From Curtobacterium aurantiacum (GTDB taxonomy: Bacteria > Actinomycetota > Actinomycetes > Actinomycetales > Microbacteriaceae): a DNA stretch of 64,000 nt. Both the position numbers and the translations under genes were made by a program. The notes beneath the pieces were generated by a model. That model saw nothing but the letters and a program-made list of their open reading frames with translations. It did no database searches and had not been told where the DNA came from. Every line of letters starts with the position of its first letter. The first letter of the stretch is position 1. Of the stretch, positions 1-64,000 are shown piece after piece. The stretch covers positions 62,001 through 126,000 of the forward strand of contig NZ_JAHEWN010000001.1 in assembly GCF_018598555.1 (NCBI RefSeq), read 5' to 3'.

Positions 1-1649
1 GAGGCGAACCACACGTCGCCACCGTGCCGCCGGGCGATCTCACGTGACAACGGCAGCCCGATCCCGAGCCCGTGCACCTGCGAGACGTCCGCCGACGCGC
101 CACCGGCCGCCGACCCGCGCACGAACAGCGAGTCCGCAGCACCGACCGGAACCCCGGGCCCCGAGTCCATCACCGACAGGTGCAGCGTCGTGCCGTCGTC
201 GAGCACCTCGACCTCGACCCACGGTGAGCCGCCGTCCGGGGCGCTTCCGTCGCCGCTGAGCGCCGCCGACACCGCGTTGTCGACCAGGTTGCCGAGCACG
301 GTGGTCACGTCGCCCGGCTCGGTGATCGTCCCCTGCACGAGCGTCTCCGCCCCGATCCGCAGCAGCACCCCGCGCTCGGCGGCCTCGACGCCCTTCGCCC
401 CGAGGAACGCCTGCAGGTAGGGCTCGGTCAACCGGTCCGCGTGCTGAACGGGGTAGCGCAGCGGCCCGCGCTCCTGCACGTCCGCCAGGTACGCCTGCGC
501 CCGGGAGGTCTCGCCGATGTCGAGCAGCCCCGAGATCGCGTGCAGCCGGTTCGCGAACTCGTGCCGCTGCGCGCGGAGCGCGGTGCTCATCGCCCCGACG
601 GCGTCGAGCCGCCGGGTCAGGGCCTCGACGTCGGTCCGGTCGCGCAGGACGGCGACCCGGCCCAGGTCGCGTCCGTCGCGGAACACCGTGCGGACGTCGA
701 CGAGCAGCACCCGGTGCCCGGCGACGATCGTGGCGCTCGCCGGAGCCGCGGTGGTCACGTCCAGCATCGACCCGAGTGGCGCGGGCAGGTCGAGCGATGC
801 CACCGGACGGCCGACCGGATCGGCCAGTCCGAGCAGTCGCACGGCTTCGGGGTTGCAGACGGTGACGACCCCCGACGGCCCGATCGCGATGACGCCTTCA
901 CCGACCCCGCCGAGCACGGCCTGCTGGTTCTGCACGAGCATCACGAGCTCCTCCGGCTGCAGCCCGAGCGTCAGCCGCACCAGCCGCCGGCGGATCAGCA
1001 CCGAGGCGATCAGCGCGAGCAGGACGGCCACCAGCCCGGCACCGATCACCGGCATGCTGTCCTCGACCAGGGTGTCGTAGACGCGTGCCCGGGTGAACCC
1101 GACGCTCACCTCGCCGACGACGGCGGACTGCCGGGAGGCCCGGCTCGTCTCCGCCCCGCCAGCTGCGGGCGCGGAGACGGGCACCTTCGCCCGCGCCGAC
1201 TCACCGAGTGTTCCGCGCGCCCAGGACACGGTCTCGCGACCGGCGAGTGCGGCGTCGGGGGAGGTGCTCACCATCTCGCCGATCCGGTCGACGTCGGGAT
1301 GGGCCAGTCGGATGCCCCGGTCGTCGGTGACCACGACGAAGAGCGCCCCGGTCCGGCGCTGGGCCGCGAGTGCCGCACGCTGGACGGGTCCGTCGGCGAG
1401 GACCGCGGGGTCGAGGTCGGTGCCGTCGACGCTGAGCCGGGCGACCTCTGCGCGGACCTCGGACTGCGCAGCGACGCTCTGCGCGATCGCGAGTGCGGTC
1501 CCCTCGGCAGCGCGTTCGAGCCGGGTGACCTCGATCCGGACGAACACGGCACTGGTCAGGGCGACGACGGCGACGACCACGGCGAGCTGCAGGACGAGCA
1601 CCTGGGTAGCGAAGCGGAGCCTGGGGCGCCGTGAACGGTCGTCGGTCAC
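1..1649 (-). CDS. CitA/DcuS-family sensor histidine kinase (3' end cut off by window)
   Basis: Membrane sensor kinase that probably senses a di- or tricarboxylate outside the cell. Reading from a GTG at 1649 there are about 549 residues without a stop: a first membrane segment near residues 14-36, an extracellular ligand-sensing region (about 40-198), a second segment (199-219), a PAS-like region (about 235-345), the SpoOB-like phosphoacceptor motif QRHEFANRLH with His363, and a GHKL ATPase domain ending in GLGIGLPLSREIARRHGG, just where the window stops. The order matches the CitA/DcuS/DctS family. It is divergent from the CitMHS transporter at 1803, so it most likely controls that gene through a response regulator outside the window. 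The start is the first GTG of the frame after the intergenic region; no strong ribosome site is visible. Confidence 0.9.
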   Translation of the reverse strand, partial: MTDDRSRRPRLRFATQVLVLQLAVVVAVVALTSAVFVRIEVTRLERAAEGTALAIAQSVAAQSEVRAEVARLSVDGTDLDPAVLADGPVQRAALAAQRRTGALFVVVTDDRGIRLAHPDVDRIGEMVSTSPDAALAGRETVSWARGTLGESARAKVPVSAPAAGGAETSRASRQSAVVGEVSVGFTRARVYDTLVEDSMPVIGAGLVAVLLALIASVLIRRRLVRLTLGLQPEELVMLVQNQQAVLGGVGEGVIAIGPSGVVTVCNPEAVRLLGLADPVGRPVASLDLPAPLGSMLDVTTAAPASATIVAGHRVLLVDVRTVFRDGRDLGRVAVLRDRTDVEALTRRLDAVGAMSTALRAQRHEFANRLHAISGLLDIGETSRAQAYLADVQERGPLRYPVQHADRLTEPYLQAFLGAKGVEAAERGVLLRIGAETLVQGTITEPGDVTTVLGNLVDNAVSAALSGDGSAPDGGSPWVEVEVLDDGTTLHLSVMDSGPGVPVGAADSLFVRGSAAGGASADVSQVHGLGIGLPLSREIARRHGGDVWFA

Positions 1650-1682
1650 GACCCCAGCGTACGGAGGGTGCGCCGACCTGCT

Positions 1683-1736
1683 TGCGCACAATGCGCAGAA
1701 AGCGGTCAATGCGCGATGGTGCGCCAATGTGCAGAA
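1683..1736. promoter_or_regulatory. Three-unit 18-bp-period repeat between divergent kinase and citM
   Basis: The units CAATGCGCAGAA (1689-1700), CAATGCGCGATG (1707-1718) and CAATGTGCAGAA (1725-1736) are spaced exactly 18 bp apart, and a palindromic TGCGCA flanks the first at 1683-1688. Regular spacing in phase between a sensor kinase and a transporter suggests tandem binding sites for the cognate response regulator. The site is seen; the binding protein is inferred. Confidence 0.6.
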
Positions 1737-1802
1737 GCGCGCCGCGCCTCCAGGCCGGGTCGTAGCGTGCCCGGACTGCCAGACACGGACGAAGGAGTCC
1801 TG

Positions 1803-3296
1803 ATGCTCGTCATCCTCGGGTACGCGATGGTCCTGACCTTCATGGTCCTGATCATGACCAAGCGCATGTCGCCCATGCTCGCGCTGATCATCGTGCCGAC
1901 CGTGTTCGGGCTGTTCGCGGGGGCGGGCCTGGGGCTCGGCGACATGGTGACCGAGGCGATCGGGACGCTGGCGCCGACGGCCGCGCTCCTGATGTTCGCG
2001 ATCATGTACTTCGGCCTGATGATCGACGTCGGCCTGTTCGACCCGCTCGTCCGGTTCATCCTGCGGGTGACCGGCAACGACCCGGCGAAGATCGTGCTCG
2101 GGACAGCCCTGCTGGCGGGGGCGGTCTCGCTCGACGGCGACGGTTCGACGACGTTCATCGTGGTGACGGCCGCGATGCTGCCCATCTACCTGAAGCTCGG
2201 CATGAGCCCGGTCGTGATGACGTGCGTGGCGGGTCTGACGAACGGAACGCTCAACATCGTGCCGTGGGGCGGTCCCACCGCCCGCGCGGCCGCCGCGCTG
2301 AAGATCGACCCGACGGACATCTTCGTGCCCCTCGTGCCGTCGCTCGTGGTGGGGCTGCTGCTGTGCTTCACGTTCGCGTGGACGATGGGCCTGCGGGAGC
2401 GCAAGCGCCTCGGGCTGATCGAGTTCACCGAGGCCTCGCGGGGTGCGCGGGTGCCGGAACGGGCGAACGCTCGGGCCGGCTCACGGGTGCTCGCGGCGGT
2501 GGGCGGGACCGGCGGCGGGATGTTCACGAGCCCCACGGTCGCGCTCGGACTGCGCGGCGGGAAGGCCGACGGCCGACGTGCGGACGGCGAGGGCGTGGAC
2601 GGCGCCGGCTCGGCGGACGAGGGTGCGGGTGCCGGCACCATGGCCGAGACGATGCTCGACCCGAACCGTCCGACGCTCCGGCCGAAGCGGATCTGGTTCA
2701 ACCTGGCGCTGACCGTCGCCGTGATGGTGGCGCTCGTGATGGGCCTGCTGCCGCTGCACTTCGTGTTCATGATCGGCACGGCGATCGCCCTGCTCGTGAA
2801 CTTCCCGCAGCTCAAGCAGCAGACCGCGCAGATCGTCGCGCACGCCCCCAGCATCGTCGGTGTCGTGTCGATGGTGTTCGCCGCCGGCGTGCTGATCGGG
2901 GTGCTCGACGGCACCGGGATGGTCGCGGCGATGGCCGACTGGCTCGTCGCGGTGATCCCGGACTCGATGGGCCCGTACCTGGCGGGCATCACCGGTGTGC
3001 TGAGCATGCCGCTGACGTTCTTCATGAGCAACGACGCGTTCTACTTCGGGATCCTGCCGGTGCTGTCCGAGAGCGCCGCGGCGTACGGGATCACGCCGGC
3101 CGAGATGGCGCGCGCCTCGGTCGTCGGGCAGCCGGTGCACATGCAGAGCCCGCTCGTCCCCGCGATCCTGCTGCTGGTGTCACTGGCGAACGTGAACCTC
3201 GGTGACCACCACCGGAAGGTGCTGTGGCGGGCCGCCGTGGTCGCGATGGCGATGCTCGTGGTGGCGATCGTCGTGCGGGTCATCCCGTTCGGGTGA
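1803..3296 (+). CDS. CitMHS-family citrate (divalent metal complex) transporter
   Basis: Integral membrane symporter of the CitMHS family, which imports citrate complexed with Mg2+ or Ca2+ with protons. The 497-residue product starts at ATG 1803, preceded at a good distance by GAAGGAG (1791-1797); a longer frame upstream overlaps the regulatory repeat and is not used. Hydrophobic segments run through the N-terminal half, with the conserved-looking stretches VSLDGDGSTTFIVVTAA and LTNGTLNIVPWGGPTARAA, and again through the C-terminal half. Between the halves is a roughly 65-residue Gly/Ala/Arg-rich cytoplasmic loop (about residues 200-280) that looks expanded. The divergent sensor kinase supports a citrate-type role. 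The exact substrate and cation cannot be read from sequence. Confidence 0.88.
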   Translation: MLVILGYAMVLTFMVLIMTKRMSPMLALIIVPTVFGLFAGAGLGLGDMVTEAIGTLAPTAALLMFAIMYFGLMIDVGLFDPLVRFILRVTGNDPAKIVLGTALLAGAVSLDGDGSTTFIVVTAAMLPIYLKLGMSPVVMTCVAGLTNGTLNIVPWGGPTARAAAALKIDPTDIFVPLVPSLVVGLLLCFTFAWTMGLRERKRLGLIEFTEASRGARVPERANARAGSRVLAAVGGTGGGMFTSPTVALGLRGGKADGRRADGEGVDGAGSADEGAGAGTMAETMLDPNRPTLRPKRIWFNLALTVAVMVALVMGLLPLHFVFMIGTAIALLVNFPQLKQQTAQIVAHAPSIVGVVSMVFAAGVLIGVLDGTGMVAAMADWLVAVIPDSMGPYLAGITGVLSMPLTFFMSNDAFYFGILPVLSESAAAYGITPAEMARASVVGQPVHMQSPLVPAILLLVSLANVNLGDHHRKVLWRAAVVAMAMLVVAIVVRVIPFG

Positions 3297-3303
3297 GGCG
3301 GCG

Positions 3304-3338
3304 CTGACGGCTGACGGCTGACGGCGGACGCCTGACGG
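3304..3338. repeat. Short CTGACGG tandem repeat
   Basis: CTGACGG occurs three times head-to-tail at 3304-3324 and again at 3332-3338, between the convergent stops of the citrate transporter and the aldolase. A GC-rich self-complementary stretch follows (about 3343-3360) and may serve as a two-way terminator. Confidence 0.5.
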
Positions 3339-3358
3339 CGGGCGCCCGGCCGGCCGGC

Positions 3359-4432
3359 TCAGCCCGCGTCGAGCTCGCGCGTCAGTGCTGCGACGAAGTC
3401 GTCGACGTCCTGCTCCGAGGTGTCGTACGCGCACATCCACCGCACCTCGTTGCGGCTGGCGTCCCAGTCGTAGAACCGGAAGTGTTGCCGCAGCCGGTCG
3501 GCCACCCCGGCGGGCAGGGTCGCGAAGACGCCGTTCGCCTGGGTCTCCTGACTGAAGCCGACGCCCCGGATGCTGCCGTCGGCGATGCCCGCCTCGAGTG
3601 CTCCGCGCAGCCGGGCGGCCATGGCGTTGGCGTGCCGCGCCGAGCGCAGGTACAGGTCGTCACGCAGCAGGGCGATGAGCTGGGCGGAGACGAACCGCAT
3701 CTTCGAGGACAGCTGCATGTTCATCTTGCGCAGGTAGGGCAGGCCCTGGGACGCCACGGGGTCGAGCACGACGATCGCCTCGCCGTAGAGCATGCCGTTC
3801 TTCGTGCCGCCGAAGCTCAGCACGTCGACCCCGGCGTCGGTGGTGAAGTCGCGGAGGGGTACCCCGAGGGTCGCGGCGGCGTTGGAGACGCGGGCGCCGT
3901 CCATGTGCAGCTTCATGCCGAGCGGGTGGACGTGGTCCGCGATCGCCCGGATCTCGTCGACCGTGTAGGCGGTGCCGAGCTCGGTGGTCTGCGTGATCGA
4001 CACGACGAGCGGCTGTGCACGGTGCTCGTTGCCCCAGCCCCAGGCCTCGCGGTCGATGAGCTCGGGGGTGAGCTTGCCGTCGGGCGCCGCCACCGGCAGG
4101 AGCTTGATGCCGCCGATGCGCTCGGGTGCCCCGGCTTCGTCGGTGTTGATGTGCGCGGTCGTGGTGCACACGACCGCACCCCATCGCGGCAGCATCGACT
4201 GCAGGCCGACGACGTTCGCGCCGGTGCCGTTGAAGACCGGGAAGGCCTCCGCCCGGGAACCGAAGTGCTCCTGGACGACCTCGTGGAGGCGTGCTGTGTA
4301 GACGTCCTCGCCGTACGCGGTCTGGTGGCCGTCGTTGGCCGCGGCGATCGCGTCGAGGATCTCGGGGTGGACGCCGGCGTAGTTGTCCGAGGCGAAGCCC
4401 CGCAGGTCGAGGTCGTGCAGTCGGAGGGTCAC
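3359..4432 (-). CDS. Low-specificity L-threonine aldolase (beta-eliminating lyase fold)
   Basis: PLP enzyme that cleaves threonine or allo-threonine to glycine and acetaldehyde. The 357-residue product has the usual length. Seen: SDNYAGVHPEI at the N-terminus, the FNGTGANVVGL region, the HMDGAR motif that precedes the cofactor-binding strand, and SFGGTKNG, whose Lys should be the Schiff-base lysine. The gene starts at ATG 4432 and its stop is convergent with the citrate transporter. It stands alone, with no visible operon partner. Other members of the beta-eliminating lyase fold are possible, but the TKNG active-site motif is typical of threonine aldolases. Confidence 0.88.
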   Translation of the reverse strand: MTLRLHDLDLRGFASDNYAGVHPEILDAIAAANDGHQTAYGEDVYTARLHEVVQEHFGSRAEAFPVFNGTGANVVGLQSMLPRWGAVVCTTTAHINTDEAGAPERIGGIKLLPVAAPDGKLTPELIDREAWGWGNEHRAQPLVVSITQTTELGTAYTVDEIRAIADHVHPLGMKLHMDGARVSNAAATLGVPLRDFTTDAGVDVLSFGGTKNGMLYGEAIVVLDPVASQGLPYLRKMNMQLSSKMRFVSAQLIALLRDDLYLRSARHANAMAARLRGALEAGIADGSIRGVGFSQETQANGVFATLPAGVADRLRQHFRFYDWDASRNEVRWMCAYDTSEQDVDDFVAALTRELDAG

Positions 4433-4498
4433 CGGATCATCCTAGGTTCGCGGGGTCGACGGACGGGCGCGGGTTCCGGGGCCAACCGTCGCTCGGGT

Positions 4499-4520
4499 GT
4501 TCACCCGCGGTTCACCTGGT
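4499..4520 (+). promoter_or_regulatory. Two-unit PHO box (PhoP-type response regulator site)
   Basis: Two adjacent 11-nt direct repeats, GTTCACCCGCG (4499-4509) and GTTCACCTGGT (4510-4520), match the actinobacterial PHO-box pattern of GTTCACC repeats with an 11-nt period known from Streptomyces PhoP sites. It lies about 370 bp upstream of pstC, on the same strand. Phosphate-starvation control of the operon is the natural inference; the distance suggests a long leader or an additional site. Confidence 0.75.
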
Positions 4521-4603
4521 GTCGGGGTGCGCCAGGGGGCGGGTGCTGTTGCCGTTCGTGTGCGCGCCGAGGGTGTGCGGGCTCGGAAATGTCGAGGAAA
4601 GGT

Positions 4604-4622
4604 TAGTTCCGGGCACGAACTA
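4604..4622. repeat. Inverted repeat in the pst leader
   Basis: TAGTTC (4604-4609) and GAACTA (4617-4622) form an inverted repeat with a 7-nt spacer, about 85 bp downstream of the PHO box. It could be an operator for a second regulator or part of the core promoter; nothing else identifies it. Confidence 0.4.
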
Positions 4623-4890
4623 CCGGTCCCAACTGGGGTTCTGTGGCGCGGGCGGCTTGTGCCCCGACGGCTGTACCCCGGACCGTTCCGTCCGCCCCCG
4701 AACGGAGGGTGCGGGGACCAGAGGAACCTTGCGATCCGCTCAGGAAACCCGTCTGTTCACTTCTGAGCCGTTTCCTGGACGCCGGCTGAGGGGCATCCGT
4801 TGGGCGAGCGACTGCCAATGTGATGCCCGCCGGAACGGGAACGCAGCATCCCCCGGCGCACCCGACCTGCTGCCCCGGACCCTCCGAAGG

Positions 4891-5874
4891 ATGCCGTTGT
4901 CCACAGATTCGCCCCGCCTGCTCACGGTCGTGCGGGACCCATCGGACGTCAGGTTCCGGAACATCGCTCGTGCTGGCGGTGTCACCGTCCTCGCGATCAT
5001 GCTGCTCGTCGGCCTCTTCCTGGCCGTCCGGGCCGCGGAGGCCCTGCGTGTCGCCGGGTTCGGGTTCCTCACCACGCAGGCCTGGGACCCCGACGCCCAC
5101 CGGTTCGGCATCGCCGCCGTCCTGGTCGGCACGGTCCTGATCGCCGGTGTCGCGATCGCGTTCGCGCTGCCCCTGTCCTTGGGCACCGCGCTGTACATCA
5201 CCGAGTACGCGCCGCTGCGGATCCGCAAGGCGTTCATCGGCCTGGTCGACCTGATGGCCGCGATCCCGAGCGTCGTCTACGGGCTCTGGGGCTTCTTCTT
5301 CCTGCAGTCGCAGATCACCCCGGTGTCCCGGTGGATCTCGCAGTGGTTCGGGTGGATCCCGCTCTTCTCGGTGTCCGGCGTCGACCTCGACGACCCGCTC
5401 GCGTCGCCGACCGCGTACACGGCCTCGACCTTCATCGCGGGGATCGTCGTCGGCCTGATGATCACGCCGATCGTCACCTCGATCATGCGCGAGGTGTTCT
5501 CGCAGGCCCCGCTCGGTGAGCGCGAGGGCGCGCTCGCCCTCGGGTCGACGCGGTGGGGGATGATCCGGTCGGTCGTCCTGCCGTTCGGCCGTGGCGGCAT
5601 CATCGGCGGGACGATGCTCGGACTCGGCCGGGCGCTCGGCGAGACCATCGCGGTCTACATGATCATCTCGCCGGTGTTCGTCATCCAGCCGCACATCCTG
5701 CAGGCCGGTGCGAGCTCGGTCTCCTCGCTGATCGCCCTGCGGTACGGCGACGCGACACCGTTCGGCATGTCGGCACTCATGGCAGCGGGTCTGACGCTGT
5801 TCCTGATGACGCTGTGCATCAACTTCGCCGCGTCCGCAGTGGTCGCCCGATCGCGTTCGGGAGCGAGCAGCTAG
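4891..5874 (+). CDS. pstC: Phosphate ABC transporter permease PstC
   Basis: Membrane permease of the high-affinity phosphate importer, pairing with PstA and driven by PstB. The 327-residue product has an N-terminal membrane segment (about residues 30-50), the permease core with PLSLGTALYITEYAP and AAIPSVVYGLWG, and the ABC-interaction loop REGALALGSTRWGMIRSVVLP followed by GRALGETIAVYMI. ATG 4891 directly abuts the purine-rich GAAGG at 4886-4890, too close for normal initiation. A TTG two codons later (4897) sits 6 nt from the same GAAGG and may be the real start. It opens the operon, and pstA follows 2 nt after the stop. Confidence 0.95.
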   Translation: MPLSTDSPRLLTVVRDPSDVRFRNIARAGGVTVLAIMLLVGLFLAVRAAEALRVAGFGFLTTQAWDPDAHRFGIAAVLVGTVLIAGVAIAFALPLSLGTALYITEYAPLRIRKAFIGLVDLMAAIPSVVYGLWGFFFLQSQITPVSRWISQWFGWIPLFSVSGVDLDDPLASPTAYTASTFIAGIVVGLMITPIVTSIMREVFSQAPLGEREGALALGSTRWGMIRSVVLPFGRGGIIGGTMLGLGRALGETIAVYMIISPVFVIQPHILQAGASSVSSLIALRYGDATPFGMSALMAAGLTLFLMTLCINFAASAVVARSRSGASS

Positions 5875-5876
5875 TC

Positions 5877-7241
5877 ATGACCGACACCACCCAGGCGCCA
5901 GCGGGCGTCACGTCACCCCTGCCCACCGTCCCCCTGTCGACGCCCGTGCCGGCCAGCCCGGTGACCGCGTCGACCCCCTCCGGCTCCGGTTCCGGCACGG
6001 TCCTGCCGCGGCTCGAGCGGGGGTCCGAGCCGGACCGCGGACCCGAGGAACGCCGGTTCAGCGGCACTCGGATCAGCGACGTGCTCTGCGTCGTCGGCGC
6101 CGCGGTCGCGTCGGCCTCGGTCACGTCGATCGTCTTCACCGAGCTCGCACCGGTCTCCGGACCCATCGCGTTCGCCGCCGTCGCCTACGTGATGTTCCTG
6201 GTCTTCTACGCGCTCCTCGTCGCCACCAACGAGAGTGCGGCCGTGGTCCGTGACCGGGTCGTCTCGGCCGCGGTGCACTCGCTCGCGTTCGTCGTGGTCG
6301 CGACGCTCGTTTTCGTCGTCTCGTTCAGCGTGATCCGGGCGACCAAGGCCCTGCCGCACTGGAACTTCTACACCCAGGACATGGCGCTCACCGGGCCCCT
6401 CGACCCGATGACCTCCGGCGGCGTCCTGCACGCGGTCGCCGGGTCCCTCATCCAGATCTCGATCGCGCTCGTGATCACGGTGCCCCTCGGGGTGACCACG
6501 GCGCTGTTCCTGACCGAGGTGCCCGGGCCGTTCGCCCGGTTCGTCCGCACCATCGTCGAGGCGATGACCGCGCTGCCCTCGATCGTCGCGGGGCTCTTCA
6601 TCTACGCCAGCGTCATCGTCGGGCTCGGCTTCGACAAGTCCGGGTTCGCCGCGTCCCTGGCGATCAGCGTGATGATGCTGCCGATCATGATCCGGTCCGC
6701 CGACGTCGTGCTCCGCCTGGTGCCGTCGACGCTCAAGGAAGCGTCGATCGGGCTCGGCGCCGGGCAGTGGCAGACGGTGTGGCGGGTCGTGCTGCCCACG
6801 TCCCGCTCCGGCCTCGTCACCGCGATCATCCTCGCCACCGCGCGGGGCATCGGCGAGACGAGCCCGGTGCTGCTCACCGCCGGCTTCGCGCCCGACCTGA
6901 ACCTCGACCCGACGACCGGCCCGATGATCTCGCTGCCGCTGGCGATCTTCGAGTTCGTGAAGTCGCCCGAACCGAACATGATCGCCCGCGGCTTCGGCGC
7001 GGCCGCGGTCCTGATGTTCCTCGTGCTCGTGCTGTTCGTGATCGCCCGTGTGATCGGGTCGCAGACCGTCGCGACCCGCGAGCGCCGCAACGACCGCTTC
7101 CGCGCACTCGGCCGCCTCGTCCTGCGCTGGGTCGCCGCCGCCGAACCGGTCTGGCGCCCCGTCGGCCGCTTCGTCCGTCGGCACGCCCGACGCTACGTCC
7201 ACCCGTTCCCCACCGACGCCTCCCAGAAGGACCCCTCGTGA
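5877..7241 (+). CDS. pstA: Phosphate ABC transporter permease PstA
   Basis: Second permease subunit of the Pst importer. At 454 residues it is longer than the usual 280-300: the N-terminal 65 residues are Pro/Ser/Thr-rich and soluble, then come extra membrane segments (about 68-150) before the permease core with VPLGVTTALFLTEVPG, the loop KEASIGLGAGQWQTVWRVVLP and GIGETSPVLLTAGF. A basic C-terminal tail of about 45 residues follows the last segment. The start is ATG 5877, right after the pstC stop. Translation of pstS begins inside its stop codon. Confidence 0.93.
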   Translation: MTDTTQAPAGVTSPLPTVPLSTPVPASPVTASTPSGSGSGTVLPRLERGSEPDRGPEERRFSGTRISDVLCVVGAAVASASVTSIVFTELAPVSGPIAFAAVAYVMFLVFYALLVATNESAAVVRDRVVSAAVHSLAFVVVATLVFVVSFSVIRATKALPHWNFYTQDMALTGPLDPMTSGGVLHAVAGSLIQISIALVITVPLGVTTALFLTEVPGPFARFVRTIVEAMTALPSIVAGLFIYASVIVGLGFDKSGFAASLAISVMMLPIMIRSADVVLRLVPSTLKEASIGLGAGQWQTVWRVVLPTSRSGLVTAIILATARGIGETSPVLLTAGFAPDLNLDPTTGPMISLPLAIFEFVKSPEPNMIARGFGAAAVLMFLVLVLFVIARVIGSQTVATRERRNDRFRALGRLVLRWVAAAEPVWRPVGRFVRRHARRYVHPFPTDASQKDPS

Positions 7242-8974
7242 GAACCCGCAGAACACGCCTGATGGGCGCGGTCCTGGCCGCCGCCGCACTGGCCCTGTCG
7301 ATCCTCCCCGCCACCGCGGCCGACGCGGGTGAGTCCTACGTGCCCATCTCGGGCGCGGGCTCGTCGTGGAGCTCGGTCGCGATCCAGCAGTGGGCCGTGA
7401 ACGTGCAGCAGTACGGCATGAAGGTCCGGTACGCCAGCACCGGGTCCTCCGACGGCCGCAACCAGTTCAAGGCGGGCACGGTCGACTTCGCCGTCTCGGA
7501 GATCCCCTACGGCATCAAGGACGGCGGGGTCACCGACGTCCCGCCGACCGTCGGGTACGCGTACATGCCGATCGTCGCCGGTGGCACGTCGTTCATGTAC
7601 AACCTCAGTGCCGGTGGCAAGCAGATCACCAACCTGCGGCTCTCCGGCCCGGTGCTCGCGGGCATCTTCACCGGCAAGATCACGAGCTGGGACGACCCGA
7701 AGGTCAAGGCCGACAACCCCGGGCTCGACCTGCCGAAGCGCCGCGTGGTGCCGGTGGTCCGGTCCGACGGCTCCGGGTCGACCGCACAGTTCACGACCTG
7801 GATGAGCAAGAAGTACCCGTCCGAGTGGAACGCGTACTGCAAGCAGGCCGGTCGCCCGCTGCCCTGCGGCATCACGTCGAACTACCCGACGGTCGCCGGC
7901 AAGGGCTTCATCGCCCAGCCGAACTCGCAGGGCGTGTCCGGGTACGTCGCACAGAAGGCCAACGTCGGCACCATCACGTACGTCGAGTACTCCTACGCTC
8001 TGAAGACCGGCTACCCGGTGGCGAAGGTGCTGAACAAGGCGGGCTACTACGTCGAGCCCACCGCCTCGAACGTCGCGGTCGGTCTGCTCGGCGCCAAGAT
8101 CAACCAGGACAAGCGGTCGTCGTCGTACCTGACGCAGATCCTCGACGGCGTGTACGACAATCCCGATGCCCGCACCTACCCGCTGTCGTCGTACTCGTAC
8201 ATGGTCGTCCCGACGACCACCGACGCGAGCCTCACGACAGCGAAGGGCAAGACCCTCGGCGCGTTCGACTACTACTTCCTCTGCGAGGGGCAGCAGCAGG
8301 CCGAGGTGCTCGGGTACTCGCCGCTGCCGATCAACCTGGTGCAGGCCGGACTCGACCAGGTGCGGCGCATCCCCGGGGTCGAGGCGAAGAAGATCGACAT
8401 CCGGAAGTGCAACAACCCGACGTTCTCCGCCGACGGCAAGAACACCCTCGCCGTCAAGGCGCCGCAACCCCCGGCGTGCGACAAGCTCGGCGCGACCCAG
8501 TGCAACACCGGCACCGGCGGGGCGAAGGGCACCGCGACGCCGACACAGAGCGGCGGCGCGGCCGGCGGCGGCACGAACGACGGCGGCGGTGCCGGGGCGG
8601 CCGGGGGCTCCGGCTCGGGGTCCGGCGGCGGTTCGGGTTCCGGTGCGGAGGGCGGCGGTTCCGGGGGCTCCGGCTCGGGAACCGGCTCCGGTTCGGGTTC
8701 CGGGAGCGGCTCGACGGACCAGCTCTCCGGCGGCAGCACCGGCAACGGCGGGACCGGCGCGGTGCCGGCACTCAACAACGGCTCACCCGTGCAGTGCGAC
8801 GCCGACAGCGGCGTGTGCCAGAACGTGGCCGCCCTGCCCGTCGAGGTCGACGCCGCCGACGGCTGGACGCCGACCCGCACCCTGATGCTCTGCGCCGTGG
8901 CCGCCCTGCTGGCCGTGGTCCTGCTGCCGCCGCTCATCGGCGTGCTCGTGTCCCGACGGAGGGCCCAGAAGTGA
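7238..8974 (+). CDS. pstS: Phosphate-binding PstS protein, C-terminally membrane-tethered
   Basis: Extracytoplasmic phosphate-binding protein delivering substrate to PstC/PstA. It starts at GTG 7238 in a 4-bp GTGA overlap with pstA. The 578 residues comprise a signal peptide (cleavage near ATAADA, about residue 30), a PstS-fold domain (about 32-410) with YVPISGAGSSWSS, STGSSDGRNQF, IFTGKITSWDD and RSDGSGSTAQFTTWM, a Gly/Ser-rich linker (about 440-510), and a hydrophobic anchor (about 550-572) with a basic tail. There is no lipobox; most actinobacterial PstS proteins are lipoproteins, so attachment through a C-terminal helix is unusual. The linker DNA is itself built of short GC-rich repeats. 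Confidence 0.9.
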   Translation: MRTRRTRLMGAVLAAAALALSILPATAADAGESYVPISGAGSSWSSVAIQQWAVNVQQYGMKVRYASTGSSDGRNQFKAGTVDFAVSEIPYGIKDGGVTDVPPTVGYAYMPIVAGGTSFMYNLSAGGKQITNLRLSGPVLAGIFTGKITSWDDPKVKADNPGLDLPKRRVVPVVRSDGSGSTAQFTTWMSKKYPSEWNAYCKQAGRPLPCGITSNYPTVAGKGFIAQPNSQGVSGYVAQKANVGTITYVEYSYALKTGYPVAKVLNKAGYYVEPTASNVAVGLLGAKINQDKRSSSYLTQILDGVYDNPDARTYPLSSYSYMVVPTTTDASLTTAKGKTLGAFDYYFLCEGQQQAEVLGYSPLPINLVQAGLDQVRRIPGVEAKKIDIRKCNNPTFSADGKNTLAVKAPQPPACDKLGATQCNTGTGGAKGTATPTQSGGAAGGGTNDGGGAGAAGGSGSGSGGGSGSGAEGGGSGGSGSGTGSGSGSGSGSTDQLSGGSTGNGGTGAVPALNNGSPVQCDADSGVCQNVAALPVEVDAADGWTPTRTLMLCAVAALLAVVLLPPLIGVLVSRRRAQK

Positions 8975-11574
8975 AGAACCAGCACCTCGTCCGACTCGGC
9001 TCCGCCGCGCTCGTCTTCGGCGCCGTCACGTCGACCATCGCCGGTTCGCTGCTCGTCGCCACGATCCCGGCGTCGGCCACCGCGCCGTCGGCCACGCCCT
9101 CGTCCGCGGTCACGAAGTCGTGGGTCGACGCACAGGCCGCGATCGGCGCCGGGGGAGCGACCCCCGAGCCCGATCCCGACGCAGCCGACTTCTCGAAGAT
9201 GTCCTTCACGGTCAGCCAGACCGAGGAACTCACCGACCAGGGCATCACCGTGAGCTGGACCGGTGCGAAGCCGACCTCGCCGAGCGAGTACGCCACCGAC
9301 TACGTCCAGCTCATGCAGTGCTGGGGCGACGAGGCGGCCGGACCGTCCCCCGAGCAGTGCCAGTGGGGCGCTCCGTCGTCGACCATCGCGGGACTGACCG
9401 GTGTCGGGGCCGCCAAGCGCGACCTGGTGAACGGGGACGACCCCCGGCAGGACCCGACCCTGACCGGACCGGACGCGAACCCCGACCTGCTGCTCGAGCC
9501 ACCGGTCGAGAACCCGTTCCTGCGGGCGTACCGCGTGCCCTTCCGGTCCGTCGACGGCACGCTGTCGAAGAGCACGACCGAGCTGTCGAAGCAGTTCGAC
9601 GCGACGACCACGAACGAGGTCACCGCCGCCCGGACCGCGAGCGACGGCACCGGCCAGGTCACCTTCGAGACCCAGTCGGGCCTCGAGGCCCCGCAGCTCG
9701 GCTGCGGACAGGACCGTGTGGTGGCCGGCAAGGCGACACCGCGGGACTGCTGGCTGGTGATCGTGCCCCGGGGCAGCCACAACCTCGACGGTGGCACCGC
9801 GGCGTCGACCGCCGCCGGTCGCGTCACCGGGTCGCCGCTGTCGGCGTCGGCCTGGCGCAACCGCGTCGTGTTCCCCCTCGGCTTCCAGTCGGTGGCGCAG
9901 GCCTGCCCGATCGGCAACGCGGAGCAGCGCATGGTCGGGTCGGAGCCCGCCACCGAGGCGGTCACCGCCTGGCAGCCGGCTCTGTGCGGGCTCGGCACCA
10001 CCTACGGCTACTCGCAGATCGGCGACGAGGAGGCGCAGCACCAGATCGTCTCCACCACCGGCGGGGCGTCTCGACTCGCACTCGTCAACACGCCCGTCGA
10101 CCCCGCGACCGCCCCCGACACGACCATCCGGTACGCCCCGGTGGCCCAGTCGGCGATCGTGATCGGGTTCTCGATCGACTACCGCCTGTACCCGGACGCC
10201 CCGGCGAAGGCGAGGAACGGTCTGCAGGCGCAGGAGCTCACCCTCGACGCACGGCTCGTGGCGAAGCTGCTCACGCAGTCGTACCAGGCGGACGTGCCCG
10301 GCCGCGGCAAGGGTGACCCCACGGTGGCGGCGAACCCGTCGAGCATCGTGACCGACCCGGAGTTCCTCGCGCTCAACCCCACCTTCGTCGGCTCGAAGAG
10401 CGACACCGCTCCGGCCGGCCTGATGGTCGCGCTCGGCGACACCGACGCGAACGCCCGGGTGTGGGCCTGGCTGCGGGCCGACCCGGTCGCGGCGGCCTTC
10501 CTCGACGGGCGCCCGGACGAGTGGGGCATGCGGATCAACCCCGCGTACCGCCCGCTGGCGCTGGCCACCGACACGACGGTCGACAGCTTCCCGAAGGCCG
10601 ACCTGACCATCGCGAAGGGCGGCGACCCGGACGAGACCGGCTACGGCACCCTCGACATGCGGCCGTACATGAACGACATGCACGAGGGGGCCTACCGGAC
10701 GCTCAAGGCTGACCCGAACCAGAAGGACTCCTGGAACCCGTTCGGACAGCCGAAGGGCTACACCTCGCTCGGCGCGCAGGTGCCGGGGAGCCGGTTCCTG
10801 CTGTCGATCACCGACACGGCATCGGCTGCCCGGTACGCGATCCCCACGGCCAAGCTCGTGAACGCCGCGGGCGAGGCGGTCGCCCCGACCACCGAGTCGA
10901 TCACGAAGGGCATCGCGACCATGCGGCCGTCGACCGTCCCCGGTGTCGTCGTCGCGGACCCCGCGAACCGCGACGCGGGTGCCTACCCGCTCGCCCTGCT
11001 CAGCTACGCGGCGGTGAACGTCTGTGCCTCGAGTCCCACCGAGCGTTCGGACTACGCCACCTTCATCCGCTACGCGAGCGGTGCGGGGCAGGTACCGGGG
11101 GAGAAGCAGGGCCAGCTCCCCGCCGGCTACGTCCCGCTGTCGAGCAGCATGCGGGCAGCGGCCGGACAGGTCGCCAGCGGCCTGACCGACGCGAAGACGG
11201 TCGCCGCCGCCTGCCCGGAGGCTCCGGAGACGTCGGCGCCGACCGAGCCGACGACGTCCGGCCCCGACGGGGCGGTCCCGCCGCCCACCGACACGACGGA
11301 GACCGTGACGGACCCCGTGACCGACCCGGGGACGTCGACCGACACCCTGCCGGACGCGACCCTCGACCCGGTGGCCGACGCCGCGCCTCCCGTGTCGACC
11401 AACGACGTCGACGAGGCGTCCGGACCCACCCAACGCACCCACGACCAGCCGCTCGCGGCGACCCGCCTGGGTCTCGCCGCGGCGCTCGGAGCCGGCCTGC
11501 CGGCGCTCGGCGTGGGGCCGTTCCTGATCCGCCGTGGCCGGAGGCTGGCGATGCTGGCCGCCGCCCACGTGTGA
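8971..11574 (+). CDS. Large exported protein of the pst operon, C-terminal membrane anchor
   Basis: I do not recognise a characterised family. It starts at GTG 8971 in a GTGA overlap with pstS and encodes 867 residues: a signal peptide (about 1-36), a long extracellular region with several Cys residues, a Pro/Thr/Asp-rich linker (about 750-815), and a hydrophobic segment near the end followed by RRGRR. The C-terminal half of the ectodomain (about 400-740) carries fragments reminiscent of phosphate-binding proteins, such as YPLALLSYAAVN, so it may be a divergent binding-protein module. Translational coupling to pstS and its place before pstB argue for a role in phosphate capture at the cell surface. 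Function is otherwise unknown. Confidence 0.8.
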   Translation: MKNQHLVRLGSAALVFGAVTSTIAGSLLVATIPASATAPSATPSSAVTKSWVDAQAAIGAGGATPEPDPDAADFSKMSFTVSQTEELTDQGITVSWTGAKPTSPSEYATDYVQLMQCWGDEAAGPSPEQCQWGAPSSTIAGLTGVGAAKRDLVNGDDPRQDPTLTGPDANPDLLLEPPVENPFLRAYRVPFRSVDGTLSKSTTELSKQFDATTTNEVTAARTASDGTGQVTFETQSGLEAPQLGCGQDRVVAGKATPRDCWLVIVPRGSHNLDGGTAASTAAGRVTGSPLSASAWRNRVVFPLGFQSVAQACPIGNAEQRMVGSEPATEAVTAWQPALCGLGTTYGYSQIGDEEAQHQIVSTTGGASRLALVNTPVDPATAPDTTIRYAPVAQSAIVIGFSIDYRLYPDAPAKARNGLQAQELTLDARLVAKLLTQSYQADVPGRGKGDPTVAANPSSIVTDPEFLALNPTFVGSKSDTAPAGLMVALGDTDANARVWAWLRADPVAAAFLDGRPDEWGMRINPAYRPLALATDTTVDSFPKADLTIAKGGDPDETGYGTLDMRPYMNDMHEGAYRTLKADPNQKDSWNPFGQPKGYTSLGAQVPGSRFLLSITDTASAARYAIPTAKLVNAAGEAVAPTTESITKGIATMRPSTVPGVVVADPANRDAGAYPLALLSYAAVNVCASSPTERSDYATFIRYASGAGQVPGEKQGQLPAGYVPLSSSMRAAAGQVASGLTDAKTVAAACPEAPETSAPTEPTTSGPDGAVPPPTDTTETVTDPVTDPGTSTDTLPDATLDPVADAAPPVSTNDVDEASGPTQRTHDQPLAATRLGLAAALGAGLPALGVGPFLIRRGRRLAMLAAAHV

Positions 11575-11638
11575 CCGAGTTCCACCCACGACCGCTGCCA
11601 CCTGGGCAGCGTCGAACCCACGAAAGGAAACACCAGCC

Positions 11639-13705
11639 ATGAAGGTCAACACCTTCTGCAAGACGGCAGTCACGTTCGGTGCAACTGCGCTGATCGTCGG
11701 TGCCCTCTCCGTGCCGGCGGCCCAGGCCGACCCCGCGGGGAACGCGTTCGGCAAGCTCGTCGGTCTCGGCTCGGACACGACGCAGGACGTCATGAACGGC
11801 GTCGCTGCAGCGGTCGGCGGCAACCAGATCGCCTCGTACGACGCGACCAACGCCGGCCCCTCCGTCGTCACCCGCTCCGGCGGCGCGGCCATCCCGCGCG
11901 TCTCCGGCTCCGGTGCCGGCCGTGACGAGCTGCTCGTCTCGATCGGTGCGGTCGCCAACAAGTCGGGCGTCGCCCTGGCCGACGGCACGAGCACGACGAT
12001 CGACGAGTCCGTCGTCGGACAGCTCGACTTCGCCCGCTCGTCGAGCGGCCCCGCCGCCAAGGACCAGTCGGCCGACGGTGTCCTGGCCTACGTGCCGTTC
12101 GCCCGCGACGCGGTCGACGTCGCCTACGCGCCGGGCAGCCCGCTGTCGAAGGTGCCCTTCTTCATCGGTGACGGCTCGCAGGCCAAGACCGCCCCGACGC
12201 TCTGGAACGTCTACCGCGGCGACGTGTCGCACGCCTACTTCAACGCGGATGGCACCTACAACTCCGTCGGTGGCAGCGCGACCGGTCCGGACGGCACCAA
12301 GGCCTACAAGCTCCAGCCGCTCCTGCCCAAGTTCGGTTCGGGCACCCGCAGCTACTTCCTCGGCCAGCTCGGTCTGACCGACGCCTCGGGGTTCACGAGC
12401 ACGAACTCGTTCGTGTCCGACACCTCGGCAGGCAAGCCGATCGAGGAGCACGACGGCACCGCGGTCGTCGCGGCCGACACGGGCTCGACGCTCGCGATCG
12501 CCCCGTTCTCGGTCAGCCAGTGGGTCGCGCAGGCCAACGGCGTCGGCGGGGTCACCGACCGTCGCCACGGCGTGACGCTCGCCGACCTCGGCAAGACGGC
12601 CGGCAGCCAGACCCCGGCCACCACCGGCAGCGGCAAGGCCTACGCGACCAACCCGGCGTTCGCTGGCTTCGTCCGTGACGTCTACAACATCGTCCCGTCG
12701 CGCCTGGCGGACGACCCGTCGAGCGCGATCGCGAAGACGTTCGTCGGCAAGGACTCGCTCGTCTGCAAGCAGACCGCGACCATCGCCGCCTACGGGTTCC
12801 TGCCGGAGCCGGCCACCAACGCCGCCACCACCTGCGGCTACGCCCAGCTGCGCGCCTTCTCCGCGTCGCTGAGCACCACCGCGCTGTCGATCCCGGCGAA
12901 GGCCGTGGCCGGCAAGCCCGTCAGCGCCACCGTCTCCGTCGACTCGTTCGGCACGGGTGGCGGCACGGTCCGGTTCCTGAACGGCTCGACGGTCGTCGGG
13001 ACCGGCACCATCGCCAAGGGTGCCAAGAGCGTCACCGCCCCGGTGACCCTGCCCAGCGGCACGGCCTCGGTCAACGCGCTGTTCATCCCGGCGCTCGCCG
13101 GTGTCTCGTCGAGCACCTCGGCGGCGTCCACGGTCACGGTCTCCGCGGCGACCGGCGTCACCATGACGGTCCCGCGCCTGACGGTCGGCAAGACCGCCAA
13201 GGTGACCACGACGATCACGGGCGGGAACGCCACGGGCGGCACCGTCACCATCAAGAACGGCACGGAGACCGTCGGCACCGCCAAGGTCGCCGCCGGAGCC
13301 ACCACCGCTTCGGTCTCGTTCGTCCCGAAGCGCACCTCGTACAGCCTCGTCGCCACGTACACTCCGGCCACCACCGGCGGGACCGCCGCCACCAGCGCGG
13401 TGTCGACGGTGAAGGTCGCCAAGGGTGCACCGACCGTCAAGGCCGGCAAGGTCAAATCGGTCTCCACGAAGTCCCACGCCAAGGTCACCGTCGCCGTGAG
13501 CGGTGCCGGTGCGACCCCGACCGGCAAGGTCACCGTCAAGGAGGGCAGCAAGACGCTCGCCTCGGTGTCGCTGTCGAAGACCGGGCGCGGCACCGTCTCG
13601 CTCCCGCGTCTCAAGGCCGGCACGCACAAGCTGACCGTCGTCTACAGCGGTGACTCCCTCTGGAACACCGCGCGTACCTCGTCCTCGGTCAAGATCACGC
13701 GCTAG
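11639..13705 (+). CDS. Second PstS-like secreted protein with C-terminal Ig-like repeats
   Basis: Secreted 688-residue protein, start ATG 11639 behind GAAAGGAAA. It has a signal peptide (cleaved near VPAAQA, residue 30), then a phosphate-binding-like domain (about 32-410) with LVGLGSDTTQDVMNG, SGSGAGRDELL and a SSGP loop. After it come about three Ig-like repeats of the Big_3 kind (about 415-505, 510-595, 600-688), each with a V(R/T)(F/I)xNG- or VTVKEG-type strand and the last ending in YSGDSLW. No membrane anchor or sorting signal is visible, so it is probably released or held non-covalently. The 64-bp gap upstream is the first real gap in the operon. A phosphate or organophosphate ligand is inferred from context. 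Confidence 0.82.
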   Translation: MKVNTFCKTAVTFGATALIVGALSVPAAQADPAGNAFGKLVGLGSDTTQDVMNGVAAAVGGNQIASYDATNAGPSVVTRSGGAAIPRVSGSGAGRDELLVSIGAVANKSGVALADGTSTTIDESVVGQLDFARSSSGPAAKDQSADGVLAYVPFARDAVDVAYAPGSPLSKVPFFIGDGSQAKTAPTLWNVYRGDVSHAYFNADGTYNSVGGSATGPDGTKAYKLQPLLPKFGSGTRSYFLGQLGLTDASGFTSTNSFVSDTSAGKPIEEHDGTAVVAADTGSTLAIAPFSVSQWVAQANGVGGVTDRRHGVTLADLGKTAGSQTPATTGSGKAYATNPAFAGFVRDVYNIVPSRLADDPSSAIAKTFVGKDSLVCKQTATIAAYGFLPEPATNAATTCGYAQLRAFSASLSTTALSIPAKAVAGKPVSATVSVDSFGTGGGTVRFLNGSTVVGTGTIAKGAKSVTAPVTLPSGTASVNALFIPALAGVSSSTSAASTVTVSAATGVTMTVPRLTVGKTAKVTTTITGGNATGGTVTIKNGTETVGTAKVAAGATTASVSFVPKRTSYSLVATYTPATTGGTAATSAVSTVKVAKGAPTVKAGKVKSVSTKSHAKVTVAVSGAGATPTGKVTVKEGSKTLASVSLSKTGRGTVSLPRLKAGTHKLTVVYSGDSLWNTARTSSSVKITR

Positions 13706-13796
13706 TCCCACCCCGCCCGGCCGGTCCGACAGGACCGGCCGGGCACCCCACACCGAAGACACCACCCCACCCCCGAACACCCCGACGGACGGATCG

Positions 13797-14843
13797 ATGA
13801 CGAGCTTCACCTCCTGGTTGCCGGGCCGGCGACCCTCCGGCGAGCAGGACGCGAGCGGTCGCCGCCGAGCCGCCGGCCCGTGGCGGCCGATCCGGGGGCT
13901 GCGACCGTCCCGCGCGCGGCGCCCCTCCCGACCGGTCACCGGCTGGTCCCACGAGTCCGCCGGCCCCGCTGCCCGCGCGATCCCCGTCCTCGGAGCCCCC
14001 GACCGCTGGCGCTTCAGCGGCTCTGCCGTCGTCGTCGTCGGGTTGCTGCTCGTCGGGTTCGCGCTGCAGTTCACCGCCGTGTCGCAGGTCACCTCCTCGC
14101 GTGACCAGCAGCTGGCGCGCGACGCGTTCCGCTACCAGCTCGCCAACGCCACCGCCCCGGTCGGCCAGACCGGCACCGACGGACGTCTGGTCCCCGAGGG
14201 CACGCCCGTCGCGATCGTCCGGGTGCCGGCACTCGGCCTCGACACCGTCGTGCTGCAGGGCACCACGTCGGAGACCACCCGCTCCGGCCCCGGCCACCGT
14301 CGCGACACCCCGCTGCCCGGCCAGGTCGGCGCGAGTGTCGTCTACGGACGCCAGACCGCCTACGGCGGCCCCTTCGGTCGCATCGACCAGCTCGACAAGG
14401 GCGCGGTCATCACCGCGACGACCGGGCAGGGGACCGCGAAGTACCGGGTCGTCGACGTCCGCCGCACCGGTGACCACGTCCCCGCACCGCTCGAGGCCGG
14501 CGACGGTCGGCTCACCCTGGTCTCCGCCGCCGGGCTGCCGTTCCTGCCCGACTCCGTCGTCCGCGTCGACGCCGAACTCGTCTCGAAGGCCGCTCCCACC
14601 CCGACGCCCTCGTTCGGCTACGCCGCACTCGCCCCCGCCGAACTGACCATGGCCGGTGACGGTTCGGTGTGGCCGTTCCTCGTGCTCGGCCTGATCGTCC
14701 TGGCCGGCATGGTCGCGCTGTTCGCGGTCGGGATGCGCTTCTGGGGCCGTCGGCAGACACTCGTCGTCGCCGTCCCGGTGGTGCTCGCCGTCGGGCTCTC
14801 CGCGGCGTCCCAGCTCACCGTCCTCCTGCCCAACCTGATGTGA
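13797..14843 (+). CDS. Sortase-like membrane protein lacking catalytic His and Cys
   Basis: Resembles class E/D sortases in fold but probably cannot perform transpeptidation. The 348-residue product has a basic N-terminus, a membrane segment (about 75-97), a sortase-like domain (about 132-262) and two C-terminal membrane segments (about 291-313 and 320-340). [15 protein letters not shown] at about 164-178 matches the segment that precedes the catalytic His in active enzymes, but the usual AGHRTTYG reads YGRQTAYG (Arg185 for His), and the usual TLTTC reads TLVSA (240-244), so the Cys is gone. It lies between exported binding proteins and pstB, with a GTGA overlap to pstB. A scaffold or chaperone role for surface phosphate proteins is speculation. 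Confidence 0.75.
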
Positions 14844-14857
14844 CCGAAGAGACCACG

Positions 14858-15718
14858 ATGCCCGGAACAGAAACCGAAACCCTCCTCGCCGAGTTCGACA
14901 GCTGGTTCGACCGCGTGCCCCCGGCACCGGATCCGTCGACCCTGCCCGCGACCCTCGACGCCCGATCCGTCTCCGCCTGGTTCGGTGACCACAAGGTGCT
15001 CGACCGTGTCTCGCTGACCATGCCGGCCGGCCAGGTCACCGCCCTGATCGGGCCCTCCGGCTGCGGGAAGAGCACGTTCCTCCGCACCCTCAACCGCATG
15101 CACGAGCTGGTCCCCACCGCGTCGCTCGCGGGCGAGGTGCTCCTCGACGACGTCGACATCTACGACGCGTCCCGGCGGATCACCGAGGCCCGGCGGCAGA
15201 TCGGGATGGTCTTCCAGAAGCCCAACCCGTTCCCCGCGATGAGCATCCAGGACAACGTGCTCGCAGGACTCGCTCTGACGGGGGTGCGGCTCGACAAGGC
15301 CGCGAAGGCCGCGCTCGTCGAGGAGACCCTGACCAAGGCGGGCCTGTGGAACGAGGTCAAGGACCGCCTGCGGCAACCCGGCGGCGGTCTGTCAGGTGGG
15401 CAGCAGCAGCGGCTCTGCATCGCTCGTTCGCTCGCCGTCCGTCCGCGGGTGCTCCTGATGGACGAGCCGTGCTCCGCCCTCGACCCCACGTCGACCCGGC
15501 GCATCGAGCAGACGATCACGGAGCTCGCCACCGACGTGACGATCGTCATCGTCACGCACAACATGCAGCAGGCGCAGCGCGTCTCCGACCGCTGCGCGTT
15601 CTTCCTCGCCGAGGCCGGGACACCCGGTGCGATCGTCGAGCACGGCCCGACCGACGCGATGTTCCAGACACCGCAGGATCCGCGCACCGCCGACTACGTC
15701 AACGGTCGCTTCGGATGA
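14858..15718 (+). CDS. pstB: Phosphate ABC transporter ATP-binding protein PstB
   Basis: ATPase that powers the Pst importer. From ATG 14858 it has 286 residues, with Walker [10 protein letters not shown] (about 65-73), the Q-loop in [17 protein letters not shown], the signature LSGGQQQRL, Walker [17 protein letters not shown] and the H-loop VTHNM, all typical of PstB. An in-frame GTG at 14840 overlaps the stop of the sortase-like gene as GTGA, matching how other genes in this operon are coupled, and would add six residues; both starts are plausible. It closes the operon, directly followed by a strong palindromic terminator. phoU is not present here. Confidence 0.95.
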
Positions 15719-15724
15719 CGGACT

Positions 15725-15756
15725 GGAGGCGCGGTGCGGGCCCGCACCGCGCCTCC
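15725..15756. terminator. Palindromic terminator after pstB
   Basis: Perfect palindrome with 16-bp arms: GGAGGCGCGGTGCGGG at 15725-15740 and its complement at 15741-15756, seven bases after the pstB stop and between convergent genes. It belongs to a recurring family (see 17971, 29573, 37891, 54646, 56993). Confidence 0.85.
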
Positions 15757-15790
15757 CGTCCGGTGGACGGACCGTCGTCGTGCGGTCGGA

Positions 15791-16057
15791 CTACGCGAGT
15801 ACCTGGTTGAGGACGAGCGCGGCGCCGATCACTGCGACGCAGACCAGGAACGCAACCGGTGCTGCCCTGCTCTTCGGGTGCACCATGCCAGCAAAGCCCG
15901 AGGCACTCAGGCCAGCTGCTCCCGCTGCGACCGAGAGCGGCCATCCATTGACGACGAGCACGACACAAGCGACGCCGAGCAAGACCGCGCACGCTGCGAG
16001 CACCCTGCTGAGCACGCGGCGGAGACGAGCCGGCGTTGCTCGCTCCGGAACGGTCAA
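15791..16057 (-). CDS. Small membrane protein, unknown
   Basis: Not recognised. From TTG 16057 there are 88 residues, with two or three hydrophobic segments (ACAVLLGVACVVLVVNGWPL, a middle Gly/Ala-rich stretch, and PVAFLVCVAVIGAALVLNQVLA) after a short basic start. An in-frame GTG at 16075 would add six residues and overlap the upstream secreted-protein gene by 16 nt. No clear ribosome site supports either, so translation may be coupled to the upstream gene. Codon and base use here are less G+C-rich than in the flanking operons, as in its neighbour. Confidence 0.5.
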   Translation of the reverse strand: MTVPERATPARLRRVLSRVLAACAVLLGVACVVLVVNGWPLSVAAGAAGLSASGFAGMVHPKSRAAPVAFLVCVAVIGAALVLNQVLA

Positions 16058-16059
16058 CG

Positions 16060-16647
16060 CTAGATCGCCATACACGTTCGGCCACGTACTTCGCCGTTGT
16101 TCCGGAAGTCGACGCACATGCTCCCCGGACGCAACGTGTGCTTCTTGACGCTGGGGATGTTGAAGACGGCTTGTCCGCAGCCTGAACGCACCGACGTCGT
16201 CTCCTGCGCGTACTGCCGCCCGTTGACGTCCTTGAAGCGGTAGACGCCGCTCCAGTTGCAGAACATCCCCGGGATGACCGCAGCGAGGCCGTAGCACTCG
16301 GCCGCGGTCGTCGACCCCGTGACCCGCAGCCCCGAACCTCGAACGGACATGTTGAGGAAGCATCCCGCTGGTACGACGATCGTCACGCCTCGGTAGCTCC
16401 AGCGGAAGGACGCAACTGGTGACGTCGCGAACCCTCCGTTGACCGTGTTGCCCCCGCCGGCCTGATTCGAGTCGTAGGCGTGCGAAAGGTCAGCCAGTTT
16501 CCGTGCCTGTTCGTGCACGTCCACGTCGGCGACTGGCTCCGCGACGTTCGGTGCCGCCGTTGCTGGCGAGGCAAGAGCTGCCACGAAGAGCAAGCACGCT
16601 CCGAGCGCTACCGAAGATCGTCCAATGAAATTGCGGGACAACGTCAT
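16060..16647 (-). CDS. Small secreted Cys-containing protein, unknown
   Basis: Not recognised. The 195-residue product has a signal peptide (about 1-31, ending SPATAA) and a mature domain of about 160 residues with several Cys (in PAGCFLN, ECYGLA, MFCNWSG, SGCGQAV, MCVDF and RTCMAI), suggesting disulfides and an extracellular fold. The pairing of VVPAGCFLN with later aromatic and Cys motifs recalls no family I can name. The gene has visibly lower G+C than the surrounding genes and lies at the head of a two-gene unit with the small membrane protein downstream, which hints at recent acquisition and a shared task at the cell surface. Confidence 0.7.
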   Translation of the reverse strand: MTLSRNFIGRSSVALGACLLFVAALASPATAAPNVAEPVADVDVHEQARKLADLSHAYDSNQAGGGNTVNGGFATSPVASFRWSYRGVTIVVPAGCFLNMSVRGSGLRVTGSTTAAECYGLAAVIPGMFCNWSGVYRFKDVNGRQYAQETTSVRSGCGQAVFNIPSVKKHTLRPGSMCVDFRNNGEVRGRTCMAI

Positions 16648-16791
16648 CTCCCCATGTCAGTCCCGGCCTGTGCCGAGGACCTCACGCCACTGATCTTCCA
16701 ACACGTAGAACAAGCAATGTGTATTTCAGCAGAAGGAAAGCTGGGCCAGTAGAGTCGAGATGTGGAACATCAGCGGCGGGAGGTTGGGCGC

Positions 16792-17301
16792 GTGAGGCGG
16801 AGCGGGGGCCGGGTGATCCTGTTCGCCAGCATGGCGCTCGGGGCCTCGATGCTGAGCGCTCCGAACGAGGCGTCGTGGAATCCGGGGGCGTTCCTGCTCG
16901 TCGGTGGCGCCCTCTGCGCCCTGCCGTTCTTGCTGGGACGGCATCGGCGCAGAGGCACCGTGCGGGCCGGGATCTCCACGTCGGACTGGGTGGCTCTGTC
17001 GACCGGTCTCGGGGCAGGGCTGCTCGTCGGCCTCCTCTTCTTCGACGGCTCGGCTGCCTTCGCCGCGCTCTTCCCGGTCCCGTTCGTGGCGATCCACGCC
17101 GCCGTGAGCCGCTCGGACGGGAGCCTGCGAGCCCGGTCGATCGTGCTCGCGGTGACGGCGGCGTTGGTCGTCGCGATCCTCGTCACGGGTGACGATCTGC
17201 AGCGCGGCTTCGCGGACCTCGTCCAGGGGGCCGTGGTCGCCGGCGTCCTGTTGACGCTTGCGCTGGTCCTTCGGAGCGCTGTGCAGAGACAGCGGGCCTG
17301 A
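16792..17301 (+). CDS. Multi-pass membrane protein, unknown
   Basis: Not recognised. GTG 16792 lies 8 nt after GGGAGG (16778-16783) and gives 169 residues; an upstream in-frame GTG at 16762 lacks a ribosome site. About five hydrophobic segments are seen: VILFASMALGASML, AFLLVGGALCALPFLL, a VALSTGLGAGLLVGLLFF stretch, a middle pair around AAFAALFPVPFVAI and IVLAVTAALVVAILV, and VAGVLLTLALVL at the end, separated by short basic loops. It lies between the lower-G+C patch and a TetR regulator on the same strand, with a 55-bp gap before the regulator. Confidence 0.6.
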   Translation: MRRSGGRVILFASMALGASMLSAPNEASWNPGAFLLVGGALCALPFLLGRHRRRGTVRAGISTSDWVALSTGLGAGLLVGLLFFDGSAAFAALFPVPFVAIHAAVSRSDGSLRARSIVLAVTAALVVAILVTGDDLQRGFADLVQGAVVAGVLLTLALVLRSAVQRQRA

Positions 17302-17356
17302 AGCTGCTGCGGTGCACTCCAGCGCTGCGGGCTGCGTGATCGGTACGGTGGTCGCC

Positions 17357-17935
17357 ATGGCCCGATTCACGCCCCCAGCCGCTGACGCGATGCGCGCCCG
17401 GCTCCTGCTCGCCGCGCGGGACGAGTTCGCCGCGGTCGGACTGGCCGCCGGCAGGGTCGAACGGATCGGTGCCGCGGCGTCGAGCAACAAGGCGCAGGTC
17501 TTCCACTACTTCGGCAGCAAGGAGGGGCTGTTCGACGCCCTCGTCGCGGACACCGTGACCGAGACGTTCGCCGAGGCCCCGCTCGACACCGCTGACCTCG
17601 CCGCCTGGGCCGGCCGGGTGCACGACTCCTACGTCCGTCGCCCCTGGGCCCAGCGGCTCGCGACCTGGCACCGGCTCGAGCGCGCCGACGTCCCGCTCGA
17701 GTCCGTCGCGACCAGCTACGCAGACGCGGTGGCCGAGGTCGAGCACGCCCAGCGCGCCGGGGTCCTGCCGCGGGCGTTCCGTCCGGCGGTGCTCCTCGGG
17801 CTCGTCCTGCACGCCGCGGCGTTCTGGAGCGCGACCGCTCCGGAGTACGAGCCGCTGGTGCAGGCCGTGACGCCGCCGCGGCGTCGCCAGGTCGTGGCCG
17901 ACGCGGTCACGGCCCTGCTCGGCGGGAAGTCCTGA
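17357..17935 (+). CDS. TetR-family transcriptional regulator
   Basis: DNA-binding repressor of unknown target. The 192-residue product starts at ATG 17357. Residues about 10-57 form the TetR helix-turn-helix, with AARDEFAAVGLAAGRVERIGAAASSNKAQVFHYFGSKEGLFDAL; the FHYFGSKEGLF stretch is diagnostic. The C-terminal part (about 65-190) is helical and ligand-binding in the family. An in-frame GTG nine bases upstream is a possible alternative start. The only same-strand neighbour is the membrane protein upstream, which it may regulate; a terminator-like palindrome follows. Confidence 0.88.
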   Translation: MARFTPPAADAMRARLLLAARDEFAAVGLAAGRVERIGAAASSNKAQVFHYFGSKEGLFDALVADTVTETFAEAPLDTADLAAWAGRVHDSYVRRPWAQRLATWHRLERADVPLESVATSYADAVAEVEHAQRAGVLPRAFRPAVLLGLVLHAAAFWSATAPEYEPLVQAVTPPRRRQVVADAVTALLGGKS

Positions 17936-17970
17936 CCGAGCGATCCGCGGGCGCCAGCGTTAGCGCCGCC

Positions 17971-18016
17971 GGACGGAACGTGCGGGGCGGAGCCGCACCG
18001 CGCCTCCTGGCCGTCC
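17971..18016. terminator. Palindromic intergenic element, likely two-way terminator
   Basis: GTGCGG (17980-17985) pairs with CCGCAC (17993-17998), inside a longer degenerate dyad from GGACGG (17971) to CCGTCC (18011-18016). The right arm CCGCACCGCGCCTCC is the same as in the elements at 15725 and 37891. It lies between the convergent TetR and GntR genes. Confidence 0.65.
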
Positions 18017-18017
18017 C

Positions 18018-18662
18018 TCAGTCGGCTGCGCCGGCGGCGACCCGCAGCGTCCGCTCGGCGTCGTCGAGGTAGTCGGCGAGCAGCGCCGAGGCGCCGTCCT
18101 GGTCGCCACCGCGCAACGCGGACACGATCGCGTCGTTGCGTTCGACGAAGTCGGCGTGGAACGAGGCAGGGTCCGCGGTGGTCAGGAAGGCGAGCCGCAT
18201 CTCGGCGAGCAGCCCGTCCATCAGGGCGTGGATCCGCTCGCTCGGCACCGCGCGCACGAGCTCGGCGTGGAACCGGATGTCGGCGGTGCCGACCGCGCCC
18301 CAGTCGCCCGCGGACGCCGCTGCCCGGGCGTCGGCGACCGCTGCAGCGGCCTCGGCGAGTGCCGGCGAGTCGGGGGTGCAGGCGCGGACGGCTGCCTCCT
18401 CGAGCACCCGCCGAGCCGCGTAGAGATCGGTGACGTCGTCGGCGGAGAGCCGGCGGACGAACACGCCGCGGTTGAACACGTGCTCGACCAGACGGTCGCG
18501 GGCGAGCAGCCGGAACGCCTCGCGCAGGGTGTTCCGCGACACCCCGAGCTGGTCGCTCAACCGCTCCTCGGACAGCTGCGCCCCGGGGGAGAAGTCGCCC
18601 GAGGCGATCATGGTGCGCAACCGCGTGGCCGTGGAGTCAGCGCCGCCGACGGTTCGGGTCAT
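18018..18662 (-). CDS. GntR-family regulator (FadR/FCD subfamily)
   Basis: Likely local repressor of the 5-oxoproline genes. From ATG 18662 it encodes 214 residues: a winged helix-turn-helix (about 8-70) with GDFSPGAQLSEERLSDQLGVSRNTLREAF followed by LVEHVFNRGVFVR, then an all-helical FCD ligand domain (about 80-205) with DLYAARRVLEEAAV and FHAELVRA. FCD-type GntR proteins usually bind an organic acid and sites of the form TTGTnnACAA; such a palindrome lies at 18728-18740 in the divergent promoter, and a near copy precedes pxpA at 24547-24559. The longer frame extending upstream would overlap the DUF969 gene and is not used. Confidence 0.9.
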   Translation of the reverse strand: MTRTVGGADSTATRLRTMIASGDFSPGAQLSEERLSDQLGVSRNTLREAFRLLARDRLVEHVFNRGVFVRRLSADDVTDLYAARRVLEEAAVRACTPDSPALAEAAAAVADARAAASAGDWGAVGTADIRFHAELVRAVPSERIHALMDGLLAEMRLAFLTTADPASFHADFVERNDAIVSALRGGDQDGASALLADYLDDAERTLRVAAGAAD

Positions 18663-18727
18663 GGCACCGATCCTGGCATGCGTGGCGATTGTGAAGGGCG
18701 TGTTACAGAGCGGAACCGGCTCTTGCG

Positions 18728-18740
18728 ATTGTTGAACAAT
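18728..18740. promoter_or_regulatory. GntR operator ATTGTTGAACAAT
   Basis: Perfect 13-bp odd palindrome (ATTGTT-G-AACAAT) between the divergent GntR gene and the DUF969 gene, 19 bp ahead of ATG 18760. Form and place fit an FCD-type GntR operator that controls both directions. The matching site at 24547-24559 differs at one end base. Confidence 0.8.
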
Positions 18741-18759
18741 GCGGTCCAGACTGTCCCGC

Positions 18760-19467
18760 ATGTTCGTCCTCATCGGCGTCGCCGTCGTCATCGTCGGCTT
18801 CGCGCTGCGCATCAACGCGCTCCTCGTCGTCACGGTCGCGGGCATCGTGACCGCGGCCATCGGCGGGATCGGTCCCGTCGGCATCCTCGACGCGTTCGGC
18901 AACGGGTTCGCCTCGAGCCGGTCCGTCACGACCTTCGCGCTCGTCCTGCCCGTCATCGGCCTGATCGAGCGCTACGGCCTGCAGGACCAGGCGAAGCGCC
19001 TCATCGCGAAGCTCGACAAGCTCACGACGGGTCGCCTGCTCGCCGGGTACCTGGTGATCCGGCAGGTCACCGCGGCGGTCGGCCTGACCAGCATCGGTGG
19101 CCCGGCGCAGACCGTGCGCCCGCTGGTGTACCCGATGGCCGAGGGCGCGGCGACGAAGAAGTACGGGCGGATCGACGAGCGGATGCGCGAGAAGATCAAG
19201 GGCTACTCGGCCTCGTCCGACACCGTCGGCGTGTTCTTCGGCGAGGACGTCTTCGTCGCCGTCGGCTCGATCCTGCTCATCACGACCTTCGTCGACTCGA
19301 CGTACGGGCTGTCGCTCGAGCCGATCGACCTGGCGCTCTGGGCCATCCCCACCGGCATCGCAGCGCTGATCGTGCACGGCGGACGCCTGCTGCTGTTCGA
19401 TCGCCGACTCGACAAGATGGCGGCGGACGCCCGTGCCGACGCCCCGACCCTGGGGGCAGCAGCGTGA
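18760..19467 (+). CDS. DUF969 membrane protein, probable 5-oxoproline permease component
   Basis: Integral membrane protein of the DUF969 family, always found beside DUF979. From ATG 18760 it has 235 residues with about six hydrophobic segments, including FVLIGVAVVIVGFAL at the start and VGSILLITTFVDSTYGL later, plus the conserved-looking stretch VGLTSIGGPAQTVRPLVYPMAEGAA in the middle. An ATG at 18739 lies inside the operator palindrome, so the later start is preferred. The stop overlaps the DUF979 start as GTGA. DUF969/DUF979 pairs are associated with pyroglutamate genes in many genomes, and a joint role as 5-oxoproline transporter is the best hypothesis here. Confidence 0.85.
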   Translation: MFVLIGVAVVIVGFALRINALLVVTVAGIVTAAIGGIGPVGILDAFGNGFASSRSVTTFALVLPVIGLIERYGLQDQAKRLIAKLDKLTTGRLLAGYLVIRQVTAAVGLTSIGGPAQTVRPLVYPMAEGAATKKYGRIDERMREKIKGYSASSDTVGVFFGEDVFVAVGSILLITTFVDSTYGLSLEPIDLALWAIPTGIAALIVHGGRLLLFDRRLDKMAADARADAPTLGAAA

Positions 19468-20546
19468 TCACCAGCGAATGGCTCTACTGGCTCATCGGCG
19501 CGTTCTTCATCGCCGTCGCCGTCCTGATCGTCACCGACACCGCGCACGCGAAGCGCCTGGGCAACGCGGCGTTCTGGGGCATCCTCGGCCTGTCGTTCTT
19601 CTACGGCACCTTCGTCGCCGCGGGCACCGTGCCGGCCTGGACGCTCGGGATCGCCGTCCTCGTGATGGTCGCGCTCGCCGGGCTCGGCTTCACCGGCACG
19701 ACGAGCCGCACCCGGGTCGCGAGCATCCCCGGCGCGGGCACCGGTGCCGAGACCGGCCCCGCCGAGCCCACCGGCGTGACGCAGAAGATCACGAACGCCG
19801 GCAGCGGCAGCACGAGTGTGCTCGCCACCACCAGCCCCGACGAGCGTGCCGGGTTCGCGACGAAGTACGGCAACCGGCTCTTCATCCCGGCGCTCGTGGT
19901 GCCGGTGGTCGCCGTGCTGGTCGCGACGCTCGGCCCGCTCGTCTCGTTCGGCGGCGAACCGCTGCTGGCCGAGGGCAGTGCGACCCTGACCGGCCTGGGC
20001 ATCGGTTCGGTGCTCGCCGTGGTCGTGGCCGTGTTCGTCCTGCGCCCGCCGAAGGTCGCCACCCCGATCCGCGAGGGCGGACGGCTGCTGCAGGCGATCG
20101 GCTGGGCGGCACTGCTGCCGCAGATGCTCTCGACGCTCGGCATCGTCTTCACCCAGGCCGGGGTCGGTGACGCCGTCGGCACGATCATCAAGTCGGTGCT
20201 GCCGGAGAACTCGCTGCTCGCCGCCGTGGTCATCTACTGCCTGGGCATGGCCCTGTTCACGATCATCATGGGCAACGCCTTCGCCGCCTTCCCGATCATG
20301 ACGGCCGCGATCGGCTGGCCCGTCCTGGTGCAGGGCTTCGACGGCAACCCGGCCGCGATCTTCGCGATCGGCATGCTCGCCGGCTTCTGCGGCACGCTCG
20401 TGACCCCGATGGCCGCGAACTTCAACCTCGTGCCGGCCGCCCTGCTCGAGATGCGGGACAAGTACGGCCCGATCAAGGCGCAGATCCCGACCGCCGCCAT
20501 CCTGCTCGTCGTCAACATGGGAGTCATGTACCTTGTCGCATTCTGA
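19464..20546 (+). CDS. DUF979 membrane protein, partner of DUF969
   Basis: Integral membrane protein of the DUF979 family; with DUF969 it probably forms a permease. Start is GTG 19464, inside the DUF969 stop. The 360 residues include two or three N-terminal hydrophobic segments, a soluble loop rich in Thr/Gly/Ala (about 85-130), then about six more segments, with the stretch MLAGFCGTLVTPMAANFNLVPAALLE near the C-terminus that is typical of the family. DUF2891 begins 14 nt before its stop. The tight coupling of three genes behind one operator supports a single uptake and processing unit. Confidence 0.85.
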   Translation: MITSEWLYWLIGAFFIAVAVLIVTDTAHAKRLGNAAFWGILGLSFFYGTFVAAGTVPAWTLGIAVLVMVALAGLGFTGTTSRTRVASIPGAGTGAETGPAEPTGVTQKITNAGSGSTSVLATTSPDERAGFATKYGNRLFIPALVVPVVAVLVATLGPLVSFGGEPLLAEGSATLTGLGIGSVLAVVVAVFVLRPPKVATPIREGGRLLQAIGWAALLPQMLSTLGIVFTQAGVGDAVGTIIKSVLPENSLLAAVVIYCLGMALFTIIMGNAFAAFPIMTAAIGWPVLVQGFDGNPAAIFAIGMLAGFCGTLVTPMAANFNLVPAALLEMRDKYGPIKAQIPTAAILLVVNMGVMYLVAF

Positions 20547-21588
20547 TGCCGCCCCGATCGACCTGACCCGGGCCGCCTGGGCCGACCGCTTCGCGGCCGT
20601 CGCCGCGGACAACACCACCCGCGAGTACCCCTACGCAGCGCACCACGCGACGTCCGGACCGGACGACCGGGCACTGCCCGTCGAGCTCCACCCCGCCTTC
20701 GCCACGTCGTACGACTGGCACTCGTCGGTGCACATGCACTGGCTCGCGGCGCGCCTGGTCGCGCACGGCCTGCCCACCGAACTGGAGGCCCGGCTCACCT
20801 CGATCCTGCAGGCGCACCTCACGACGGATCACCTCGCGACCGAGGCGGCCTACCTGCGCGAGACCCCGCACTACGAGCGCCCCTACGGCTGGGCCTGGCT
20901 CGCGCGGCTCGCCGCCGAGGTCTCGGCATCCGAGGCGCCCGCCGTCCGGGCACTGGCCCCGGGGTTCGCGCCGGTCGTCGACGTCCTCGAGGACCTGGTC
21001 GTCCGGTGGATCGACGGCGCAGCACACCCTGTCCGGCACGGCGTGCACTCGAACTCGGCGTTCGGGTTGCTGCTCGTGCTCGAGGCCGCCCGGTCGCTCG
21101 ACCGTCCGGCCCTGGCCGCCGCGATCGAGGGGGCCGCGAAGGAGTGGTTCGGCACGGACGCCGGCTGGCCGTTCGCCTGGGAGCGGAGCGGGCACGACTT
21201 CCTGTCCGCAGGCCTGGCCGAAGCCGACCTGATGCGTGCCGTGCTGCCGGCCCCGGAGTTCGCCGCGTGGGCGCGCGGGTTCTTCGCCTCGGTGCAGCCG
21301 GGCGACGCGATCCTGCGCTCGACGGTGGTCCGCGACGAGAACGACCCGCAGCAGGTGCACCTGTTCGGGCTCGACCTGTCGCGTGCGGGGTCGGCCCGGC
21401 GCATCGCGGACGCACTCGGCGACGGCGGCTCGGACGGCACCGGCGTCGCCGACCTGCTCGACGACGCGGCGGACCGGCTGCTGACCTCCGGGCTCGCGGC
21501 GAGCGTGGGCGAGGAGTACTACTCCACCCACTGGCTGGCGAGCTTCGCCTGGGACGCCATGGAGGCCCGGGAGCACGCCGCTCGCTGA
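20533..21588 (+). CDS. DUF2891 family protein
   Basis: Soluble 351-residue protein of the DUF2891 family, whose members look like helical-barrel glycosyl-hydrolase-like proteins but have no established reaction. Seen: HPAFATSYDWHSSVHMHW near residue 52-70, EERPYGWAWL-like HYERPYGWAWLARL near 112, HSNSAFGL near 170, and EEYYSTHWLASFAWDA near the end, all characteristic. The start is TTG 20533, 9 nt after GGGAG (20519-20523), overlapping the end of the DUF979 gene. Its place in the DUF969-DUF979 operon suggests it acts on the imported compound or a precursor, such as a pyroglutamyl or related amide; this is inference. Confidence 0.85.
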   Translation: MSHSDAAPIDLTRAAWADRFAAVAADNTTREYPYAAHHATSGPDDRALPVELHPAFATSYDWHSSVHMHWLAARLVAHGLPTELEARLTSILQAHLTTDHLATEAAYLRETPHYERPYGWAWLARLAAEVSASEAPAVRALAPGFAPVVDVLEDLVVRWIDGAAHPVRHGVHSNSAFGLLLVLEAARSLDRPALAAAIEGAAKEWFGTDAGWPFAWERSGHDFLSAGLAEADLMRAVLPAPEFAAWARGFFASVQPGDAILRSTVVRDENDPQQVHLFGLDLSRAGSARRIADALGDGGSDGTGVADLLDDAADRLLTSGLAASVGEEYYSTHWLASFAWDAMEAREHAAR

Positions 21589-21650
21589 CCGTCGTCGGGA
21601 GCGCTGACCGTCTGCGGACACGTCGAGGATCCGGAGGTACCTTCGGGGCC

Positions 21651-21833
21651 ATGAGCGATCCGAAGGACGACGACACCCTCGACGACTTCCGCGAGGCGCA
21701 GGAGACCGACTACGAACCGGAGCCGACCGTGCTCGACCCCGACGACCTGCCCGTGGTCGACGACGCGGACGACGAACTGCTCCCCGACGACGACCGGCCG
21801 GTGCCGCTCGACACCGACGACGACACGATCTGA
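21651..21833 (+). CDS. Small, extremely acidic protein
   Basis: Not recognised. The 60-residue product from ATG 21651 is dominated by Asp and Glu, with Pro and Val between, no hydrophobic segment and no Cys. A GGAGG lies at 21632-21636, rather far from the start. Such proteins are probably disordered; some actinobacterial homologues may exist but no function is known to me. It follows the DUF2891 gene by 62 bp and converges with the monooxygenase-fold gene, so it may simply be a separate small unit. Confidence 0.6.
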   Translation: MSDPKDDDTLDDFREAQETDYEPEPTVLDPDDLPVVDDADDELLPDDDRPVPLDTDDDTI

Positions 21834-21878
21834 GTGATCGCGCCGTCGTCGGGCCGCGGCACCGGCGTCGGCGTCACC

Positions 21879-22181
21879 TCAGTCGAGCGGGACGGTCCGC
21901 GCGAAGGTGCGGGTGATCGGCGCGGTCGCCAGGAGCGGGCCGATGGCTGCTGCACCCTCCGGGGTCGCGCGCCACGCGACGTAGGTGTCGTGGTCCTCGG
22001 CGGTCGTCCACGACTCGACGACGACCATCGTGTTCGGGTCGGCATCGTCGACCAGGACCTCGAGCGACTCGAGTCCGTGGAACGACGCGGTCTGTTCGAG
22101 CGTCTCGCGGATCGCCGTCTCGACGGCATCGGCGGGGGCGTCGCTCTGGAACTGGACCTCGAGCAGGACGGTCATCGACAT
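21879..22181 (-). CDS. ABM-fold (antibiotic biosynthesis monooxygenase-like) protein
   Basis: Small ferredoxin-like alpha+beta protein of the ABM superfamily, which includes quinol monooxygenases and stress proteins. The 100-residue product starts at ATG 22181 behind GAAAGG. Seen: MTVLLEVQFQSD as first strand, SFHGLESLEVLVDDADPNTMVVVESW as the central strand pair, and AEDHDTYVAWRATPEGAAAIGPLL as the helix. It is downstream of pxpC on the same strand with a hairpin between them. Substrate cannot be told; members with this fold may degrade quinones or haem, or have no catalytic role. Confidence 0.8.
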   Translation of the reverse strand: MSMTVLLEVQFQSDAPADAVETAIRETLEQTASFHGLESLEVLVDDADPNTMVVVESWTTAEDHDTYVAWRATPEGAAAIGPLLATAPITRTFARTVPLD

Positions 22182-22212
22182 GGGGAACCTTTCGTCAGCG
22201 GTCTCCAAGCCA

Positions 22213-22241
22213 ACCCCGGACCCCCTGCACTTGTTCCGGGT
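22213..22241 (-). terminator. Weak hairpin after pxpC
   Basis: TCCGGGT-type arm at 22235-22241 pairs with ACCCCGGA at 22213-22220 with one bulge, four bases after the pxpC stop. It may attenuate read-through into the ABM gene. Confidence 0.35.
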
Positions 22242-22244
22242 CGG

Positions 22245-23129
22245 TCAGTCGACGATGCGGAAGCGGATCACGTCGCCCGGGCGGAGCTGTGCGGCACGGT
22301 CGACGGATTCCGGCGTCAGGACCGCGACGACCGGGTAGCCGCCGGTCACCGGGTGGTCGGCGAGGAACAGCACCGGGAAGCCCTCTGGTGGGACCTGCAG
22401 CGACCCGGTCTCGACGCCCTCGCTCGGTAGTTCCCCCGTGACGGCGCGGGCGAGCGGTGTCCGTGCGGTGGTGCGGACCCCGACGCGGTCGCTGTCGGCG
22501 CTGACGGAGAAGTCCTGGCCGGTCAGGGTCGTCCGCCACTCCGGGGCGAACCAGTCGTCGCGGGGACCGGGTACCAGGTCGAGCACGACCGGCTCGTCGG
22601 GCCACCGCGGTTCGGGTTGCGGCACGGCGTCCACGATCGGCCACGAGACCCGGGCATCCCCGACGGGCAGGACGTCACCGGCCGTCAGCGGCGGCGGGCC
22701 GAGGCGCGCGAGGGAGTCCCACGAGCGACTACCGAGCACGGGTTCCACCGCGAAGCCGCCGAGGACCGCGACGTAGGTGCGGAGTCCCACGGTCGCGGTG
22801 CCGATCCGGAGCGTGTCGCCCGGTGCCAGCAGCACGACCTCGTGGGAGGCCGCGCCGCGGACCCGGCCGTCCGCCCGCTCGACCTCGACGGGGCAGGCCG
22901 CGCCGGCGGTGGCCGCGACCACGTACGTGTCGGCGCGGAGCGTGACGGAGCCGAGCAGGGCCTCCAGGACGGCGGCGTCGGGACGGTTGCCGACCAGCCG
23001 GTTGGCGAGCGCCGCGGAGCCGCGGTCGGCGGCGCCGGCCGCGCCGAGGCCCATGTCGCTGAAGCCCGGGCGCCCGAGGTCCTGCGTGGTCGCGCCGTAG
23101 CCGACCTGCACGACGGTCAGCGCGGTCAT
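22245..23129 (-). CDS. pxpC: 5-oxoprolinase subunit PxpC (biotin-dependent carboxyltransferase-like)
   Basis: Subunit of the prokaryotic ATP-dependent 5-oxoprolinase, which converts 5-oxoproline to glutamate. The 294-residue product starts at ATG 23129, overlapping the pxpB stop as ATGA; the longer frame upstream lies inside pxpB. Seen: VGYGATTQDLGRPGFSDMGLGAAGAAD at the N-terminus, GSRSWDSLARLG in the middle, VLDLVPGPRDDWF, DRVGVRT and the C-terminal PPEGFPVLFLADHPVTGGYPVVA, all typical of the allophanate-hydrolase-subunit-2 (KipA/AHS2) family. The full pxpA-B-C set plus the operator upstream makes the assignment firm. Confidence 0.92.
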   Translation of the reverse strand: MTALTVVQVGYGATTQDLGRPGFSDMGLGAAGAADRGSAALANRLVGNRPDAAVLEALLGSVTLRADTYVVAATAGAACPVEVERADGRVRGAASHEVVLLAPGDTLRIGTATVGLRTYVAVLGGFAVEPVLGSRSWDSLARLGPPPLTAGDVLPVGDARVSWPIVDAVPQPEPRWPDEPVVLDLVPGPRDDWFAPEWRTTLTGQDFSVSADSDRVGVRTTARTPLARAVTGELPSEGVETGSLQVPPEGFPVLFLADHPVTGGYPVVAVLTPESVDRAAQLRPGDVIRFRIVD

Positions 23130-23758
23130 GCCACACCCGCCTCGACGAACCGGACGAGCGTGCCGGCGGGGGCGAGCGCCGGAGGCGTGCGGTCGAGCGA
23201 CCACATCGGGACGTCGGTCCGGCCGATGAGCTGCCACCCACCCGGCGAGGTACGTGGGTAGACGGCGCTGAACTCGCCCGCCAGGGCGACCGCGCCGCTC
23301 GGGACGGCCGTGCGGGCGGTGGCCCGGCGGGGCAGGTCGAGTGGTCGATCGCTGCCGGTGAGGTAGCTGAAACCGGGGGCGAAGCCGCAGAACGCGCTCG
23401 TCCAGAGCTGCTCGGTGTGCCAGGACACGAGGTCGTCGCGCGTCATGCCGGTCAGCTCGGTGACGGCGTCGAGGTCCTCGCCGTCGTACGTGACGGGGAT
23501 GACGAGCGGCTCGGAGTCGCCCGCGTCGATCGTGTCGGTGTCCGGGGTGACGCGCGTCAGGTCCGAGCGGAGTCGTGCTGCGTCCGTCGTCGTCGGGTCG
23601 TACCGGAGCAGCAGCGTCCGGGCTCCGGAGACGACCTCGGTCACCCCGGGCAGCGCGGCGTCGGCGAGTCCGGCGCGGAAGGCGATGACGTCGGCGAGGG
23701 AGTCGAACGTGGCGAGGAGTGCGGTGCCGCCAGCGGAGCGGACCTCGGGACCGGTCAC
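23126..23758 (-). CDS. pxpB: 5-oxoprolinase subunit PxpB (KipI/AHS1 family)
   Basis: Partner subunit of PxpC in 5-oxoprolinase. The 210-residue product starts at GTG 23758 in a GTGA overlap with pxpA. Diagnostic stretches include the CGFAPGFSYLTG motif (about 122-133), SVWP-like LDLPRRATARTAVPSGAVALAGEF and the YPRTSPGGWQLIGRT region near the C-terminus. The early part (about 1-80) is the more variable domain. Related KipI proteins inhibit a sporulation kinase in Bacillus, but in this gene context the enzyme role is far more likely. Confidence 0.92.
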   Translation of the reverse strand: MTGPEVRSAGGTALLATFDSLADVIAFRAGLADAALPGVTEVVSGARTLLLRYDPTTTDAARLRSDLTRVTPDTDTIDAGDSEPLVIPVTYDGEDLDAVTELTGMTRDDLVSWHTEQLWTSAFCGFAPGFSYLTGSDRPLDLPRRATARTAVPSGAVALAGEFSAVYPRTSPGGWQLIGRTDVPMWSLDRTPPALAPAGTLVRFVEAGVA

Positions 23759-24525
23759 GGCACGAGTGGTGCGAACGGGGCGATCGTGACGCCGTGCTCG
23801 GTCAGGAGCGTCCGGATCGCACGGGCCATCGCGACGGCGTCGGGGGAGTCGCCGTGCACGCAGACCGAGTCGGCACGGACCGCGATTTCGGAGCCGTCGA
23901 CCGCGGTGGCGACGCCCTCCGTGACCATGCGGAGCACGCGGGCCGCGACCTCGTCCGGGTCGTGCAGCACGGATGCCGGCTGCTTGCGGGACACCAGGGA
24001 TCCGTCGGGCTTGTACGCGCGGTCCGCGAAGGACTCGCTCACCGTGCGGAGTCCGTACCGCTCGGCCGCGAGCAGGAGTTCCGACCCGGGCAGCGCGAGC
24101 ACGGCGAGGGACGGGTCGACGTCGGCCACGGCACGGACGACCGCCTCGGCCGGCACCGGGTCGGCGCAGGCCGTGTTGTAGAGGGCGCCGTGTGGCTTGA
24201 CGTACGTGACGGCGGTGCCGGCCACGCGGGCGGCGGCGGCCATGGCGCCGAGCTGGTGGACGACGTCGGCGTGCAGCTCGTCGGGCGTCACGTGCACCGG
24301 GCGACGACCGAAGCCGATGAGGTCGCGGTATGCCACGTGGGAGCCGATCGCGACTCCGCGCTCGGCGGCGGCGCGGGCCGTCGCGAGCATGATCGTCGGG
24401 TCGCCGGCGTGGAAGCCGCAGGCGACGTTGGCGCTCGAGACGACGTCGAGCATCGCGTCGTCGTCGCCCATGGCCCAGGCGCCGAAGCCCTCGCCGAGGT
24501 CGCTGTTCAGGTCGATCGTCGTCAC
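23755..24525 (-). CDS. pxpA: 5-oxoprolinase subunit PxpA (LamB/YcsF family)
   Basis: Subunit of 5-oxoprolinase with the LamB/YcsF fold. From GTG 24525, preceded by AGGGAG, it encodes 256 residues starting near the family motif DLNSDLGEGFGAW; other seen motifs are SANVACGFHAGDP, GSHVAYRDLIGFGRR, VKPHGALYN, ESFADRAYKPDGSLVSRKQP and CVHGDSP. The longer frame upstream runs through the operator and is rejected. It heads the pxpABC unit, with the GntR-type palindrome 22 bp upstream of the start. Confidence 0.93.
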   Translation of the reverse strand: MTTIDLNSDLGEGFGAWAMGDDDAMLDVVSSANVACGFHAGDPTIMLATARAAAERGVAIGSHVAYRDLIGFGRRPVHVTPDELHADVVHQLGAMAAAARVAGTAVTYVKPHGALYNTACADPVPAEAVVRAVADVDPSLAVLALPGSELLLAAERYGLRTVSESFADRAYKPDGSLVSRKQPASVLHDPDEVAARVLRMVTEGVATAVDGSEIAVRADSVCVHGDSPDAVAMARAIRTLLTEHGVTIAPFAPLVP

Positions 24526-24546
24526 GGGTGCTCCCTGTCCTCGCGG

Positions 24547-24559
24547 GTTGTTGAACAAT
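24547..24559. promoter_or_regulatory. Second GntR-type operator, upstream of pxpA
   Basis: GTTGTTGAACAAT matches the 13-bp palindrome at 18728-18740 in 12 positions, keeping the full TTGTT-G-AACAA core. It sits 22 bp ahead of the pxpA start, where repressor binding would block initiation. It links pxpABC to the GntR gene 6 kb away. Confidence 0.78.
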
Positions 24560-24695
24560 CTACCCAGCGAGTCGGTCCGTGTCATCCGTCCTCCGGTCCG
24601 GGGACGGCTGTTTCCGAGGCGCGCCACGTACTGTTCGAGTCCTCAGTACCACCGGAGGCAGCGTCTCCGGATCGACCTCTGCACTGGAGCAGCTC

Positions 24696-24866
24696 ATGTC
24701 TGACAGCGACAACACCCACGGCGCCCCGAAGAACGACTCGGAGGGCACCGAGAAGCCGGCCGGCCTCGGCGACGACAACACGATCCCGAACAACCCCGAC
24801 GGCCTGGCTGCCGGCCACACCGACGAGGACTCGCACTTCAACCCCGAAGAGGACGGCGAGCAGTAG
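24696..24866 (+). CDS. Small hydrophilic protein
   Basis: Not recognised. The 56-residue product from ATG 24696, with GGAG six bases upstream, is rich in Asp, Glu, Asn, Gly and Pro with no hydrophobic segment; the middle reads GLGDDNTIPNNPDGLAAGH. It is likely disordered. It is a free-standing gene with its own strong terminator at 24886-24939. Composition resembles small stress-related or desiccation-type proteins only loosely, and no function is proposed. Confidence 0.65.
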   Translation: MSDSDNTHGAPKNDSEGTEKPAGLGDDNTIPNNPDGLAAGHTDEDSHFNPEEDGEQ

Positions 24867-24885
24867 GCGCTTCGCTACTCGGGTC

Positions 24886-24939
24886 GACGCAGAACGACAC
24901 CGTCGTTGTCCTCCGACAGCGGCGGTGTCGTTCTGCGTC
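24886..24939. terminator. Strong hairpin terminator
   Basis: A perfect 17-bp stem: 24886-24902 (GACGCAGAACGACACCG) pairs with 24923-24939, with a 20-nt loop. It lies 19 bp after the small hydrophilic protein gene and 32 bp before the end of the convergent gene, so it can serve both. Confidence 0.85.
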
Positions 24940-24971
24940 CGCATGGCCCGCGCTGACCGACCCGCCGGGGT

Positions 24972-25316
24972 TCAGTGCTGCGGCGACCGCTTGCCGAACA
25001 GCGCGTCGAGGAACCGCGAGAACCGGGACTCCGGTTCGTGGGGTGTCTCGATCGATCGCGTCGGCGACCGGAACGCCAGGTCGTGCAGCATGTTCCGCTT
25101 CGACCCGTCCCAGTTCGCGAAGAGGTACGCCCCGCCGATGAACGTCATGCTCCGGACCGGGGTCCGCTTCCACGAGTCGGCGGCCACGTAGTAGCCCGCG
25201 TGACCGGCGCGGATGTGCTGGATGACGGTGTCCACGTCGATGACACCGGTCGGCGTCACGACGGCGGTGATGCCCGTGCGGTCGCGGGCGACGTACTCGA
25301 TGAGGTGTTCGGTCAC
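24972..25316 (-). CDS. DUF3892-like small protein
   Basis: Soluble 114-residue protein, start GTG 25316 behind GAAGAG; a second in-frame GTG lies at 25334. The order ARDRTGITAVVTPTGVIDVDTVIQHIRAG, YYVAADSW, and GGAYLFANWDGSKRNMLHDL resembles DUF3892 proteins, in which a short strand-helix unit is followed by a Y-x-(R/F)-T/A-x-x-D-G-x-x-x-N-x-L motif. The last 30 residues (RSIETPHEPESRFSRFL) are charged. The match is by eye and moderate; no function is known for the family. Confidence 0.6.
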   Translation of the reverse strand: MTEHLIEYVARDRTGITAVVTPTGVIDVDTVIQHIRAGHAGYYVAADSWKRTPVRSMTFIGGAYLFANWDGSKRNMLHDLAFRSPTRSIETPHEPESRFSRFLDALFGKRSPQH

Positions 25317-25370
25317 GATGGAACTCTTCGTCACGGTGGTGAAGCGCCACGGCAGGGAGCGTGGCGGAGG

Positions 25371-25400
25371 GGATTCGGAACCGCCGTTGCTTCCGATTCC
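25371..25400. repeat. Inverted repeat between two minus-strand genes
   Basis: GGATTCGGAA (25371-25380) and TTCCGATTCC (25391-25400) form a 10-bp inverted repeat with one mismatch and a 10-nt spacer, 55 bp upstream of the DUF3892-like start. It may be its operator or the hydrolase terminator. Confidence 0.4.
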
Positions 25401-25462
25401 ACGATACGTCCGAGGTCGGCGTGCCGTTCCCCGGATGCCGCCGTTCGCCGCCGGATGAGCGC

Positions 25463-26107
25463 TCAGTGGATGGTCGCTCGGTCGACCCAGCCCGTGATGC
25501 GCTCGATCGCGTCGTCGAAGTCCCGGGTGCCGGGTCGGTTGAGGAACGCGTGACGACTGTCCGGCAGGACCTGGCGTTCGACCTCGACGCCCGCATCCTC
25601 GAGCTCGGTCGCGAAGCGTTCCCCCGAGGTGCGCATCACGTCCCGCTCGGCGTCGACCACGTAGGCGAGCACGAGGCCGATCAGCGGCGGGGCGGTCGCG
25701 ACCGCCGAGGCCGCCAGACATGCCCCGGCACTCGCCCCGCCGAGCACCAGGCCGGACGGTGATTCGTCCCGCAGGTGGTGGAGCACGCCGACGACCTCGT
25801 CCCGGGCGTGCGGCGCCCGTCGTCGTCCACGCGGGCCACCCCGACCGAGCCACGGCAGCCCGGGCAGCGGTCCGAGGCGGTAGTCGACGGTCACGACCGG
25901 CAGACCCTGCTCGGCAAGCGTGCGGGCGACGGCATCGGACTCGGGCAGGTCGAGGTCCCCACGGAAGAACCCGCCACCGTGCACCCAGACCAGGGTCGGG
26001 GATCCCGTGCCGGCGCTCCGGTCCAGCGGTCGGTACCGCCGGATGGGGACCGGTCCGTGTGGGCCGTCGATCCTGTCATCCGCGACATCGATCGTGTCCT
26101 GGTGCAT
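25463..26107 (-). CDS. Compact alpha/beta hydrolase (HSL-like), internal segment missing
   Basis: Esterase-like protein related to the hormone-sensitive-lipase family. From ATG 26107 it has 214 residues, well below the usual 300 or so. Seen: oxyanion motif HGGGFFRGD (about residues 42-50), nucleophile elbow GGASAGA, a putative acid in VDAERDVMRT and His in DSRHAFLN. Between the strand after the elbow (LIGLVLAYV) and VDAERD, the stretch of about 70 residues found in relatives is absent, yet the frame is intact. A basic Gly/Arg-rich insert (GRGGPRGRRRAP) is also odd. It may be a degenerating gene or a natural minimal form; activity is uncertain. Alternative start: ATG 26116. Confidence 0.7.
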   Translation of the reverse strand: MHQDTIDVADDRIDGPHGPVPIRRYRPLDRSAGTGSPTLVWVHGGGFFRGDLDLPESDAVARTLAEQGLPVVTVDYRLGPLPGLPWLGRGGPRGRRRAPHARDEVVGVLHHLRDESPSGLVLGGASAGACLAASAVATAPPLIGLVLAYVVDAERDVMRTSGERFATELEDAGVEVERQVLPDSRHAFLNRPGTRDFDDAIERITGWVDRATIH

Positions 26108-26216
26108 CCCCCGCATGGGAGCAGTGTCGCAGCACGCGGGCTGCGGGCAGGTCCACGTCGCTTGAATAGGCATACTTTTGTAGCGCAGGGAGGGACACGG
26201 CCCTCGCCCCACGAGT

Positions 26217-26882
26217 TCAGTGATGGTCGTCCGGCGCGGACGCGACGCCGAGCTCGCGCTGCAGTGCGCGCAGGACCCGCACGAGGGTGTCGAGCTTTCC
26301 GGGCCCCGCCTCGAACCCACGCCCGAGCGTGGGACGGGGTTCCACGACGACGTCCTGACCGTCGACCGTGGTGATCCAGATGCCGAAGTCGACCCGCTGT
26401 CCGCGTGAGTCCTTCGTCGCGACGGAGAACCTGTCGACCCGCGCCCACGGCATGTCGAACACTGGCTGGTCCCGTGACGGTGCCCACGCGTGCAGGCCGA
26501 ACTCGTCGACGGTCCAGATCTCGGGGCGGGGCTTCGGGAAGTCGTCGGAGGTGCGCAGGCCCGAAGTCAGCACCGGCAGGTGGAATCGAGGTGCCCTGCC
26601 GGCTCCGATGCGTGCGAGCGTCCGGCGGTCGGCGCGGCCCGCCGCCATCGTCGACACTGCCAGCAGGAGTCCGAACCCGACCACGATCAACGGCCACACC
26701 ACGAACGACGCCTGGGTCCGGGCGTTGTCGATGCCGCGCAGGAAGTCCGGGAACGCGAACTCTGCGACGAGCAGGGCGAGCCCCACCGCCGTGGTGATCG
26801 CCGCCGCGAGCAGCACCGGCCCCCGCCGCAGCATCTGCCCGTCGCGCAGCCGCTGCACCCACGGCTCCTCCGGCGGGGTCAC
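26217..26882 (-). CDS. Two-segment membrane protein, paralogue of the next upstream gene
   Basis: Not recognised. The 221-residue product has WVQRLRDGQM at residues 8-17, membrane segments at about 21-45 and 60-80, and a soluble C-terminal domain (about 90-215) with PRFHLPVLTSGLRTSDDFPKPRPEIWTVDEFGLHAW and PVFDMPWARVDRFSV. The same motifs in the same order occur in the gene upstream (26879-27610), and the two overlap as GTGA, so they arose by tandem duplication and are co-translated. The C-terminal domain, with its repeated beta-strand look, resembles PH-like domains of small bacterial membrane proteins, but that is a guess. Confidence 0.75.
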   Translation of the reverse strand: MTPPEEPWVQRLRDGQMLRRGPVLLAAAITTAVGLALLVAEFAFPDFLRGIDNARTQASFVVWPLIVVGFGLLLAVSTMAAGRADRRTLARIGAGRAPRFHLPVLTSGLRTSDDFPKPRPEIWTVDEFGLHAWAPSRDQPVFDMPWARVDRFSVATKDSRGQRVDFGIWITTVDGQDVVVEPRPTLGRGFEAGPGKLDTLVRVLRALQRELGVASAPDDHH

Positions 26883-27610
26883 CGGTCGTCCCGCGTTCGA
26901 CCAGGACGCGCGTCGTCGTGCTGCGCGCCGAGCTCACGGCGCAGTGACCGGAGCACCTGCATCACGATGTGGATCTTCGTCGCGCTCGCACCGAAGGGCC
27001 GTCCGACGGCTGGCCGTGGCTGCACGGCGAACCGCCCGACGTCCTCGGTGATGATCCAGATGCCGGTGTCGGTCCGCTGCCCACGGACCTCTGCCGAGGC
27101 GAGTTCGATCGAGCGGATCGCGCTCCACGCCAGGTCGAACACCGGTGTTCCCCGTTCCGACGACCACGCGTGCAGCCCAGCGGCGTCGACCGTCCACATC
27201 TCGGGCCTCGGCTCGGGGAAGTCGTCGAGGGTGTACGCACCCGTGCGGAGGACCGGCAGGTGGAAGCGCGGCGTCGTGCCGTGCTGACGGATGGCCGCAA
27301 GAATCCGTCCGTCACTCCGACTGCGCACCCGCGACAGGACGGCGGCGACGGGGCCGAGCACGAGCAGGATCACCGAGAACAGCGGCACGGCGAACGGACG
27401 GCGTGCATCCGAGTGCAGGATGGCGTCGACGTGCGTGATCGAGAACACGACCCCGATGCCACCGGCCACGGTCACGATCGCCAAGCCGATCAGGAACGGC
27501 CACCGCTTCGGCATCTCCCCGTCGCGCAGTCGCTGCACCCACCGTTCCGCCGCGTACTCCACCAGCCCATCCTGCCCGTCACGACCACGGATCGTCCGCG
27601 AGCGCGACAT
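26879..27610 (-). CDS. Two-segment membrane protein, paralogue of the next downstream gene
   Basis: Not recognised. The 243-residue product from ATG 27610 carries WVQRLRDGEM (about 24-33), membrane segments at about 38-60 and 72-95, and a C-terminal domain with PRFHLPVLRTGAYTLDDFPEPRPEMWTVDAAGLHAW, PVFDLAWSAIRSIEL and RGQRTDTGIWIITED. It shares these with the gene it overlaps. It diverges from the YeiH-type transporter gene, with starts only about 10 bp apart, so both directions must use promoter sequences inside or very near the other gene. A much longer open frame through this gene is a composition artefact. Confidence 0.75.
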   Translation of the reverse strand: MSRSRTIRGRDGQDGLVEYAAERWVQRLRDGEMPKRWPFLIGLAIVTVAGGIGVVFSITHVDAILHSDARRPFAVPLFSVILLVLGPVAAVLSRVRSRSDGRILAAIRQHGTTPRFHLPVLRTGAYTLDDFPEPRPEMWTVDAAGLHAWSSERGTPVFDLAWSAIRSIELASAEVRGQRTDTGIWIITEDVGRFAVQPRPAVGRPFGASATKIHIVMQVLRSLRRELGAQHDDARPGRTRDDR

Positions 27611-27619
27611 GCTGGTCCC

Positions 27620-28651
27620 ATGCAGTCCGTCCGTGCCGCCGCCACCGGCGTCGCCGTCGCCGTGGCGATCGGGATCGTCGCCACCTCCGTCGGCCGGGTC
27701 GTCCCGGTGGTCGGCGGCCCCGTCCCCGCCGTCCTGATCGGTGCTGTGGTGGGGTGGCTCGTCCGGCGTCGCACCGGTGGCACGCTCGCGGTGCTGGCAC
27801 CCGGGGTCAAGTTCTCGTCGAGCCGGGTCCTGCAGTTCGCGGTGGTCCTGCTCGGGGCGCAGCTGTCCATCGGCGAGGTCCTGCGCATCGGCGGTGAGAC
27901 CCTGCCGGTGATGCTCGCGACGCTCGTCGTCTGCCTGGTGGCCGCGTGGGGGATCGGCCGACTCCTCCGGGTCTCGGGAGCACTCCGCACCCTGATCGGC
28001 GTCGGCACCGGGATCTGCGGCGCCTCGGCGATCGCCGCCGTGACACCCGTCATCGGCGCGGTCAGTGCGGACGTCACCTACGCGATGTCGACGATCTTCC
28101 TCTGCAACATCGCCGCGGTCTTCGCCTTCCCGCTGCTCGGACATGCCCTCGGCCTCAGCCAGCACGCCTTCGGCGTCTTCGCGGGCACCGCCGTGAACGA
28201 CACGTCGTCCGTCGTCGCCACGGCGACCGTCTACGGCCGCCATGCGACCGACACCGCGGTCGTCGTGAAGCTGGTGCGCACCCTGATGATCATCCCGATC
28301 GTCATCGGGCTGGCCGGACTGGAGGCCCGCCGCGCCTCCCGCGAGCAGCTCGCCCCCGCCTCGGGGCCGGGTCGCGGGTTCCGTGTGTTCCGGTTGGTGC
28401 CGTGGTTCCTGATCGGGTTCCTCGTGGTGGTGCTGCTCCGGACGGTCGGGGTCCTGCCCGCGTCCGTGGCGCCGGGGTTCGCGACGGCCGCCTCGTTCCT
28501 CATCACGGTGGCGCTCGCCGCGATCGGCTGCTCGACGGACTTCGCGGCGCTCCGCCGTGCGGGCTTCCGGCCGATGCTGCTCGGCATCGCGCTCTGGGTC
28601 CTGGTGGCGGGGACGAGTCTCGGCATGCAGGCGGCCTTCGGGCTGCTGTAG
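27620..28651 (+). CDS. YeiH/UPF0324-family putative sulfate exporter
   Basis: Multi-pass membrane protein of the YeiH (UPF0324) family, annotated in general as putative sulfate exporters. The 343-residue product from ATG 27620 has about ten hydrophobic segments. Family marks seen: LLGAQLSIGEVLRIGG, VGTGICGASAIAAVTPVI, AGTAVNDTSSVVATA (signature region) and VVKLVRTLMIIPIV. Frames upstream extend through the divergent gene but have no support. Substrate is not established for most members. Confidence 0.85.
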   Translation: MQSVRAAATGVAVAVAIGIVATSVGRVVPVVGGPVPAVLIGAVVGWLVRRRTGGTLAVLAPGVKFSSSRVLQFAVVLLGAQLSIGEVLRIGGETLPVMLATLVVCLVAAWGIGRLLRVSGALRTLIGVGTGICGASAIAAVTPVIGAVSADVTYAMSTIFLCNIAAVFAFPLLGHALGLSQHAFGVFAGTAVNDTSSVVATATVYGRHATDTAVVVKLVRTLMIIPIVIGLAGLEARRASREQLAPASGPGRGFRVFRLVPWFLIGFLVVVLLRTVGVLPASVAPGFATAASFLITVALAAIGCSTDFAALRRAGFRPMLLGIALWVLVAGTSLGMQAAFGLL

Positions 28652-28671
28652 GGGCTTGCCGGACTCCGCCC

Positions 28672-28715
28672 TATCGTTTATCGTTACATCGACAATCGAT
28701 GGTATCGATGATCGA
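28672..28715. promoter_or_regulatory. Dense ATCG-repeat operator/promoter before DUF2975 gene
   Basis: ATCG starts at 28673, 28680, 28688, 28695, 28704 and 28711, spaced 7-9 bp. Within this lie TATCGTT twice in tandem (28672, 28679) and an inverted repeat ATCGAT-ggt-ATCGAT (28695-28709). The AT content is far above the surroundings, and it ends 15 bp before ATG 28730 with GGGGAAG between. It is probably a multi-site operator over the core promoter; the XRE regulator downstream is one candidate binder. Confidence 0.6.
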
Positions 28716-28729
28716 CAGGGGAAGAAGCC

Positions 28730-29341
28730 ATGACCACACCCGTCTACGAACCGCCCCGCGGGCGGAACTCCTACCTGGCCTACGTCGTCGCGTGCGCGAT
28801 CGGCATCGCGATCGTGGTGTGGCGGTACGTCGACCTGCTGGTGCGCTCGATCACCTCGGGCACGGTGGCGGTACCGATCCGGATGCGGGAGACGAGCGAC
28901 GTCCCGCAGCCTCCCGGTGGTGCGACGGTGACCTCCGACCAGCTCGTGCTCCGGGCGCCGATCGCCGACGTGCCGGGTGGCGCGATCGGGTACATCCGCG
29001 TCGGCGACGCCCTCGAGGTCGTGCTCGTCTGCGCCCTCATCGCCCTGGTCGCGGCGGTGGCCTGGAAGATCTCGCGCGGCGGGCTCTTCGACCGCTCGAC
29101 CACACGGATCCTCGACTGGCTCGCCGGAGCGGTGCTGGTCGCCGGGTTCCTGCCGTCGTTCGTCCGGCGGATGGGGTGGAACTGGGTCGTGTCCGGGCTC
29201 GGTTGGGACGGGTACCTGCCCGCCCCGCTGGTCGAGCACCAGTTCCTGCCGGTGTACCTCGGCCTGCTCGTCGTGGTCTGCTTCCGGTTCGCGCTCACCG
29301 CCTCGCAGCGGATGGTCCGCGACCAGGCGGGACTGGTCTGA
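28730..29341 (+). CDS. DUF2975-like membrane protein
   Basis: Integral membrane protein of 203 residues with about four hydrophobic segments (YLAYVVACAIGIAIVVW; VVLVCALIALVAAVAW; ILDWLAGAVLVAGFL; FLPVYLGLLVVVCFRFAL). An extracellular loop of about 55 residues lies between the first two, and the ARGGLFDR-like ISRGGLFDRSTTR motif comes after the second. This plan and the DNA-binding protein overlapping its stop match DUF2975/YozG-type pairs known from Bacillus and actinobacteria. The start is ATG 28730 behind GGGGAAGAAG. Function is unknown; such pairs probably form a membrane-linked regulatory module. Confidence 0.75.
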   Translation: MTTPVYEPPRGRNSYLAYVVACAIGIAIVVWRYVDLLVRSITSGTVAVPIRMRETSDVPQPPGGATVTSDQLVLRAPIADVPGGAIGYIRVGDALEVVLVCALIALVAAVAWKISRGGLFDRSTTRILDWLAGAVLVAGFLPSFVRRMGWNWVVSGLGWDGYLPAPLVEHQFLPVYLGLLVVVCFRFALTASQRMVRDQAGLV

Positions 29342-29571
29342 TGCCGCCGGAGCAGGAGGACGGCCACGCGGTCGTCTGTCACCTCGACGACCTGCTGGCT
29401 GCGCGGGGGATGACCCTCACGGAGCTCGCCGACCGGGTCGGTGTGACCGTGGTCAACCTGTCGGTGCTCAAGAACAACCGGGCTCGGGCCATCCGGTTCT
29501 CGACCCTCACACGACTGTGCGAGGTGCTCGGCTGCCAGCCGGGCGACGTCTTCTCGGTGCGCGCGGACTGA
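29341..29571 (+). CDS. XRE-family (YozG-like) DNA-binding protein
   Basis: Small 76-residue helix-turn-helix protein starting at ATG 29341, whose A is the last base of the upstream TGA. The helix-turn-helix is LTELADRVGVTVVNLSVLKNNRARAIRFSTLTRLCEVLGCQPGDVFSV (about 22-70), with the KNNRARAIRFSTL and CQPGD(V/I) stretches typical of YozG-like repressors paired with DUF2975 proteins. It probably autoregulates through the ATCG repeats at 28672-28715. A two-way palindromic terminator follows within two bases. Confidence 0.88.
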   Translation: MPPEQEDGHAVVCHLDDLLAARGMTLTELADRVGVTVVNLSVLKNNRARAIRFSTLTRLCEVLGCQPGDVFSVRAD

Positions 29572-29572
29572 C

Positions 29573-29628
29573 GACGGGAGGCCCGCCCGACGTGAGCGGG
29601 TCTGCTCACGCGGGACGGGCCTCCCGTC
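29573..29628. terminator. Nested palindromic two-way terminator
   Basis: GACGGGAGGCCCG (29573-29585) pairs perfectly with 29616-29628. Inside the loop a second hairpin forms from CGTGAGC (29591-29597) and GCTCACG (29604-29610). It sits between the convergent XRE gene and ABC permease and shares its outer arm with the elements at 37891, 54646 and 56993. Confidence 0.82.
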
Positions 29629-29650
29629 TGGGTCTGCCGGGTCTGCGGCG

Positions 29651-30727
29651 TCAGCCGCGCAGCGCCTCCGACAGCTTCACGCGACTGCCGGTGCGGAGCA
29701 GGGCGTTCTCGTAGACGCGAGCGCCGATGACCACGACCGCGACGACCGACGCGGCGACGATGACGAGCGACAGGATCGGCTCCCACCACTCGGCGGTCCC
29801 CAGGAAGATCCGCATGGGCATGCCGATCGGGGCGCTGAACGGCACGTACGACATGATGCCGAGGATCGTCGGGTTGTCGTACGCCACGATGATCAGGAAG
29901 TACGGGATCATCACGAGCATCATCACCGGGGTGGTGACGCTGCCGACGTCCTCTTGACGCGAGACGAGCACGGCCGCGGCGGCGAACAGTGACGCGAGGA
30001 GCACGAACCCGATCGCGAAGAAGCCGATGAACCACAGGATGCTCGGGCCGAGCATCGCGAACATGTTGTCCTGGCCGGTCACCGCCAACGTGACGATGGC
30101 GGCGACGGCCACCGCGACGATCTGGGCGAAGGCCATGATGCTGTTGCCGAGGACCTTGCCGGCGAGCAGCGCCCTGGCCGGGATCGCGGACATCAGGATC
30201 TCGACCACCCGCGTCGACTTCTCCTCGACGACGCTCTGCGCGATCGACTGGCCGAAGGTCACCGCCGACGCGAAGTACACGACGCCGAACGCGATGGCGA
30301 TGAGGTAGACGAGGCCACCCGGCAGTGCGTCCGGGTCGAGCAGCTCGATGCGCGGGGTGACGCTCAACGCCGAGACGACCTCGGACGGGGCCTCGTCGAG
30401 CCCGACGACCTTGTAGCCGAGCGGGTCGTCCGACGGCACGATCGCCGCGTCGACGTCGCCCTTCGTCACGAGCCGTTCGGCGTCGTCGACCGATGCCGAC
30501 TTCGTGACGTCGAGCCCACTGGTGGTCGGCAGCGAGACGCCGTCGACGACCGCGACCGGGGTGGTGTCATCCGCGGTGGCCTTGCTCACGAGCCCGCCGA
30601 CGACGATCGACGCGACGACCATGCCGATCAGGATGAGCGCCGAGACCACGAAGGCCTTGCTGCGGATGCGCGCCTGGATCTCGCGTGCGGAGACGAGCCG
30701 CACGGCCTGCACGAAGGAGTTGTTCAT
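29651..30727 (-). CDS. ABC-2 type exporter permease (NatB-like)
   Basis: Membrane subunit of an ABC exporter. The 358-residue product has an N-terminal membrane segment (about 25-48), an extracellular domain (about 50-135), and five or six hydrophobic segments (about 140-345), including the EEKSTRVVEILMSAIPARALLAGKVLG motif that marks NatB/ABC-2 permeases. The start ATG 30727 overlaps the ATPase stop as ATGA. Relatives export sodium, antibiotics or peptides; the adjacent two-component system suggests induction by a cell-envelope stress or drug. Substrate is unknown. Confidence 0.88.
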   Translation of the reverse strand: MNNSFVQAVRLVSAREIQARIRSKAFVVSALILIGMVVASIVVGGLVSKATADDTTPVAVVDGVSLPTTSGLDVTKSASVDDAERLVTKGDVDAAIVPSDDPLGYKVVGLDEAPSEVVSALSVTPRIELLDPDALPGGLVYLIAIAFGVVYFASAVTFGQSIAQSVVEEKSTRVVEILMSAIPARALLAGKVLGNSIMAFAQIVAVAVAAIVTLAVTGQDNMFAMLGPSILWFIGFFAIGFVLLASLFAAAAVLVSRQEDVGSVTTPVMMLVMIPYFLIIVAYDNPTILGIMSYVPFSAPIGMPMRIFLGTAEWWEPILSLVIVAASVVAVVVIGARVYENALLRTGSRVKLSEALRG

Positions 30728-31605
30728 CGGACGACCTCCCGGAAGACCTCGCTGAGCCGCGGCACCCGCGGCGAGAACGACCCGACCGTGCCGTGCTGGA
30801 CGGCACGCTGCAGGACGCGCTGGGCGGTGGCCGCATCGGCCTCGAAGACCGCGTAGCCGCCGTCGAACTCCCGCACGGCGACTCCCGGCTCGTCGCGGAG
30901 CCAGGCGACGTCCCCGTCGACCAGCAGCTCCCAGGCGGCGGGGCCGGCCTGCTTGCGGAGTTCCTCCTGCGGACCGGCGGCGCGGATCGTGCCGCCGGCG
31001 ATGACGACGACGTCGTCGCAGAGCCGCTCGACCACGTCGAGCTGGTGGCTCGAGAACAGCACCGGGACGCCCCGGGCCGCGGTCTCGCGCAGGACGCCGA
31101 GCACCGTGTCGACGGCCATCGGGTCGAGGCCCGAGAACGGCTCGTCGAGCACGAGCACCTCGGGGTCGTGTGCCAGCGCCGCTGCGATCTGCACGCGCTG
31201 CTGGTTGCCGAGCGAGAGCTTCTCGACGGGGTCTCCGGCGTGCGCGGTGAGTTCGAGGCGTTCGAGCAGCTCACCGGTCCGGCTCGTCGCGGCGCGCTTG
31301 TCGACGCCGTGCAGCCGGGCCAGGTAGGTGACCTGCTCGGCCACCGGCATCTTCGGGTACAGGCCGCGTTCCTCGGGCATGTAGCCGAAGCGGCGGCGGT
31401 CGGCGGGACGCACCGCGGCGCCGTCGATCGAGACCGTGCCGGCATCGGCCTGGAGCACGCCGAGCATGATGCGCATGGTGGTGGTCTTGCCGGCACCGTT
31501 GCCGCCGACGAACCCGGTGAGGCGGCCGCTGCCGACCGTGAACCCCACGTCGTCGAGCACCCGGCGGTCACCGAAGTGCTTGGTCACCCCTTCGATGGTG
31601 AGCAT
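30724..31605 (-). CDS. ABC transporter ATP-binding protein
   Basis: ATPase partner of the NatB-like permease. From ATG 31605 behind AAGGGGA it has 293 residues. Seen: Walker A GGNGAGKTT (about 38-46), Q-loop GYMPEERGLYPKM, signature LSLGNQQRVQIA, Walker B EVLVLDEPFSGLDP and H-loop SSHQLD, followed by a C-terminal extension (about 220-293) typical of exporter ATPases with a DUF4162-like tail. The longer upstream frame has no ribosome site. Confidence 0.92.
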   Translation of the reverse strand: MLTIEGVTKHFGDRRVLDDVGFTVGSGRLTGFVGGNGAGKTTTMRIMLGVLQADAGTVSIDGAAVRPADRRRFGYMPEERGLYPKMPVAEQVTYLARLHGVDKRAATSRTGELLERLELTAHAGDPVEKLSLGNQQRVQIAAALAHDPEVLVLDEPFSGLDPMAVDTVLGVLRETAARGVPVLFSSHQLDVVERLCDDVVVIAGGTIRAAGPQEELRKQAGPAAWELLVDGDVAWLRDEPGVAVREFDGGYAVFEADAATAQRVLQRAVQHGTVGSFSPRVPRLSEVFREVVR

Positions 31606-31945
31606 GTCGTTCCCCTTCGTCGCGACGCTGGTCGTCGCTGCGTCCGACGCTATTGGCCGGGAGGCATGGCCCACCTCCGCCGTCAGGCGGGACTTGGGTG
31701 GGTGGTCGGCTCCACCGCGTGGGGGAGGAGCGCGCGTCGGCTCGGTGGGCACGGCGCGCGCTGGGTGCGAGTCGGCACGGTGCGCGCTTGTTCGGCTGGT
31801 GCGGGTTTGGTTGCTCGGTGCGTCGTGCTGGCGGAGCACGGTGCAGTCAAGGCCGCACGGGTTGAGTGACCCTGCACGGTGCGGGCTGGGTGCGGGTCAG
31901 CACGGCGCGGGCTTGTTCGGCTCGTGCCGGTTCGACCCTGCTCGG
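31606..31945. other. Non-coding stretch with imperfect long repeats
   Basis: Between the ATPase start and the response-regulator stop there is a 340-bp stretch with no supportable gene. It is rich in short recurring words (GCACGG, GCGCGC, GGTGCG) and holds the imperfect direct repeat listed next. The first 70 bp (about 31606-31676) should contain the ABC-transporter promoter. Confidence 0.6.
31760..31936. repeat. Imperfect ~47-bp direct repeat
   Basis: Two copies begin GCTGGGTGCGAGTCGGCACG at 31760 and GCTGGGTGCGGGTCAGCACG at 31885, and continue through a shared GCTTGTTCGGCT to a GGTT-type end near 31810 and 31936. The offset is 125 bp. The spacer has related shorter pieces, so it looks like a degenerated tandem array. 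Confidence 0.55.
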
Positions 31946-32662
31946 TCAGCCGGCGACGCCGTGCTCGAACGCCCAGACGACGGCCTGGATCCGGTCGCGC
32001 AGTGCGAGTTTCTGCAGCACGTTCGACACGTGGGTCTTCACGGTGGCGTCGCCGACGTAGAGCTCGGCGGCGATCTCCGCGTTGCTCAGGCCTCGGGCGA
32101 GGAGTCGCAGCACCTCGGTCTCCCGCTCGGTGAGCCCGGCGGCGGCGAGCGCGTCCTCGCCCGTCGTCGAAGGTGTCGCGGTCGTGGTGGTCGCCGAGGG
32201 CTGGGCCGCAGCGGACGCCGTCGCCCGGCTGATCACCCGGCGTGTGACGTCCGGCGCGAGCAGGGCGTCCCCGGCTGCGACGGTCCGGACCGCGTCGATC
32301 AGCCGCTCGGGGGAGGCGTTCTTCAGCAGGAACCCGCTCGCTCCCGCCTCGAGCGCCTGGAACAGCGCATCGTCGCTGTCGAACGTCGTGAGGATGAGCA
32401 CCGCCGGCGGGTCCGGCAGCGCCGCGATCCGCCGTGCGGCCTCGAGCCCGTCGACGCCGGGCATCTGCACGTCGAGGCAGACCACGTCCGGGTGGAGTTC
32501 CTGCACGGCCTCGACGGCACGCGCTCCGTCCGAGGCCTCGCCGACCACCCGGAACCCGGGCTCGGACTCGAGGATCACGCGGAAGCCTGCGCGGACGAGC
32601 TCCTGGTCGTCGGCCAGCACGATCGTCAGGTCGGTCGTTCCGTTCACGTCGTCGGCAGCCAT
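31946..32662 (-). CDS. NarL/LuxR-family response regulator
   Basis: Cytoplasmic two-component regulator of 238 residues. The receiver domain (about 12-130) has the acidic pair DDQELVRAGF, phospho-acceptor Asp in VVCLDVQMPGVDGLEAAR, Thr in LTTFDSDD and Lys in GFLLKNA. A flexible Ala/Thr-rich linker (about 145-170) leads to the LuxR helix-turn-helix (about 172-235) with LTERETEVLRLLARGLSNAEIAAELYVGDATVKTHVSNVLQKL. Its start overlaps the kinase stop by 19 nt, so the pair is co-translated. The likely target is the ABC exporter downstream on the same strand. Confidence 0.93.
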   Translation of the reverse strand: MAADDVNGTTDLTIVLADDQELVRAGFRVILESEPGFRVVGEASDGARAVEAVQELHPDVVCLDVQMPGVDGLEAARRIAALPDPPAVLILTTFDSDDALFQALEAGASGFLLKNASPERLIDAVRTVAAGDALLAPDVTRRVISRATASAAAQPSATTTTATPSTTGEDALAAAGLTERETEVLRLLARGLSNAEIAAELYVGDATVKTHVSNVLQKLALRDRIQAVVWAFEHGVAG

Positions 32663-33921
32663 GCCCGCACCAGGTAGCCTCCCCGGGCTCGTGGCCCGAT
32701 CTCGATCCGTCCGTCCACGGCGGCGACGCGTTCCCGCATCCCGACGTGTCCGAGTCCGCTGCCGGAGGTGCTCCGGGCCGCACGGGCACCGAGCCCGTCG
32801 TCCGTGACCTCCACCTCGACGCCGTCGTCCAGGTACCGCAGCCGGACGTCGGCGCGGGCGGTCGGGCCGGCGTGCTTGAGGATGTTCGTCACCGCTTCCT
32901 GCACGATCCGGTACGCCACCGCGGCCACCGTCGGCGGCACCGGGCGCTCGTCGCCGACGACCACGTACTCGGCGGGGTGACCGGCGACCCGGGCGGACTC
33001 GGCGAGCTCACCGATCCGGGTGATCCCCTCGGTGCTCGGGGCGTCGGCGCCACTGGCCGTTCCGCGGCCGTCCGCATCGTCGTCGGAGCGCAGGGTACCG
33101 AGCATCCGCCGGAGCTCCTCCACCGCGGTGCGGGCGCTCTCCTCGACCACCCCGAGCGACGCGGCGGCCTGCGCCGGGTCGCGGTCGATCACCCGACGTG
33201 CGGCACCGGCCTGCACGCCCATCAGCGACACGTGGTGGGCGACGACGTCGTGCAGCTCGCGGGCGATCCGCACCCGCTCGATGGTGACGGCCTGTGCGGC
33301 CGACCGCTCCCGCTCGGTGGCGAGTTCGGCGGTGCGTTCGGCGAGCTCGTGTCGTGCGACCGCGGAGGCCCAGGCCCGGTTGCCGGCGTACCAGGCGGCA
33401 CCGAAGTAGATCACGTTGATGAAGATGTTCAGCAGCGAGATCGCGACGTACGGGGCGACGGGCGAGTCCGTGTCGTTCGGCAGCGCGTTCGGTGACGCCC
33501 ACCCGAACGAGATCGCGACGAACAACCAGGCGAACATGCTGCCGATGACGACCCAACGCACCGCCTCGGCCCGGACCCGGTCGGAGCACCACGCCCCCAC
33601 CGTGTACAGCGCGATGAACAGGGTGAAGTTGACGAGGAAGACCTCGGGGACCTGGAGCAGCTGCGTGGCGGCGAAGGCTGCCGCCGACACCAGTGCCACC
33701 GCCATCGGGAAGCGTCGGCGGAACGCGATCGGGGCCGCGTTCGCGACGATCATCAGCGCGGAGACCCACCAGGCGGCCTGGTCGTCACCGTACGTACCGG
33801 CCGACCCGTACAGGAAGGTCGTGACGGCGAGTCCACCGGCCAGCACCACGGCGAGCACCGTGTCCTGCCGGTACTCGTGCCGCCCCACCGGCAGTCGCGA
33901 CCACTCCGCCGTCGTCCCCAC
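32644..33921 (-). CDS. Sensor histidine kinase (HisKA_3, DesK/LiaS-like)
   Basis: Membrane kinase partner of the NarL-type regulator. From GTG 33921 it has 425 residues: five or six membrane segments in the first 190 residues, a short coiled coil (HELAERTAELATERERSAA), the HisKA_3 motif ERVRIARELHDVVAHHVSLMGVQAG with phospho-acceptor His, and an ATPase domain with RIVQEAVTNILKHAG and GSGLGHVGMRERV. The signal is probably felt in or at the membrane, as no extracellular domain is present. Longer frames upstream run into the next gene and are not preferred. Confidence 0.9.
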   Translation of the reverse strand: MGTTAEWSRLPVGRHEYRQDTVLAVVLAGGLAVTTFLYGSAGTYGDDQAAWWVSALMIVANAAPIAFRRRFPMAVALVSAAAFAATQLLQVPEVFLVNFTLFIALYTVGAWCSDRVRAEAVRWVVIGSMFAWLFVAISFGWASPNALPNDTDSPVAPYVAISLLNIFINVIYFGAAWYAGNRAWASAVARHELAERTAELATERERSAAQAVTIERVRIARELHDVVAHHVSLMGVQAGAARRVIDRDPAQAAASLGVVEESARTAVEELRRMLGTLRSDDDADGRGTASGADAPSTEGITRIGELAESARVAGHPAEYVVVGDERPVPPTVAAVAYRIVQEAVTNILKHAGPTARADVRLRYLDDGVEVEVTDDGLGARAARSTSGSGLGHVGMRERVAAVDGRIEIGPRARGGYLVRAWLPTT

Positions 33922-34003
33922 TCGCGAAACGCTAGCGGAATCCCCGTGCGATGTCGCCACCACGCTGTACTGCTCGGCGTCCGCTCGCTTCACGGTGGGG
34001 CGG

Positions 34004-34312
34004 TCACTCGGCGGGCTCGGCGATCGCTCGGATGGCGGCGAAGTGCCGCTCGAACGCATCTCGTCCTGCGTCGGTGAGGGCGAGCCAGCTCCTCGTGCTC
34101 CGCCCCACGCGGAGTCTGCGGACGCGGAGGAAACCCGCCTCTCTCAGAGTCGTCGCTGCTTGGGACAGCGTTGAGTCGCTGACCTCGAGTGCGTCCCGGA
34201 CGACACCGAACTCCGCTTCGTCCACCGTCCTGAGCAGGGCGAGCAGTGAGAACCGCACCGGCGAGTGGATCCGGTCGTCGAGTTCGTGCCGAGGGTGGGA
34301 GCCGCTCGTCAT
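34004..34312 (-). CDS. Winged-helix transcriptional regulator (ArsR/MarR-like, HTH_45 type)
   Basis: Small 102-residue DNA-binding protein from ATG 34312, overlapping the upstream membrane-protein stop as ATGA. Residues about 14-85 form a winged helix: RIHSPVRFSLLALLRTVDEAEFGVVRDALEVSDSTLSQAATTLREAGFLRVRR followed by the wing RSTRSWLALTDAGRDAF. This is the pattern of one-domain regulators encoded beside membrane proteins in actinobacteria. It probably controls its own operon. Confidence 0.85.
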   Translation of the reverse strand: MTSGSHPRHELDDRIHSPVRFSLLALLRTVDEAEFGVVRDALEVSDSTLSQAATTLREAGFLRVRRLRVGRSTRSWLALTDAGRDAFERHFAAIRAIAEPAE

Positions 34313-34719
34313 CGACGCCGCGGCCGAGCCTGCACCGCGGCCACGAAGAGTGGCGCTGCGACGACGAGCGAGGCCACTCCCCACGCCAGCACCGACGTCG
34401 ACCCGTCGAGTCCTCGGAGCAGCGCGGCATCGAGCGGAGCGACGGCGAGGACGAACAGGACACCGGTTGCGACCCAGGCGACGGTCATCAGTCGGTTGCC
34501 TCCGCGGGGGACGACCCGCCGGGTACTCGCGACGAGCCACAGCGTGATGACGACGGCCGCGGCGATCGCGAGGACCGGCAGCCGCGGGGCATCCAGCCCC
34601 TCGACCACGAACACGAAGGACGCGACCACGGCGGCGCTGCAGAGGAACACCGGTGTCTGCCAACCGCGCCCGTGCCTGAGGCGAGTCCCGGCGTCAGCTC
34701 CTCGAGCGGAAGTGTTCAT
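34309..34719 (-). CDS. Four-segment membrane protein paired with winged-helix regulator
   Basis: Not recognised as a characterised family. The 136-residue product from ATG 34719 has four hydrophobic segments (about 22-40, 48-64, 78-95, 104-124) joined by short loops, with a basic C-terminal tail. It is translationally coupled to the winged-helix regulator. The sequence just upstream (about 34717-34760) has lower G+C and holds GTTCATGTTCAAA as seen on the plus strand and GTTT-cac-GTTT on the minus strand, a likely promoter and operator. Confidence 0.7.
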   Translation of the reverse strand: MNTSARGADAGTRLRHGRGWQTPVFLCSAAVVASFVFVVEGLDAPRLPVLAIAAAVVITLWLVASTRRVVPRGGNRLMTVAWVATGVLFVLAVAPLDAALLRGLDGSTSVLAWGVASLVVAAPLFVAAVQARPRRR

Positions 34720-34845
34720 GTTCAAAGATGGTAAACGTGAAACTGTCGCACCCGCGGATGTCCCAGCGGAACAGCAGCTTCGCGGCGAACGCGTCCGTCG
34801 ATGCGCGGCAGGAGTAGCCTCCCGCCAACGAGCAGGGGAGACGCC

Positions 34846-35211
34846 ATGCAGTTCCTCGTCAACGTCATCGACGACGGCCAGGCCGCCGCCGTCGGCAACA
34901 CGTACTCCGCGACCGACGCGGAAGCCGCCGCGGTCGATGCCTTCAACCAACGGATGGCCGACGCGATCGTGTTCGCCGCCGGGGTCTCCGCACCCGCTGA
35001 CGCCACCGTGGTCGACGCCCGCGAGGGCGCGGCCGCTACGACGGCCGACACGACGACCCGGCCCGCCACGACCGTGCCCGCCACCAACTCCGACGAGTAC
35101 GTCGCCGGGTTCTGGGTCATGGACCTCCCGGATGCCGAGACGGCGGCACGGGTGGCGCACCAGGCGTCGCAGGCGTGCAACCGGAAGATCGAGCTCCGCC
35201 CGCTGCTCTGA
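34846..35211 (+). CDS. YCII/DGPF-domain protein
   Basis: Soluble 121-residue protein with the ferredoxin-like YCII-related (DGPF) fold. ATG 34846 follows AGGGGAG at good spacing. Seen: MQFLVNVIDDGQ as first strand, VDAFNQRMADAIVFAAGVSAPADATVVD as helix and second strand, a Thr/Ala-rich loop (about 62-82), then YVAGFWVMDLPDAETAARVAHQASQACNRKIELRPLL. Members are sometimes fused to ECF sigma factors or act as dehalogenase-like enzymes, but most have no known reaction. Its last 95 bp overlap the convergent MFS gene. Confidence 0.8.
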   Translation: MQFLVNVIDDGQAAAVGNTYSATDAEAAAVDAFNQRMADAIVFAAGVSAPADATVVDAREGAAATTADTTTRPATTVPATNSDEYVAGFWVMDLPDAETAARVAHQASQACNRKIELRPLL

Positions 35212-36358
35212 CGGCACGGACCCCACCCGGCCGGCGGACCACCGCGGGGACGGCGCTCGCAGCGGTCACGACCGCCCCGACCACGAACGTCCCGACGAAC
35301 CCGATCGCACCGACGAGCGCCCCGGCCCCCGCAGCGCCGACGGCCTGTCCGAGCACGAGTGCGACGAACAGCATCGACGTGCCCGCCGACGACCGCTCGG
35401 CATCGATCTCGGTCGTCCACGCGATCAGCGCCCCGGTCGCCGCCGTGTAGCCCCAGCCGAACACAGCACACGCCAGCAGCGCCGCGACCGTCGACTGTGG
35501 CGCTGCCCCGAGCACGGCGACGGCGACGGCGACCGAACCCGCCGTGACCGCCCAGAGCGTCCGGGCGCGCAACCCGTTCGTCCAACGCGCGGTGACCACG
35601 ACGGCCGCACCACCGATCCCGAGCGCGATCCAGGCCGACACCGAGACGACGACCGACGCGCCGGCCTCCGCCAGCGCCGAACGTCCGTAGGTCCAGACGA
35701 CAGCGGACCCCGCTCCGAACAGGAGCGCCAGCACGAGGACCCCTCGGTGCGCCGCGAACCACGGGGCGCCGGGCAGCGGTGACCGGGACGCGGCAGTCCC
35801 GCCGCGGGACACCACGAGCAGCAACGCTCCGACGGCCAGGGCGAACACCCCGGACACCGCCCAGGCCGTCCGCCAGTCGGGCAGCAGCACGAGTGCGAGC
35901 ACGCCGGCGCCCACGAGCCCCGGGCCGGTGCCGGCGTTCACGATCGCCTGCGCGCGGCCCTGCAGCCCCTGGGGCACCTGCGCCGCGACGATCCGCACGA
36001 GGGCGGGCGACGCGAGTCCGGCGCCCGCCGACGCGACCACGGCGCTGACACCGAACGCCGGCGACCCGCCGGCCGTCGCCATGGCGATCGCGCCGGCCCC
36101 CGCCACCAGGGTCGCGACCGAGACGAGCACGCGGGGCGTCCGTGCGGCGAGCAGGAACCCGGCCACCGCACCGACGCAGTACAGCGCCGAGGCACCCGAT
36201 GAGACCCACCCGGCGGCATCGGACCGCAGCCCCAGGTCCCGCTGCACGTCGGGCAGGAACAGCCCGTACGCCAGGCGCACCAGGCCGTAGGTGGCGGCGA
36301 TCAGGCCGAGTCCGCTCACCAGGAGCAGTCGATGTCGTAACGAAAACGATCGTTTCAC
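35117..36358 (-). CDS. MFS transporter, probable drug or metabolite exporter
   Basis: Twelve-segment major facilitator of 413 residues. The first half has GLIAATYGLVRLAYGLFLPDVQRDLGL and GAVAGFLLAARTPRVL; the second half begins near HRGVLVLALLFGAG. The last membrane segment ends near residue 378, and the remaining 35 residues are a Pro/Arg/Gly tail encoded inside the convergent YCII gene, suggesting loss of an earlier stop. The GTG start at 36358 lies at an operator palindrome (36344-36355) that then falls inside codons 2-5; an internal GTG at about 36319 is an alternative. The divergent TetR gene probably represses it. Confidence 0.85.
   Translation of the reverse strand: MKRSFSLRHRLLLVSGLGLIAATYGLVRLAYGLFLPDVQRDLGLRSDAAGWVSSGASALYCVGAVAGFLLAARTPRVLVSVATLVAGAGAIAMATAGGSPAFGVSAVVASAGAGLASPALVRIVAAQVPQGLQGRAQAIVNAGTGPGLVGAGVLALVLLPDWRTAWAVSGVFALAVGALLLVVSRGGTAASRSPLPGAPWFAAHRGVLVLALLFGAGSAVVWTYGRSALAEAGASVVVSVSAWIALGIGGAAVVVTARWTNGLRARTLWAVTAGSVAVAVAVLGAAPQSTVAALLACAVFGWGYTAATGALIAWTTEIDAERSSAGTSMLFVALVLGQAVGAAGAGALVGAIGFVGTFVVGAVVTAASAVPAVVRRPGGVRAVRAAGGARSSGCTPATPGAPPVPPSRHPGGP
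36344..36355. promoter_or_regulatory. TetR-type palindrome AAACGATCGTTT
   Basis: Perfect 12-bp palindrome, with GAAA/TTTC flanks one base out of register, 27 bp upstream of the TetR gene and at the 5' end of the divergent MFS gene. It is a natural operator for the adjacent TetR regulator. Confidence 0.7.
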
Positions 36359-36381
36359 TTTTCAGAGCCTAGGGTGCTCTC

Positions 36382-36969
36382 ATGGTGATGCGCCCAGGGA
36401 CCGAGCAACGGCTGCTCGACGCCGCCGAGGAGCTCTTCTTCTCGCAGGGCATCGCCGCCACCCCGATCGACGCCGTCCTCGAACGGGCCGGGGTCTCGAC
36501 AGCCACGCTGTACCGCGGCTACGCGAGCAAGGAGTCGCTCGTCGCCGCGGCCCTCACCCGTCGCCACGATGACTGGATCGCCACCTGGGATCGTGCGGTC
36601 GCCGCCGAACACGACGACCTGGGCCGACTCCTGGCGGTGTTCGACGCCCTCGACGACTACCGCTCGACGCCCACGGGCTCCCGCTGGTGCGCCTTCCTCG
36701 GCACCGCCGCCGAGTACGCGGACGCCCCCGCCGAGGTCCGGCAGGTCCTGGACCTCGAGACCACCACGTTGCGCCGTCGGCTCGTGGCGCGGGCGGCGCC
36801 GGTGGTCGGTCCCCGTGCCGAGGCCCTCGCCGACCAGCTGCTCCTCATCGTCTCCGGTTCCCTCGCGATGCGGTTGCGCGACCCCGCGCTCGACACGACG
36901 ACGGCACGGTCCGTCGCCGCGTCCCTCATCCGGGAACACACCCCAGACGGAACGGCGCCCACCACATGA
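36382..36969 (+). CDS. TetR-family regulator, divergent from MFS exporter
   Basis: DNA-binding repressor of 195 residues. The helix-turn-helix (about 8-55) reads LLDAAEELFFSQGIAATPIDAVLERAGVSTATLYRGYASKESLVAAAL; the unusual YRGYASKE replaces the common YYHFxSKE but keeps the fold. The C-terminal domain (about 70-190) should bind the exported drug or metabolite. The gene pair spacing and the palindrome at 36344 support control of the MFS gene and autoregulation. Its stop overlaps the esterase start as ATGA, so the esterase belongs to the same transcript. Confidence 0.9.
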   Translation: MVMRPGTEQRLLDAAEELFFSQGIAATPIDAVLERAGVSTATLYRGYASKESLVAAALTRRHDDWIATWDRAVAAEHDDLGRLLAVFDALDDYRSTPTGSRWCAFLGTAAEYADAPAEVRQVLDLETTTLRRRLVARAAPVVGPRAEALADQLLLIVSGSLAMRLRDPALDTTTARSVAASLIREHTPDGTAPTT

Positions 36970-37859
36970 CCCGATCGCGGGCTTCCACGATCACCCGCCG
37001 TTCCCTGCTGATCGGTGGCACGGGCGTCGTCGCAGCGGGAGCCGTGGCCGAGGCGATCAACCTCGGCCTGCTGCCCGGACGCTCGACCCTGTACCGGGTC
37101 CTCGGTCTGGACGGCACCGACGGCACGGTCCCCGACGTCGAGCCGGTCCCCACCGCCTCCGGCACCTTCGTCTCGACCGCGCGGAACGGTCGCACCGTCG
37201 GCTGGACGATCGCGGCGCCGGCGTCCGACACCCCCTTGCCGGTGGCGGTCGCCCTGCACGGCTACGGCGACGACCACACGTCGTTCTTCGGGCGGAGCCT
37301 GGGCTACGACCGGTTCCTCGCGGCGCACGTCGCCGACGGCGGAGCACCGTTCGCGATCGCCTCGATCGACGGCGGCAACCGCTACTGGCACCGGCGTGCC
37401 GACGGCGACGACCCCGCCGCGATGGTCGTCGACGAGTTCCTGCCCCTGATCGCCCGCCGCGGATTCGACACGGACCGCCTCGCCCTGACCGGCTACTCGA
37501 TGGGTGGCTTCGGCGCGCTCCGGCTCGGCGGGGTCCTCGGTGCCTCGCGCGTCCGGGCCGTCTCGGTCATCAGCCCCGCGCTCTGGACGTCGGCCGCCGA
37601 CACCGCTCGCGGCGCCTTCGACGATGCTGCCGACTTCCGGGCGAACACCGTCCTCGGGCGGCAGCGCGCCCTGGACGGTGTCGCCGTCCGCGTCGACTGC
37701 GGCAACGGTGACGGGTTCGCGCCCGCGGTGCACACCTACGTCGACGGCTTCGACACGCCTCCGGCCGGAGGCTTCGCACCCGGCGCCCACACGCACGGCT
37801 ACTGGCGCCGCCTGGCGCCCCAGCAGCTCGCCTTCCTCGGCCGCCACCTGGGCCGCTGA
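36966..37859 (+). CDS. Exported esterase, alpha/beta hydrolase (esterase D-like)
   Basis: Probable serine esterase secreted by the Tat system. From ATG 36966 it has 297 residues: an N-terminal signal with STITRRSLLIGGTGVVAAG (twin Arg), then an alpha/beta hydrolase domain with oxyanion region ALHGYGDDH (about 94-102), nucleophile elbow GYSMGG (about 177-182), acid in VRVDCGNGDGF and His in GAHTHGYW, the usual order of the esterase D/PF00756 family. It overlaps the TetR gene as ATGA. Substrate is unknown; acyl ester or cell-envelope lipid are both possible. Confidence 0.82.
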   Translation: MTRSRASTITRRSLLIGGTGVVAAGAVAEAINLGLLPGRSTLYRVLGLDGTDGTVPDVEPVPTASGTFVSTARNGRTVGWTIAAPASDTPLPVAVALHGYGDDHTSFFGRSLGYDRFLAAHVADGGAPFAIASIDGGNRYWHRRADGDDPAAMVVDEFLPLIARRGFDTDRLALTGYSMGGFGALRLGGVLGASRVRAVSVISPALWTSAADTARGAFDDAADFRANTVLGRQRALDGVAVRVDCGNGDGFAPAVHTYVDGFDTPPAGGFAPGAHTHGYWRRLAPQQLAFLGRHLGR

Positions 37860-37890
37860 CCCGACCCGCGCCCGAGACGCGCGTCGAGGC

Positions 37891-37935
37891 GGACGGGAGG
37901 CCCGTGGCGGCCCCGCACCGCGCCTCCAGGCCGTC
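37891..37935. terminator. Hybrid palindromic element between convergent genes
   Basis: The left arm GACGGGAGGCCCGTGGCGG (37892-37910) equals that of the 54646 element; the right arm CCGCACCGCGCCTCC (37913-37927) equals that of the 15725 element, so stem pairing is partial (GACGG with CCGTC, GGAGG with CCTCC). It lies between convergent genes and looks like a recombinant of two family members. Confidence 0.65.
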
Positions 37936-37977
37936 GAGCGGTCACCGCAACGGCCCGTGCCGCGTGACCAGGAGCGC

Positions 37978-38460
37978 TCAGGCGCGACCGCGGTTGCGGC
38001 GCCGGATCTCCTTCGGAGCCCGCCCGGCCATGAAGGACCGCGCAGGATCGACGAGGAAGCCCTGGCGCAGTGCCTCACGCCCGACGAGCATCCGGAAGCC
38101 CATCTGGTCCCGGTTGCTCAGCGTCACCTCGGACTCGATGACCCGCCCGGCGAGCGCGATCTGCGTCAGCACCACGATGCGCTCCTGGGTGTGCCCGGTC
38201 GAGCTGCGGACGATGCGGCGGTCGTGCACGTCGCACTCGATGGTGGAGGCGTCGGCATCGGTGTCCTGCCAGGGGTGCAGCGAGAACCGGACCCGCTCGC
38301 CGGGCAGTTCCTCGAGGTCGAAGGCGTGCAACGCGGAGCTCCGTGCGCCGGTGTCGAGCTTCACCTTGATCCACGGCACGCCGAGGTCCGGCAGTCCCGC
38401 CCACTCCCGCCACCCGGCGACGACGAGCCCGCTGTCGGAGGACTTCGGAGCTCGGGCCAT
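37978..38460 (-). CDS. RimB-type retropepsin-like protease (RimK-linked)
   Basis: Small protease of the family annotated as ATP-dependent zinc protease, whose fold is retropepsin-like, partner of RimK-type ligases. The 160-residue product starts at ATG 38460. Seen: GWREWAGLPDLGVPWIKVKLDTGARSSALHAF with catalytic-type Asp36-Thr-Gly, VRSSTGHTQERIVVLTQI, and the C-terminal LSNRDQMGFRMLVGREAL, all family marks. It is divergent from the rimK-like gene with an 87-bp gap. In relatives the protease trims or reverses glutamate tails made by RimK; the same opposing role is likely. Confidence 0.85.
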   Translation of the reverse strand: MARAPKSSDSGLVVAGWREWAGLPDLGVPWIKVKLDTGARSSALHAFDLEELPGERVRFSLHPWQDTDADASTIECDVHDRRIVRSSTGHTQERIVVLTQIALAGRVIESEVTLSNRDQMGFRMLVGREALRQGFLVDPARSFMAGRAPKEIRRRNRGRA

Positions 38461-38547
38461 GTGCCCATCCTGTCGCATGCTCCGTGGCCACGTCCGCATG
38501 CTTTGATGGAGCGTCGCCGTCGATCCGACCCAGCGGAGAACCCCTCG

Positions 38548-39726
38548 ATGAAACTCGCCATCCTGTCGCGCGCGCCCCAGGCGTACTCGACCCAGCGCCT
38601 CCGCGCAGCGGCACTCGACCGCGGTCACGAGGTCAAGGTGCTCAACACCCTGCGCTTCGCGATCGACCTGTCCGGCGACGACCCGGACCTGCTCTACCGC
38701 GGCAAGCTGCTGAGCGACTACGACGCCGTGCTGCCGCGCATCGGCAACTCGATCACCTACTACGGCACCGCCGTCGTGCGGCAGTTCGAGCAGATGGACG
38801 TCTACACGCCGAACACGGCGAACGGCATCACGAACTCGCGCGACAAGCTCCGGGCGAACCAGATCCTGTCGCGGCACGACATCGGCATGCCGGCGACGAC
38901 CTTCGTGGCCGGCCGCAACGACGTGCGCGGGGCGATCGAACGGGTCGGTGGCGCGCCCGTCGTCATCAAGCTCCTCGAGGGCACGCAGGGCATCGGTGTG
39001 ATCCTGGCACCCGAGGCGAAGGTGGCCGAGTCGATCGTCGAGACCCTGCACTCCACCAAGCAGAACGTCCTGATCCAGCGGTTCATCGCCGAGAGCCGCG
39101 GTCGTGACATCCGGGCCCTCGTCGTCGGTGACCGGGTCGTGGCGGCGATGCGCCGGACCGCGTCGGGTGACGAGTTCCGCTCGAACGTGCACCGCGGCGG
39201 CACCGTCGAGAAGGTCACGCTCTCGCCCGAGTACGAGGCGGTGGCCGTGCGCTCGGCGCAGATCATGGGCCTCAAGGTCGCCGGCGTCGACATGCTCGAG
39301 GGCAACGACGGGCCGCTCGTGATGGAGGTCAACTCCTCGCCAGGACTCGAGGGCGTCGAGCGCGCCACCGGCCTCGACATCGCCGGTGCGATCGTCGACT
39401 TCATCGCGAACCAGGTGGCGTTCCCCGAGATCGACGTCCGCCAGCGGCTGTCCGTCTCGACCGGCTACGGCGTCGCCGAGCTCCTCGTGCACACGAACGC
39501 CGACCTGGTCGGCAAGACGATCAAGGAGTCCGGGCTCTGGGACCGCGACATCACGGTCCTCACGCTGCACCGCGGCTCGAACGTCATCCCGAACCCGCGC
39601 AGTGGCGTCGCCCTGGAGCCGGGGGACCGTCTGCTCTGCTTCGGCAAGCTCGAGGAGATGCGGTCGATGATCCCGGAGCGCCGCAAGCGGCGCGCGAAGG
39701 TGCGGAAGCTGCCGAAGGACGTCTGA
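38548..39726 (+). CDS. rimK: RimK-family ATP-grasp glutamate ligase with C-terminal TrkA-C domain
   Basis: ATP-grasp ligase that adds glutamate to a protein or peptide acceptor (ribosomal protein S6 in E. coli). From ATG 38548, 392 residues: N-terminal MKLAILSRAP domain, ATP-grasp core (about 95-290) with DKLRANQILSRHDIGMPATTF, VIKLLEGTQGIGV, IQRFIAESRGRDIRALVVG and EVNSSPGLEGVE. The extra C-terminal part (about 310-385) reads VAELLVHTNADLVGKTIKESGL and ALEPGDRLLCFGKLEEM, a TrkA-C (RCK_C) regulatory domain that E. coli RimK lacks. TrkA-C domains bind small ligands and dimerise, so activity may be ligand-controlled. The RimB-type protease is divergent. Confidence 0.9.
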   Translation: MKLAILSRAPQAYSTQRLRAAALDRGHEVKVLNTLRFAIDLSGDDPDLLYRGKLLSDYDAVLPRIGNSITYYGTAVVRQFEQMDVYTPNTANGITNSRDKLRANQILSRHDIGMPATTFVAGRNDVRGAIERVGGAPVVIKLLEGTQGIGVILAPEAKVAESIVETLHSTKQNVLIQRFIAESRGRDIRALVVGDRVVAAMRRTASGDEFRSNVHRGGTVEKVTLSPEYEAVAVRSAQIMGLKVAGVDMLEGNDGPLVMEVNSSPGLEGVERATGLDIAGAIVDFIANQVAFPEIDVRQRLSVSTGYGVAELLVHTNADLVGKTIKESGLWDRDITVLTLHRGSNVIPNPRSGVALEPGDRLLCFGKLEEMRSMIPERRKRRAKVRKLPKDV

Positions 39727-39768
39727 TCCGGAGCCGTCCAGCGCATCCGGATCGCGCACACAGGCCAG

Positions 39769-40869
39769 ATGCGGAAGTATGTGTCGGTGACGATCATGAC
39801 GGAACGGCCGGTCGACCAGGCATCGAGCAGTGAACCGGAGCAGCCCGGCAACGCCACGGCGAAGCACCGGAACGTCTCACTGCTCTCCGTGGCGACCACC
39901 ACGGCGGAGCGTGTGACGACCTCGGCCGACATCGAGGCCAAGCTGCGAGGGGTCCTCCGTCGACTCCGTCTGCCGATGGGTCTGCTGGAGCGTGTCGCCG
40001 GGGTCATCGAGCGCCGCAACTGGGGCGAGGGGCAGACCTTCCAGGACGCCGCCATCGATGCCGGCCGCCGTGCCATGGCCGAGGCGGGGGTCCGTCCGGA
40101 CGAGATCGGGCTCCTGATCAACACCTCGGTGACCCGTCCGCACCTCGAGCCGTCGGTGGCCGTCCGACTGCACCACGGGCTCGGGCTGCCGTCGTCCGCC
40201 ATCAACTTCGACATCGCGAACGCCTGCCTGGGGTTCGTCAACGCCATGAGCGTCGCCGCGGGCATGATCGACTCCGGGCAGATCAAGTACGCGCTCGTCG
40301 TCGACGGCGAGGACGCCGACCAGGTGCAGCTCAACACCATCGACCGCCTGAACCAGGGCGGCCGGAACCGCAAGGACTTCATGAGCGAGTTCGCCAGCCT
40401 GACCCTCGGGTCCGGTGCTGCGGCGGCCGTGCTCGGCCCGGCGGACCTGCACCCCGAAGGACACCGGATCGTCGGCGGCGTCACCCGCGCGGCGACCCAG
40501 TGGTACGACCTGTGCGTCGGCAGCGTCGACGGGATGTTCACGGACGCGAAGATGCTGCTCAAGGGTGGCATGGAGCTCGTCGTCGCCGCCTGGACCGAGG
40601 CCCGCGCCCACTTCGACTGGGCGAACATGGACCGCTACGTGCTGCACCAGGTGTCCGACGTGCACACCAACGCCTTCGTCGAGGCCATCGGCATCCCACG
40701 TGACAAGGTCCCCACCACCTACCAGCGCTTCGGCAACGTCGGTCCCGCATCGATCCCGATCACCCTGGCCGACGAGGTCGCGTCGGGCGGGATCCGTCGC
40801 GGCGACCGTGTGTTCCTCGGTGGCGTCGGCTCCGGCATCAACACGGCGATGATGGAACTCCACTGGTGA
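39769..40869 (+). CDS. oleA: OleA, thiolase-fold acyl-CoA condensing enzyme
   Basis: Condenses two fatty acyl-CoA molecules head-to-head to a beta-keto acid, first step to long-chain internal olefins. In the 366-residue product the expected residues are present: Cys153 in IANACLGF, His293 in YVLHQVSD, Asn323 in GNVGPASI, and Glu127 in TRPHLEPS, equivalent to the base specific to OleA and absent in FabH. It begins RNVSLLSVA after a variable lead. ATG 39769 gives the longest form; ATG 39796 nine codons on is an alternative, with no decisive ribosome site. oleBC overlaps its stop as GTGA. Confidence 0.93.
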   Translation: MRKYVSVTIMTERPVDQASSSEPEQPGNATAKHRNVSLLSVATTTAERVTTSADIEAKLRGVLRRLRLPMGLLERVAGVIERRNWGEGQTFQDAAIDAGRRAMAEAGVRPDEIGLLINTSVTRPHLEPSVAVRLHHGLGLPSSAINFDIANACLGFVNAMSVAAGMIDSGQIKYALVVDGEDADQVQLNTIDRLNQGGRNRKDFMSEFASLTLGSGAAAAVLGPADLHPEGHRIVGGVTRAATQWYDLCVGSVDGMFTDAKMLLKGGMELVVAAWTEARAHFDWANMDRYVLHQVSDVHTNAFVEAIGIPRDKVPTTYQRFGNVGPASIPITLADEVASGGIRRGDRVFLGGVGSGINTAMMELHW

Positions 40870-43583
40870 GGTCCCGGCTGCCCCGCGTCGCCGCGAGCAC
40901 GGCTCCGGCGACGCGGCCGCCCTCCCTGCCCGACCTCGACCCGGCCTGGTCGCGTCTGGTCACGGTCCCCGCGTGGTCTGCAGATCGCAGGGGAGGAACG
41001 GATCGCGCCGCGCGCACCTGGCACCTCCTCGACACGGCCGGCTCCCTGGCCGCGCTCGGCGTGGAACCGGTGGGCACGATCCTCTGCGTGCACGGCAACC
41101 CGACCTGGTCGTACCTGTGGCGGTCGGTGCTCCGTACCTCGCTCGAGGTCGCCCAGGCCGGCGGCCCGGCCTGGCGCGTGGTCGCCGTCGACCAGCTCGA
41201 CATGGGGTTCTCGGAGCGCACCGGTGTCGAGCGGGGACTGGCGCAGCGCGTCGCGGACCTCGGCGCCCTGACCGACGAACTCGGGCTGGCCGGACCGGTC
41301 GTCACCCTCGGCCACGACTGGGGCGGTGTGGTGTCGCTCGGCTGGGCGGTCGACCACCCGGACGTCCTGGTCGCCGCGATGACGTGCAACACCGCCGTGC
41401 ACCAGCCCGACGACGCCCCGATCCCGGCGCCACTGCGCCTCGCACTGGGCCCGGGGATGCTCGGCCGCGCGACGGTCGTGACACCGGCGTTCCTCGAGAC
41501 CACCCTCGCCATCGCGCACCCGAAGCTCGACCGGGCCACAGCCGACGGCTACCGTGCGCCCTACCGCGGTGCCGCCCGACGCGGTGGCATCGGCGGGTTC
41601 GTCGCGGACATCCCCGTCGACGCCCGGCACCGGAGCGCCCCCGAACTCGACCGCATCGCCGCCGGGGTCGCCGCGCTCGACGTGCCGGTGCTCCTGCTCT
41701 GGGGTCCGCGCGACCCGGTGTTCCTCGAGCGCTACCTGGACGACCTGAACGAACGCGTGCCGCACGCCGACGTCCACCGGTTCGAGGGCGCCGGGCACCT
41801 GCTGCCGGATGACGCCGACGTGGCGGGCGCGGTGTTCGACTGGCTCGGTGACCGCCTGCCGGACGGTGGCCGTCCTGCCCAGGCCCCCACGGGCCTCCAG
41901 TCCGACGCCGTGGACCCGGGCCAGTCCGCACAGGCGACCCCGCCGCTCTGGGCGCGGCTCGACGAACTGCGCGAGAGCGACGAACCCGCGCTGGTCGAGA
42001 TGGCCGCCGCCGGTGGCCCCCGCACGATCACGTGGCGGCTGCTCGCCCGACGGGTCGACGAGATCGCCGCAGGACTCGACGACCTGGGCGTCCGGAGCGG
42101 CGACCGTGTCTCGCTCCTGGTGACCCCCGGTGCCGACCTGACCGCCGTCCTGTACGCCTGCGTGCGGATCGGGGCGGTCGTCGTCGTCGCGGACGCCGGA
42201 CTCGGACTCGGCGGCCTGACCCGGGCCGTCCGCGGAGCCCGACCGGACTGGATCATCGGCGCGTTGCCCGGGCTCGGTGCCGCGCGTGCCCTCGGCTGGC
42301 CGGGGCGACGCATCGCGACGGTCTCGTTGCCCGCGCCGGCCCGGAAGGCGCTGCGCGTGGAGCACACGCTCGTCGACGTCGCCCGCCGTGGCGCCCGCCG
42401 TCTCGCCCACGGCACCGCGCTGCCGGCGGCCCCGTCGCCGGACGCACCCGCTGCCGTGCTCTTCACCTCGGGATCGACCGGGCCGGCGAAGGGCGTCGTG
42501 TACACGCACGGCCAGCTCAGTGCCGTCCGGGACGCCCTGGCCACCCAGTACGACGTCGGTGTCGGCACCGGCCTCGTCGCCGGGTTCGCGCCGTTCGCGC
42601 TGCTCGGCCCGGCCCTCGGGGCACGGTCGGTCGCGCCCGACATGGACGTCACCGCGCCGCGCACCCTGACGGCGAAGGCGGTCGCGGCCTCGGTCGCCGC
42701 GGCTGACGCCACCGTGGTGTTCCTGTCGCCGGCGGCCCTGGCGAACGTCGTCGCGACCGCGTCGGAACTCACCGACGCCGACCGCCAGGCGCTGCGGGGC
42801 GTGCGGCTGTTCCTGTCGGCCGGGGCTCCCGTCTCGGCTGCGCTGCTGACCGCGGCGACCGAGCTGATGCCGAACGCCAGCGCGCACACCCCCTACGGCA
42901 TGACCGAGGGGCTGCTCATGACGGACGTCGACCTTGACGGGGTCCGTGCCGCCGGCCGGTCCGATGACGAGGGGATCTGCGTCGGGGTGCCGGCAGCGAA
43001 CGTCCGCGTCCGCATCGCACCGCTCGACGGTTCCGGGCGCTCGACCGGAGCCCTGACGGACGAGCCCGGGGTCACCGGCGAGATCGTCGTCGCGGCACCA
43101 CACGTGCGCGACCACTACGACCGGCTCTGGCGCACCGACCGGGTCTCGCGCCTCGGTGTCGACGACCCGCGCGGACACCGCACCGGTGACGTCGGACACC
43201 TCGACGCCGCAGGTCGGGTCTGGGTCGAAGGGCGGCTGCAGCACGTGCTGACCACCCCGGACGGGGTCGTCACGCCGGTGGGGCCGGAGCAGCGGATCGA
43301 GGACGTCGACGGTGTCGGACGTGCCGGGGTCGCGGGCATCGGACCGATCGGCACCCAGCAGGTGGTGGCCGTCATCGAGACCGACCCCGCGGTGCGCCGG
43401 CCCGGGCTGGCGTCGCCGTCGCTCGCCGCAGCGGTCCGTGCCGCCGCCGGAGTGCCACTCGCCGCGGTGCTCGTCGTGCCCGTGCTGCCGACGGACATCC
43501 GGCACAACTCCAAGGTCGACCGCACCCGGCTGTCCCGCTGGGCGGCGTCCGTGCTCTCCGGCGGACGGATGGTCCGCCCGTGA
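40866..43583 (+). CDS. oleBC: OleBC fusion: beta-lactone decarboxylase + beta-lactone synthetase
   Basis: Single 905-residue protein from GTG 40866 joining two steps of olefin formation. The N-terminal OleB part (about 1-330) is a haloalkane-dehalogenase-like hydrolase with nucleophile Asp151 in LGHDWGG, acid in WGPRDPVF and His311 in GAGHLLPDD; it releases CO2 from the beta-lactone to give the cis-olefin. A linker (about 332-360) leads to OleC (about 360-900), an acyl-adenylating-fold enzyme with FTSGSTGPAKGV (533-544), TPYGMTEGLL and HRTGDVGHLDAAGRVWVEGR, forming the lactone. Fusion of B and C is known in actinobacteria. The coupling to oleA is GTGA; the link to oleD is interrupted (see 43561-43729). 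Confidence 0.94.
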   Translation: MRSRLPRVAASTAPATRPPSLPDLDPAWSRLVTVPAWSADRRGGTDRAARTWHLLDTAGSLAALGVEPVGTILCVHGNPTWSYLWRSVLRTSLEVAQAGGPAWRVVAVDQLDMGFSERTGVERGLAQRVADLGALTDELGLAGPVVTLGHDWGGVVSLGWAVDHPDVLVAAMTCNTAVHQPDDAPIPAPLRLALGPGMLGRATVVTPAFLETTLAIAHPKLDRATADGYRAPYRGAARRGGIGGFVADIPVDARHRSAPELDRIAAGVAALDVPVLLLWGPRDPVFLERYLDDLNERVPHADVHRFEGAGHLLPDDADVAGAVFDWLGDRLPDGGRPAQAPTGLQSDAVDPGQSAQATPPLWARLDELRESDEPALVEMAAAGGPRTITWRLLARRVDEIAAGLDDLGVRSGDRVSLLVTPGADLTAVLYACVRIGAVVVVADAGLGLGGLTRAVRGARPDWIIGALPGLGAARALGWPGRRIATVSLPAPARKALRVEHTLVDVARRGARRLAHGTALPAAPSPDAPAAVLFTSGSTGPAKGVVYTHGQLSAVRDALATQYDVGVGTGLVAGFAPFALLGPALGARSVAPDMDVTAPRTLTAKAVAASVAAADATVVFLSPAALANVVATASELTDADRQALRGVRLFLSAGAPVSAALLTAATELMPNASAHTPYGMTEGLLMTDVDLDGVRAAGRSDDEGICVGVPAANVRVRIAPLDGSGRSTGALTDEPGVTGEIVVAAPHVRDHYDRLWRTDRVSRLGVDDPRGHRTGDVGHLDAAGRVWVEGRLQHVLTTPDGVVTPVGPEQRIEDVDGVGRAGVAGIGPIGTQQVVAVIETDPAVRRPGLASPSLAAAVRAAAGVPLAAVLVVPVLPTDIRHNSKVDRTRLSRWAASVLSGGRMVRP

Positions 43584-43729
43584 TCGGCGCGGAGGGCGCG
43601 TTCGGTGCGGAGGGCGCGATCTCACGCGCTCACCGACACTTCGCGGGCCGTCGGGCGCGTGAGGTGTCGGTGAGCACGAATCTCCGACCCGCCACGGTTC
43701 GAGACCGCGGACGGATGGTCCGCCCGTGA
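43561..43729. repeat. 23-bp exact direct repeat flanking an inserted hairpin element
   Basis: GCGGACGGATGGTCCGCCC plus GTGA occurs at 43561-43583 (end of oleBC) and again at 43707-43729 (start of oleD). The 123 bp between hold two 18-bp near-identical tandem units (43584-43601, 43602-43619) and an imperfect 18-bp-arm hairpin around 43627-43674 related to the dispersed family at 44708, 54731 and 58531. In the copy at 43707 the GTG is the oleD start; in the copy at 43561 the TGA is the oleBC stop. An insertion that split an ancestral GTGA overlap explains this simply. Confidence 0.8.
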
Positions 43730-44721
43730 AGGTCCTGGTCACCGGCGCCAGCGGGTTCCTCGGGCAGGCCACCGCCGCCGCCGTGCGGGACGCCGGGCAC
43801 GAGGTCCGGACGTTCCAGCGCCGTCCCTCCGGTGTGGCCGGGGTGCAGGACGTCGCCGGCTCGATGACCGACGACGCCGCGATCGCCCGCGCGGTCGACG
43901 GGGTCGAGGCCGTCGTGCACCTGGCTGCGAAGGTGTCACTCGCCGGGGACCCGGCCGACTTCGCCCGGATCAACATCGAGGGGACGCGCTCCCTGCTGCG
44001 CGTCGCCCGTGCCGCCGGGGTCGGGCGCTTCGTCTTCGTGTCGTCGCCGTCGGTCGCGCACACCGGGTCGTCGCTCGTGGGCGCCGGTGCCGGTCCAGCC
44101 GAACCGTCCCGCGCTCGTGGCGACTACGCCCGCACCAAGGCCGCGGCGGAACTGCTGGCACTCGAGGCCGACGCCCCGGACTTCGCCGTCGTGGCGGTCC
44201 GGCCGCACCTGGTGTGGGGCCCCGGTGACGCACAGCTCGTCGGACGGATCGTCGAGCGGGCCCGGGCCGGCCGGCTCCCGCTGCTCGACTCCGGTGCCGC
44301 ACTCATCGACACGCTCTACGTCGACAACGCCGCGACGGCCATGGTCGCGGCGCTCGAACGCGTCACGGACGACGGTGTGCACGGCAACGCCTACGTCGTC
44401 ACGAACGGTGAGCCACGGCCCGTCGCCGACCTGCTCGCGGGCATCTGCACGGCGTCGGGCGTCCGACCGCCGCGGTGGCACGTGCCGGCAGCGGTCGCCC
44501 GGGCCGCGGGCTCGGTGGTCGAGGCCGTCTGGCGCGTCCGGCCGGGCGAGGACGAGCCGCCGATGACCCGGTTCCTGGCCGAGCAGCTGTCGACGGCGCA
44601 CTGGTTCGACCAGCGACGGACCCGGCGCGAACTGCGGTGGACCCCGTCGGTCTCGATCGACGAGGGGCTCGAACGGCTGCGCGCGGCGGGAGCCGGGCTC
44701 GGTTCCGGAGTTTCGCGCTGA
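43726..44721 (+). CDS. oleD: OleD, NAD(P)H-dependent 2-alkyl-3-ketoalkanoate reductase
   Basis: Short-chain dehydrogenase-like reductase that reduces the OleA product to the beta-hydroxy acid. From GTG 43726 it has 331 residues. Seen: nucleotide-binding VTGASGFLGQATAAAV (about 5-20), VVHLAAKVSLAGDP, the Ser-Tyr-Lys catalytic set with FVFVSSPSV and DYARTKAAAE, and RPHLVWGPGD, IDTLYVDNAA typical of the extended family and of OleD. The last residues GVSR and the stop come from a dispersed repeat (44708-44773), so the natural C-terminus has been replaced or trimmed. Confidence 0.92.
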   Translation: MKVLVTGASGFLGQATAAAVRDAGHEVRTFQRRPSGVAGVQDVAGSMTDDAAIARAVDGVEAVVHLAAKVSLAGDPADFARINIEGTRSLLRVARAAGVGRFVFVSSPSVAHTGSSLVGAGAGPAEPSRARGDYARTKAAAELLALEADAPDFAVVAVRPHLVWGPGDAQLVGRIVERARAGRLPLLDSGAALIDTLYVDNAATAMVAALERVTDDGVHGNAYVVTNGEPRPVADLLAGICTASGVRPPRWHVPAAVARAAGSVVEAVWRVRPGEDEPPMTRFLAEQLSTAHWFDQRRTRRELRWTPSVSIDEGLERLRAAGAGLGSGVSR

Positions 44722-44773
44722 GCGACAGTTCGCGGGCGCCTCGCCCCGAGGAGTGTCGCTGGGCCCGAAACTC
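44708..44773. repeat. Dispersed inverted-repeat element, copy at the 3' end of oleD
   Basis: 66-bp element with terminal arms GAGTTTCG (44708-44715) and CGAAACTC (44766-44773) and a further inner dyad (GAGCGACA with TGTCGCT). It begins inside the last codons of oleD and supplies its stop (GTT TCG CGC TGA). Related copies: about 43627-43674, 54731-54792, 58531-58592. Confidence 0.8.
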
Positions 44774-44807
44774 GCCCGCGGACGAGCGAACGGCTGCGCG
44801 CGGTGGC

Positions 44808-45461
44808 TCAGGCTTCGTCGGCCGCCACGTAGACCCAGGCCGTCCAGCCCGAGGCCAGCGTGACCCGGATGCGCTGGTAGTCGGCGACCTCGTAGCGGTC
44901 GACCGCGCGGAGCTGCCACTCGTACCCGAGGGTCAGCGCCACGCCCTCGACGACGTCGTCCTGGCTGCCGCGGCGGAGGATCGGGTGCCGGTCGGAGCCG
45001 CTCGTCCGGATGACCTCCGGGTCGGTGATCGTCACCCAGTCGAGTCGCCAGCCGGGCAGCGAGGCCGGGGTGGTGGGGACGTGGTCGCCGAACAGCGACT
45101 CCTGCACGAGGGGCTGCTGCAGCGTGCCGTAGGAGAAGACCCGGTGCGTCTCGCCGGGGAGCGGGGTCGGGCGCTTCACGGGACGCGGGGCGATCGTCGG
45201 TGTCGAGGTCCAGACGAGCGCACCGGCCAGGCCGGTCAGGCCGAGGTGCAGCAGGCCGATGATGCCGATGACGCTGCCCCAGAGCACGCCCGAGGTGTCG
45301 CCGGGGCACGGGTACGTCATCCCCTCGTCCTCGAAGTCGACGCACTCGGCCCCGCCGTTGGTGATCCCGACCGCGATCGCGATGATGCCGACGACGAGAC
45401 AGACGAGCGCGAACGCGCCGAGACCGATGACCCAGCGCTGGCCGGGGGAGAGACGCTTCAC
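44808..45461 (-). CDS. Membrane protein with C-terminal GGCT-like (AIG2) domain
   Basis: Unusual two-part protein of 217 residues. The N-terminal 95 residues hold two membrane segments (about 12-34 and 60-85) around a short loop with two Cys (ECVDFED, YPCPGD). The C-terminal part (about 105-215) has the gamma-glutamylcyclotransferase-like fold: VFSYGTLQQPLVQESLFGD, LPGWRLDWVTI, and DVVEGVALTLGYEWQLRAVDRYE, with the YGTL motif and a Glu/Asp in the usual place. Relatives release 5-oxoproline from gamma-glutamyl amines or proteins. Here the domain would be on the cytoplasmic face. The neighbouring genes do not tell the substrate. Confidence 0.78.
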   Translation of the reverse strand: MKRLSPGQRWVIGLGAFALVCLVVGIIAIAVGITNGGAECVDFEDEGMTYPCPGDTSGVLWGSVIGIIGLLHLGLTGLAGALVWTSTPTIAPRPVKRPTPLPGETHRVFSYGTLQQPLVQESLFGDHVPTTPASLPGWRLDWVTITDPEVIRTSGSDRHPILRRGSQDDVVEGVALTLGYEWQLRAVDRYEVADYQRIRVTLASGWTAWVYVAADEA

Positions 45462-45547
45462 GTCGCGAGGCTAGCGGACGGGCAGTGGACCCCGGGACCA
45501 CCCGGGTGGGCCGAGCGGGTCGGGTGGGGCGGGCCTCCAGGCGGTGG

Positions 45548-45988
45548 TCACGCGTGGTCGGGGTGGGGCGGCGACTGCTCGTCGTCGAACGGACCGTGCA
45601 CGTCGAGGACGCGCACGTCCACCGCGGTGCGGAGGTCGGACAGCTGCCGCGTCGCCGCGGTGACCTGCTGCCGGACCTCGGCGGCGACCTCGAGCACCGG
45701 GTGCGGGTAGCTCACGACGACGGCGACCTGCACCTCGAGGGTGCCGTCCTCTTCGTCGACCTGCACGCCGGCGGTGCCCGCCGAGCGGCCGAGCTGCTTC
45801 CGCAGCTGGTCGGCGGCACGGGCGGCGATCCCGCCGAGGTGGTGCACGCCGGGCACGCCGAGCGCGGTCTCCGCCGCGGTGCGCGCGACGATCGTCGCGG
45901 TGCTCGCGTCGTCGGGCAGCGGCTCCGTCAGAGCTGCGGGCAGGGGCACCTCGGTGACCAGCGTGTCCGCATGGGGGTCGTGCTGCAT
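45548..45988 (-). CDS. Asp23/Gls24-family envelope stress protein (second copy)
   Basis: Soluble alkaline-shock-type protein of 146 residues from ATG 45988. The core (about 28-125) has TAAETALGVPGVHHLGGIAARAADQLRKQLGR, VQVAVVVSYPHPVLEVAAEVRQQVTAATRQL and VDVRVLDVHG, the Asp23 pattern. It ends with His/Asp/Pro-rich residues. It is the last gene of the operon, separated from csbD by a strong terminator, so it may be a separate transcript or be read through. It shares the family with the first gene at 47967-48425 but is clearly diverged. Confidence 0.85.
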   Translation of the reverse strand: MQHDPHADTLVTEVPLPAALTEPLPDDASTATIVARTAAETALGVPGVHHLGGIAARAADQLRKQLGRSAGTAGVQVDEEDGTLEVQVAVVVSYPHPVLEVAAEVRQQVTAATRQLSDLRTAVDVRVLDVHGPFDDEQSPPHPDHA

Positions 45989-46020
45989 GGTTCCTCCTCG
46001 TTCGGGATCTGCGCGGGGAC

Positions 46021-46055
46021 GCATCGGGGCACCCGTTGGACGGGTGCCCCGATGC
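46021..46055 (-). terminator. Strong hairpin between csbD-like gene and Gls24 copy 2
   Basis: Perfect 16-bp stem: 46021-46036 pairs with 46040-46055 around a TGG loop, 11 bp past the CsbD stop and 32 bp ahead of the last Gls24 start. It should reduce expression of the final gene relative to the upstream part. Confidence 0.85.
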
Positions 46056-46066
46056 GGTCGTGCGAC

Positions 46067-46240
46067 CTACTTCTTGAAGACGTCCTTGACGTCCTCGCCG
46101 GTCTGCTTCGCGCTCGCAGCGGTCTGGTCCTTCTTGCCTTCGGCGACCTTGGCGTCGTCGTTGGTCAGGTTGCCGACGGCTTCCTTCGCCTTGCCGGCGA
46201 GGTCCTGAGCGGCGTTCTTGATCTTGTCGTCGAGTCCCAT
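46067..46240 (-). CDS. CsbD-family stress protein
   Basis: Small 57-residue hydrophilic protein starting at ATG 46240 behind GAAAGGACC. It begins MGLDDKIKNAAQDLAGKAKE, continues with VGNLTNDDAKVAEGKKDQT and ends EDVKDVFKK, a clear CsbD-like pattern with alternating Lys and acidic residues. CsbD proteins are abundant in general stress responses, with no known biochemical role. Its position between AmaP and a Gls24 protein places it in the alkaline-shock operon. Confidence 0.9.
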   Translation of the reverse strand: MGLDDKIKNAAQDLAGKAKEAVGNLTNDDAKVAEGKKDQTAASAKQTGEDVKDVFKK

Positions 46241-46322
46241 GACGGGTCCTTTCGTGGGTGGGCGTGCGCCCGGTGGTGTGGTGGTGGGCCGGGAGGCCCG
46301 GGGTGCGTCCGGCTGACGGGTG

Positions 46323-46886
46323 TCAGTGGACGCGGGTCGACTTCGCGAGCGCGGAGCGGGTACCGCCGGTCAGGTGCACGAGCACCGGGACCGGACGGCC
46401 GAGGGTGCGGTCGAGGACCGCGACGGCTCGGTCGACGGCGTCGAGCACGGTGACGGCGTCCCCGCCGCGGCGGACCGCGACACGGATCCGTGCGGCGCGC
46501 TGCCGGCGGACGAGGTAGGTGTCGACCCGGGAGCCGACGACGTCGCGGACACCCGCGAGTTCGTGCTCGAGGACGTCCCGGACGAGTGCGACGTTGACGG
46601 TGACGGCGTCGTCGCCCGAGTGTTCCCGGACGGCGACGGACGTGCCGCCACCACCGCGGGTGAACACCCACACGAGCGACAGGACGATCACGAGGGCCGC
46701 GGCCCCGGCGACGGTCCACAGCGCGGACGCGGGGACGTCGAGGCTGCGGGGGAGGTCGACGTACGGCGTGACGGCGTCCTGGACGGCGGGCAGCACACCC
46801 GCGCCCATCGTGATCCCGACGACGACGGCAACGAGGCCGAGGACGAACAGGATGATCCGGTTGAGGGTCCGGTTGCTCTTGGTCAT
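46323..46886 (-). CDS. AmaP-like alkaline-shock membrane anchor protein
   Basis: Membrane protein of 187 residues that probably anchors Asp23/Gls24 proteins. Two hydrophobic segments (about 11-33 and 58-78) frame a short loop; the C-terminal domain (about 82-185) contains VNVALVRDVLEHELAGVRDVVGSRVDTYLVRR and a VRRGGDAVTVLDAVDRAVAVLDRTLGRPVPVLVHL stretch resembling Asp23-type strands and helices. Start ATG 46886 overlaps the upstream stop as ATGA. In Staphylococcus AmaP anchors Asp23 to the membrane; the same is inferred here. Confidence 0.8.
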   Translation of the reverse strand: MTKSNRTLNRIILFVLGLVAVVVGITMGAGVLPAVQDAVTPYVDLPRSLDVPASALWTVAGAAALVIVLSLVWVFTRGGGGTSVAVREHSGDDAVTVNVALVRDVLEHELAGVRDVVGSRVDTYLVRRQRAARIRVAVRRGGDAVTVLDAVDRAVAVLDRTLGRPVPVLVHLTGGTRSALAKSTRVH

Positions 46887-47458
46887 GCCAGGGTTCCCTT
46901 CTCCTCGACCCGGACGCGGACGCGTCGGCCGAAGCGCTCGTCGAGGCCGCTCAGGCGCTCCACGACGGCGGCGCGGACGCTCGCCTCGTCGACCGGCACA
47001 CCGGTGACGGGGACGATCCGGACCTCGGTGGAACGGCCACGGGCGGTGGCGGAGGCGTTCCCCTCGGGGACACCGGCCGCCGTGCCGGCGGCGTTGGCCG
47101 CGGTGGAGGCGAGGATGCGGGCGTCGATGACGACGGCACCACGCTCGTGTTCGACGACCGAACGGTGCTGGCGGCCGGGCTTGAGTGCCAGGACGACCAG
47201 CACGACGCCGAGGACGACGAGCACACCCGCGATGACCTCGACGATGGTGACGAACGCAGCGTCCGGGCGGAGCGCCGTGTCGACCACGGTCTGGGGGTCG
47301 GCGACGAGCGGCGGGCGGCCGATGGCGCTGAGCACCGACTCGGTGCCGATCCAGGCGGCCACCAGGGCGAGCACCACGAGGGCCACCGCCACTGCGGTGG
47401 AGCGGGAGCGGTGCACGCTCCGACGACGGATGCGTCGTTCGACGGAACCGTTGCGCAT
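46883..47458 (-). CDS. DUF6286-type membrane protein of the alkaline-shock operon
   Basis: Membrane protein of 191 residues with a strongly basic N-terminus (RRIRRRSVHRSRS), two hydrophobic segments (about 21-42 and 68-92) and a C-terminal alpha+beta domain (about 100-190) with GAVVIDARILASTAANAAGTAAGV and STEVRIVPVTGVPVDEASVRAAVVERLSGL. I match it to DUF6286 by gene context and layout. It begins 9 nt after the Gls24-like gene and overlaps AmaP as ATGA. The C-terminal part resembles the AmaP and Asp23 core, so it may be another membrane-tethered member of that complex. Confidence 0.7.
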   Translation of the reverse strand: MRNGSVERRIRRRSVHRSRSTAVAVALVVLALVAAWIGTESVLSAIGRPPLVADPQTVVDTALRPDAAFVTIVEVIAGVLVVLGVVLVVLALKPGRQHRSVVEHERGAVVIDARILASTAANAAGTAAGVPEGNASATARGRSTEVRIVPVTGVPVDEASVRAAVVERLSGLDERFGRRVRVRVEEKGTLA

Positions 47459-47467
47459 GATGGCCTC

Positions 47468-47782
47468 CTAGCGGGCACGGGACTCGTGCTCGCGCACGAT
47501 CCCGGTGAGTTCGATGTGGGCACTGCCGACGCGGCGTCCGGTCAGGTCGCTCACGCGGCCCTTGACCTGGTCCGCGATCCGGATCGACCCCGAGACGATG
47601 TCGTCGCTCGCGGCGATCGGCCCGGTGATGTCGAGCGACAGTGCTCCCGACGCGTCGCCGAGTCCGACGCGCACCCGCTTGGCGGGGGCGCCGAGCCCTT
47701 CGGCTGCGACGGCCCGCGCCAGCGAGGTGAGCGCGCGTGCGGTGATCTCGACGCGGCCCGGGACGTCCGGGCCGGCGTTCAC
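47468..47782 (-). CDS. Gls24-like small protein
   Basis: Soluble protein of 104 residues from GTG 47782, in a GTGA overlap with the DUF2273 gene. It reads GRVEITARALTSLARAVAAEGLG, VRVGLGDASGALSLDITGPIAA, GSIRIADQVKGRVSDLTGRRVGSAHIELTGI: a shortened Asp23-type strand-helix-strand unit with a C-terminal strand. The Asp23 hallmark EYP-type segment is replaced. It is likely a divergent partner of the larger Gls24 proteins. A longer frame upstream crosses other genes and is a composition artefact. Confidence 0.65.
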   Translation of the reverse strand: MNAGPDVPGRVEITARALTSLARAVAAEGLGAPAKRVRVGLGDASGALSLDITGPIAASDDIVSGSIRIADQVKGRVSDLTGRRVGSAHIELTGIVREHESRAR

Positions 47783-47970
47783 CGGGAGCTCCGGCGTCCG
47801 GTCAGCACGTCGGTCAGGGCGCCGCGGTCGATGCGACCGGTGGCGAGGGCGGCCACGAGGGCCCCGATCGCACCGAACACGATCACGAGCACGAAGCCCC
47901 AGAACCCGAACTGCAGTGCCACGACGGCGAGGACTGCGCCGATGAGGGCGCCGATCAGCGTGTTGCTCAT
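47779..47970 (-). CDS. DUF2273-type small membrane protein
   Basis: Membrane protein of 63 residues with two hydrophobic stretches (LIGALIGAVLAVVALQFG and FVLVIVFGAIGALVAALATG) and a basic tail IDRGALTDVLTGRRSSR. The plan and its place right after an Asp23/Gls24 gene match DUF2273 proteins, which accompany alkaline-shock operons widely. It overlaps both neighbours (ATGA and GTGA). Probably anchors or shapes the Gls24 layer at the membrane. Confidence 0.78.
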   Translation of the reverse strand: MSNTLIGALIGAVLAVVALQFGFWGFVLVIVFGAIGALVAALATGRIDRGALTDVLTGRRSSR

Positions 47971-48425
47971 GCGACTCGGGCTTCCTTCTTCTCGTCGTCG
48001 TTGTCGTCGTCGTCACCCGGGATGTAGACGTCCTGGACGGTCACGTTGACCTCGGCGACCTCCATGCCGACGATCTGCTCAAGGGCACGGGCGACACCGG
48101 AACGGACGCCGTCGGCGACCTGCTGGAGCGACACCGGGTACTCGGCGACGATCACGATGTCCGCGGCGACCTGCTTCTCGCCGACCTCGACCTTGACGCC
48201 CTGACCGAAGTCGCGCTGGCCGATGGCGTCGCGGAGGGCACCGATGGCACGGGCTGCGCCGTTGCCGAGGGAGTGCACGCCGTTGACCTCGCGGGCGGCG
48301 ATGCCGGCGACCTTCGACACGACGGTGTCGTCGATGACGGTCTTGCCGGTGACGCCGCTGGTGCCGGCGTGCGAGGTGGCACGGGTCGCCGTGGTGGCCG
48401 GGGTGGGGGTGATGGTGTCAGCCAT
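47967..48425 (-). CDS. Asp23/Gls24-family envelope stress protein (first copy)
   Basis: Head gene of the alkaline-shock operon; 152 residues from ATG 48425 behind GGAAGGAAC. After a Thr/Ala-rich start, the core (about 27-125) shows GKTVIDDTVVSKVAGIAAREVNGVHSLGNG, VGEKQVAADIVIVAEYPVSLQQVADGVRSGVARALEQIVGMEVAEVNVTVQDVYI, the classical Asp23 motifs, and a very acidic C-terminal tail (PGDDDDNDDEKKEARVA). The family coats the inner membrane face in stressed cells. Confidence 0.92.
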   Translation of the reverse strand: MADTITPTPATTATRATSHAGTSGVTGKTVIDDTVVSKVAGIAAREVNGVHSLGNGAARAIGALRDAIGQRDFGQGVKVEVGEKQVAADIVIVAEYPVSLQQVADGVRSGVARALEQIVGMEVAEVNVTVQDVYIPGDDDDNDDEKKEARVA

Positions 48426-48540
48426 GTTCGTTCCTTCCGTTGACCCGCCGGGCGTTCCCAGCGGTTGCTGTTCACGGATGAGACGGGCTGTGGAAGAGAT
48501 TCGTCACACACGACTTCTCGGATTCGGGTGATGTCCAGGC

Positions 48541-48560
48541 ATCCCCGGAAATCCGGGGAT
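48541..48560. terminator. Hairpin after AraC gene
   Basis: ATCCCCGGA (48541-48549) and TCCGGGGAT (48552-48560) form a 9-bp stem with a tight centre, 34 bp past the AraC stop. It separates that gene from the alkaline-shock operon on the same strand. Confidence 0.75.
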
Positions 48561-48594
48561 CTGCGTGTACCCCCGGGCTGTTCCGTCGGGCCGT

Positions 48595-49815
48595 TCAGCC
48601 GTTTCCGGCCGCGTCGTTGCGTTCTGCAGCGGCCCGCATGGCGCGCACGCAGGCCATCGGCGACTCGCCGCGCTCCTCGCGGAAGAGCTGCTGCAGGCGT
48701 CGGGGGAGCACCCCTGCGGCAGCCGCGATGTCGTCGAGCGTGAGCGGGTCGTCGAGGTGCTGTTCGATGTACGACACCGCACGGCGGACCCGCCACGACG
48801 CCTTGCCGGCCTCCGGTCGCGCAGCCAGCGACGCGCGTTTCGTCACAGCCGGGTCCTCACCGAACCGGTCGCGGTAGGTCTCGGCGAACCGGCCCGGGTT
48901 GGTGAAGCCCCAGCGGCGGGCGATCGCGGCGATGCCGGAGGACACGAGCGGGCAGTCCGCCGGGGCGACCGGGCCACCCCGGTCCGCGCGGAGCAGCTCC
49001 TCGCGCACCCGGTCCAGGCGGTGGTCGCGGAGGAACCGGTGCGGGGTGGTGTCGAGCGTCCGGGCGAAGACGTCCTGCAGCCCGCGCTGGCTCAGTCCGC
49101 ACGCGGCGGCGATCGTGGGGACCGAGGGGCGTTCGGCGGCGTGCAGCTCGATGAACCGGATCGCGTCGCGGAGCCGGTTCGCCACGGGGACGTCGTCACC
49201 GCGGTTGCGGATGGGGAACGTGTCGAGGATGACGACGGCCAGCCGGCGGTTCAGGGCGGTCCGCATCGGCCCGAGCACGCGCTCGTCGACCAGGGCCGGC
49301 CCGAGTTCTCGGATCAGGTGCCGCAGTGGTTCGCGCCGGGCGACGACCTCGTCCTGCTGGTCGAACAGCAGTGGACCGTCGGGCAGGCGGTAGCCGAGGT
49401 CGCGGCCGACGCTGCGCAGGAACCGGTCGGACACGTGCACGCCGTTGTAGACGGTGCCGTCGGACTCGAACCGGTAGGCCTCGGACGCCGACGCGATGTA
49501 CGGGCTGCCCGGCTCGACGACGCGGGTGCGGTCGGCGAAGTGCATCTCGAGCCGGCCCTTGGTCAGCCAGAACACCACGTGGTCGTCCCGCACGCCGATG
49601 ACCCCGCCCCGCCGACCACCCTCGGCCCGCATGGTGCGCAGCGACAGGTCGTCGTCGCCCACGACCGTGTACTCGTACCGGGTGTCGTCGGTGGCGAACG
49701 TCTCGGAGGCGAAGTCCGAGCCGCCGTACTCGGCCGCGAAGATCTCGGAGTAGTCGGAACCCTCGCCGTCGGAGAACCGCAGCCGGCGGAATCCGTTCGT
49801 CGTCGAGGGGTCCAT
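48595..49815 (-). CDS. AraC-family regulator with an additional C-terminal helix-turn-helix
   Basis: Transcription factor of 406 residues. The N-terminal region (about 20-180) is an AraC-binding-like cupin domain with FWLTKGRLEMHFADRTRVVEPGSPYIAS. A complete AraC DNA-binding domain (about 212-328) follows, with VPTIAAACGLSQRGLQDVFARTLDTTPHRFLRDHRL and IAAIARRWGFTNPGRFAETYRDRFGEDP. Beyond it (about 340-400) lies a third helix-turn-helix, RRAVSYIEQHLDDPLTLDDIAAAAGVLPRRLQQLFREERGESPMACVRAMR, equal to the first half of an AraC domain. The extra unit is unusual. Its target is unknown; the divergent csoR unit and the downstream stress operon are neighbours. Confidence 0.85.
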   Translation of the reverse strand: MDPSTTNGFRRLRFSDGEGSDYSEIFAAEYGGSDFASETFATDDTRYEYTVVGDDDLSLRTMRAEGGRRGGVIGVRDDHVVFWLTKGRLEMHFADRTRVVEPGSPYIASASEAYRFESDGTVYNGVHVSDRFLRSVGRDLGYRLPDGPLLFDQQDEVVARREPLRHLIRELGPALVDERVLGPMRTALNRRLAVVILDTFPIRNRGDDVPVANRLRDAIRFIELHAAERPSVPTIAAACGLSQRGLQDVFARTLDTTPHRFLRDHRLDRVREELLRADRGGPVAPADCPLVSSGIAAIARRWGFTNPGRFAETYRDRFGEDPAVTKRASLAARPEAGKASWRVRRAVSYIEQHLDDPLTLDDIAAAAGVLPRRLQQLFREERGESPMACVRAMRAAAERNDAAGNG

Positions 49816-49856
49816 GCGCTGATCATGCCACCGGTTGCGCCCGGACGAGATCGGAA

Positions 49857-49871
49857 TACCCTAGGGGGGTA
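49857..49871. promoter_or_regulatory. CsoR operator (copper-responsive)
   Basis: TACCCTAGGGGGGTA at 49857-49871, within a longer ATACCC/GGGGTAC dyad, is the G-tract palindrome bound by CsoR repressors. It lies 26 bp ahead of the csoR start, and its right side merges with ATTGAGAAC, perhaps the -10 region. Copper displaces CsoR from such sites. Confidence 0.75.
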
Positions 49872-49897
49872 CCGTATTGAGAACGGTGGAGGCGGAC

Positions 49898-50188
49898 ATG
49901 CACGAACACGTCGGGTACATCGGCGACAAGGACGACCTGCTCAAGCGACTCCGTCGCGCCGAGGGGCAGGTGCGCGGCATCGCGCGGATGGTCGAGGACG
50001 AGACGTACTGCATCGACGTCCTGACCCAGATCTCGGCGGCGAACCGGGCGCTCGAACGCGTCGCGCTGTCGCTGCTCGAGGACCACCTGGCGCACTGCGT
50101 CGCCGAGGCCGTCGCCGAGGGTGGGGACGCCGCCGACGAGAAGGTGCGCGAGGCCAGCCAGGCGATCGCCCGGCTCGTCCGCTCCTGA
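49898..50188 (+). CDS. csoR: CsoR-type copper-sensing repressor
   Basis: Copper(I)-binding repressor of its own operon. From ATG 49898, six bases after GGAGG, it has 96 residues. The copper ligands match Mycobacterium CsoR with an offset of two: Cys38 in ETYCIDVLTQI, His63 in LLEDHLAHC and Cys67. The motif LLKRLRRAEGQVRGIARMVED (about 14-34) is the family hallmark. A TTG start at 49877 would enter the operator. It is followed by copZ and copA. Confidence 0.92.
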   Translation: MHEHVGYIGDKDDLLKRLRRAEGQVRGIARMVEDETYCIDVLTQISAANRALERVALSLLEDHLAHCVAEAVAEGGDAADEKVREASQAIARLVRS

Positions 50189-50220
50189 CCCCGACGACCC
50201 ACCATCGAGAAGGAGACACC

Positions 50221-50439
50221 ATGACCACCGAAACGCTGCTCGTCGAGGGCATGACCTGTGACCACTGCGTGATGAGCGTCACCGAGGAACTCACCGAGGT
50301 CGACGGGGTGTCGGGCGTCGACGTCCGACTCGTCCCCGGCGGATCGTCCGAGGTCACCGTCAGCTCGGCGGCACCCGTCGACGCGGACGCCCTCCGCGCC
50401 GCCGTCACCGAGGCGGGGTACGAGGTCGTGCGCTCGTGA
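50221..50439 (+). CDS. copZ: CopZ-like copper chaperone (HMA domain)
   Basis: Small 72-residue metal chaperone from ATG 50221 behind GAGAAGGAG. It has the metal site MTCDHCV (about 11-17) and the ferredoxin-like beta-alpha-beta-beta-alpha-beta pattern with [19 protein letters not shown] and [13 protein letters not shown]. It hands copper(I) to the ATPase encoded next, whose start overlaps this stop as GTGA. Confidence 0.92.
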
Positions 50440-52667
50440 CCGACCGCACCGTGGAACTCGACATCACCGGGATGACCTGCGCCTCGTGCGCGAACCGCAT
50501 CGAGCGGAAGCTCGGCAAGCTGCCCGGAGTCACCGCCACCGTCAACTACGCCACCGAGAAGGCGCAGGTGCAGGTCGCCGCGGACGGCACCGCCGACCCC
50601 GAGGCGCTCATCGCCGCGGTGGAGTCGGCCGGGTACGGCGCCACGGTGCCGGCCCCGCCCGCCGCTGCTGACGCCGACCCCGCGGTGGACGAGGACCCGA
50701 CCGGCCCGCTGCGCCGGCGCCTAGCCGTGTCCGCCGTGCTCGCGGTGCCCGTCGTGGTGCTCTCGATGGTGCCGGCCCTGCAGTTCCCGAACTGGCAGTG
50801 GCTCGCCCTGACGCTCGCCGCGCCCGTCGCGGTCTGGGGCGCGCTCCCGTTCCACCGTGCCGCGTGGGTCAACGCCCGGCACGGTGCCGCCACCATGGAC
50901 ACCCTGGTGAGCGTCGGCGTCCTCGCTGCCTTCGGGTGGTCGCTGTACGCCCTGTTCTTCGGCGACGCCGGCACGACCGGCATGCACATGACGTTCTCGT
51001 GGTTCGCCACGGACCCCGAGGCCACCGACCTCTACCTCGAGGTCGCGACGGCCGTGACGGTCTTCATCCTCGCCGGCCGGTACATGGAGGCGCGCGCCAA
51101 GAAGCAGTCCGGTGCCGCGCTCCGTGCCCTGCTCGAACTCGGTGCGAAGGACGCCACCGTCCTGCGCGACGGCACCGAGCACCGCGTGCCCGCGTCGTCG
51201 CTCGCCGTCGGTGACGTCGTCGTCGTGCGCCCCGGTGAGCGGATCCCGAGCGACGGCCTGGTGCAGGACGGCTCCTCGGCCGTCGACCTCAGCATGCTCA
51301 CCGGCGAGTCCGTGCCGGTCGAGGTGGGCCCGGGCGACCGCGTGACCGGCGCGACGATCAACGTCGGCGGCCGCCTCATCGTCGCGATCACCCGCGTCGG
51401 CGCCGACACCGAGCTCGCCCGGATGGGCCGCCTGGTGGAGGACGCCCAGACCGGCAAGGCCGAGGTGCAGCGCCTGGCCGACCGGGTGTCCGCGGTCTTC
51501 GTGCCGATCGTCATCGCACTCGCCGTGCTGGCCTTCGTCGGCTGGCTCGTGGTCGGCGGTTCGGTCACGGCGGCCTTCACCGCGGCCGTCGCCACCCTGA
51601 TCATCGCCTGCCCGTGCGCCCTCGGACTCGCCACCCCCACCGCGCTGCTGGTCGGGACCGGCCGGGGCTCGCAGCTCGGCATCCTGATCGGCGGCCCGCA
51701 GGTGCTCGAGCGCACCCGTGGCGTCGACACCGTCGTGCTCGACAAGACCGGCACCGTCACCACGGGATCGATGACCCTGCGGTCGGTCACCGCCGTCGAC
51801 GAGACCGACGACACCGTGCTCCGGCTCGCCGCCGCGGTCGAGGACGGCTCGGAGCACCCCGTCGCCCGTGCCGTGACCACCGCGGCCCGAGCCCGCGGCG
51901 TCGACCTGCCCGCGGCGACGCAGTTCACCGCCATCCCCGGCGCCGGCGTCCAGGCGGTCGTGGACGGCGACGTCGTCCTCGTCGGCACCACCCGCTGGCT
52001 CGCTGAATCGTGGTCCATCACCCTGCCCGAGGTCCTGTCCGACGCCGTCGACGGTGCCGAGGCCGACGGGGGCACGGCGGTCGTCGTCGCCCGGAACGGC
52101 AGCGCCCTGGGTGTGGTCGTCGTCGGCGACACCGTGAAGCCCGAGGCCGCCGACGCCATCGCCCGCTTCCGGGCACTCGGGTTGCACCCGGTGCTGCTCA
52201 CCGGCGACAACGACGGTGCCGCACGCGGGGTCGCCGCCAGTGTCGGGATCGACGAGGTGCACGCCCGTGCGACCCCGGCGTCGAAGCTCGAGACCGTCCG
52301 TCGGCTGCAGTCCGAGGGGCGGAGCGTCGCGATGGTCGGCGACGGCGTGAACGACGCCGCCGCGCTCGCCGCGGCGGACCTCGGCATCGCCATGGGCGCC
52401 GGCACCGACGCAGCGATCGCGGCCAGCGACATCACGGTCGTGAGCGGTCGACTCACCGTGGTCGCCGACGCCATCCGGCTGTCCCGCGCCACGCTCGGTG
52501 TCATCAAGGGCAACCTGTTCTGGGCGTTCGCGTACAACGTCGCGGCGATCCCGCTCGCGATGGCCGGGCTGCTCAACCCGGTGCTCGCGGGTGCGGCGAT
52601 GGCGTTCTCGTCGGTCTTCGTCGTGACGAACAGCCTGCGCCTGCGTCGCTTCGCACCGCAGCCGTGA
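50436..52667 (+). CDS. copA: Copper-exporting P1B-type ATPase CopA
   Basis: Copper(I) efflux pump of 743 residues from GTG 50436. Domains in order: N-terminal HMA with GMTCASC (12-18), an acidic/Pro-rich linker (about 72-90), membrane segments, the actuator with [11 protein letters not shown], the intramembrane metal-site CPC in [17 protein letters not shown], the phosphorylation motif [11 protein letters not shown], the nucleotide-domain HP dipeptide SEHPVARAV, and the hinge [15 protein letters not shown]. The final segments include [12 protein letters not shown] and [18 protein letters not shown], with the Asn/Tyr and Met/Ser pairs expected for copper. Only one HMA domain is present. Confidence 0.96.
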
Positions 52668-52908
52668 ACGCGGCAAGCCGCGCGTCCCTGGACCCGGCGA
52701 GTCGACCGCGGCCTGAACGCGGTGCGGCGACCACGGCCCTGAACGCGACCTGCCGGGGGCGTGACGCGCGCAGCGAACGCGAGCCGCGCCTCCCGGCCGA
52801 CTGTGCGCACCACCTGCCGGAGCGCACTACGCTCGAAGACGGTCCGCGACGCAGCGCTGCGTGACCCGCGGGCTGTACGTCTTGAACGTGATCCCCAGGA
52901 GGACCGAA
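52668..52908. other. Intergenic region between copA and pgi
   Basis: No gene is visible in these 241 bp. Just after copA is a short hairpin CGCGGC-aa-GCCGCG (52669-52682), and a relic resembling the right arm of the palindromic terminator family lies at about 52782-52801. CCTGAACGCG recurs at 52712 and 52739 approximately. The pgi ribosome site AGGAGG is at 52897-52902. Confidence 0.55.
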
Positions 52909-54630
52909 GTGACCGAATCCGCTCCCGTCGACCCCACATCGACCGAAGGCTGGAAGAAGCTCGACAGCATCGCTGCCGACTTCACCCCGGACCTGCGAGG
53001 GTGGTTCGACAGCGACCCCGGTCGTGCCGAGCAGTACACCTTCCAGGCCGCCGACCTGACCGTCGACCTGTCCAAGGGCCTGGTGACCGACGAGATCCTC
53101 GCCGCGCTGCTGCAGGTCGCGAAGGACACCGGCGTCGCCGAGCGCTTCCAGGCGATGCTCGCCGGTGAGCACATCAACGTCACCGAGGACCGCGCCGTCC
53201 TGCACACCGCGCTCCGCCGCCCGAAGGCGACCGAGGACCTCGTGCCCGCGGCACCCCTGACCGTCGACGGCCAGGACGTCGACGCCGACGTGCACGCCAC
53301 GCTCGACAAGGTCTACGGCTTCGCCGAGCAGGTCCGCAGCGGCGCCTGGACCGGTGTCACCGGCAAGCGCATCGAGACCGTCGTCAACATCGGCATCGGC
53401 GGCTCCGACCTCGGCCCCGTCATGGTCTACGAGGCGCTCAAGCCGTACGTCCAGCCCGGCCTCGAAGCCCGCTTCGTGTCGAACATCGACCCGGCGGACA
53501 TCTACGAGAAGACCGCGGACCTCGACCCCGAGACCACGCTCTTCATCGTCGCGTCGAAGACCTTCGGCACGCTCGAGACCCTGACGAACGCCCGCCTCGC
53601 CCGCCAGTGGCTGTGGGAGGAGCTCGGCCTGACCGACGCCGCCGACGACGAGAAGAAGAACGCCGTCGCCAAGCACTTCGTCGCCGTCTCCACCGCGCTC
53701 GACAAGGTCGAGGCGTTCGGCATCGACCCCGAGAACGCCTTCGGCTTCTGGGACTGGGTGGGCGGCCGCTACTCGGTCGACTCGGCCATCGGCACGAGCG
53801 TCGTCATCGCCATCGGCAAGGAGAACTGGGAGCAGTTCCTGGCCGGCTTCCACGCCATCGACGAGCACGTCCGCACCACGCCGCTCGAGCAGAACGTGCC
53901 CGTCCTGATGGGCCTGCTCAACGTCTGGTACACGAACTTCCTCGGTGCGCAGAGCCACGCGGTCCTGCCGTACACGCAGTACCTGCACCGCTTCGCCGCG
54001 TACCTGCAGCAGCTCACCATGGAGTCGAACGGCAAGCGCGTCCGCTGGGACGGCTCGCCCGTCACGACCGAGACCGGCGAGGTCTTCTGGGGCGAGCCCG
54101 GCACGAACGGCCAGCACGCGTTCTACCAGCTGATCCACCAGGGCACCCGCCTGATCCCGGCCGACTTCATCACGGTCGCCAACCCGGCCCGTCCGCTGAA
54201 GGACGAGACCGGCGACGGCAAGGGCGTCGCGCCCGGCACCGACGTGCACACGCTGTTCCTGGCGAACTTCTTCGCGCAGACCAAGGCGCTCGCGTTCGGC
54301 AAGAGCGCCGACGAGGTCCGCGCCGAGGGCACCACGGACGAAGGGATCGTCGCGGCGCGCACGTTCCCCGGCAACAAGCCGACCACGTCGATCATCGCGC
54401 CGGAGCTCACCCCGAGCGTGCTCGGCCAGCTCATCGCCCTGTACGAGCACATCGTGTTCACCGAGGGCACGATCTGGGGCATCGACTCGTTCGACCAGTG
54501 GGGTGTGGAGCTCGGCAAGCAGCTGGCGCTGCAGGTCACGCCGGCCGTCGAGGGCGACCAGGCCGCGCTCGACGCGCAGGACCCGTCGACCAAGGCGCTC
54601 ATCGCGAAGTACCTGGAGCTGCGGAAGTAA
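52909..54630 (+). CDS. pgi: Glucose-6-phosphate isomerase
   Basis: Glycolytic enzyme interconverting glucose-6-phosphate and fructose-6-phosphate. From GTG 52909, six bases after AGGAGG, it has 573 residues, in range for long-form Pgi. Seen: [20 protein letters not shown] (about 147-166), [29 protein letters not shown] (PGI signature), catalytic Glu in ESNGKRV, and His in [16 protein letters not shown]. The frame upstream of the GTG lacks support. A perfect palindromic terminator follows the stop. Confidence 0.97.
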
Positions 54631-54645
54631 CGCAGGCGCCCACCT

Positions 54646-54693
54646 GACGGACGGGAGGCCCGTGGCGGATCCGCCACGGGCCTCCCGTCCGTC
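54646..54693. terminator. 48-bp perfect palindrome after pgi
   Basis: 24-bp arms, 54646-54669 and 54670-54693, are perfectly complementary; the left arm begins GACGGACGGGAGGCCCGTGG. It starts 15 bp after the pgi stop. It is the largest of the palindromic family in this window. Confidence 0.9.
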
Positions 54694-54730
54694 GTGTGCG
54701 TGCGCTGGCCGCGGGGCGGACGCCGGGCTG

Positions 54731-54792
54731 GTTTCGCGCTCAGCGACACCTCACGCGCGTCGCGGCCCGTGAGGTGTCGCCCAGCCCGAAAC
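54731..54792. repeat. Dispersed inverted-repeat element, copy 3
   Basis: 62-bp element from GTTTCG (54731-54736) to CGAAAC (54787-54792), with inner arms AGCGACACCTCACG and CGTGAGGTGTCG. It lies between the pgi terminator and the next gene, outside any gene, and is the most symmetric copy seen. Confidence 0.82.
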
Positions 54793-54865
54793 GCCGCCGG
54801 CCGCCGCGCGAGCCGCCGCGCCGGCCGGTCCGCCGGTGTCGGCCGGAGCGGCTACCGTCGAGGGC

Positions 54866-55366
54866 ATGGACCGCTCGGAGATGCTCGCCGCCGCTGCCGC
54901 CGCCCACGCCGCCCGGATCGCCGAGGCCGGCGGGGACGACACCGCCGCCCGTGAACGTGCTGCGTCGGTGCACGACCGTGACTCCCTGGCCGACGAAGCC
55001 ATCCGCGCCGTGGAACGCCGCCGCGCGGGGGAGTCGGACCGCGCGGCCTCACGCACCGAGGGCGTGCTGTCGGACTGGCACCGGATGGGCACCCGTCGCG
55101 GCATCACCCCGGACGCGCAGGTCCGCACCGCGTGGACCGTGACCGGGGTCCCCGAGCGCGGTGACGCCCGGGCCCTGGCGAACGTGCTGCTCTCCACCGC
55201 GGGGCACGCCGGACGCGTCGCCGACGCCGCACGCCGCAACCCGGCGCTGTCCGGTGCCGCGAGTGCCGCGGCCCGACGCACCGTGCGCCGCTACACCGAC
55301 CACGGCGCCGACATGGCCTCGTTGGGGGACGTCCTGGGCGACGGACCCGTCGACGACGAACGCTGA
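54866..55366 (+). CDS. Unknown soluble protein, Ala/Arg-rich
   Basis: Not recognised. The 166-residue product from ATG 54866 is mostly helical-looking and rich in Ala, Arg, Asp and Glu, with no membrane segment or signal. Distinctive pieces are LSDWHRMGTRRGITPDAQVRTAWTVTGVPERG in the middle and RRTVRRYTDHGADMASLGDVLGDGP at the end. The ribosome site is weak (GAGGG close to the start). It stands alone between a repeat element and the sugar-transporter promoter; DNA or nucleic-acid binding is possible from its charge but unproven. Confidence 0.6.
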   Translation: MDRSEMLAAAAAAHAARIAEAGGDDTAARERAASVHDRDSLADEAIRAVERRRAGESDRAASRTEGVLSDWHRMGTRRGITPDAQVRTAWTVTGVPERGDARALANVLLSTAGHAGRVADAARRNPALSGAASAAARRTVRRYTDHGADMASLGDVLGDGPVDDER

Positions 55367-55442
55367 GCACCACCTCCACAGTTGGACCGCTCCCGTCCTC
55401 ATCAGGCGTTCTGTGGACCGTTCCAAAAGACCTGACGACAGA

Positions 55443-55478
55443 ATGTCCAATTGACAGGACATGGAATCGGGTTACGAT
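55443..55478 (+). promoter_or_regulatory. Promoter with overlapping operator for the sugar transporter
   Basis: Consensus -35 TTGACA (55451-55456), a 16-bp spacer and -10 TACGAT (55473-55478), 45 bp ahead of the transporter start. An inverted repeat ATGTCC (55443-55448) and GGACAT (55457-55462) with an 8-bp spacer brackets the -35, so a sugar-responsive repressor (LacI or ROK type) could block polymerase there. Confidence 0.75.
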
Positions 55479-55522
55479 CAGTCCACGCGATGAAGCGCGA
55501 TCACCGACGAAGGAGTCACCGA

Positions 55523-56980
55523 ATGGTCGACATCAAACCGACAGCCCCGACTGTCGCACTGCCCCCGTTGGGGACCGGGCCGCACCGCCGACGTCTCGGC
55601 GTGCTGGCCCTCGTCGCCACGTTCGGCGGGCTGCTCTTCGGGTACGACACCGGCGTGATCAACGGTGCCCTGAACCCGATGAAGGCGGAGCTCGGCCTCA
55701 CGAACTTCACGGAGGGTGTCGTCACCAGCTCGCTGCTGTTCGGTGCCGCGATCGGCGCCATGCTCGGCGGCCGCATCGCCGACGGCTGGGGTCGTCGCAA
55801 GACGATCATCCTGCTCGCCGTCACGTTCTTCGTCGGCACGCTGATCTGCGTGGTCGCACCGACGTTCGAGGTCATCGTCGTCGGTCGTGTGCTGCTCGGC
55901 CTCGCGGTGGGCGGCGCATCAACGGTGGTGCCGGTGTTCCTCGCCGAGCTCGCGCCGTACGAGATCCGCGGGTCGCTGTCCGGCCGCAACGAGCTCATGA
56001 TCGTGATCGGCCAGCTCGCTGCGTTCGTGGTCAACGCGTTCATCGGCAACATCTGGGGTGAGGGCAACGGCGTGTGGCGCGTCATGCTGGCCGTCTGCGC
56101 GCTCCCCGCGATCGCGCTGTTCGTCGGCATGCTCCGGGTGCCGGAGTCGCCGCGGTGGCTCGCGTCGAAGGACCGCTACGACGAGGCTCTCTCCGTCCTC
56201 GAGCAGGTCCGGACCACCGATCGGGCCCGCGCCGAGCTCGACGACATCAAGCGGAGCAACGACCTCGAGGCGAAGGTCGAGCGCGTCAGTGGGTGGCACA
56301 CGCTGCGCGGGAACAAGTGGCTCATCCGCATCGTGCTCATCGGTGCCGGGCTCGGGGTGGCCCAGCAGCTCACCGGCATCAACTCGATCATGTACTACGG
56401 CCAGACCGTGCTCATCGAGTCCGGGTTCCAGGCGTCGGCGGCCCTCATCGCGAACATCGCCCCCGGGGTGATCGCCGTGGTCGGTGGCGTCATCGCCCTG
56501 TACAACATGGAGAAGATCAACCGCCGCACGACGCTGATCCTCGGGTTCACGCTGACGACGATCTGCCACTTCCTCATCGGCATCGCGTCGGTGGCGCTGC
56601 CCGAGGGCAACCCGGCCCGCCCGTGGGTCATCCTGTTCCTGGTCGTCGCGTTCGTCGGCTCGATGCAGACCTTCCTCAACATCGCGGTCTGGGTCGTGCT
56701 GTCCGAGATCTTCCCGACCCAGATCCGTGCGCTCGGCATGGGTATCTCGGTGTTCTGCCTCTGGATCGCGAACGCGTTCCTCGGGCTGTACTTCCCGACG
56801 ATCGTCGCCGCGACCGGCATCACCGGCACGTTCTTCGGCTTCGGGGTCGTCGGGCTGCTGGCGCTGCTCTTCATCTGGAAGTTCGTGCCGGAGAGCCGCG
56901 GCCGCACGCTCGAGGAGGTCGAGGAGGGCGTCACCACCGGCAACATCTTCACCGTCCCGGAGAAGGCGTCGCGCCGCTAG
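55523..56980 (+). CDS. Sugar:proton symporter (MFS sugar-porter family)
   Basis: Twelve-segment sugar transporter of 485 residues, start ATG 55523 behind AAGGAG. Family motifs seen: FGYDTGVINGAL in segment 1, GGRIADGWGRRK after segment 2, GRVLLGLAVGGASTVVPVFLAELAP, PESPRWLASKDRYDEAL before the central loop, QQLTGINSIMYYG in segment 7, and VPESRGRTLEEVEE after segment 12. The motifs suggest xylose, glucose, inositol or similar; none is decisive. It is a single-gene unit with its own promoter and a strong two-way terminator. Confidence 0.92.
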   Translation: MVDIKPTAPTVALPPLGTGPHRRRLGVLALVATFGGLLFGYDTGVINGALNPMKAELGLTNFTEGVVTSSLLFGAAIGAMLGGRIADGWGRRKTIILLAVTFFVGTLICVVAPTFEVIVVGRVLLGLAVGGASTVVPVFLAELAPYEIRGSLSGRNELMIVIGQLAAFVVNAFIGNIWGEGNGVWRVMLAVCALPAIALFVGMLRVPESPRWLASKDRYDEALSVLEQVRTTDRARAELDDIKRSNDLEAKVERVSGWHTLRGNKWLIRIVLIGAGLGVAQQLTGINSIMYYGQTVLIESGFQASAALIANIAPGVIAVVGGVIALYNMEKINRRTTLILGFTLTTICHFLIGIASVALPEGNPARPWVILFLVVAFVGSMQTFLNIAVWVVLSEIFPTQIRALGMGISVFCLWIANAFLGLYFPTIVAATGITGTFFGFGVVGLLALLFIWKFVPESRGRTLEEVEEGVTTGNIFTVPEKASRR

Positions 56981-56992
56981 TCCGCACCACGG

Positions 56993-57038
56993 ACGGACGG
57001 GAGGCCCGGTGCCAGCTGGCACCGGGCCTCCCGTCCGT
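56993..57038. terminator. 46-bp perfect palindrome between convergent genes
   Basis: 23-bp arms, 56993-57015 and 57016-57038, begin ACGGACGGGAGGCCCGG and complement perfectly. It starts 13 bp after the sugar transporter stop and ends 13 bp before the convergent oxidoreductase stop. Confidence 0.9.
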
Positions 57039-57050
57039 TCTGTGGTCGCG

Positions 57051-58049
57051 CTACGGGCGCAGGAGCACCTTGCCGACGCGGCCGGCGGTGTCGCTGGCGC
57101 GCACGGCGTCGCGGACCTGCTCGAAGGCGAAGGTCTCGGCGACGGGGAGCGTCAGCGAGCCGTCGAGCACGCGGGTGATGAGCTCACCGAAGAGCTGCCC
57201 CTTCGTCTCGGCCGGCATCGTCTTGCTGACGACGGAGCCCCAGAAGCCCTTCACGGTGAGCTGGCCGAAGATGACCTTGCCCGACGGGATCTCGAGCGTC
57301 GGTGACGCCATCGCGCCGAAGACGACGAGGGTGGCGTTCTCGCCCAGCACGGAGGCGATGTCGCCGGCGGCCTTGCCGCCGACGGACTCGACACCGGCGA
57401 TGATCGGGGCACCACCGGTGATCGCGGCGACCTGGTCCTGCCAGTCGTCGGCGTCGGTGGCGACGATGCGCTCGATGCCCTGCTCGCGGAGCTCGTCGAC
57501 GCCGGCGGCGCGACGGACGAGCCCGATCACGTTGATGCCGCGGGCGGCGCCGAGCTGGGCGACCATGCGACCGACCGCACCGTTGGCGGCGTTCTGGATG
57601 ATCCAGTCGCCCTCGTGCAGGTCGAGCGAGTGCAGCAGGCTGATGGCGCTGAACGGCATCGAGACGAGCTGGGCGGCGGCCTCGTCGGTCATCGCGTCCG
57701 GAACCGGCACGAGTCCGGCGGCGTTCGCGGTGTAGTACTCGGCCCAGACGCCGAAGGCACCGCCGGCGACGCGCTGGCCGACCTGCAGGTTCGTGACGCC
57801 CTCGCCGAGTGCCTCGACGACGCCGAGCGCCTCGGTGCCCGAGGCGGCGGGGAGCTCCGGCTTGAAGCCGTAGGTGCCGCGGACGGTCCACAGGTCGTGG
57901 TTGTGGATGGGGGAGAGGACCGTGCGGACGAGGACCTCGCCGGCACCGGGCGTCGGGACGGGGCGTTCCTGCACCTCGAGGACGTCGGCGGGCTCTGCGA
58001 ACGTCTCGTGGACGACGGCGCGCATGGTGGTGGGGGTGGTGGTGCTCAT
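57051..58049 (-). CDS. Zinc-independent MDR-family quinone oxidoreductase-like protein
   Basis: Medium-chain dehydrogenase/reductase of 332 residues, NADPH-binding by fold. Seen: GEVLVRTVLSPIHNHDLWTVRGTYG, GTEALGVVEALGEGVTNLQVGQRVAG, the dinucleotide-binding stretch WIIQNAANGAVGRMVAQLGAARGINVIGLVRR (about 145-176) and the C-terminal FAFEQVRDAVRASDTAGRVGKVLL. Cys and His zinc ligands of alcohol dehydrogenases are absent. It follows ohr by 3 bp on the same strand, so it belongs to the peroxide-response unit and may reduce reactive carbonyl or quinone products. Confidence 0.85.
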   Translation of the reverse strand: MSTTTPTTMRAVVHETFAEPADVLEVQERPVPTPGAGEVLVRTVLSPIHNHDLWTVRGTYGFKPELPAASGTEALGVVEALGEGVTNLQVGQRVAGGAFGVWAEYYTANAAGLVPVPDAMTDEAAAQLVSMPFSAISLLHSLDLHEGDWIIQNAANGAVGRMVAQLGAARGINVIGLVRRAAGVDELREQGIERIVATDADDWQDQVAAITGGAPIIAGVESVGGKAAGDIASVLGENATLVVFGAMASPTLEIPSGKVIFGQLTVKGFWGSVVSKTMPAETKGQLFGELITRVLDGSLTLPVAETFAFEQVRDAVRASDTAGRVGKVLLRP

Positions 58050-58052
58050 GGG

Positions 58053-58475
58053 TCAGTCCTCCGAGACGACGATGGTGACGTCGATGTTGCCGCGGGTCGC
58101 GTTCGAGTACGGGCAGACCTGGTGGGCCGCGTCGGCGAGGGCCTGGGCCTGGTCGTGCTCCAGGCCGGGGATGACGACCTCGAGCATGACGGCGAGCTGG
58201 TAGCCGCCGTTGCCGTTCGGGCCGATCGACACGCGGCCGCCGACGGACGAGTCGGTGATCTTCACCTTCTGGCTGCGGGCGACGCCCTGCAGCGCGGAGT
58301 GGAAGCAGGCGGCGTAGCCGGCGGCGAAGAGCTGCTCGGGGTTGGCGCCGTTGCCGGAGCCACCCATCTCCTTCGGGATGGCGAGGTCGAACTCGACCGT
58401 GCCGTCGCTCGTGGCGACGTGGCCGTTGCGGCCTTCGCCGGTGGCCAGGGCCTCGGCGGTGTAGAGGGCTTCCAT
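58053..58475 (-). CDS. ohr: Organic hydroperoxide resistance protein (Ohr, OsmC family)
   Basis: Thiol-dependent peroxidase that reduces organic hydroperoxides. From ATG 58475 it has 140 residues, the usual Ohr length. The two redox Cys are in place: Cys57 in GYAACFHSAL and Cys121 in VCPYSNATRGN. YTAEALATGEGRNGHVATSDGTVEFDL at the start and IGPNGNGGYQLAVMLEV in the middle are family marks. The ohrR gene lies upstream on the same strand, with a dispersed repeat between. Confidence 0.95.
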   Translation of the reverse strand: MEALYTAEALATGEGRNGHVATSDGTVEFDLAIPKEMGGSGNGANPEQLFAAGYAACFHSALQGVARSQKVKITDSSVGGRVSIGPNGNGGYQLAVMLEVVIPGLEHDQAQALADAAHQVCPYSNATRGNIDVTIVVSED

Positions 58476-58530
58476 GGGGTTCCTTCCTTGTGGGGCGGAT
58501 CGTGAAGTTGTGGGGTCGGTGCTCCGCATG

Positions 58531-58592
58531 CTCTCGCGCTCAGCGACAGTTCACGGGCGCGCGTGGGCGTGAGGTGTCGCTCAGCGCGAAAC
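58531..58592. repeat. Dispersed inverted-repeat element, copy 4, at the 3' end of ohrR
   Basis: 62-bp element with TCGCGCTCAGCGACA (58534-58548) and TGTCGCTCAGCGCGA (58575-58589) as near-perfect arms. It overlaps the end of ohrR by 12 bp and supplies its last codons and stop (minus strand GTT TCG CGC TGA), exactly as copy 2 does for oleD. Confidence 0.8.
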
Positions 58593-59063
58593 GGCGCCGG
58601 CGCCCGCGCCGGCGCCAGCGGGGTCGCGGTCCGGGTCAGCAGCCGCGTGCATCGTCTCGGTCAGCCGCTGCAGCGTCGCGATGAGCTCGGCGGCGGCGCG
58701 CTCGTCCGACAGCCCCATCCCGGCGGCGATGCGCGCGGGGATGCCGCTCAGTTCGGACCGCAGTTCGCGGCCCCGGTCGCCCGCGGTCACGGTGACGACG
58801 CGTTCGTCGGTGCTGCGGCGCTCGCGGCGGACCAGGTCGCTCTGCTCCATGCGGCGGAGCAGTGGCGAGAGGGTGCCGGAGTCGAGCTGCAGGTGTTCCC
58901 CGAGGCTCGAGACGGTCTGGTCGCCCTCGACCCACAGGGTGACGAGCACCAGGTACTGCGGGTACGTCAGGCCCCAGGGTTCGAGCATCGTGCGGTACGC
59001 CTGCGTGGTGGCGCGGGACGCCGCGTAGAGGGAGAAGCACACCATCTCGTCGGTCACGGGCAT
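58581..59063 (-). CDS. ohrR: MarR-family peroxide-sensing repressor OhrR
   Basis: One-Cys organic-peroxide sensor of 160 residues that represses ohr. The reactive Cys is Cys9 in DEMVCFSLYAASR, the signature of OhrR proteins. The winged helix (about 30-105) has LEPWGLTYPQYLVLVTLWVEGDQTVSSLGEHLQLDSGTLSPLLRRMEQSDLVRRERRSTDERVV. Residues after about 145 are a Gly/Ala repeat, and the last four (AVSR region) come from a dispersed repeat. The palindrome GTTGTGCACAAC (59088-59099) 25 bp upstream is its likely operator. Confidence 0.93.
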   Translation of the reverse strand: MPVTDEMVCFSLYAASRATTQAYRTMLEPWGLTYPQYLVLVTLWVEGDQTVSSLGEHLQLDSGTLSPLLRRMEQSDLVRRERRSTDERVVTVTAGDRGRELRSELSGIPARIAAGMGLSDERAAAELIATLQRLTETMHAAADPDRDPAGAGAGAGAVSR

Positions 59064-59087
59064 GCGTCCACACTGTCACGCAACACG

Positions 59088-59099
59088 GTTGTGCACAAC
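59088..59099. promoter_or_regulatory. OhrR operator candidate GTTGTGCACAAC
   Basis: Perfect 12-bp palindrome 25-36 bp ahead of the ohrR start. It lies where the core promoter should be. OhrR sites in other bacteria have comparable TTG-n-CAA symmetry, so autoregulation is likely; the ohr gene downstream would be read on the same transcript. Confidence 0.65.
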
Positions 59100-59170
59100 T
59101 CTTCGGAGTGGATGCCCAGGTCACGACGAACACGCCGACGGCCGAGGCGGTTAGGCTGACGTGACCCAAG

Positions 59171-60154
59171 ATGACCAGCAGCGACCTCGACACCACCACG
59201 ACCCCCGGCAACGGATCGGCGTCGTCCCACGGCAAGACGATCCTGATCGGTGAGCACGCCGTGGTGTACGGCGCACCCGCTCTCGTCCTGCCGGTGCTCG
59301 ACGCACGGGTCGTCGCGACGGTCTCCCCGGTCGCCGCCGACGCCGAGCAGCCCGGGCACAGCCTGCAGTCGACCGTGCACACCGGCCCGCTCGACCTCGC
59401 CCCCGCGGCCGTGATGCCGACCGTCACCGCCGTCACCGCGACCCTGCGCCACTTCGGGGTCACCGACCGGCACTTCCACGTCCGGGTCGACAGCGAGGTC
59501 CCGACGGCCAGGGGCATGGGCTCGAGCGCCGCGGTCGCCGCCGCCGTGACCGCCGCCGTCGCCGACGCCCTGGGCGAGACCCTCGACGTCGAGACCCACC
59601 ACGAACTCATCCAGGAGTGCGAGCGCGTCGCCCACGGCCGCCCCTCCGGCCTCGACGCGCGCGGTGTCGTAGCGTCCGCGCCGGTCTGGTTCGAGGGCGG
59701 GCACATCGAACCCGTCACGCTCGGCGCCCGGTTCACCTTCGTCGTCGCGGACACCGGCGTCCCCGGGCACACCCGACAGGCGGTGTCGGCCGTCCGCGCC
59801 CGCCACGACCAGGACCCGGCCGGCGTCGACGCCGTGGTCGACCGGATCGGCGCACTCGCACGACGGGCACGGGGGACACTGGAGAACGGCGATGCCCAGG
59901 GTCTGGGTGCCACGATGGACGCCGCGCACGACCTGCTCAGCACACTCGACGTGTCGAGTGACGACCTGGACCGGCTCGTCGACGCCGCACGTGCTGCGGA
60001 CGCCCTCGGCGCGAAGCTCACCGGCGGCGGGCGGGGCGGGTGCGTCCTCGCGCTCGCCACGGACGACGACCACGCGGACCGCATCGCGGCCGCACTCCGC
60101 GGCGCAGGGGCCGCAGCCACCTGGACCACCACGATCGGAGCCCGCGCTTGCTGA
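59171..60154 (+). CDS. mvk: Mevalonate kinase
   Basis: GHMP kinase that phosphorylates mevalonate, first kinase of the mevalonate route. The 327-residue product starts at ATG 59171 and shows GKTILIGEHAVVYGAPALVLPV (motif 1, about 21-42), the ATP-binding PTARGMGSSAAVAAAV (motif 2, about 111-126), a catalytic Asp in GRPSGLDARGV and C-terminal KLTGGGRGGCVLAL (motif 3). The next gene starts before its stop. It opens a five-gene cluster in the order of the Streptomyces CL190 mevalonate cluster, lacking idi. Confidence 0.95.
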   Translation: MTSSDLDTTTTPGNGSASSHGKTILIGEHAVVYGAPALVLPVLDARVVATVSPVAADAEQPGHSLQSTVHTGPLDLAPAAVMPTVTAVTATLRHFGVTDRHFHVRVDSEVPTARGMGSSAAVAAAVTAAVADALGETLDVETHHELIQECERVAHGRPSGLDARGVVASAPVWFEGGHIEPVTLGARFTFVVADTGVPGHTRQAVSAVRARHDQDPAGVDAVVDRIGALARRARGTLENGDAQGLGATMDAAHDLLSTLDVSSDDLDRLVDAARAADALGAKLTGGGRGGCVLALATDDDHADRIAAALRGAGAAATWTTTIGARAC

Positions 60155-61161
60155 ACGCCACCGCCGTCGCGCACCCCAACATCGCCCTCGTCAAGTACTG
60201 GGGGAAGGCGGACGCGCAGCTCGCGCTGCCCGCCACGGGCAGTGTCTCGATGGGGCTCGACGTGTTCCCGACGACGACCACCGTCACGGTGGACGGCGGG
60301 TCCGGTGACGGCGAGGAGGCGCGTGACCGGTTCACGCTGAACGGTCACGTCGTCGACGACGGTGCGCTGGTGCGCGTGCAGCAGTTCCTCGACCTGGTCC
60401 GCGCGCTCGCGGGGTCGTCCGAGCGTGCGTCGGTCGTGTCCGAGAACACCGTCCCCACCGGTGCCGGCCTGGCCTCGAGCGCGTCCGGCTTCGCAGCCCT
60501 GGCGACCGCGGCCGCCGCGGCGTACGGCCTCGACCTGTCACCGCGCGACCTGTCCCGCCTGGCCCGTCGCGGTTCCGGTTCGGCCACGCGCTCGATCCCG
60601 GGCGGTGTCGCCGTCTGGCACGCGGGCGACGACCAGGGCTCCTTCGCCGAGCCGATCCCGGCCCCGCCGATGGCCATGGTCGTGGTCACGATCGACGCCG
60701 GTCCGAAGCCCATCGGCTCACGCGAGGCCATGCGTCGCACCATCGCGACCTCGCCCTTCTACCCCGCCTGGGTGACCTCGACCACCGAGACCGTCGGCGA
60801 CATGCTGACCGCCTGCGCCGCGGGCGACTTCACCCGCATCGGCGAGATCACCGAGAGCAACGCGCTCCGCATGCACGCGACGATCGAGGGCGCGTTCCCG
60901 CCGATCCGCTACCTCAACGCCCGCAGCGTCGCCGTGTTCGACGCCGTCGCCGAGCTGCGTGCCGGCGGCACCGAGGCGTACGCCACGGCCGACGCGGGCC
61001 CGAACGTCGTCGTGCTCACGAAGCCCGAGGACCGGTCGGCGGTCGCCGGGGCGCTCGCGTCGCTGGGGGACGTCATCGAGTCCGGCACCGGACCTGCCGC
61101 GCGGGTGCTCCGCTCCGAAGAGATCGGGAGCAATCCCGACCAGAAGGAGTCCGCGCAGTGA
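60148..61161 (+). CDS. mvaD: Diphosphomevalonate decarboxylase
   Basis: ATP-dependent enzyme converting mevalonate diphosphate to isopentenyl diphosphate. The start is TTG 60148, seven bases before the mvk stop; 337 residues. Seen: AVAHPNIALVKYWGKAD (about 5-21), SVSMGLDVFPTTTTV, ENTVPTGAGLASSASGFAALA (ATP site) and RRGSGSATRSIPGG with the catalytic-type Arg/Ser region, and the C-terminal EAYATADAGPNVVVLTKPED with an Asp. All residues match the bacterial family. The stop overlaps the next start as GTGA. Confidence 0.95.
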   Translation: MLNATAVAHPNIALVKYWGKADAQLALPATGSVSMGLDVFPTTTTVTVDGGSGDGEEARDRFTLNGHVVDDGALVRVQQFLDLVRALAGSSERASVVSENTVPTGAGLASSASGFAALATAAAAAYGLDLSPRDLSRLARRGSGSATRSIPGGVAVWHAGDDQGSFAEPIPAPPMAMVVVTIDAGPKPIGSREAMRRTIATSPFYPAWVTSTTETVGDMLTACAAGDFTRIGEITESNALRMHATIEGAFPPIRYLNARSVAVFDAVAELRAGGTEAYATADAGPNVVVLTKPEDRSAVAGALASLGDVIESGTGPAARVLRSEEIGSNPDQKESAQ

Positions 61162-62240
61162 TCGAGTTCCGTGCACACGGCAAGCTGTTCGTCGCCGGCG
61201 AGTACGCCGTCGTCGAGCCTGGTCAGCCGTCCGTCCTGATCGCCCTCGACCGCGCCATCACGGCGAAGGTGCGCGAGGGCCACGGCGCGGGCAGCGTGCA
61301 CTCCGAGGAGTACGGGCACCTGCCGCTCACGTGGACCCGTGCCGAGGACGGCCTGGCGCTCGACCGCGAGCACCACCCCTACGACTACGTGATGGCGACG
61401 ATCGACCTGGTCGAGAAGCTCCGCGCCGAGCACGGCATCGCCCCGCGGTTCCACGACCTGCGCATCGAGAGCCAACTGGACGACGCCAGCGGCCGGAAGT
61501 TCGGGCTCGGGTCCTCGGCCGCGGTCACCGTCGCCACCGTCGGCGCCCTCGACCGCTTCTACGGCATCGGCCTGACGCAGCGTCAGCGCTTCCAGGTGGC
61601 CCTGCTCGCCACCATCCGGGTCAACCCCCGGGCATCCGGCGGAGACCTCGCCGCGAGCACGTTCGGTGGCTGGCTGCGCTACAGCGCCCCGGACCGCGAG
61701 CGCCTCGCCGCCATGCTCGGCGACCACGCCGTGTCGGCGATCCTGACCGATGGCGACGCGTGGGACGGCTTCGACGTCCAGCGGCTGCCCGCCCCCGAGA
61801 ACCTGCAGCTGCTCGTCGGTTGGACCGGCTCGCCCGCGTCCACCACGAAGCTCGTCGACGTGGTGCGTCGGCATCGCAACGGCGGGTACCAGGCGTTCCT
61901 CGACGAGAGCCGCAGCGCCGTCGACGACCTGACCACGGGCCTCCAGACCGGCGACGCCGAGCGCACGCTCGGTGCCCTCCGTCGCGCTCGCGGGCTGCTG
62001 CAGCGCCTCGGCGCGTCCGTCGGGTCGCAGATCGAGACCGAGCGTCTCGCGACCCTGTGCGACGTCGTCGAGGCAGCGGGCGGGGCGGCGAAGCCGTCCG
62101 GTGCCGGCGGCGGCGACTGCGGCATCGCGCTCGTCCCGGCGGACACCGACCCCGCCGGCATCCACCGCGCCTGGGAGGCGCACGACATCAGACACCTCAG
62201 CGTCGCGGTGCGAGCACCAGAAGGAGCCCTCGATGAGTGA
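61158..62240 (+). CDS. mvaK2: Phosphomevalonate kinase
   Basis: GHMP kinase making mevalonate diphosphate. From GTG 61158, 360 residues. Seen: AHGKLFVAGEYAVVEPGQPSVLIALDRAI (motif 1), GRKFGLGSSAAVTVATVGAL (ATP site, about 113-132), RVNPRASGGDLAASTFGGWLRY and AKPSGAGGGDCGIAL (motif 3). It overlaps mvaD by GTGA and mvaA by 8 bp. In Streptomyces CL190 an idi gene stands between this gene and the reductase; here there is no room for one. Confidence 0.94.
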   Translation: MIEFRAHGKLFVAGEYAVVEPGQPSVLIALDRAITAKVREGHGAGSVHSEEYGHLPLTWTRAEDGLALDREHHPYDYVMATIDLVEKLRAEHGIAPRFHDLRIESQLDDASGRKFGLGSSAAVTVATVGALDRFYGIGLTQRQRFQVALLATIRVNPRASGGDLAASTFGGWLRYSAPDRERLAAMLGDHAVSAILTDGDAWDGFDVQRLPAPENLQLLVGWTGSPASTTKLVDVVRRHRNGGYQAFLDESRSAVDDLTTGLQTGDAERTLGALRRARGLLQRLGASVGSQIETERLATLCDVVEAAGGAAKPSGAGGGDCGIALVPADTDPAGIHRAWEAHDIRHLSVAVRAPEGALDE

Positions 62241-63297
62241 CCTGCTCACACCGATCCCCACCAAGTGGGTCGGCCCGATCCGCGTCAGCGGCAACGCCGT
62301 GCAGGGGGAGCACGAGGTGCCCCTCGCCACCTACGAGTCGCCGCTCTGGCCGTCCGTCGGCCGCGGTGCCCGGATCTCGCGGATGGTCGAGGACGGCATC
62401 GTCGCGACCGTCGTCGACGAGCGGATGACCCGCTCCGTCGTGGTCCGTGCCGACAGCGCCGCAGCCGCCCACGTCGCCGCGGGGCAGATCCTCGCGCGCC
62501 AGGACGAGCTCGCCGCGATCGTGGCCGGGCAGAGCCGGTTCGCGAAGCTCATCGAGGTGCACCCGGAGATCGTCGGGGACCTGTTGTTCCTGCGCTTCGC
62601 GTTCACCACCGGTGACGCCTCCGGCCACAACATGGTCACGCAGGCGGCGGACAAGCTGCTGCCGGCGATCCTGGACTGGCAGCCGGGCCTGCGGTACGTC
62701 TCGGTGTCGGGCAACTTCTGCACCGACAAGAAGGCCACCGCGGTGAACGGCATCCGTGGTCGCGGTCGCAACACCATCGCCGAGATCGTGATCCCGGGCG
62801 AGGTCGTCGAGAAGCGCCTGCGGTCGAGCACCGCGCGCATCGTCGAGCTCAACATCGCGAAGAACCTGATCGGCTCGACGATCGCCGGGGCCATCCGCTC
62901 GGCGAACGCGCACTACGCGAACATGCTGCTCGGCTTCTACCTGGCCACCGGGCAGGACGCCGCCAACATCGTCGAGGGTTCCCAGGGCATCACGAGCGCC
63001 GAGGACCGTGACGGCGACCTGTACTTCGCGACCTCGCTGCCGCACCTGATCGTCGGCACGGTCGGCAACGGCAAGGGCGGGGACCTGCCCGTCGTCGAGG
63101 ACGCCCTGGTACGCCTCGGCTGCCGCGACGACCGCGAGCCGGGCGCGAACGCCCGCCGCCTCGCCGCGCTCTGCGCCGCCACCGTGCTGTGCGGGGAGCT
63201 CTCGCTCCTCGCCGCCCAGACCAACCCGGGTGAGCTGATGGCCGCCCACGTCGCGATGGAACGTCGCGGCGCGAAGCCGGCGGGGGGCGCAGCATGA
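62233..63297 (+). CDS. mvaA: HMG-CoA reductase (Streptomyces CL190 type)
   Basis: Reduces HMG-CoA to mevalonate, the committed step. From ATG 62233, right behind AAGGAG (62221-62226), 354 residues. Seen: VGPIRVSGNAVQGEHEVPLATYESPLWPSVGRGARISR (substrate-binding Glu), VVDERMTRSV, FTTGDASGHNMVTQAAD, SGNFCTDKKATAVNGIRGRG with catalytic-type Lys, and LPHLIVGTVGNGKGGDLP. The stretches strongly recall the Streptomyces CL190 enzyme, which uses NADPH. The start lies inside the upstream gene. Confidence 0.95.
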   Translation: MSDLLTPIPTKWVGPIRVSGNAVQGEHEVPLATYESPLWPSVGRGARISRMVEDGIVATVVDERMTRSVVVRADSAAAAHVAAGQILARQDELAAIVAGQSRFAKLIEVHPEIVGDLLFLRFAFTTGDASGHNMVTQAADKLLPAILDWQPGLRYVSVSGNFCTDKKATAVNGIRGRGRNTIAEIVIPGEVVEKRLRSSTARIVELNIAKNLIGSTIAGAIRSANAHYANMLLGFYLATGQDAANIVEGSQGITSAEDRDGDLYFATSLPHLIVGTVGNGKGGDLPVVEDALVRLGCRDDREPGANARRLAALCAATVLCGELSLLAAQTNPGELMAAHVAMERRGAKPAGGAA

Positions 63298-64000
63298 CCG
63301 GCGTCGGCATCCACGACATCGCGATCGCGACCGGACACCATGTGCTCGAGCTCGACGACCTGGCCGAGCGACTCGGCGTCGACCCGGCGAAGTACCACGT
63401 CGGCATCGGGCAGGACGCCTTCAGCGTGCCCGCCCCCGACGAGGACATCGTCACGATGGGCGCCGCCGCCGCGAAGGAGCTCATCGACCGGCACGGCGTC
63501 GACGGCATCCGAACGGTGCTGTTCGCCACCGAGTCCGGCGTGGACCAGTCGAAGGCCGCCGGCGTGTACGTGCACGGCCTGCTCGGGCTGCCGAAGGCCG
63601 TCCGCGTCGTCGAGCTGAAGCAGGCCTGCTACGGCGGGATGGCCGCGGTGCAGCTCGCCCTCGGCATCGTCGCCCGTGCCCCGCACGAGCGCGTGCTCGT
63701 CATCGCCGCCGACGTCGCCCGGTACGACGTCGACACCCCCGCCGAGCCGACCCAGGGTGCCGGTGCCGCCGCGATCCTGGTGTCCGCCGACCCCGACCTG
63801 ATCGAGATCGAGCCGGCGGCGGGCGTCTACACGGCCGACGTCGACGACTTCTGGCGGCCGAACGACCGCTCGACCGCGCTCGTCGACGGACGCCTCTCGG
63901 TGAGCGCCTACGTCAACGCGTTCGTCGGCGCCTGGGACGACCTGGCGGAACAGGGTGGGCCGGCGTACGACGACATCGCCCGGTTCGTGCACCACCAGCC
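63294..64000 (+). CDS. mvaS: HMG-CoA synthase (3' end beyond window)
   Basis: Thiolase-fold enzyme condensing acetoacetyl-CoA with acetyl-CoA. The window holds 235 residues from ATG 63294, which overlaps the reductase stop as ATGA. Seen: GIHDIAIATGHHVLELDDLAERLGV, catalytic Glu80 in LFATESGVDQSK, nucleophile Cys112 in LKQACYGGMAAVQLAL, and FVHHQ at the very end, where the catalytic His belongs. Length and motifs fit bacterial HMG-CoA synthases. It is the last cluster gene visible. Confidence 0.95.
   Translation, partial: MTGVGIHDIAIATGHHVLELDDLAERLGVDPAKYHVGIGQDAFSVPAPDEDIVTMGAAAAKELIDRHGVDGIRTVLFATESGVDQSKAAGVYVHGLLGLPKAVRVVELKQACYGGMAAVQLALGIVARAPHERVLVIAADVARYDVDTPAEPTQGAGAAAILVSADPDLIEIEPAAGVYTADVDDFWRPNDRSTALVDGRLSVSAYVNAFVGAWDDLAEQGGPAYDDIARFVHHQ

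Follow-up and report, generated by a model that had tools for sequence, protein, structure and literature searches.

The locus lies within a window of 64,000 nucleotides, the whole stretch of Curtobacterium aurantiacum DNA that was analysed, and comprises a regulator gene and two convergent operons. The regulator (18018..18662, minus strand) is a pxpR-like GntR protein of 214 residues, a putative repressor, with a GntR helix-turn-helix (Pfam 6.9e-17) and an FCD ligand domain (1.3e-18). Divergent from it, on the plus strand, are the genes for DUF969 (18760..19467; PF06149, 1.1e-85), DUF979 (19464..20546; PF06166, 6.3e-109) and DUF2891 (20533..21588; PF11199, 2.1e-93). The first two are adjacent and encode the subunits of a probable 5-oxoproline permease. 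The third, a homologue of the solved C. jejuni Cj0554 with an alpha-barrel fold, is a probable accessory enzyme. The DUF969 reading frame is open from 18739. Because its homologues begin at a matching Met, the start at 18760 is the more likely one.

The opposing operon, on the minus strand, contains pxpA (23755..24525), pxpB (23126..23758) and pxpC (22245..23129), which together encode the predicted subunits of a prokaryotic 5-oxoprolinase. PxpA (LamB_YcsF, 2.2e-100) reaches 372.9 bits with the subfamily model NF003814, which has a cut-off of 226. PxpB (CT_C_D, 1e-59) and PxpC (CT_A_B, 5.6e-76) score above the Pfam gathering thresholds, while their NCBIfam matches (TIGR00370 for PxpB, PxpC-type models for PxpC) fall below their own cut-offs. 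A gene with an ABM domain (21879..22208, Pfam 1e-7) lies downstream of pxpC on the same minus strand, and also comes after pxpC in two sister species. A sigma-70-like promoter, ATGACA-17-TAGATT, is predicted for pxpA at 24557..24585 on the minus strand. It is the only promoter-like match in 17900-24900 (shuffle mean 0.2), and its -10, its spacing and the TGACA of its -35 are all conserved in genome G257. The scan found no promoter for DUF969; a GTGTTACAG stretch, also conserved in G257, was considered as its -35 and set aside as too little for naming.

The preliminary description placed two near-identical operators at 18728 and 24547. Both are present and they differ by a single base. Operator 1 (ATTGTTGAACAAT, 18728-18740) is located between the divergent pxpR-like gene and DUF969, and ends 19 bases ahead of the preferred DUF969 start. 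Operator 2 (GTTGTTGAACAAT, 24547-24559) is located upstream of pxpA; it starts 21 bases upstream of the start codon and is overlapped by 3 bases of the promoter -10. Neither site is assigned a strand. The core TTGTTGAACAA has exactly two copies in the genome (3,603,541 bases in 35 contigs), both at these operators, and the genome scan for further sites suggested earlier therefore yields none with the exact core. The reversed control pattern does not occur anywhere in the genome. Within the window, the exact core TTGTTSAACAA matches twice, and is absent from all of 100 dinucleotide shuffles. When up to 3 mismatches are allowed, the 13-mer does not stand out in the window: it has 5 matches against a mean expectation of 1.91, and 5 is reached in 6 of 100 shuffles. 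The looser palindrome RTTGTTNAACAAY, allowed 2 mismatches at most, gives 95 matches in the genome versus 23 for its reversed control, so that its weak matches carry no weight. Two of the 95 were inspected: the single further 1-mismatch match overlaps an ORF resembling, by eye, a cold-shock protein, and a 2-mismatch match overlaps an ORF of doubtful coding. Both were dropped as regulon members, and we claim no third target beyond the two operators.

Reverse-complemented, operator 1 is the middle of agattgttcaacaatct, the C. glutamicum PxpR site, alteration or deletion of which gives 6.5-fold higher reporter output (PMC13274462). The window GntR and C. glutamicum PxpR are also reciprocal best hits. 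Searched in C. glutamicum, the window protein finds PxpR at E 2.0e-38 (runner-up 6.2e-13), and PxpR finds the window protein in the window's genome at 3.4e-38 (runner-up 2.7e-7), with 77 of 206 residues identical, an identity of only 37-38%. The recognition helix reads SRNTLREAF in the window GntR, and SRNTLRE is common to both proteins. Operator 1 is conserved in G257 and G053. The operator 2 core is found in G257 and is missing from three sisters without pxpR. The sisters G031, G105 and G214 retain pxpABC, about 80% identical at the DNA level, and no pxpR, DUF969 or operator was found at their pxp locus.

The 152 genomes with pxpA supplied 80 further pxpA loci of the family, read one per genome even where several pxpA genes occur. 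They were hand-picked across genera, so that the choice was not random, and it was made with knowledge of the operator list. About 8 kb was read either side of pxpA and some contigs are shorter, so transporters elsewhere in the genome would be missed. GntR matches below 38% identity, such as that at L200, were not counted as PxpR-like. At 16 of the 18 PxpR-bearing loci the regulator-transporter gap holds the core, exact or with 1 mismatch, against 0 of the 62 loci lacking a PxpR-like gene that have it upstream of pxpA (Fisher 5.7e-15). The two groups were not scanned over the same region: the search covered the GntR-NRAMP gap in the former and 300 bp upstream of pxpA in the latter. The exact core does not occur within 9 kb of pxpA at any of these 62. 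Exactly one transporter type is found nearby at 27 of 27 PxpR loci, NRAMP at 23 and DUF969/DUF979 at 4; this count includes L054-L057, L059-L061, L067 and L069, which belong to a separate set of 20 regions, were picked for operator or DUF969 and stand outside the Fisher tests. From that set, L058, with DUF969 and without pxpA or core, and ten core-bearing regions without a pxp gene (L062-L066, L068, L070-L073) stand outside both. Neither transporter was found at the 62 loci without PxpR. The two types are swapped inside one genus under the same operator. In the genome collection, the exact 17-mer PxpR site occurs in 42 high-GC stretches, in 30 of them no more than 500 bp from pxp or NRAMP genes, and one 17-mer stretch, from Pseudarthrobacter enclensis, carries pxpABC-accC-GntR-DUF969-DUF979-DUF2891.

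The single circuit proposed in the preliminary description, joining the GntR gene, DUF969-DUF979-DUF2891 and pxpABC, thus gains support from the match to a tested site, the reciprocal best hit and the family-wide coupling of operator and PxpR. Sequence establishes the gene identities, both sites and the orthology, and shows that site, PxpR and transporter go together at the family's pxp loci.

The association has exceptions. The bare 11-base core occurs in 88 of 299 family genomes and is not specific by itself. At 5 of 10 Corynebacterium loci carrying the exact 17-mer, the 3 kb read contains neither a pxp nor an NRAMP gene. At the four Streptomyces-like DUF969 loci beside pxpABC, the exact core is missing in two and a PxpR-like gene in three.

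Another reading, to which we give next to no probability, takes the two operators for a coincidental repeat or for the target of some other FCD-type GntR in the window's genome. In its favour, TTGTTGAACAA fits the general FCD/FadR-type consensus, 10 of 19 fetched core-bearing regions show no pxp gene, and 12 of the 42 high-GC 17-mer stretches have neither a pxp nor an NRAMP gene inside 500 bp, although 2 of the 12 lie at a stretch edge. Yet shuffling never produced the exact core, the genome holds just two copies, one at each promoter, and the core is coupled to PxpR-like genes at pxp loci. The SRNTLRE helix is moreover absent from all 10 aligned GntR-like paralogues of the genome, the nearest being SRNSLRE. 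As for the ligand, some catabolic regulons sense their product, and the preliminary description named 5-oxoproline or glutamate as the effector of the GntR protein. Of the two, 5-oxoproline is the likely one: according to PMC13274462, C. glutamicum PxpR is a GntR repressor that bound 5-oxoproline with a KD of 726 nM, and calorimetry gave no binding of L-glutamate, L-glutamine, L-proline or L-aspartate. We abandoned glutamate because PxpR did not bind it; glutamate, whose pool is large in many bacteria, would also make a poor signal. By analogy, the likely effector of the window GntR is 5-oxoproline, and sensing of glutamate instead is unlikely, indeed very improbable.

The assignment of DUF969/979 as a 5-oxoproline permease, made in the preliminary description, is supported by relatives. 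Here pxpABC lies in the same cluster as the pair, as it does in 4 of 5 other DUF969 genomes of the family sample; in the fifth, G063, pyrrolidone-carboxylate peptidase (Pcp) adjoins the pair. Genomic co-occurrence of DUF969-DUF979 with pxpABC, and a transport role, were put forward by Niehaus 2017, as cited in PMC11467057 and PMC12795558. The latter reports that a C. jejuni cj0552-cj0554 (DUF969/979/2891) mutant no longer grows on 5-oxoproline, in what its authors term a preliminary growth experiment with a mutant covering all three genes. A permease role fits this phenotype and the exchange with an NRAMP-type transporter under the same operator; in the window, which alone was checked, NRAMP-type PxpT has no match. 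DUF979 has no sequence match among solved structures up to E 1, and a literature search for the code 8IEU gave no paper. DUF2891 is unlikely to be a permease subunit because it neighbours pxpABC without DUF969 in G123 and G225 and has an alpha-barrel fold. Its model (mean pLDDT 63) best matches the two entries for C. jejuni Cj0554, one at Z 27.9 (rmsd 3.1, 309 positions aligned) and the other at Z 27.4 (3.1, 306). Further matches run from Z 15.9 downward and include YihS-type isomerases at 14.7-14.9. These predicted fold matches assign no function.

Feeding PxpABC is not the pair's task everywhere, since the pair adjoins Pcp in six genomes without any pxpA match (G063, G617, G838, G552, G818 and G757). 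Pcp is also part of the gene run in G065 and in four Streptomyces-like genomes. DUF969/DUF979 might accordingly move pyroglutamyl peptides or export 5-oxoproline rather than import it free, with Pcp or PxpABC acting on the cargo. We consider this unlikely: the window has no Pcp match, the pairs beside Pcp in pxpA-less genomes are divergent, at 32-42% identity to that of the window, the C. jejuni mutant reportedly lost growth on free 5-oxoproline (PMC12795558), and under the PxpR operator the pair replaces NRAMP-type PxpT, which C. glutamicum requires for growth on free 5-oxoproline (PMC13274462). We give some, limited credence to a further possibility, that DUF969 and DUF979 form a heteromeric pyroglutamate carrier working in both directions, swapped in evolution with the unrelated NRAMP-type PxpT behind the same PxpR switch, which in genomes with Pcp and without PxpABC would run outward and vent pyroglutamate cut from peptides by Pcp.

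The locus is very probably a 5-oxoproline (pyroglutamate) utilisation regulon, with a PxpR-type repressor on two operators and DUF969/979 as the permease. The GntR-FCD repressor would occupy the operator before DUF969-DUF979-DUF2891 and that at the pxpA -10 region, blocking both convergent operons. Binding of cytoplasmic 5-oxoproline to the FCD domain would release it. DUF969 and DUF979 would jointly form the membrane permease importing 5-oxoproline, which PxpABC would open to glutamate with ATP. Repression, ligand and uptake are modelled here on tested relatives.

The arrangement resembles C. glutamicum PxpR-pxpTABC (PMC13274462) in its GntR-FCD repressor divergent from a transporter gene, the identical operator core upstream of the transporter and the PxpABC enzyme. 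There, however, NRAMP-type PxpT shares one operon with pxpABC, whereas in the window DUF969/979(-2891) takes its place and two convergent operons have one operator each. C. jejuni cj0552-cj0554 has the genes for DUF969, DUF979 and DUF2891 arranged as here, but the available text of PMC12795558 describes regulation by glutamine and mentions no PxpR-like regulator. The clusters of Niehaus 2017 likewise unite the pair with 5-oxoprolinase, but operator and regulator go unmentioned in the available text of PMC11467057 and PMC12795558. The switch (PMC13274462) and the transporter (PMC12795558) were each described in 2026, separately, in other bacteria, and regulator, site and permease role are already published singly. 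What is new is that the three occur together, that transporters are exchanged under a single operator and that six pxpA-less genomes have DUF969/979-Pcp loci.

One gene cluster here joins a putative 5-oxoproline-sensing repressor with a DUF969/979 pair of the kind that C. jejuni reportedly requires to grow on 5-oxoproline, and therefore provides independent, regulatory evidence for a permease role of two families still of 'unknown function' in Pfam. Unrelated transporters, NRAMP and DUF969/979, are exchanged under one operator. This suggests that PxpR with a transporter may mark strains feeding on outside pyroglutamate, while pxpABC alone may mark housekeeping repair.

The locus in the window comprises two convergent operons, each with an operator at its outer end. 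The gene for a GntR-FCD regulator (18018-18662, minus strand; Pfam GntR and FCD) is followed on the plus strand by DUF969, DUF979 and DUF2891, a run that ends at 21588 and is faced by pxpA, pxpB and pxpC on the minus strand (24525 down to 22245). DUF2891 (20533-21588) has C. jejuni Cj0554 as its nearest solved structure and matches the fold of YihS-type isomerases less strongly. An ABM-domain gene lies past pxpC (22208-21879, minus strand), as it does in two sisters (L168, L169), while in the sister species G257 it is placed immediately upstream of pxpA instead (L054:12479-12781). To either side of the pxp operon lies a short acidic ORF (21651-21833 and 24696-24866); a Pfam search with the former returned no match.

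The two 13-mers of the preliminary description are present at 18728-18740, between the GntR and DUF969 genes, and at 24547-24559, upstream of pxpA, and share the core TTGTTSAACAA. The genome scan it had proposed for further sites found two core matches in the whole genome, both at this locus, and none occurred in 100 shuffles of the window. Base composition (71.8% G+C) and gene content would fit Microbacteriaceae. Looser matches are frequent (95 versus 23 for the reversed control), and the sole other single-mismatch match overlaps an ORF reading as a cold-shock gene. Site 1 ends 19 bases before the preferred DUF969 start (18760). At pxpA stands the one promoter-like match found across 7 kb, ATGACA-17-TAGATT, whose -10 element is on the edge of operator 2; in G257 this -10 and its spacing are kept, as is TGACA within the -35. 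Protein bound at operator 2 would block RNA polymerase.

In Corynebacterium glutamicum, PxpR represses pxpTABC via agattgttcaacaatct, and change or deletion of this site raises reporter output 6.5-fold (PMC13274462). Window site 1, read on the opposite strand, is the centre of agattgttcaacaatct. The C. glutamicum pxp locus was located by the PxpR site and then confirmed with the primers of PMC13274462. The window GntR protein and PxpR are reciprocal best hits, identical at 77 of 206 positions. The helix SRNTLREAF was compared across 42 GntR-like proteins, the top-scoring ones from the loci fetched and the window's own among them: its A is conserved in 34 of 42 and every other position in at least 39. 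Eleven GntR-like paralogues from the same genome were fetched and 10 aligned; SRNTLRE is absent from all 10, the nearest being SRNSLRE.

The family sample holds 299 genomes, and the bare core occurs in 88, many being small ones with reversed-control matches too; 10 of 19 core-bearing regions fetched have no pxp gene, the other nine carrying PxpR-like and pxp genes; the core is therefore not specific by itself. PF03746 (PxpA) is found in 152 of the 299 genomes and DUF969 in only six. We then took one more pxpA locus from each of 80 genomes among the 152, which gave 18 with a PxpR-like gene and 62 without. The GntR-transporter gap of the 18 holds the core exactly in nine, with up to one mismatch in 16 and up to two in all 18; the corresponding counts in the 300 bases before pxpA of the 62 are 0, 0 and 1 (Fisher, 2.1e-7, 5.7e-15 and 5.3e-17, the regions scanned differing between groups). 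With loci picked by operator or DUF969 added to the 18, the PxpR loci outside the window number 27; each of them has one type of transporter, never both, in reach (NRAMP in 23, DUF969 in four), and none of the 62 has NRAMP, DUF969 or an exact core in reach. Regulator, operator and transporter thus travel as a package.

In eight of the 27 (L057, L067, L176, L185, L186, L207, L208, L226), a second operator-like site with up to two mismatches lies 21 or 22 bp from the first; apart from an additional pair at 42 bp in L186, spacings between 11 and 60 yielded nothing else. These two helical turns suggest dimers bound in pairs along the same face of the DNA. The window operators, unlike these, are single. 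Two genomes (G142 and G194; L062, L063, L064, L065, L066) carry operator cores where no pxp gene lies within about 6 kb, and in G123 and G225 (L210, L211) DUF2891 adjoins pxpABC without DUF969 or PxpR.

The transporter under the operator is exchanged even within one genus, g78. In three of its genomes (L059, L060, L061) one operator precedes the NRAMP gene and another precedes pxpA; a fourth genome (L231) carries a single one between NRAMP and GntR; in the fifth (G193, L055) the operator precedes DUF969-DUF979-DUF2891-pxpA-pxpBC-accC, with no NRAMP in reach. Of the named genomes with the exact 17-mer of C. glutamicum, that of Pseudarthrobacter enclensis shows the form with DUF969/979/2891, while Arthrobacter psychrochitiniphilus and Glutamicibacter uratoxydans show the one with NRAMP. 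The convergent layout with outer operators recurs in G257 and G053, the latter with two operators ahead of DUF969. In G031, G105 and G214, three sisters from the window's genus, pxpABC is retained with about 80% DNA identity, and the locus has neither PxpR nor DUF969 nor an operator. The same three elements are lacking in two others of the genus, G163 and G295, whose pxpA is more distant (61%). The pattern could be explained either by gain of the package together with its operator or by loss of it in the sisters.

The exact 17-mer is found in nine of 242 genomes of C. glutamicum's genus, at 10 places, five with pxp or NRAMP genes and five without (3 kb read). More widely, it occurs in 94 genome stretches. 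Of the 42 with G+C of at least 0.57, 30 have pxp or NRAMP genes no more than 500 bp from it, and two of the other 12 lie at a stretch edge; none of the 52 with lower G+C has it near such genes, as chance matches would give. In Azospirillum griseum (L086:3627-5210) a pair of operator cores, spaced by 17 bp, directly precedes a PxpR-like gene (45%); the next reading frame, by eye, we take to resemble the DUF1989 family.

In the phylum sample DUF969 is present in 11 of 396 genomes, once as a fragment. Apart from the window, four genomes, Streptomyces-like by inferred name, have DUF969-DUF979-Pcp-DUF2891 adjoining pxpABC; the core is present in two of them and a PxpR-like gene in one. DUF969-DUF979-Pcp runs, a second context for the putative permease pair, occur in five genomes of another family (L283, L284, L285, L286, L287) and in G063 (L058), and a pxpA search matched in none of these six. 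All 16 complete DUF969/979 loci read (the window, L054-L058, L085, L279-L287) adjoin PxpABC, Pcp or both, enzymes that use or make 5-oxoproline. The context without pxpA argues against import as the only role of the pair.

DUF979 is assigned to the ion-transporter clan, with DUF969 as its predicted partner (PMC11467057). C. jejuni cj0552-4 mutants lose growth on 5-oxoproline, a result its authors call preliminary (PMC12795558), and a Bacillus megaterium metabolic model assigns the pair pyroglutamate transport by homology (PMC6904757). Our literature search found no paper joining DUF969/979 to PxpR or its site, although a RegPrecise prediction named in PMC13274462 may already do so.

The preliminary description had placed the GntR gene, DUF969-DUF979-DUF2891 and pxpABC in one circuit, with DUF969/DUF979 as 5-oxoproline permease and 5-oxoproline or glutamate as effector. 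Its observation is right and its interpretation nearly so: a single PxpR-type regulon with a permease is what the sequence comparisons point to. Glutamate is an unlikely effector by analogy with PxpR, which binds 5-oxoproline with a KD of 726 nM and showed no glutamate binding (PMC13274462). The system is of the same kind as in C. glutamicum, with DUF969/979 in place of the NRAMP-type PxpT. Judged from its genes and sites, the locus is a variant of the PxpR regulon that has another probable permease, rather than a system of a new kind.
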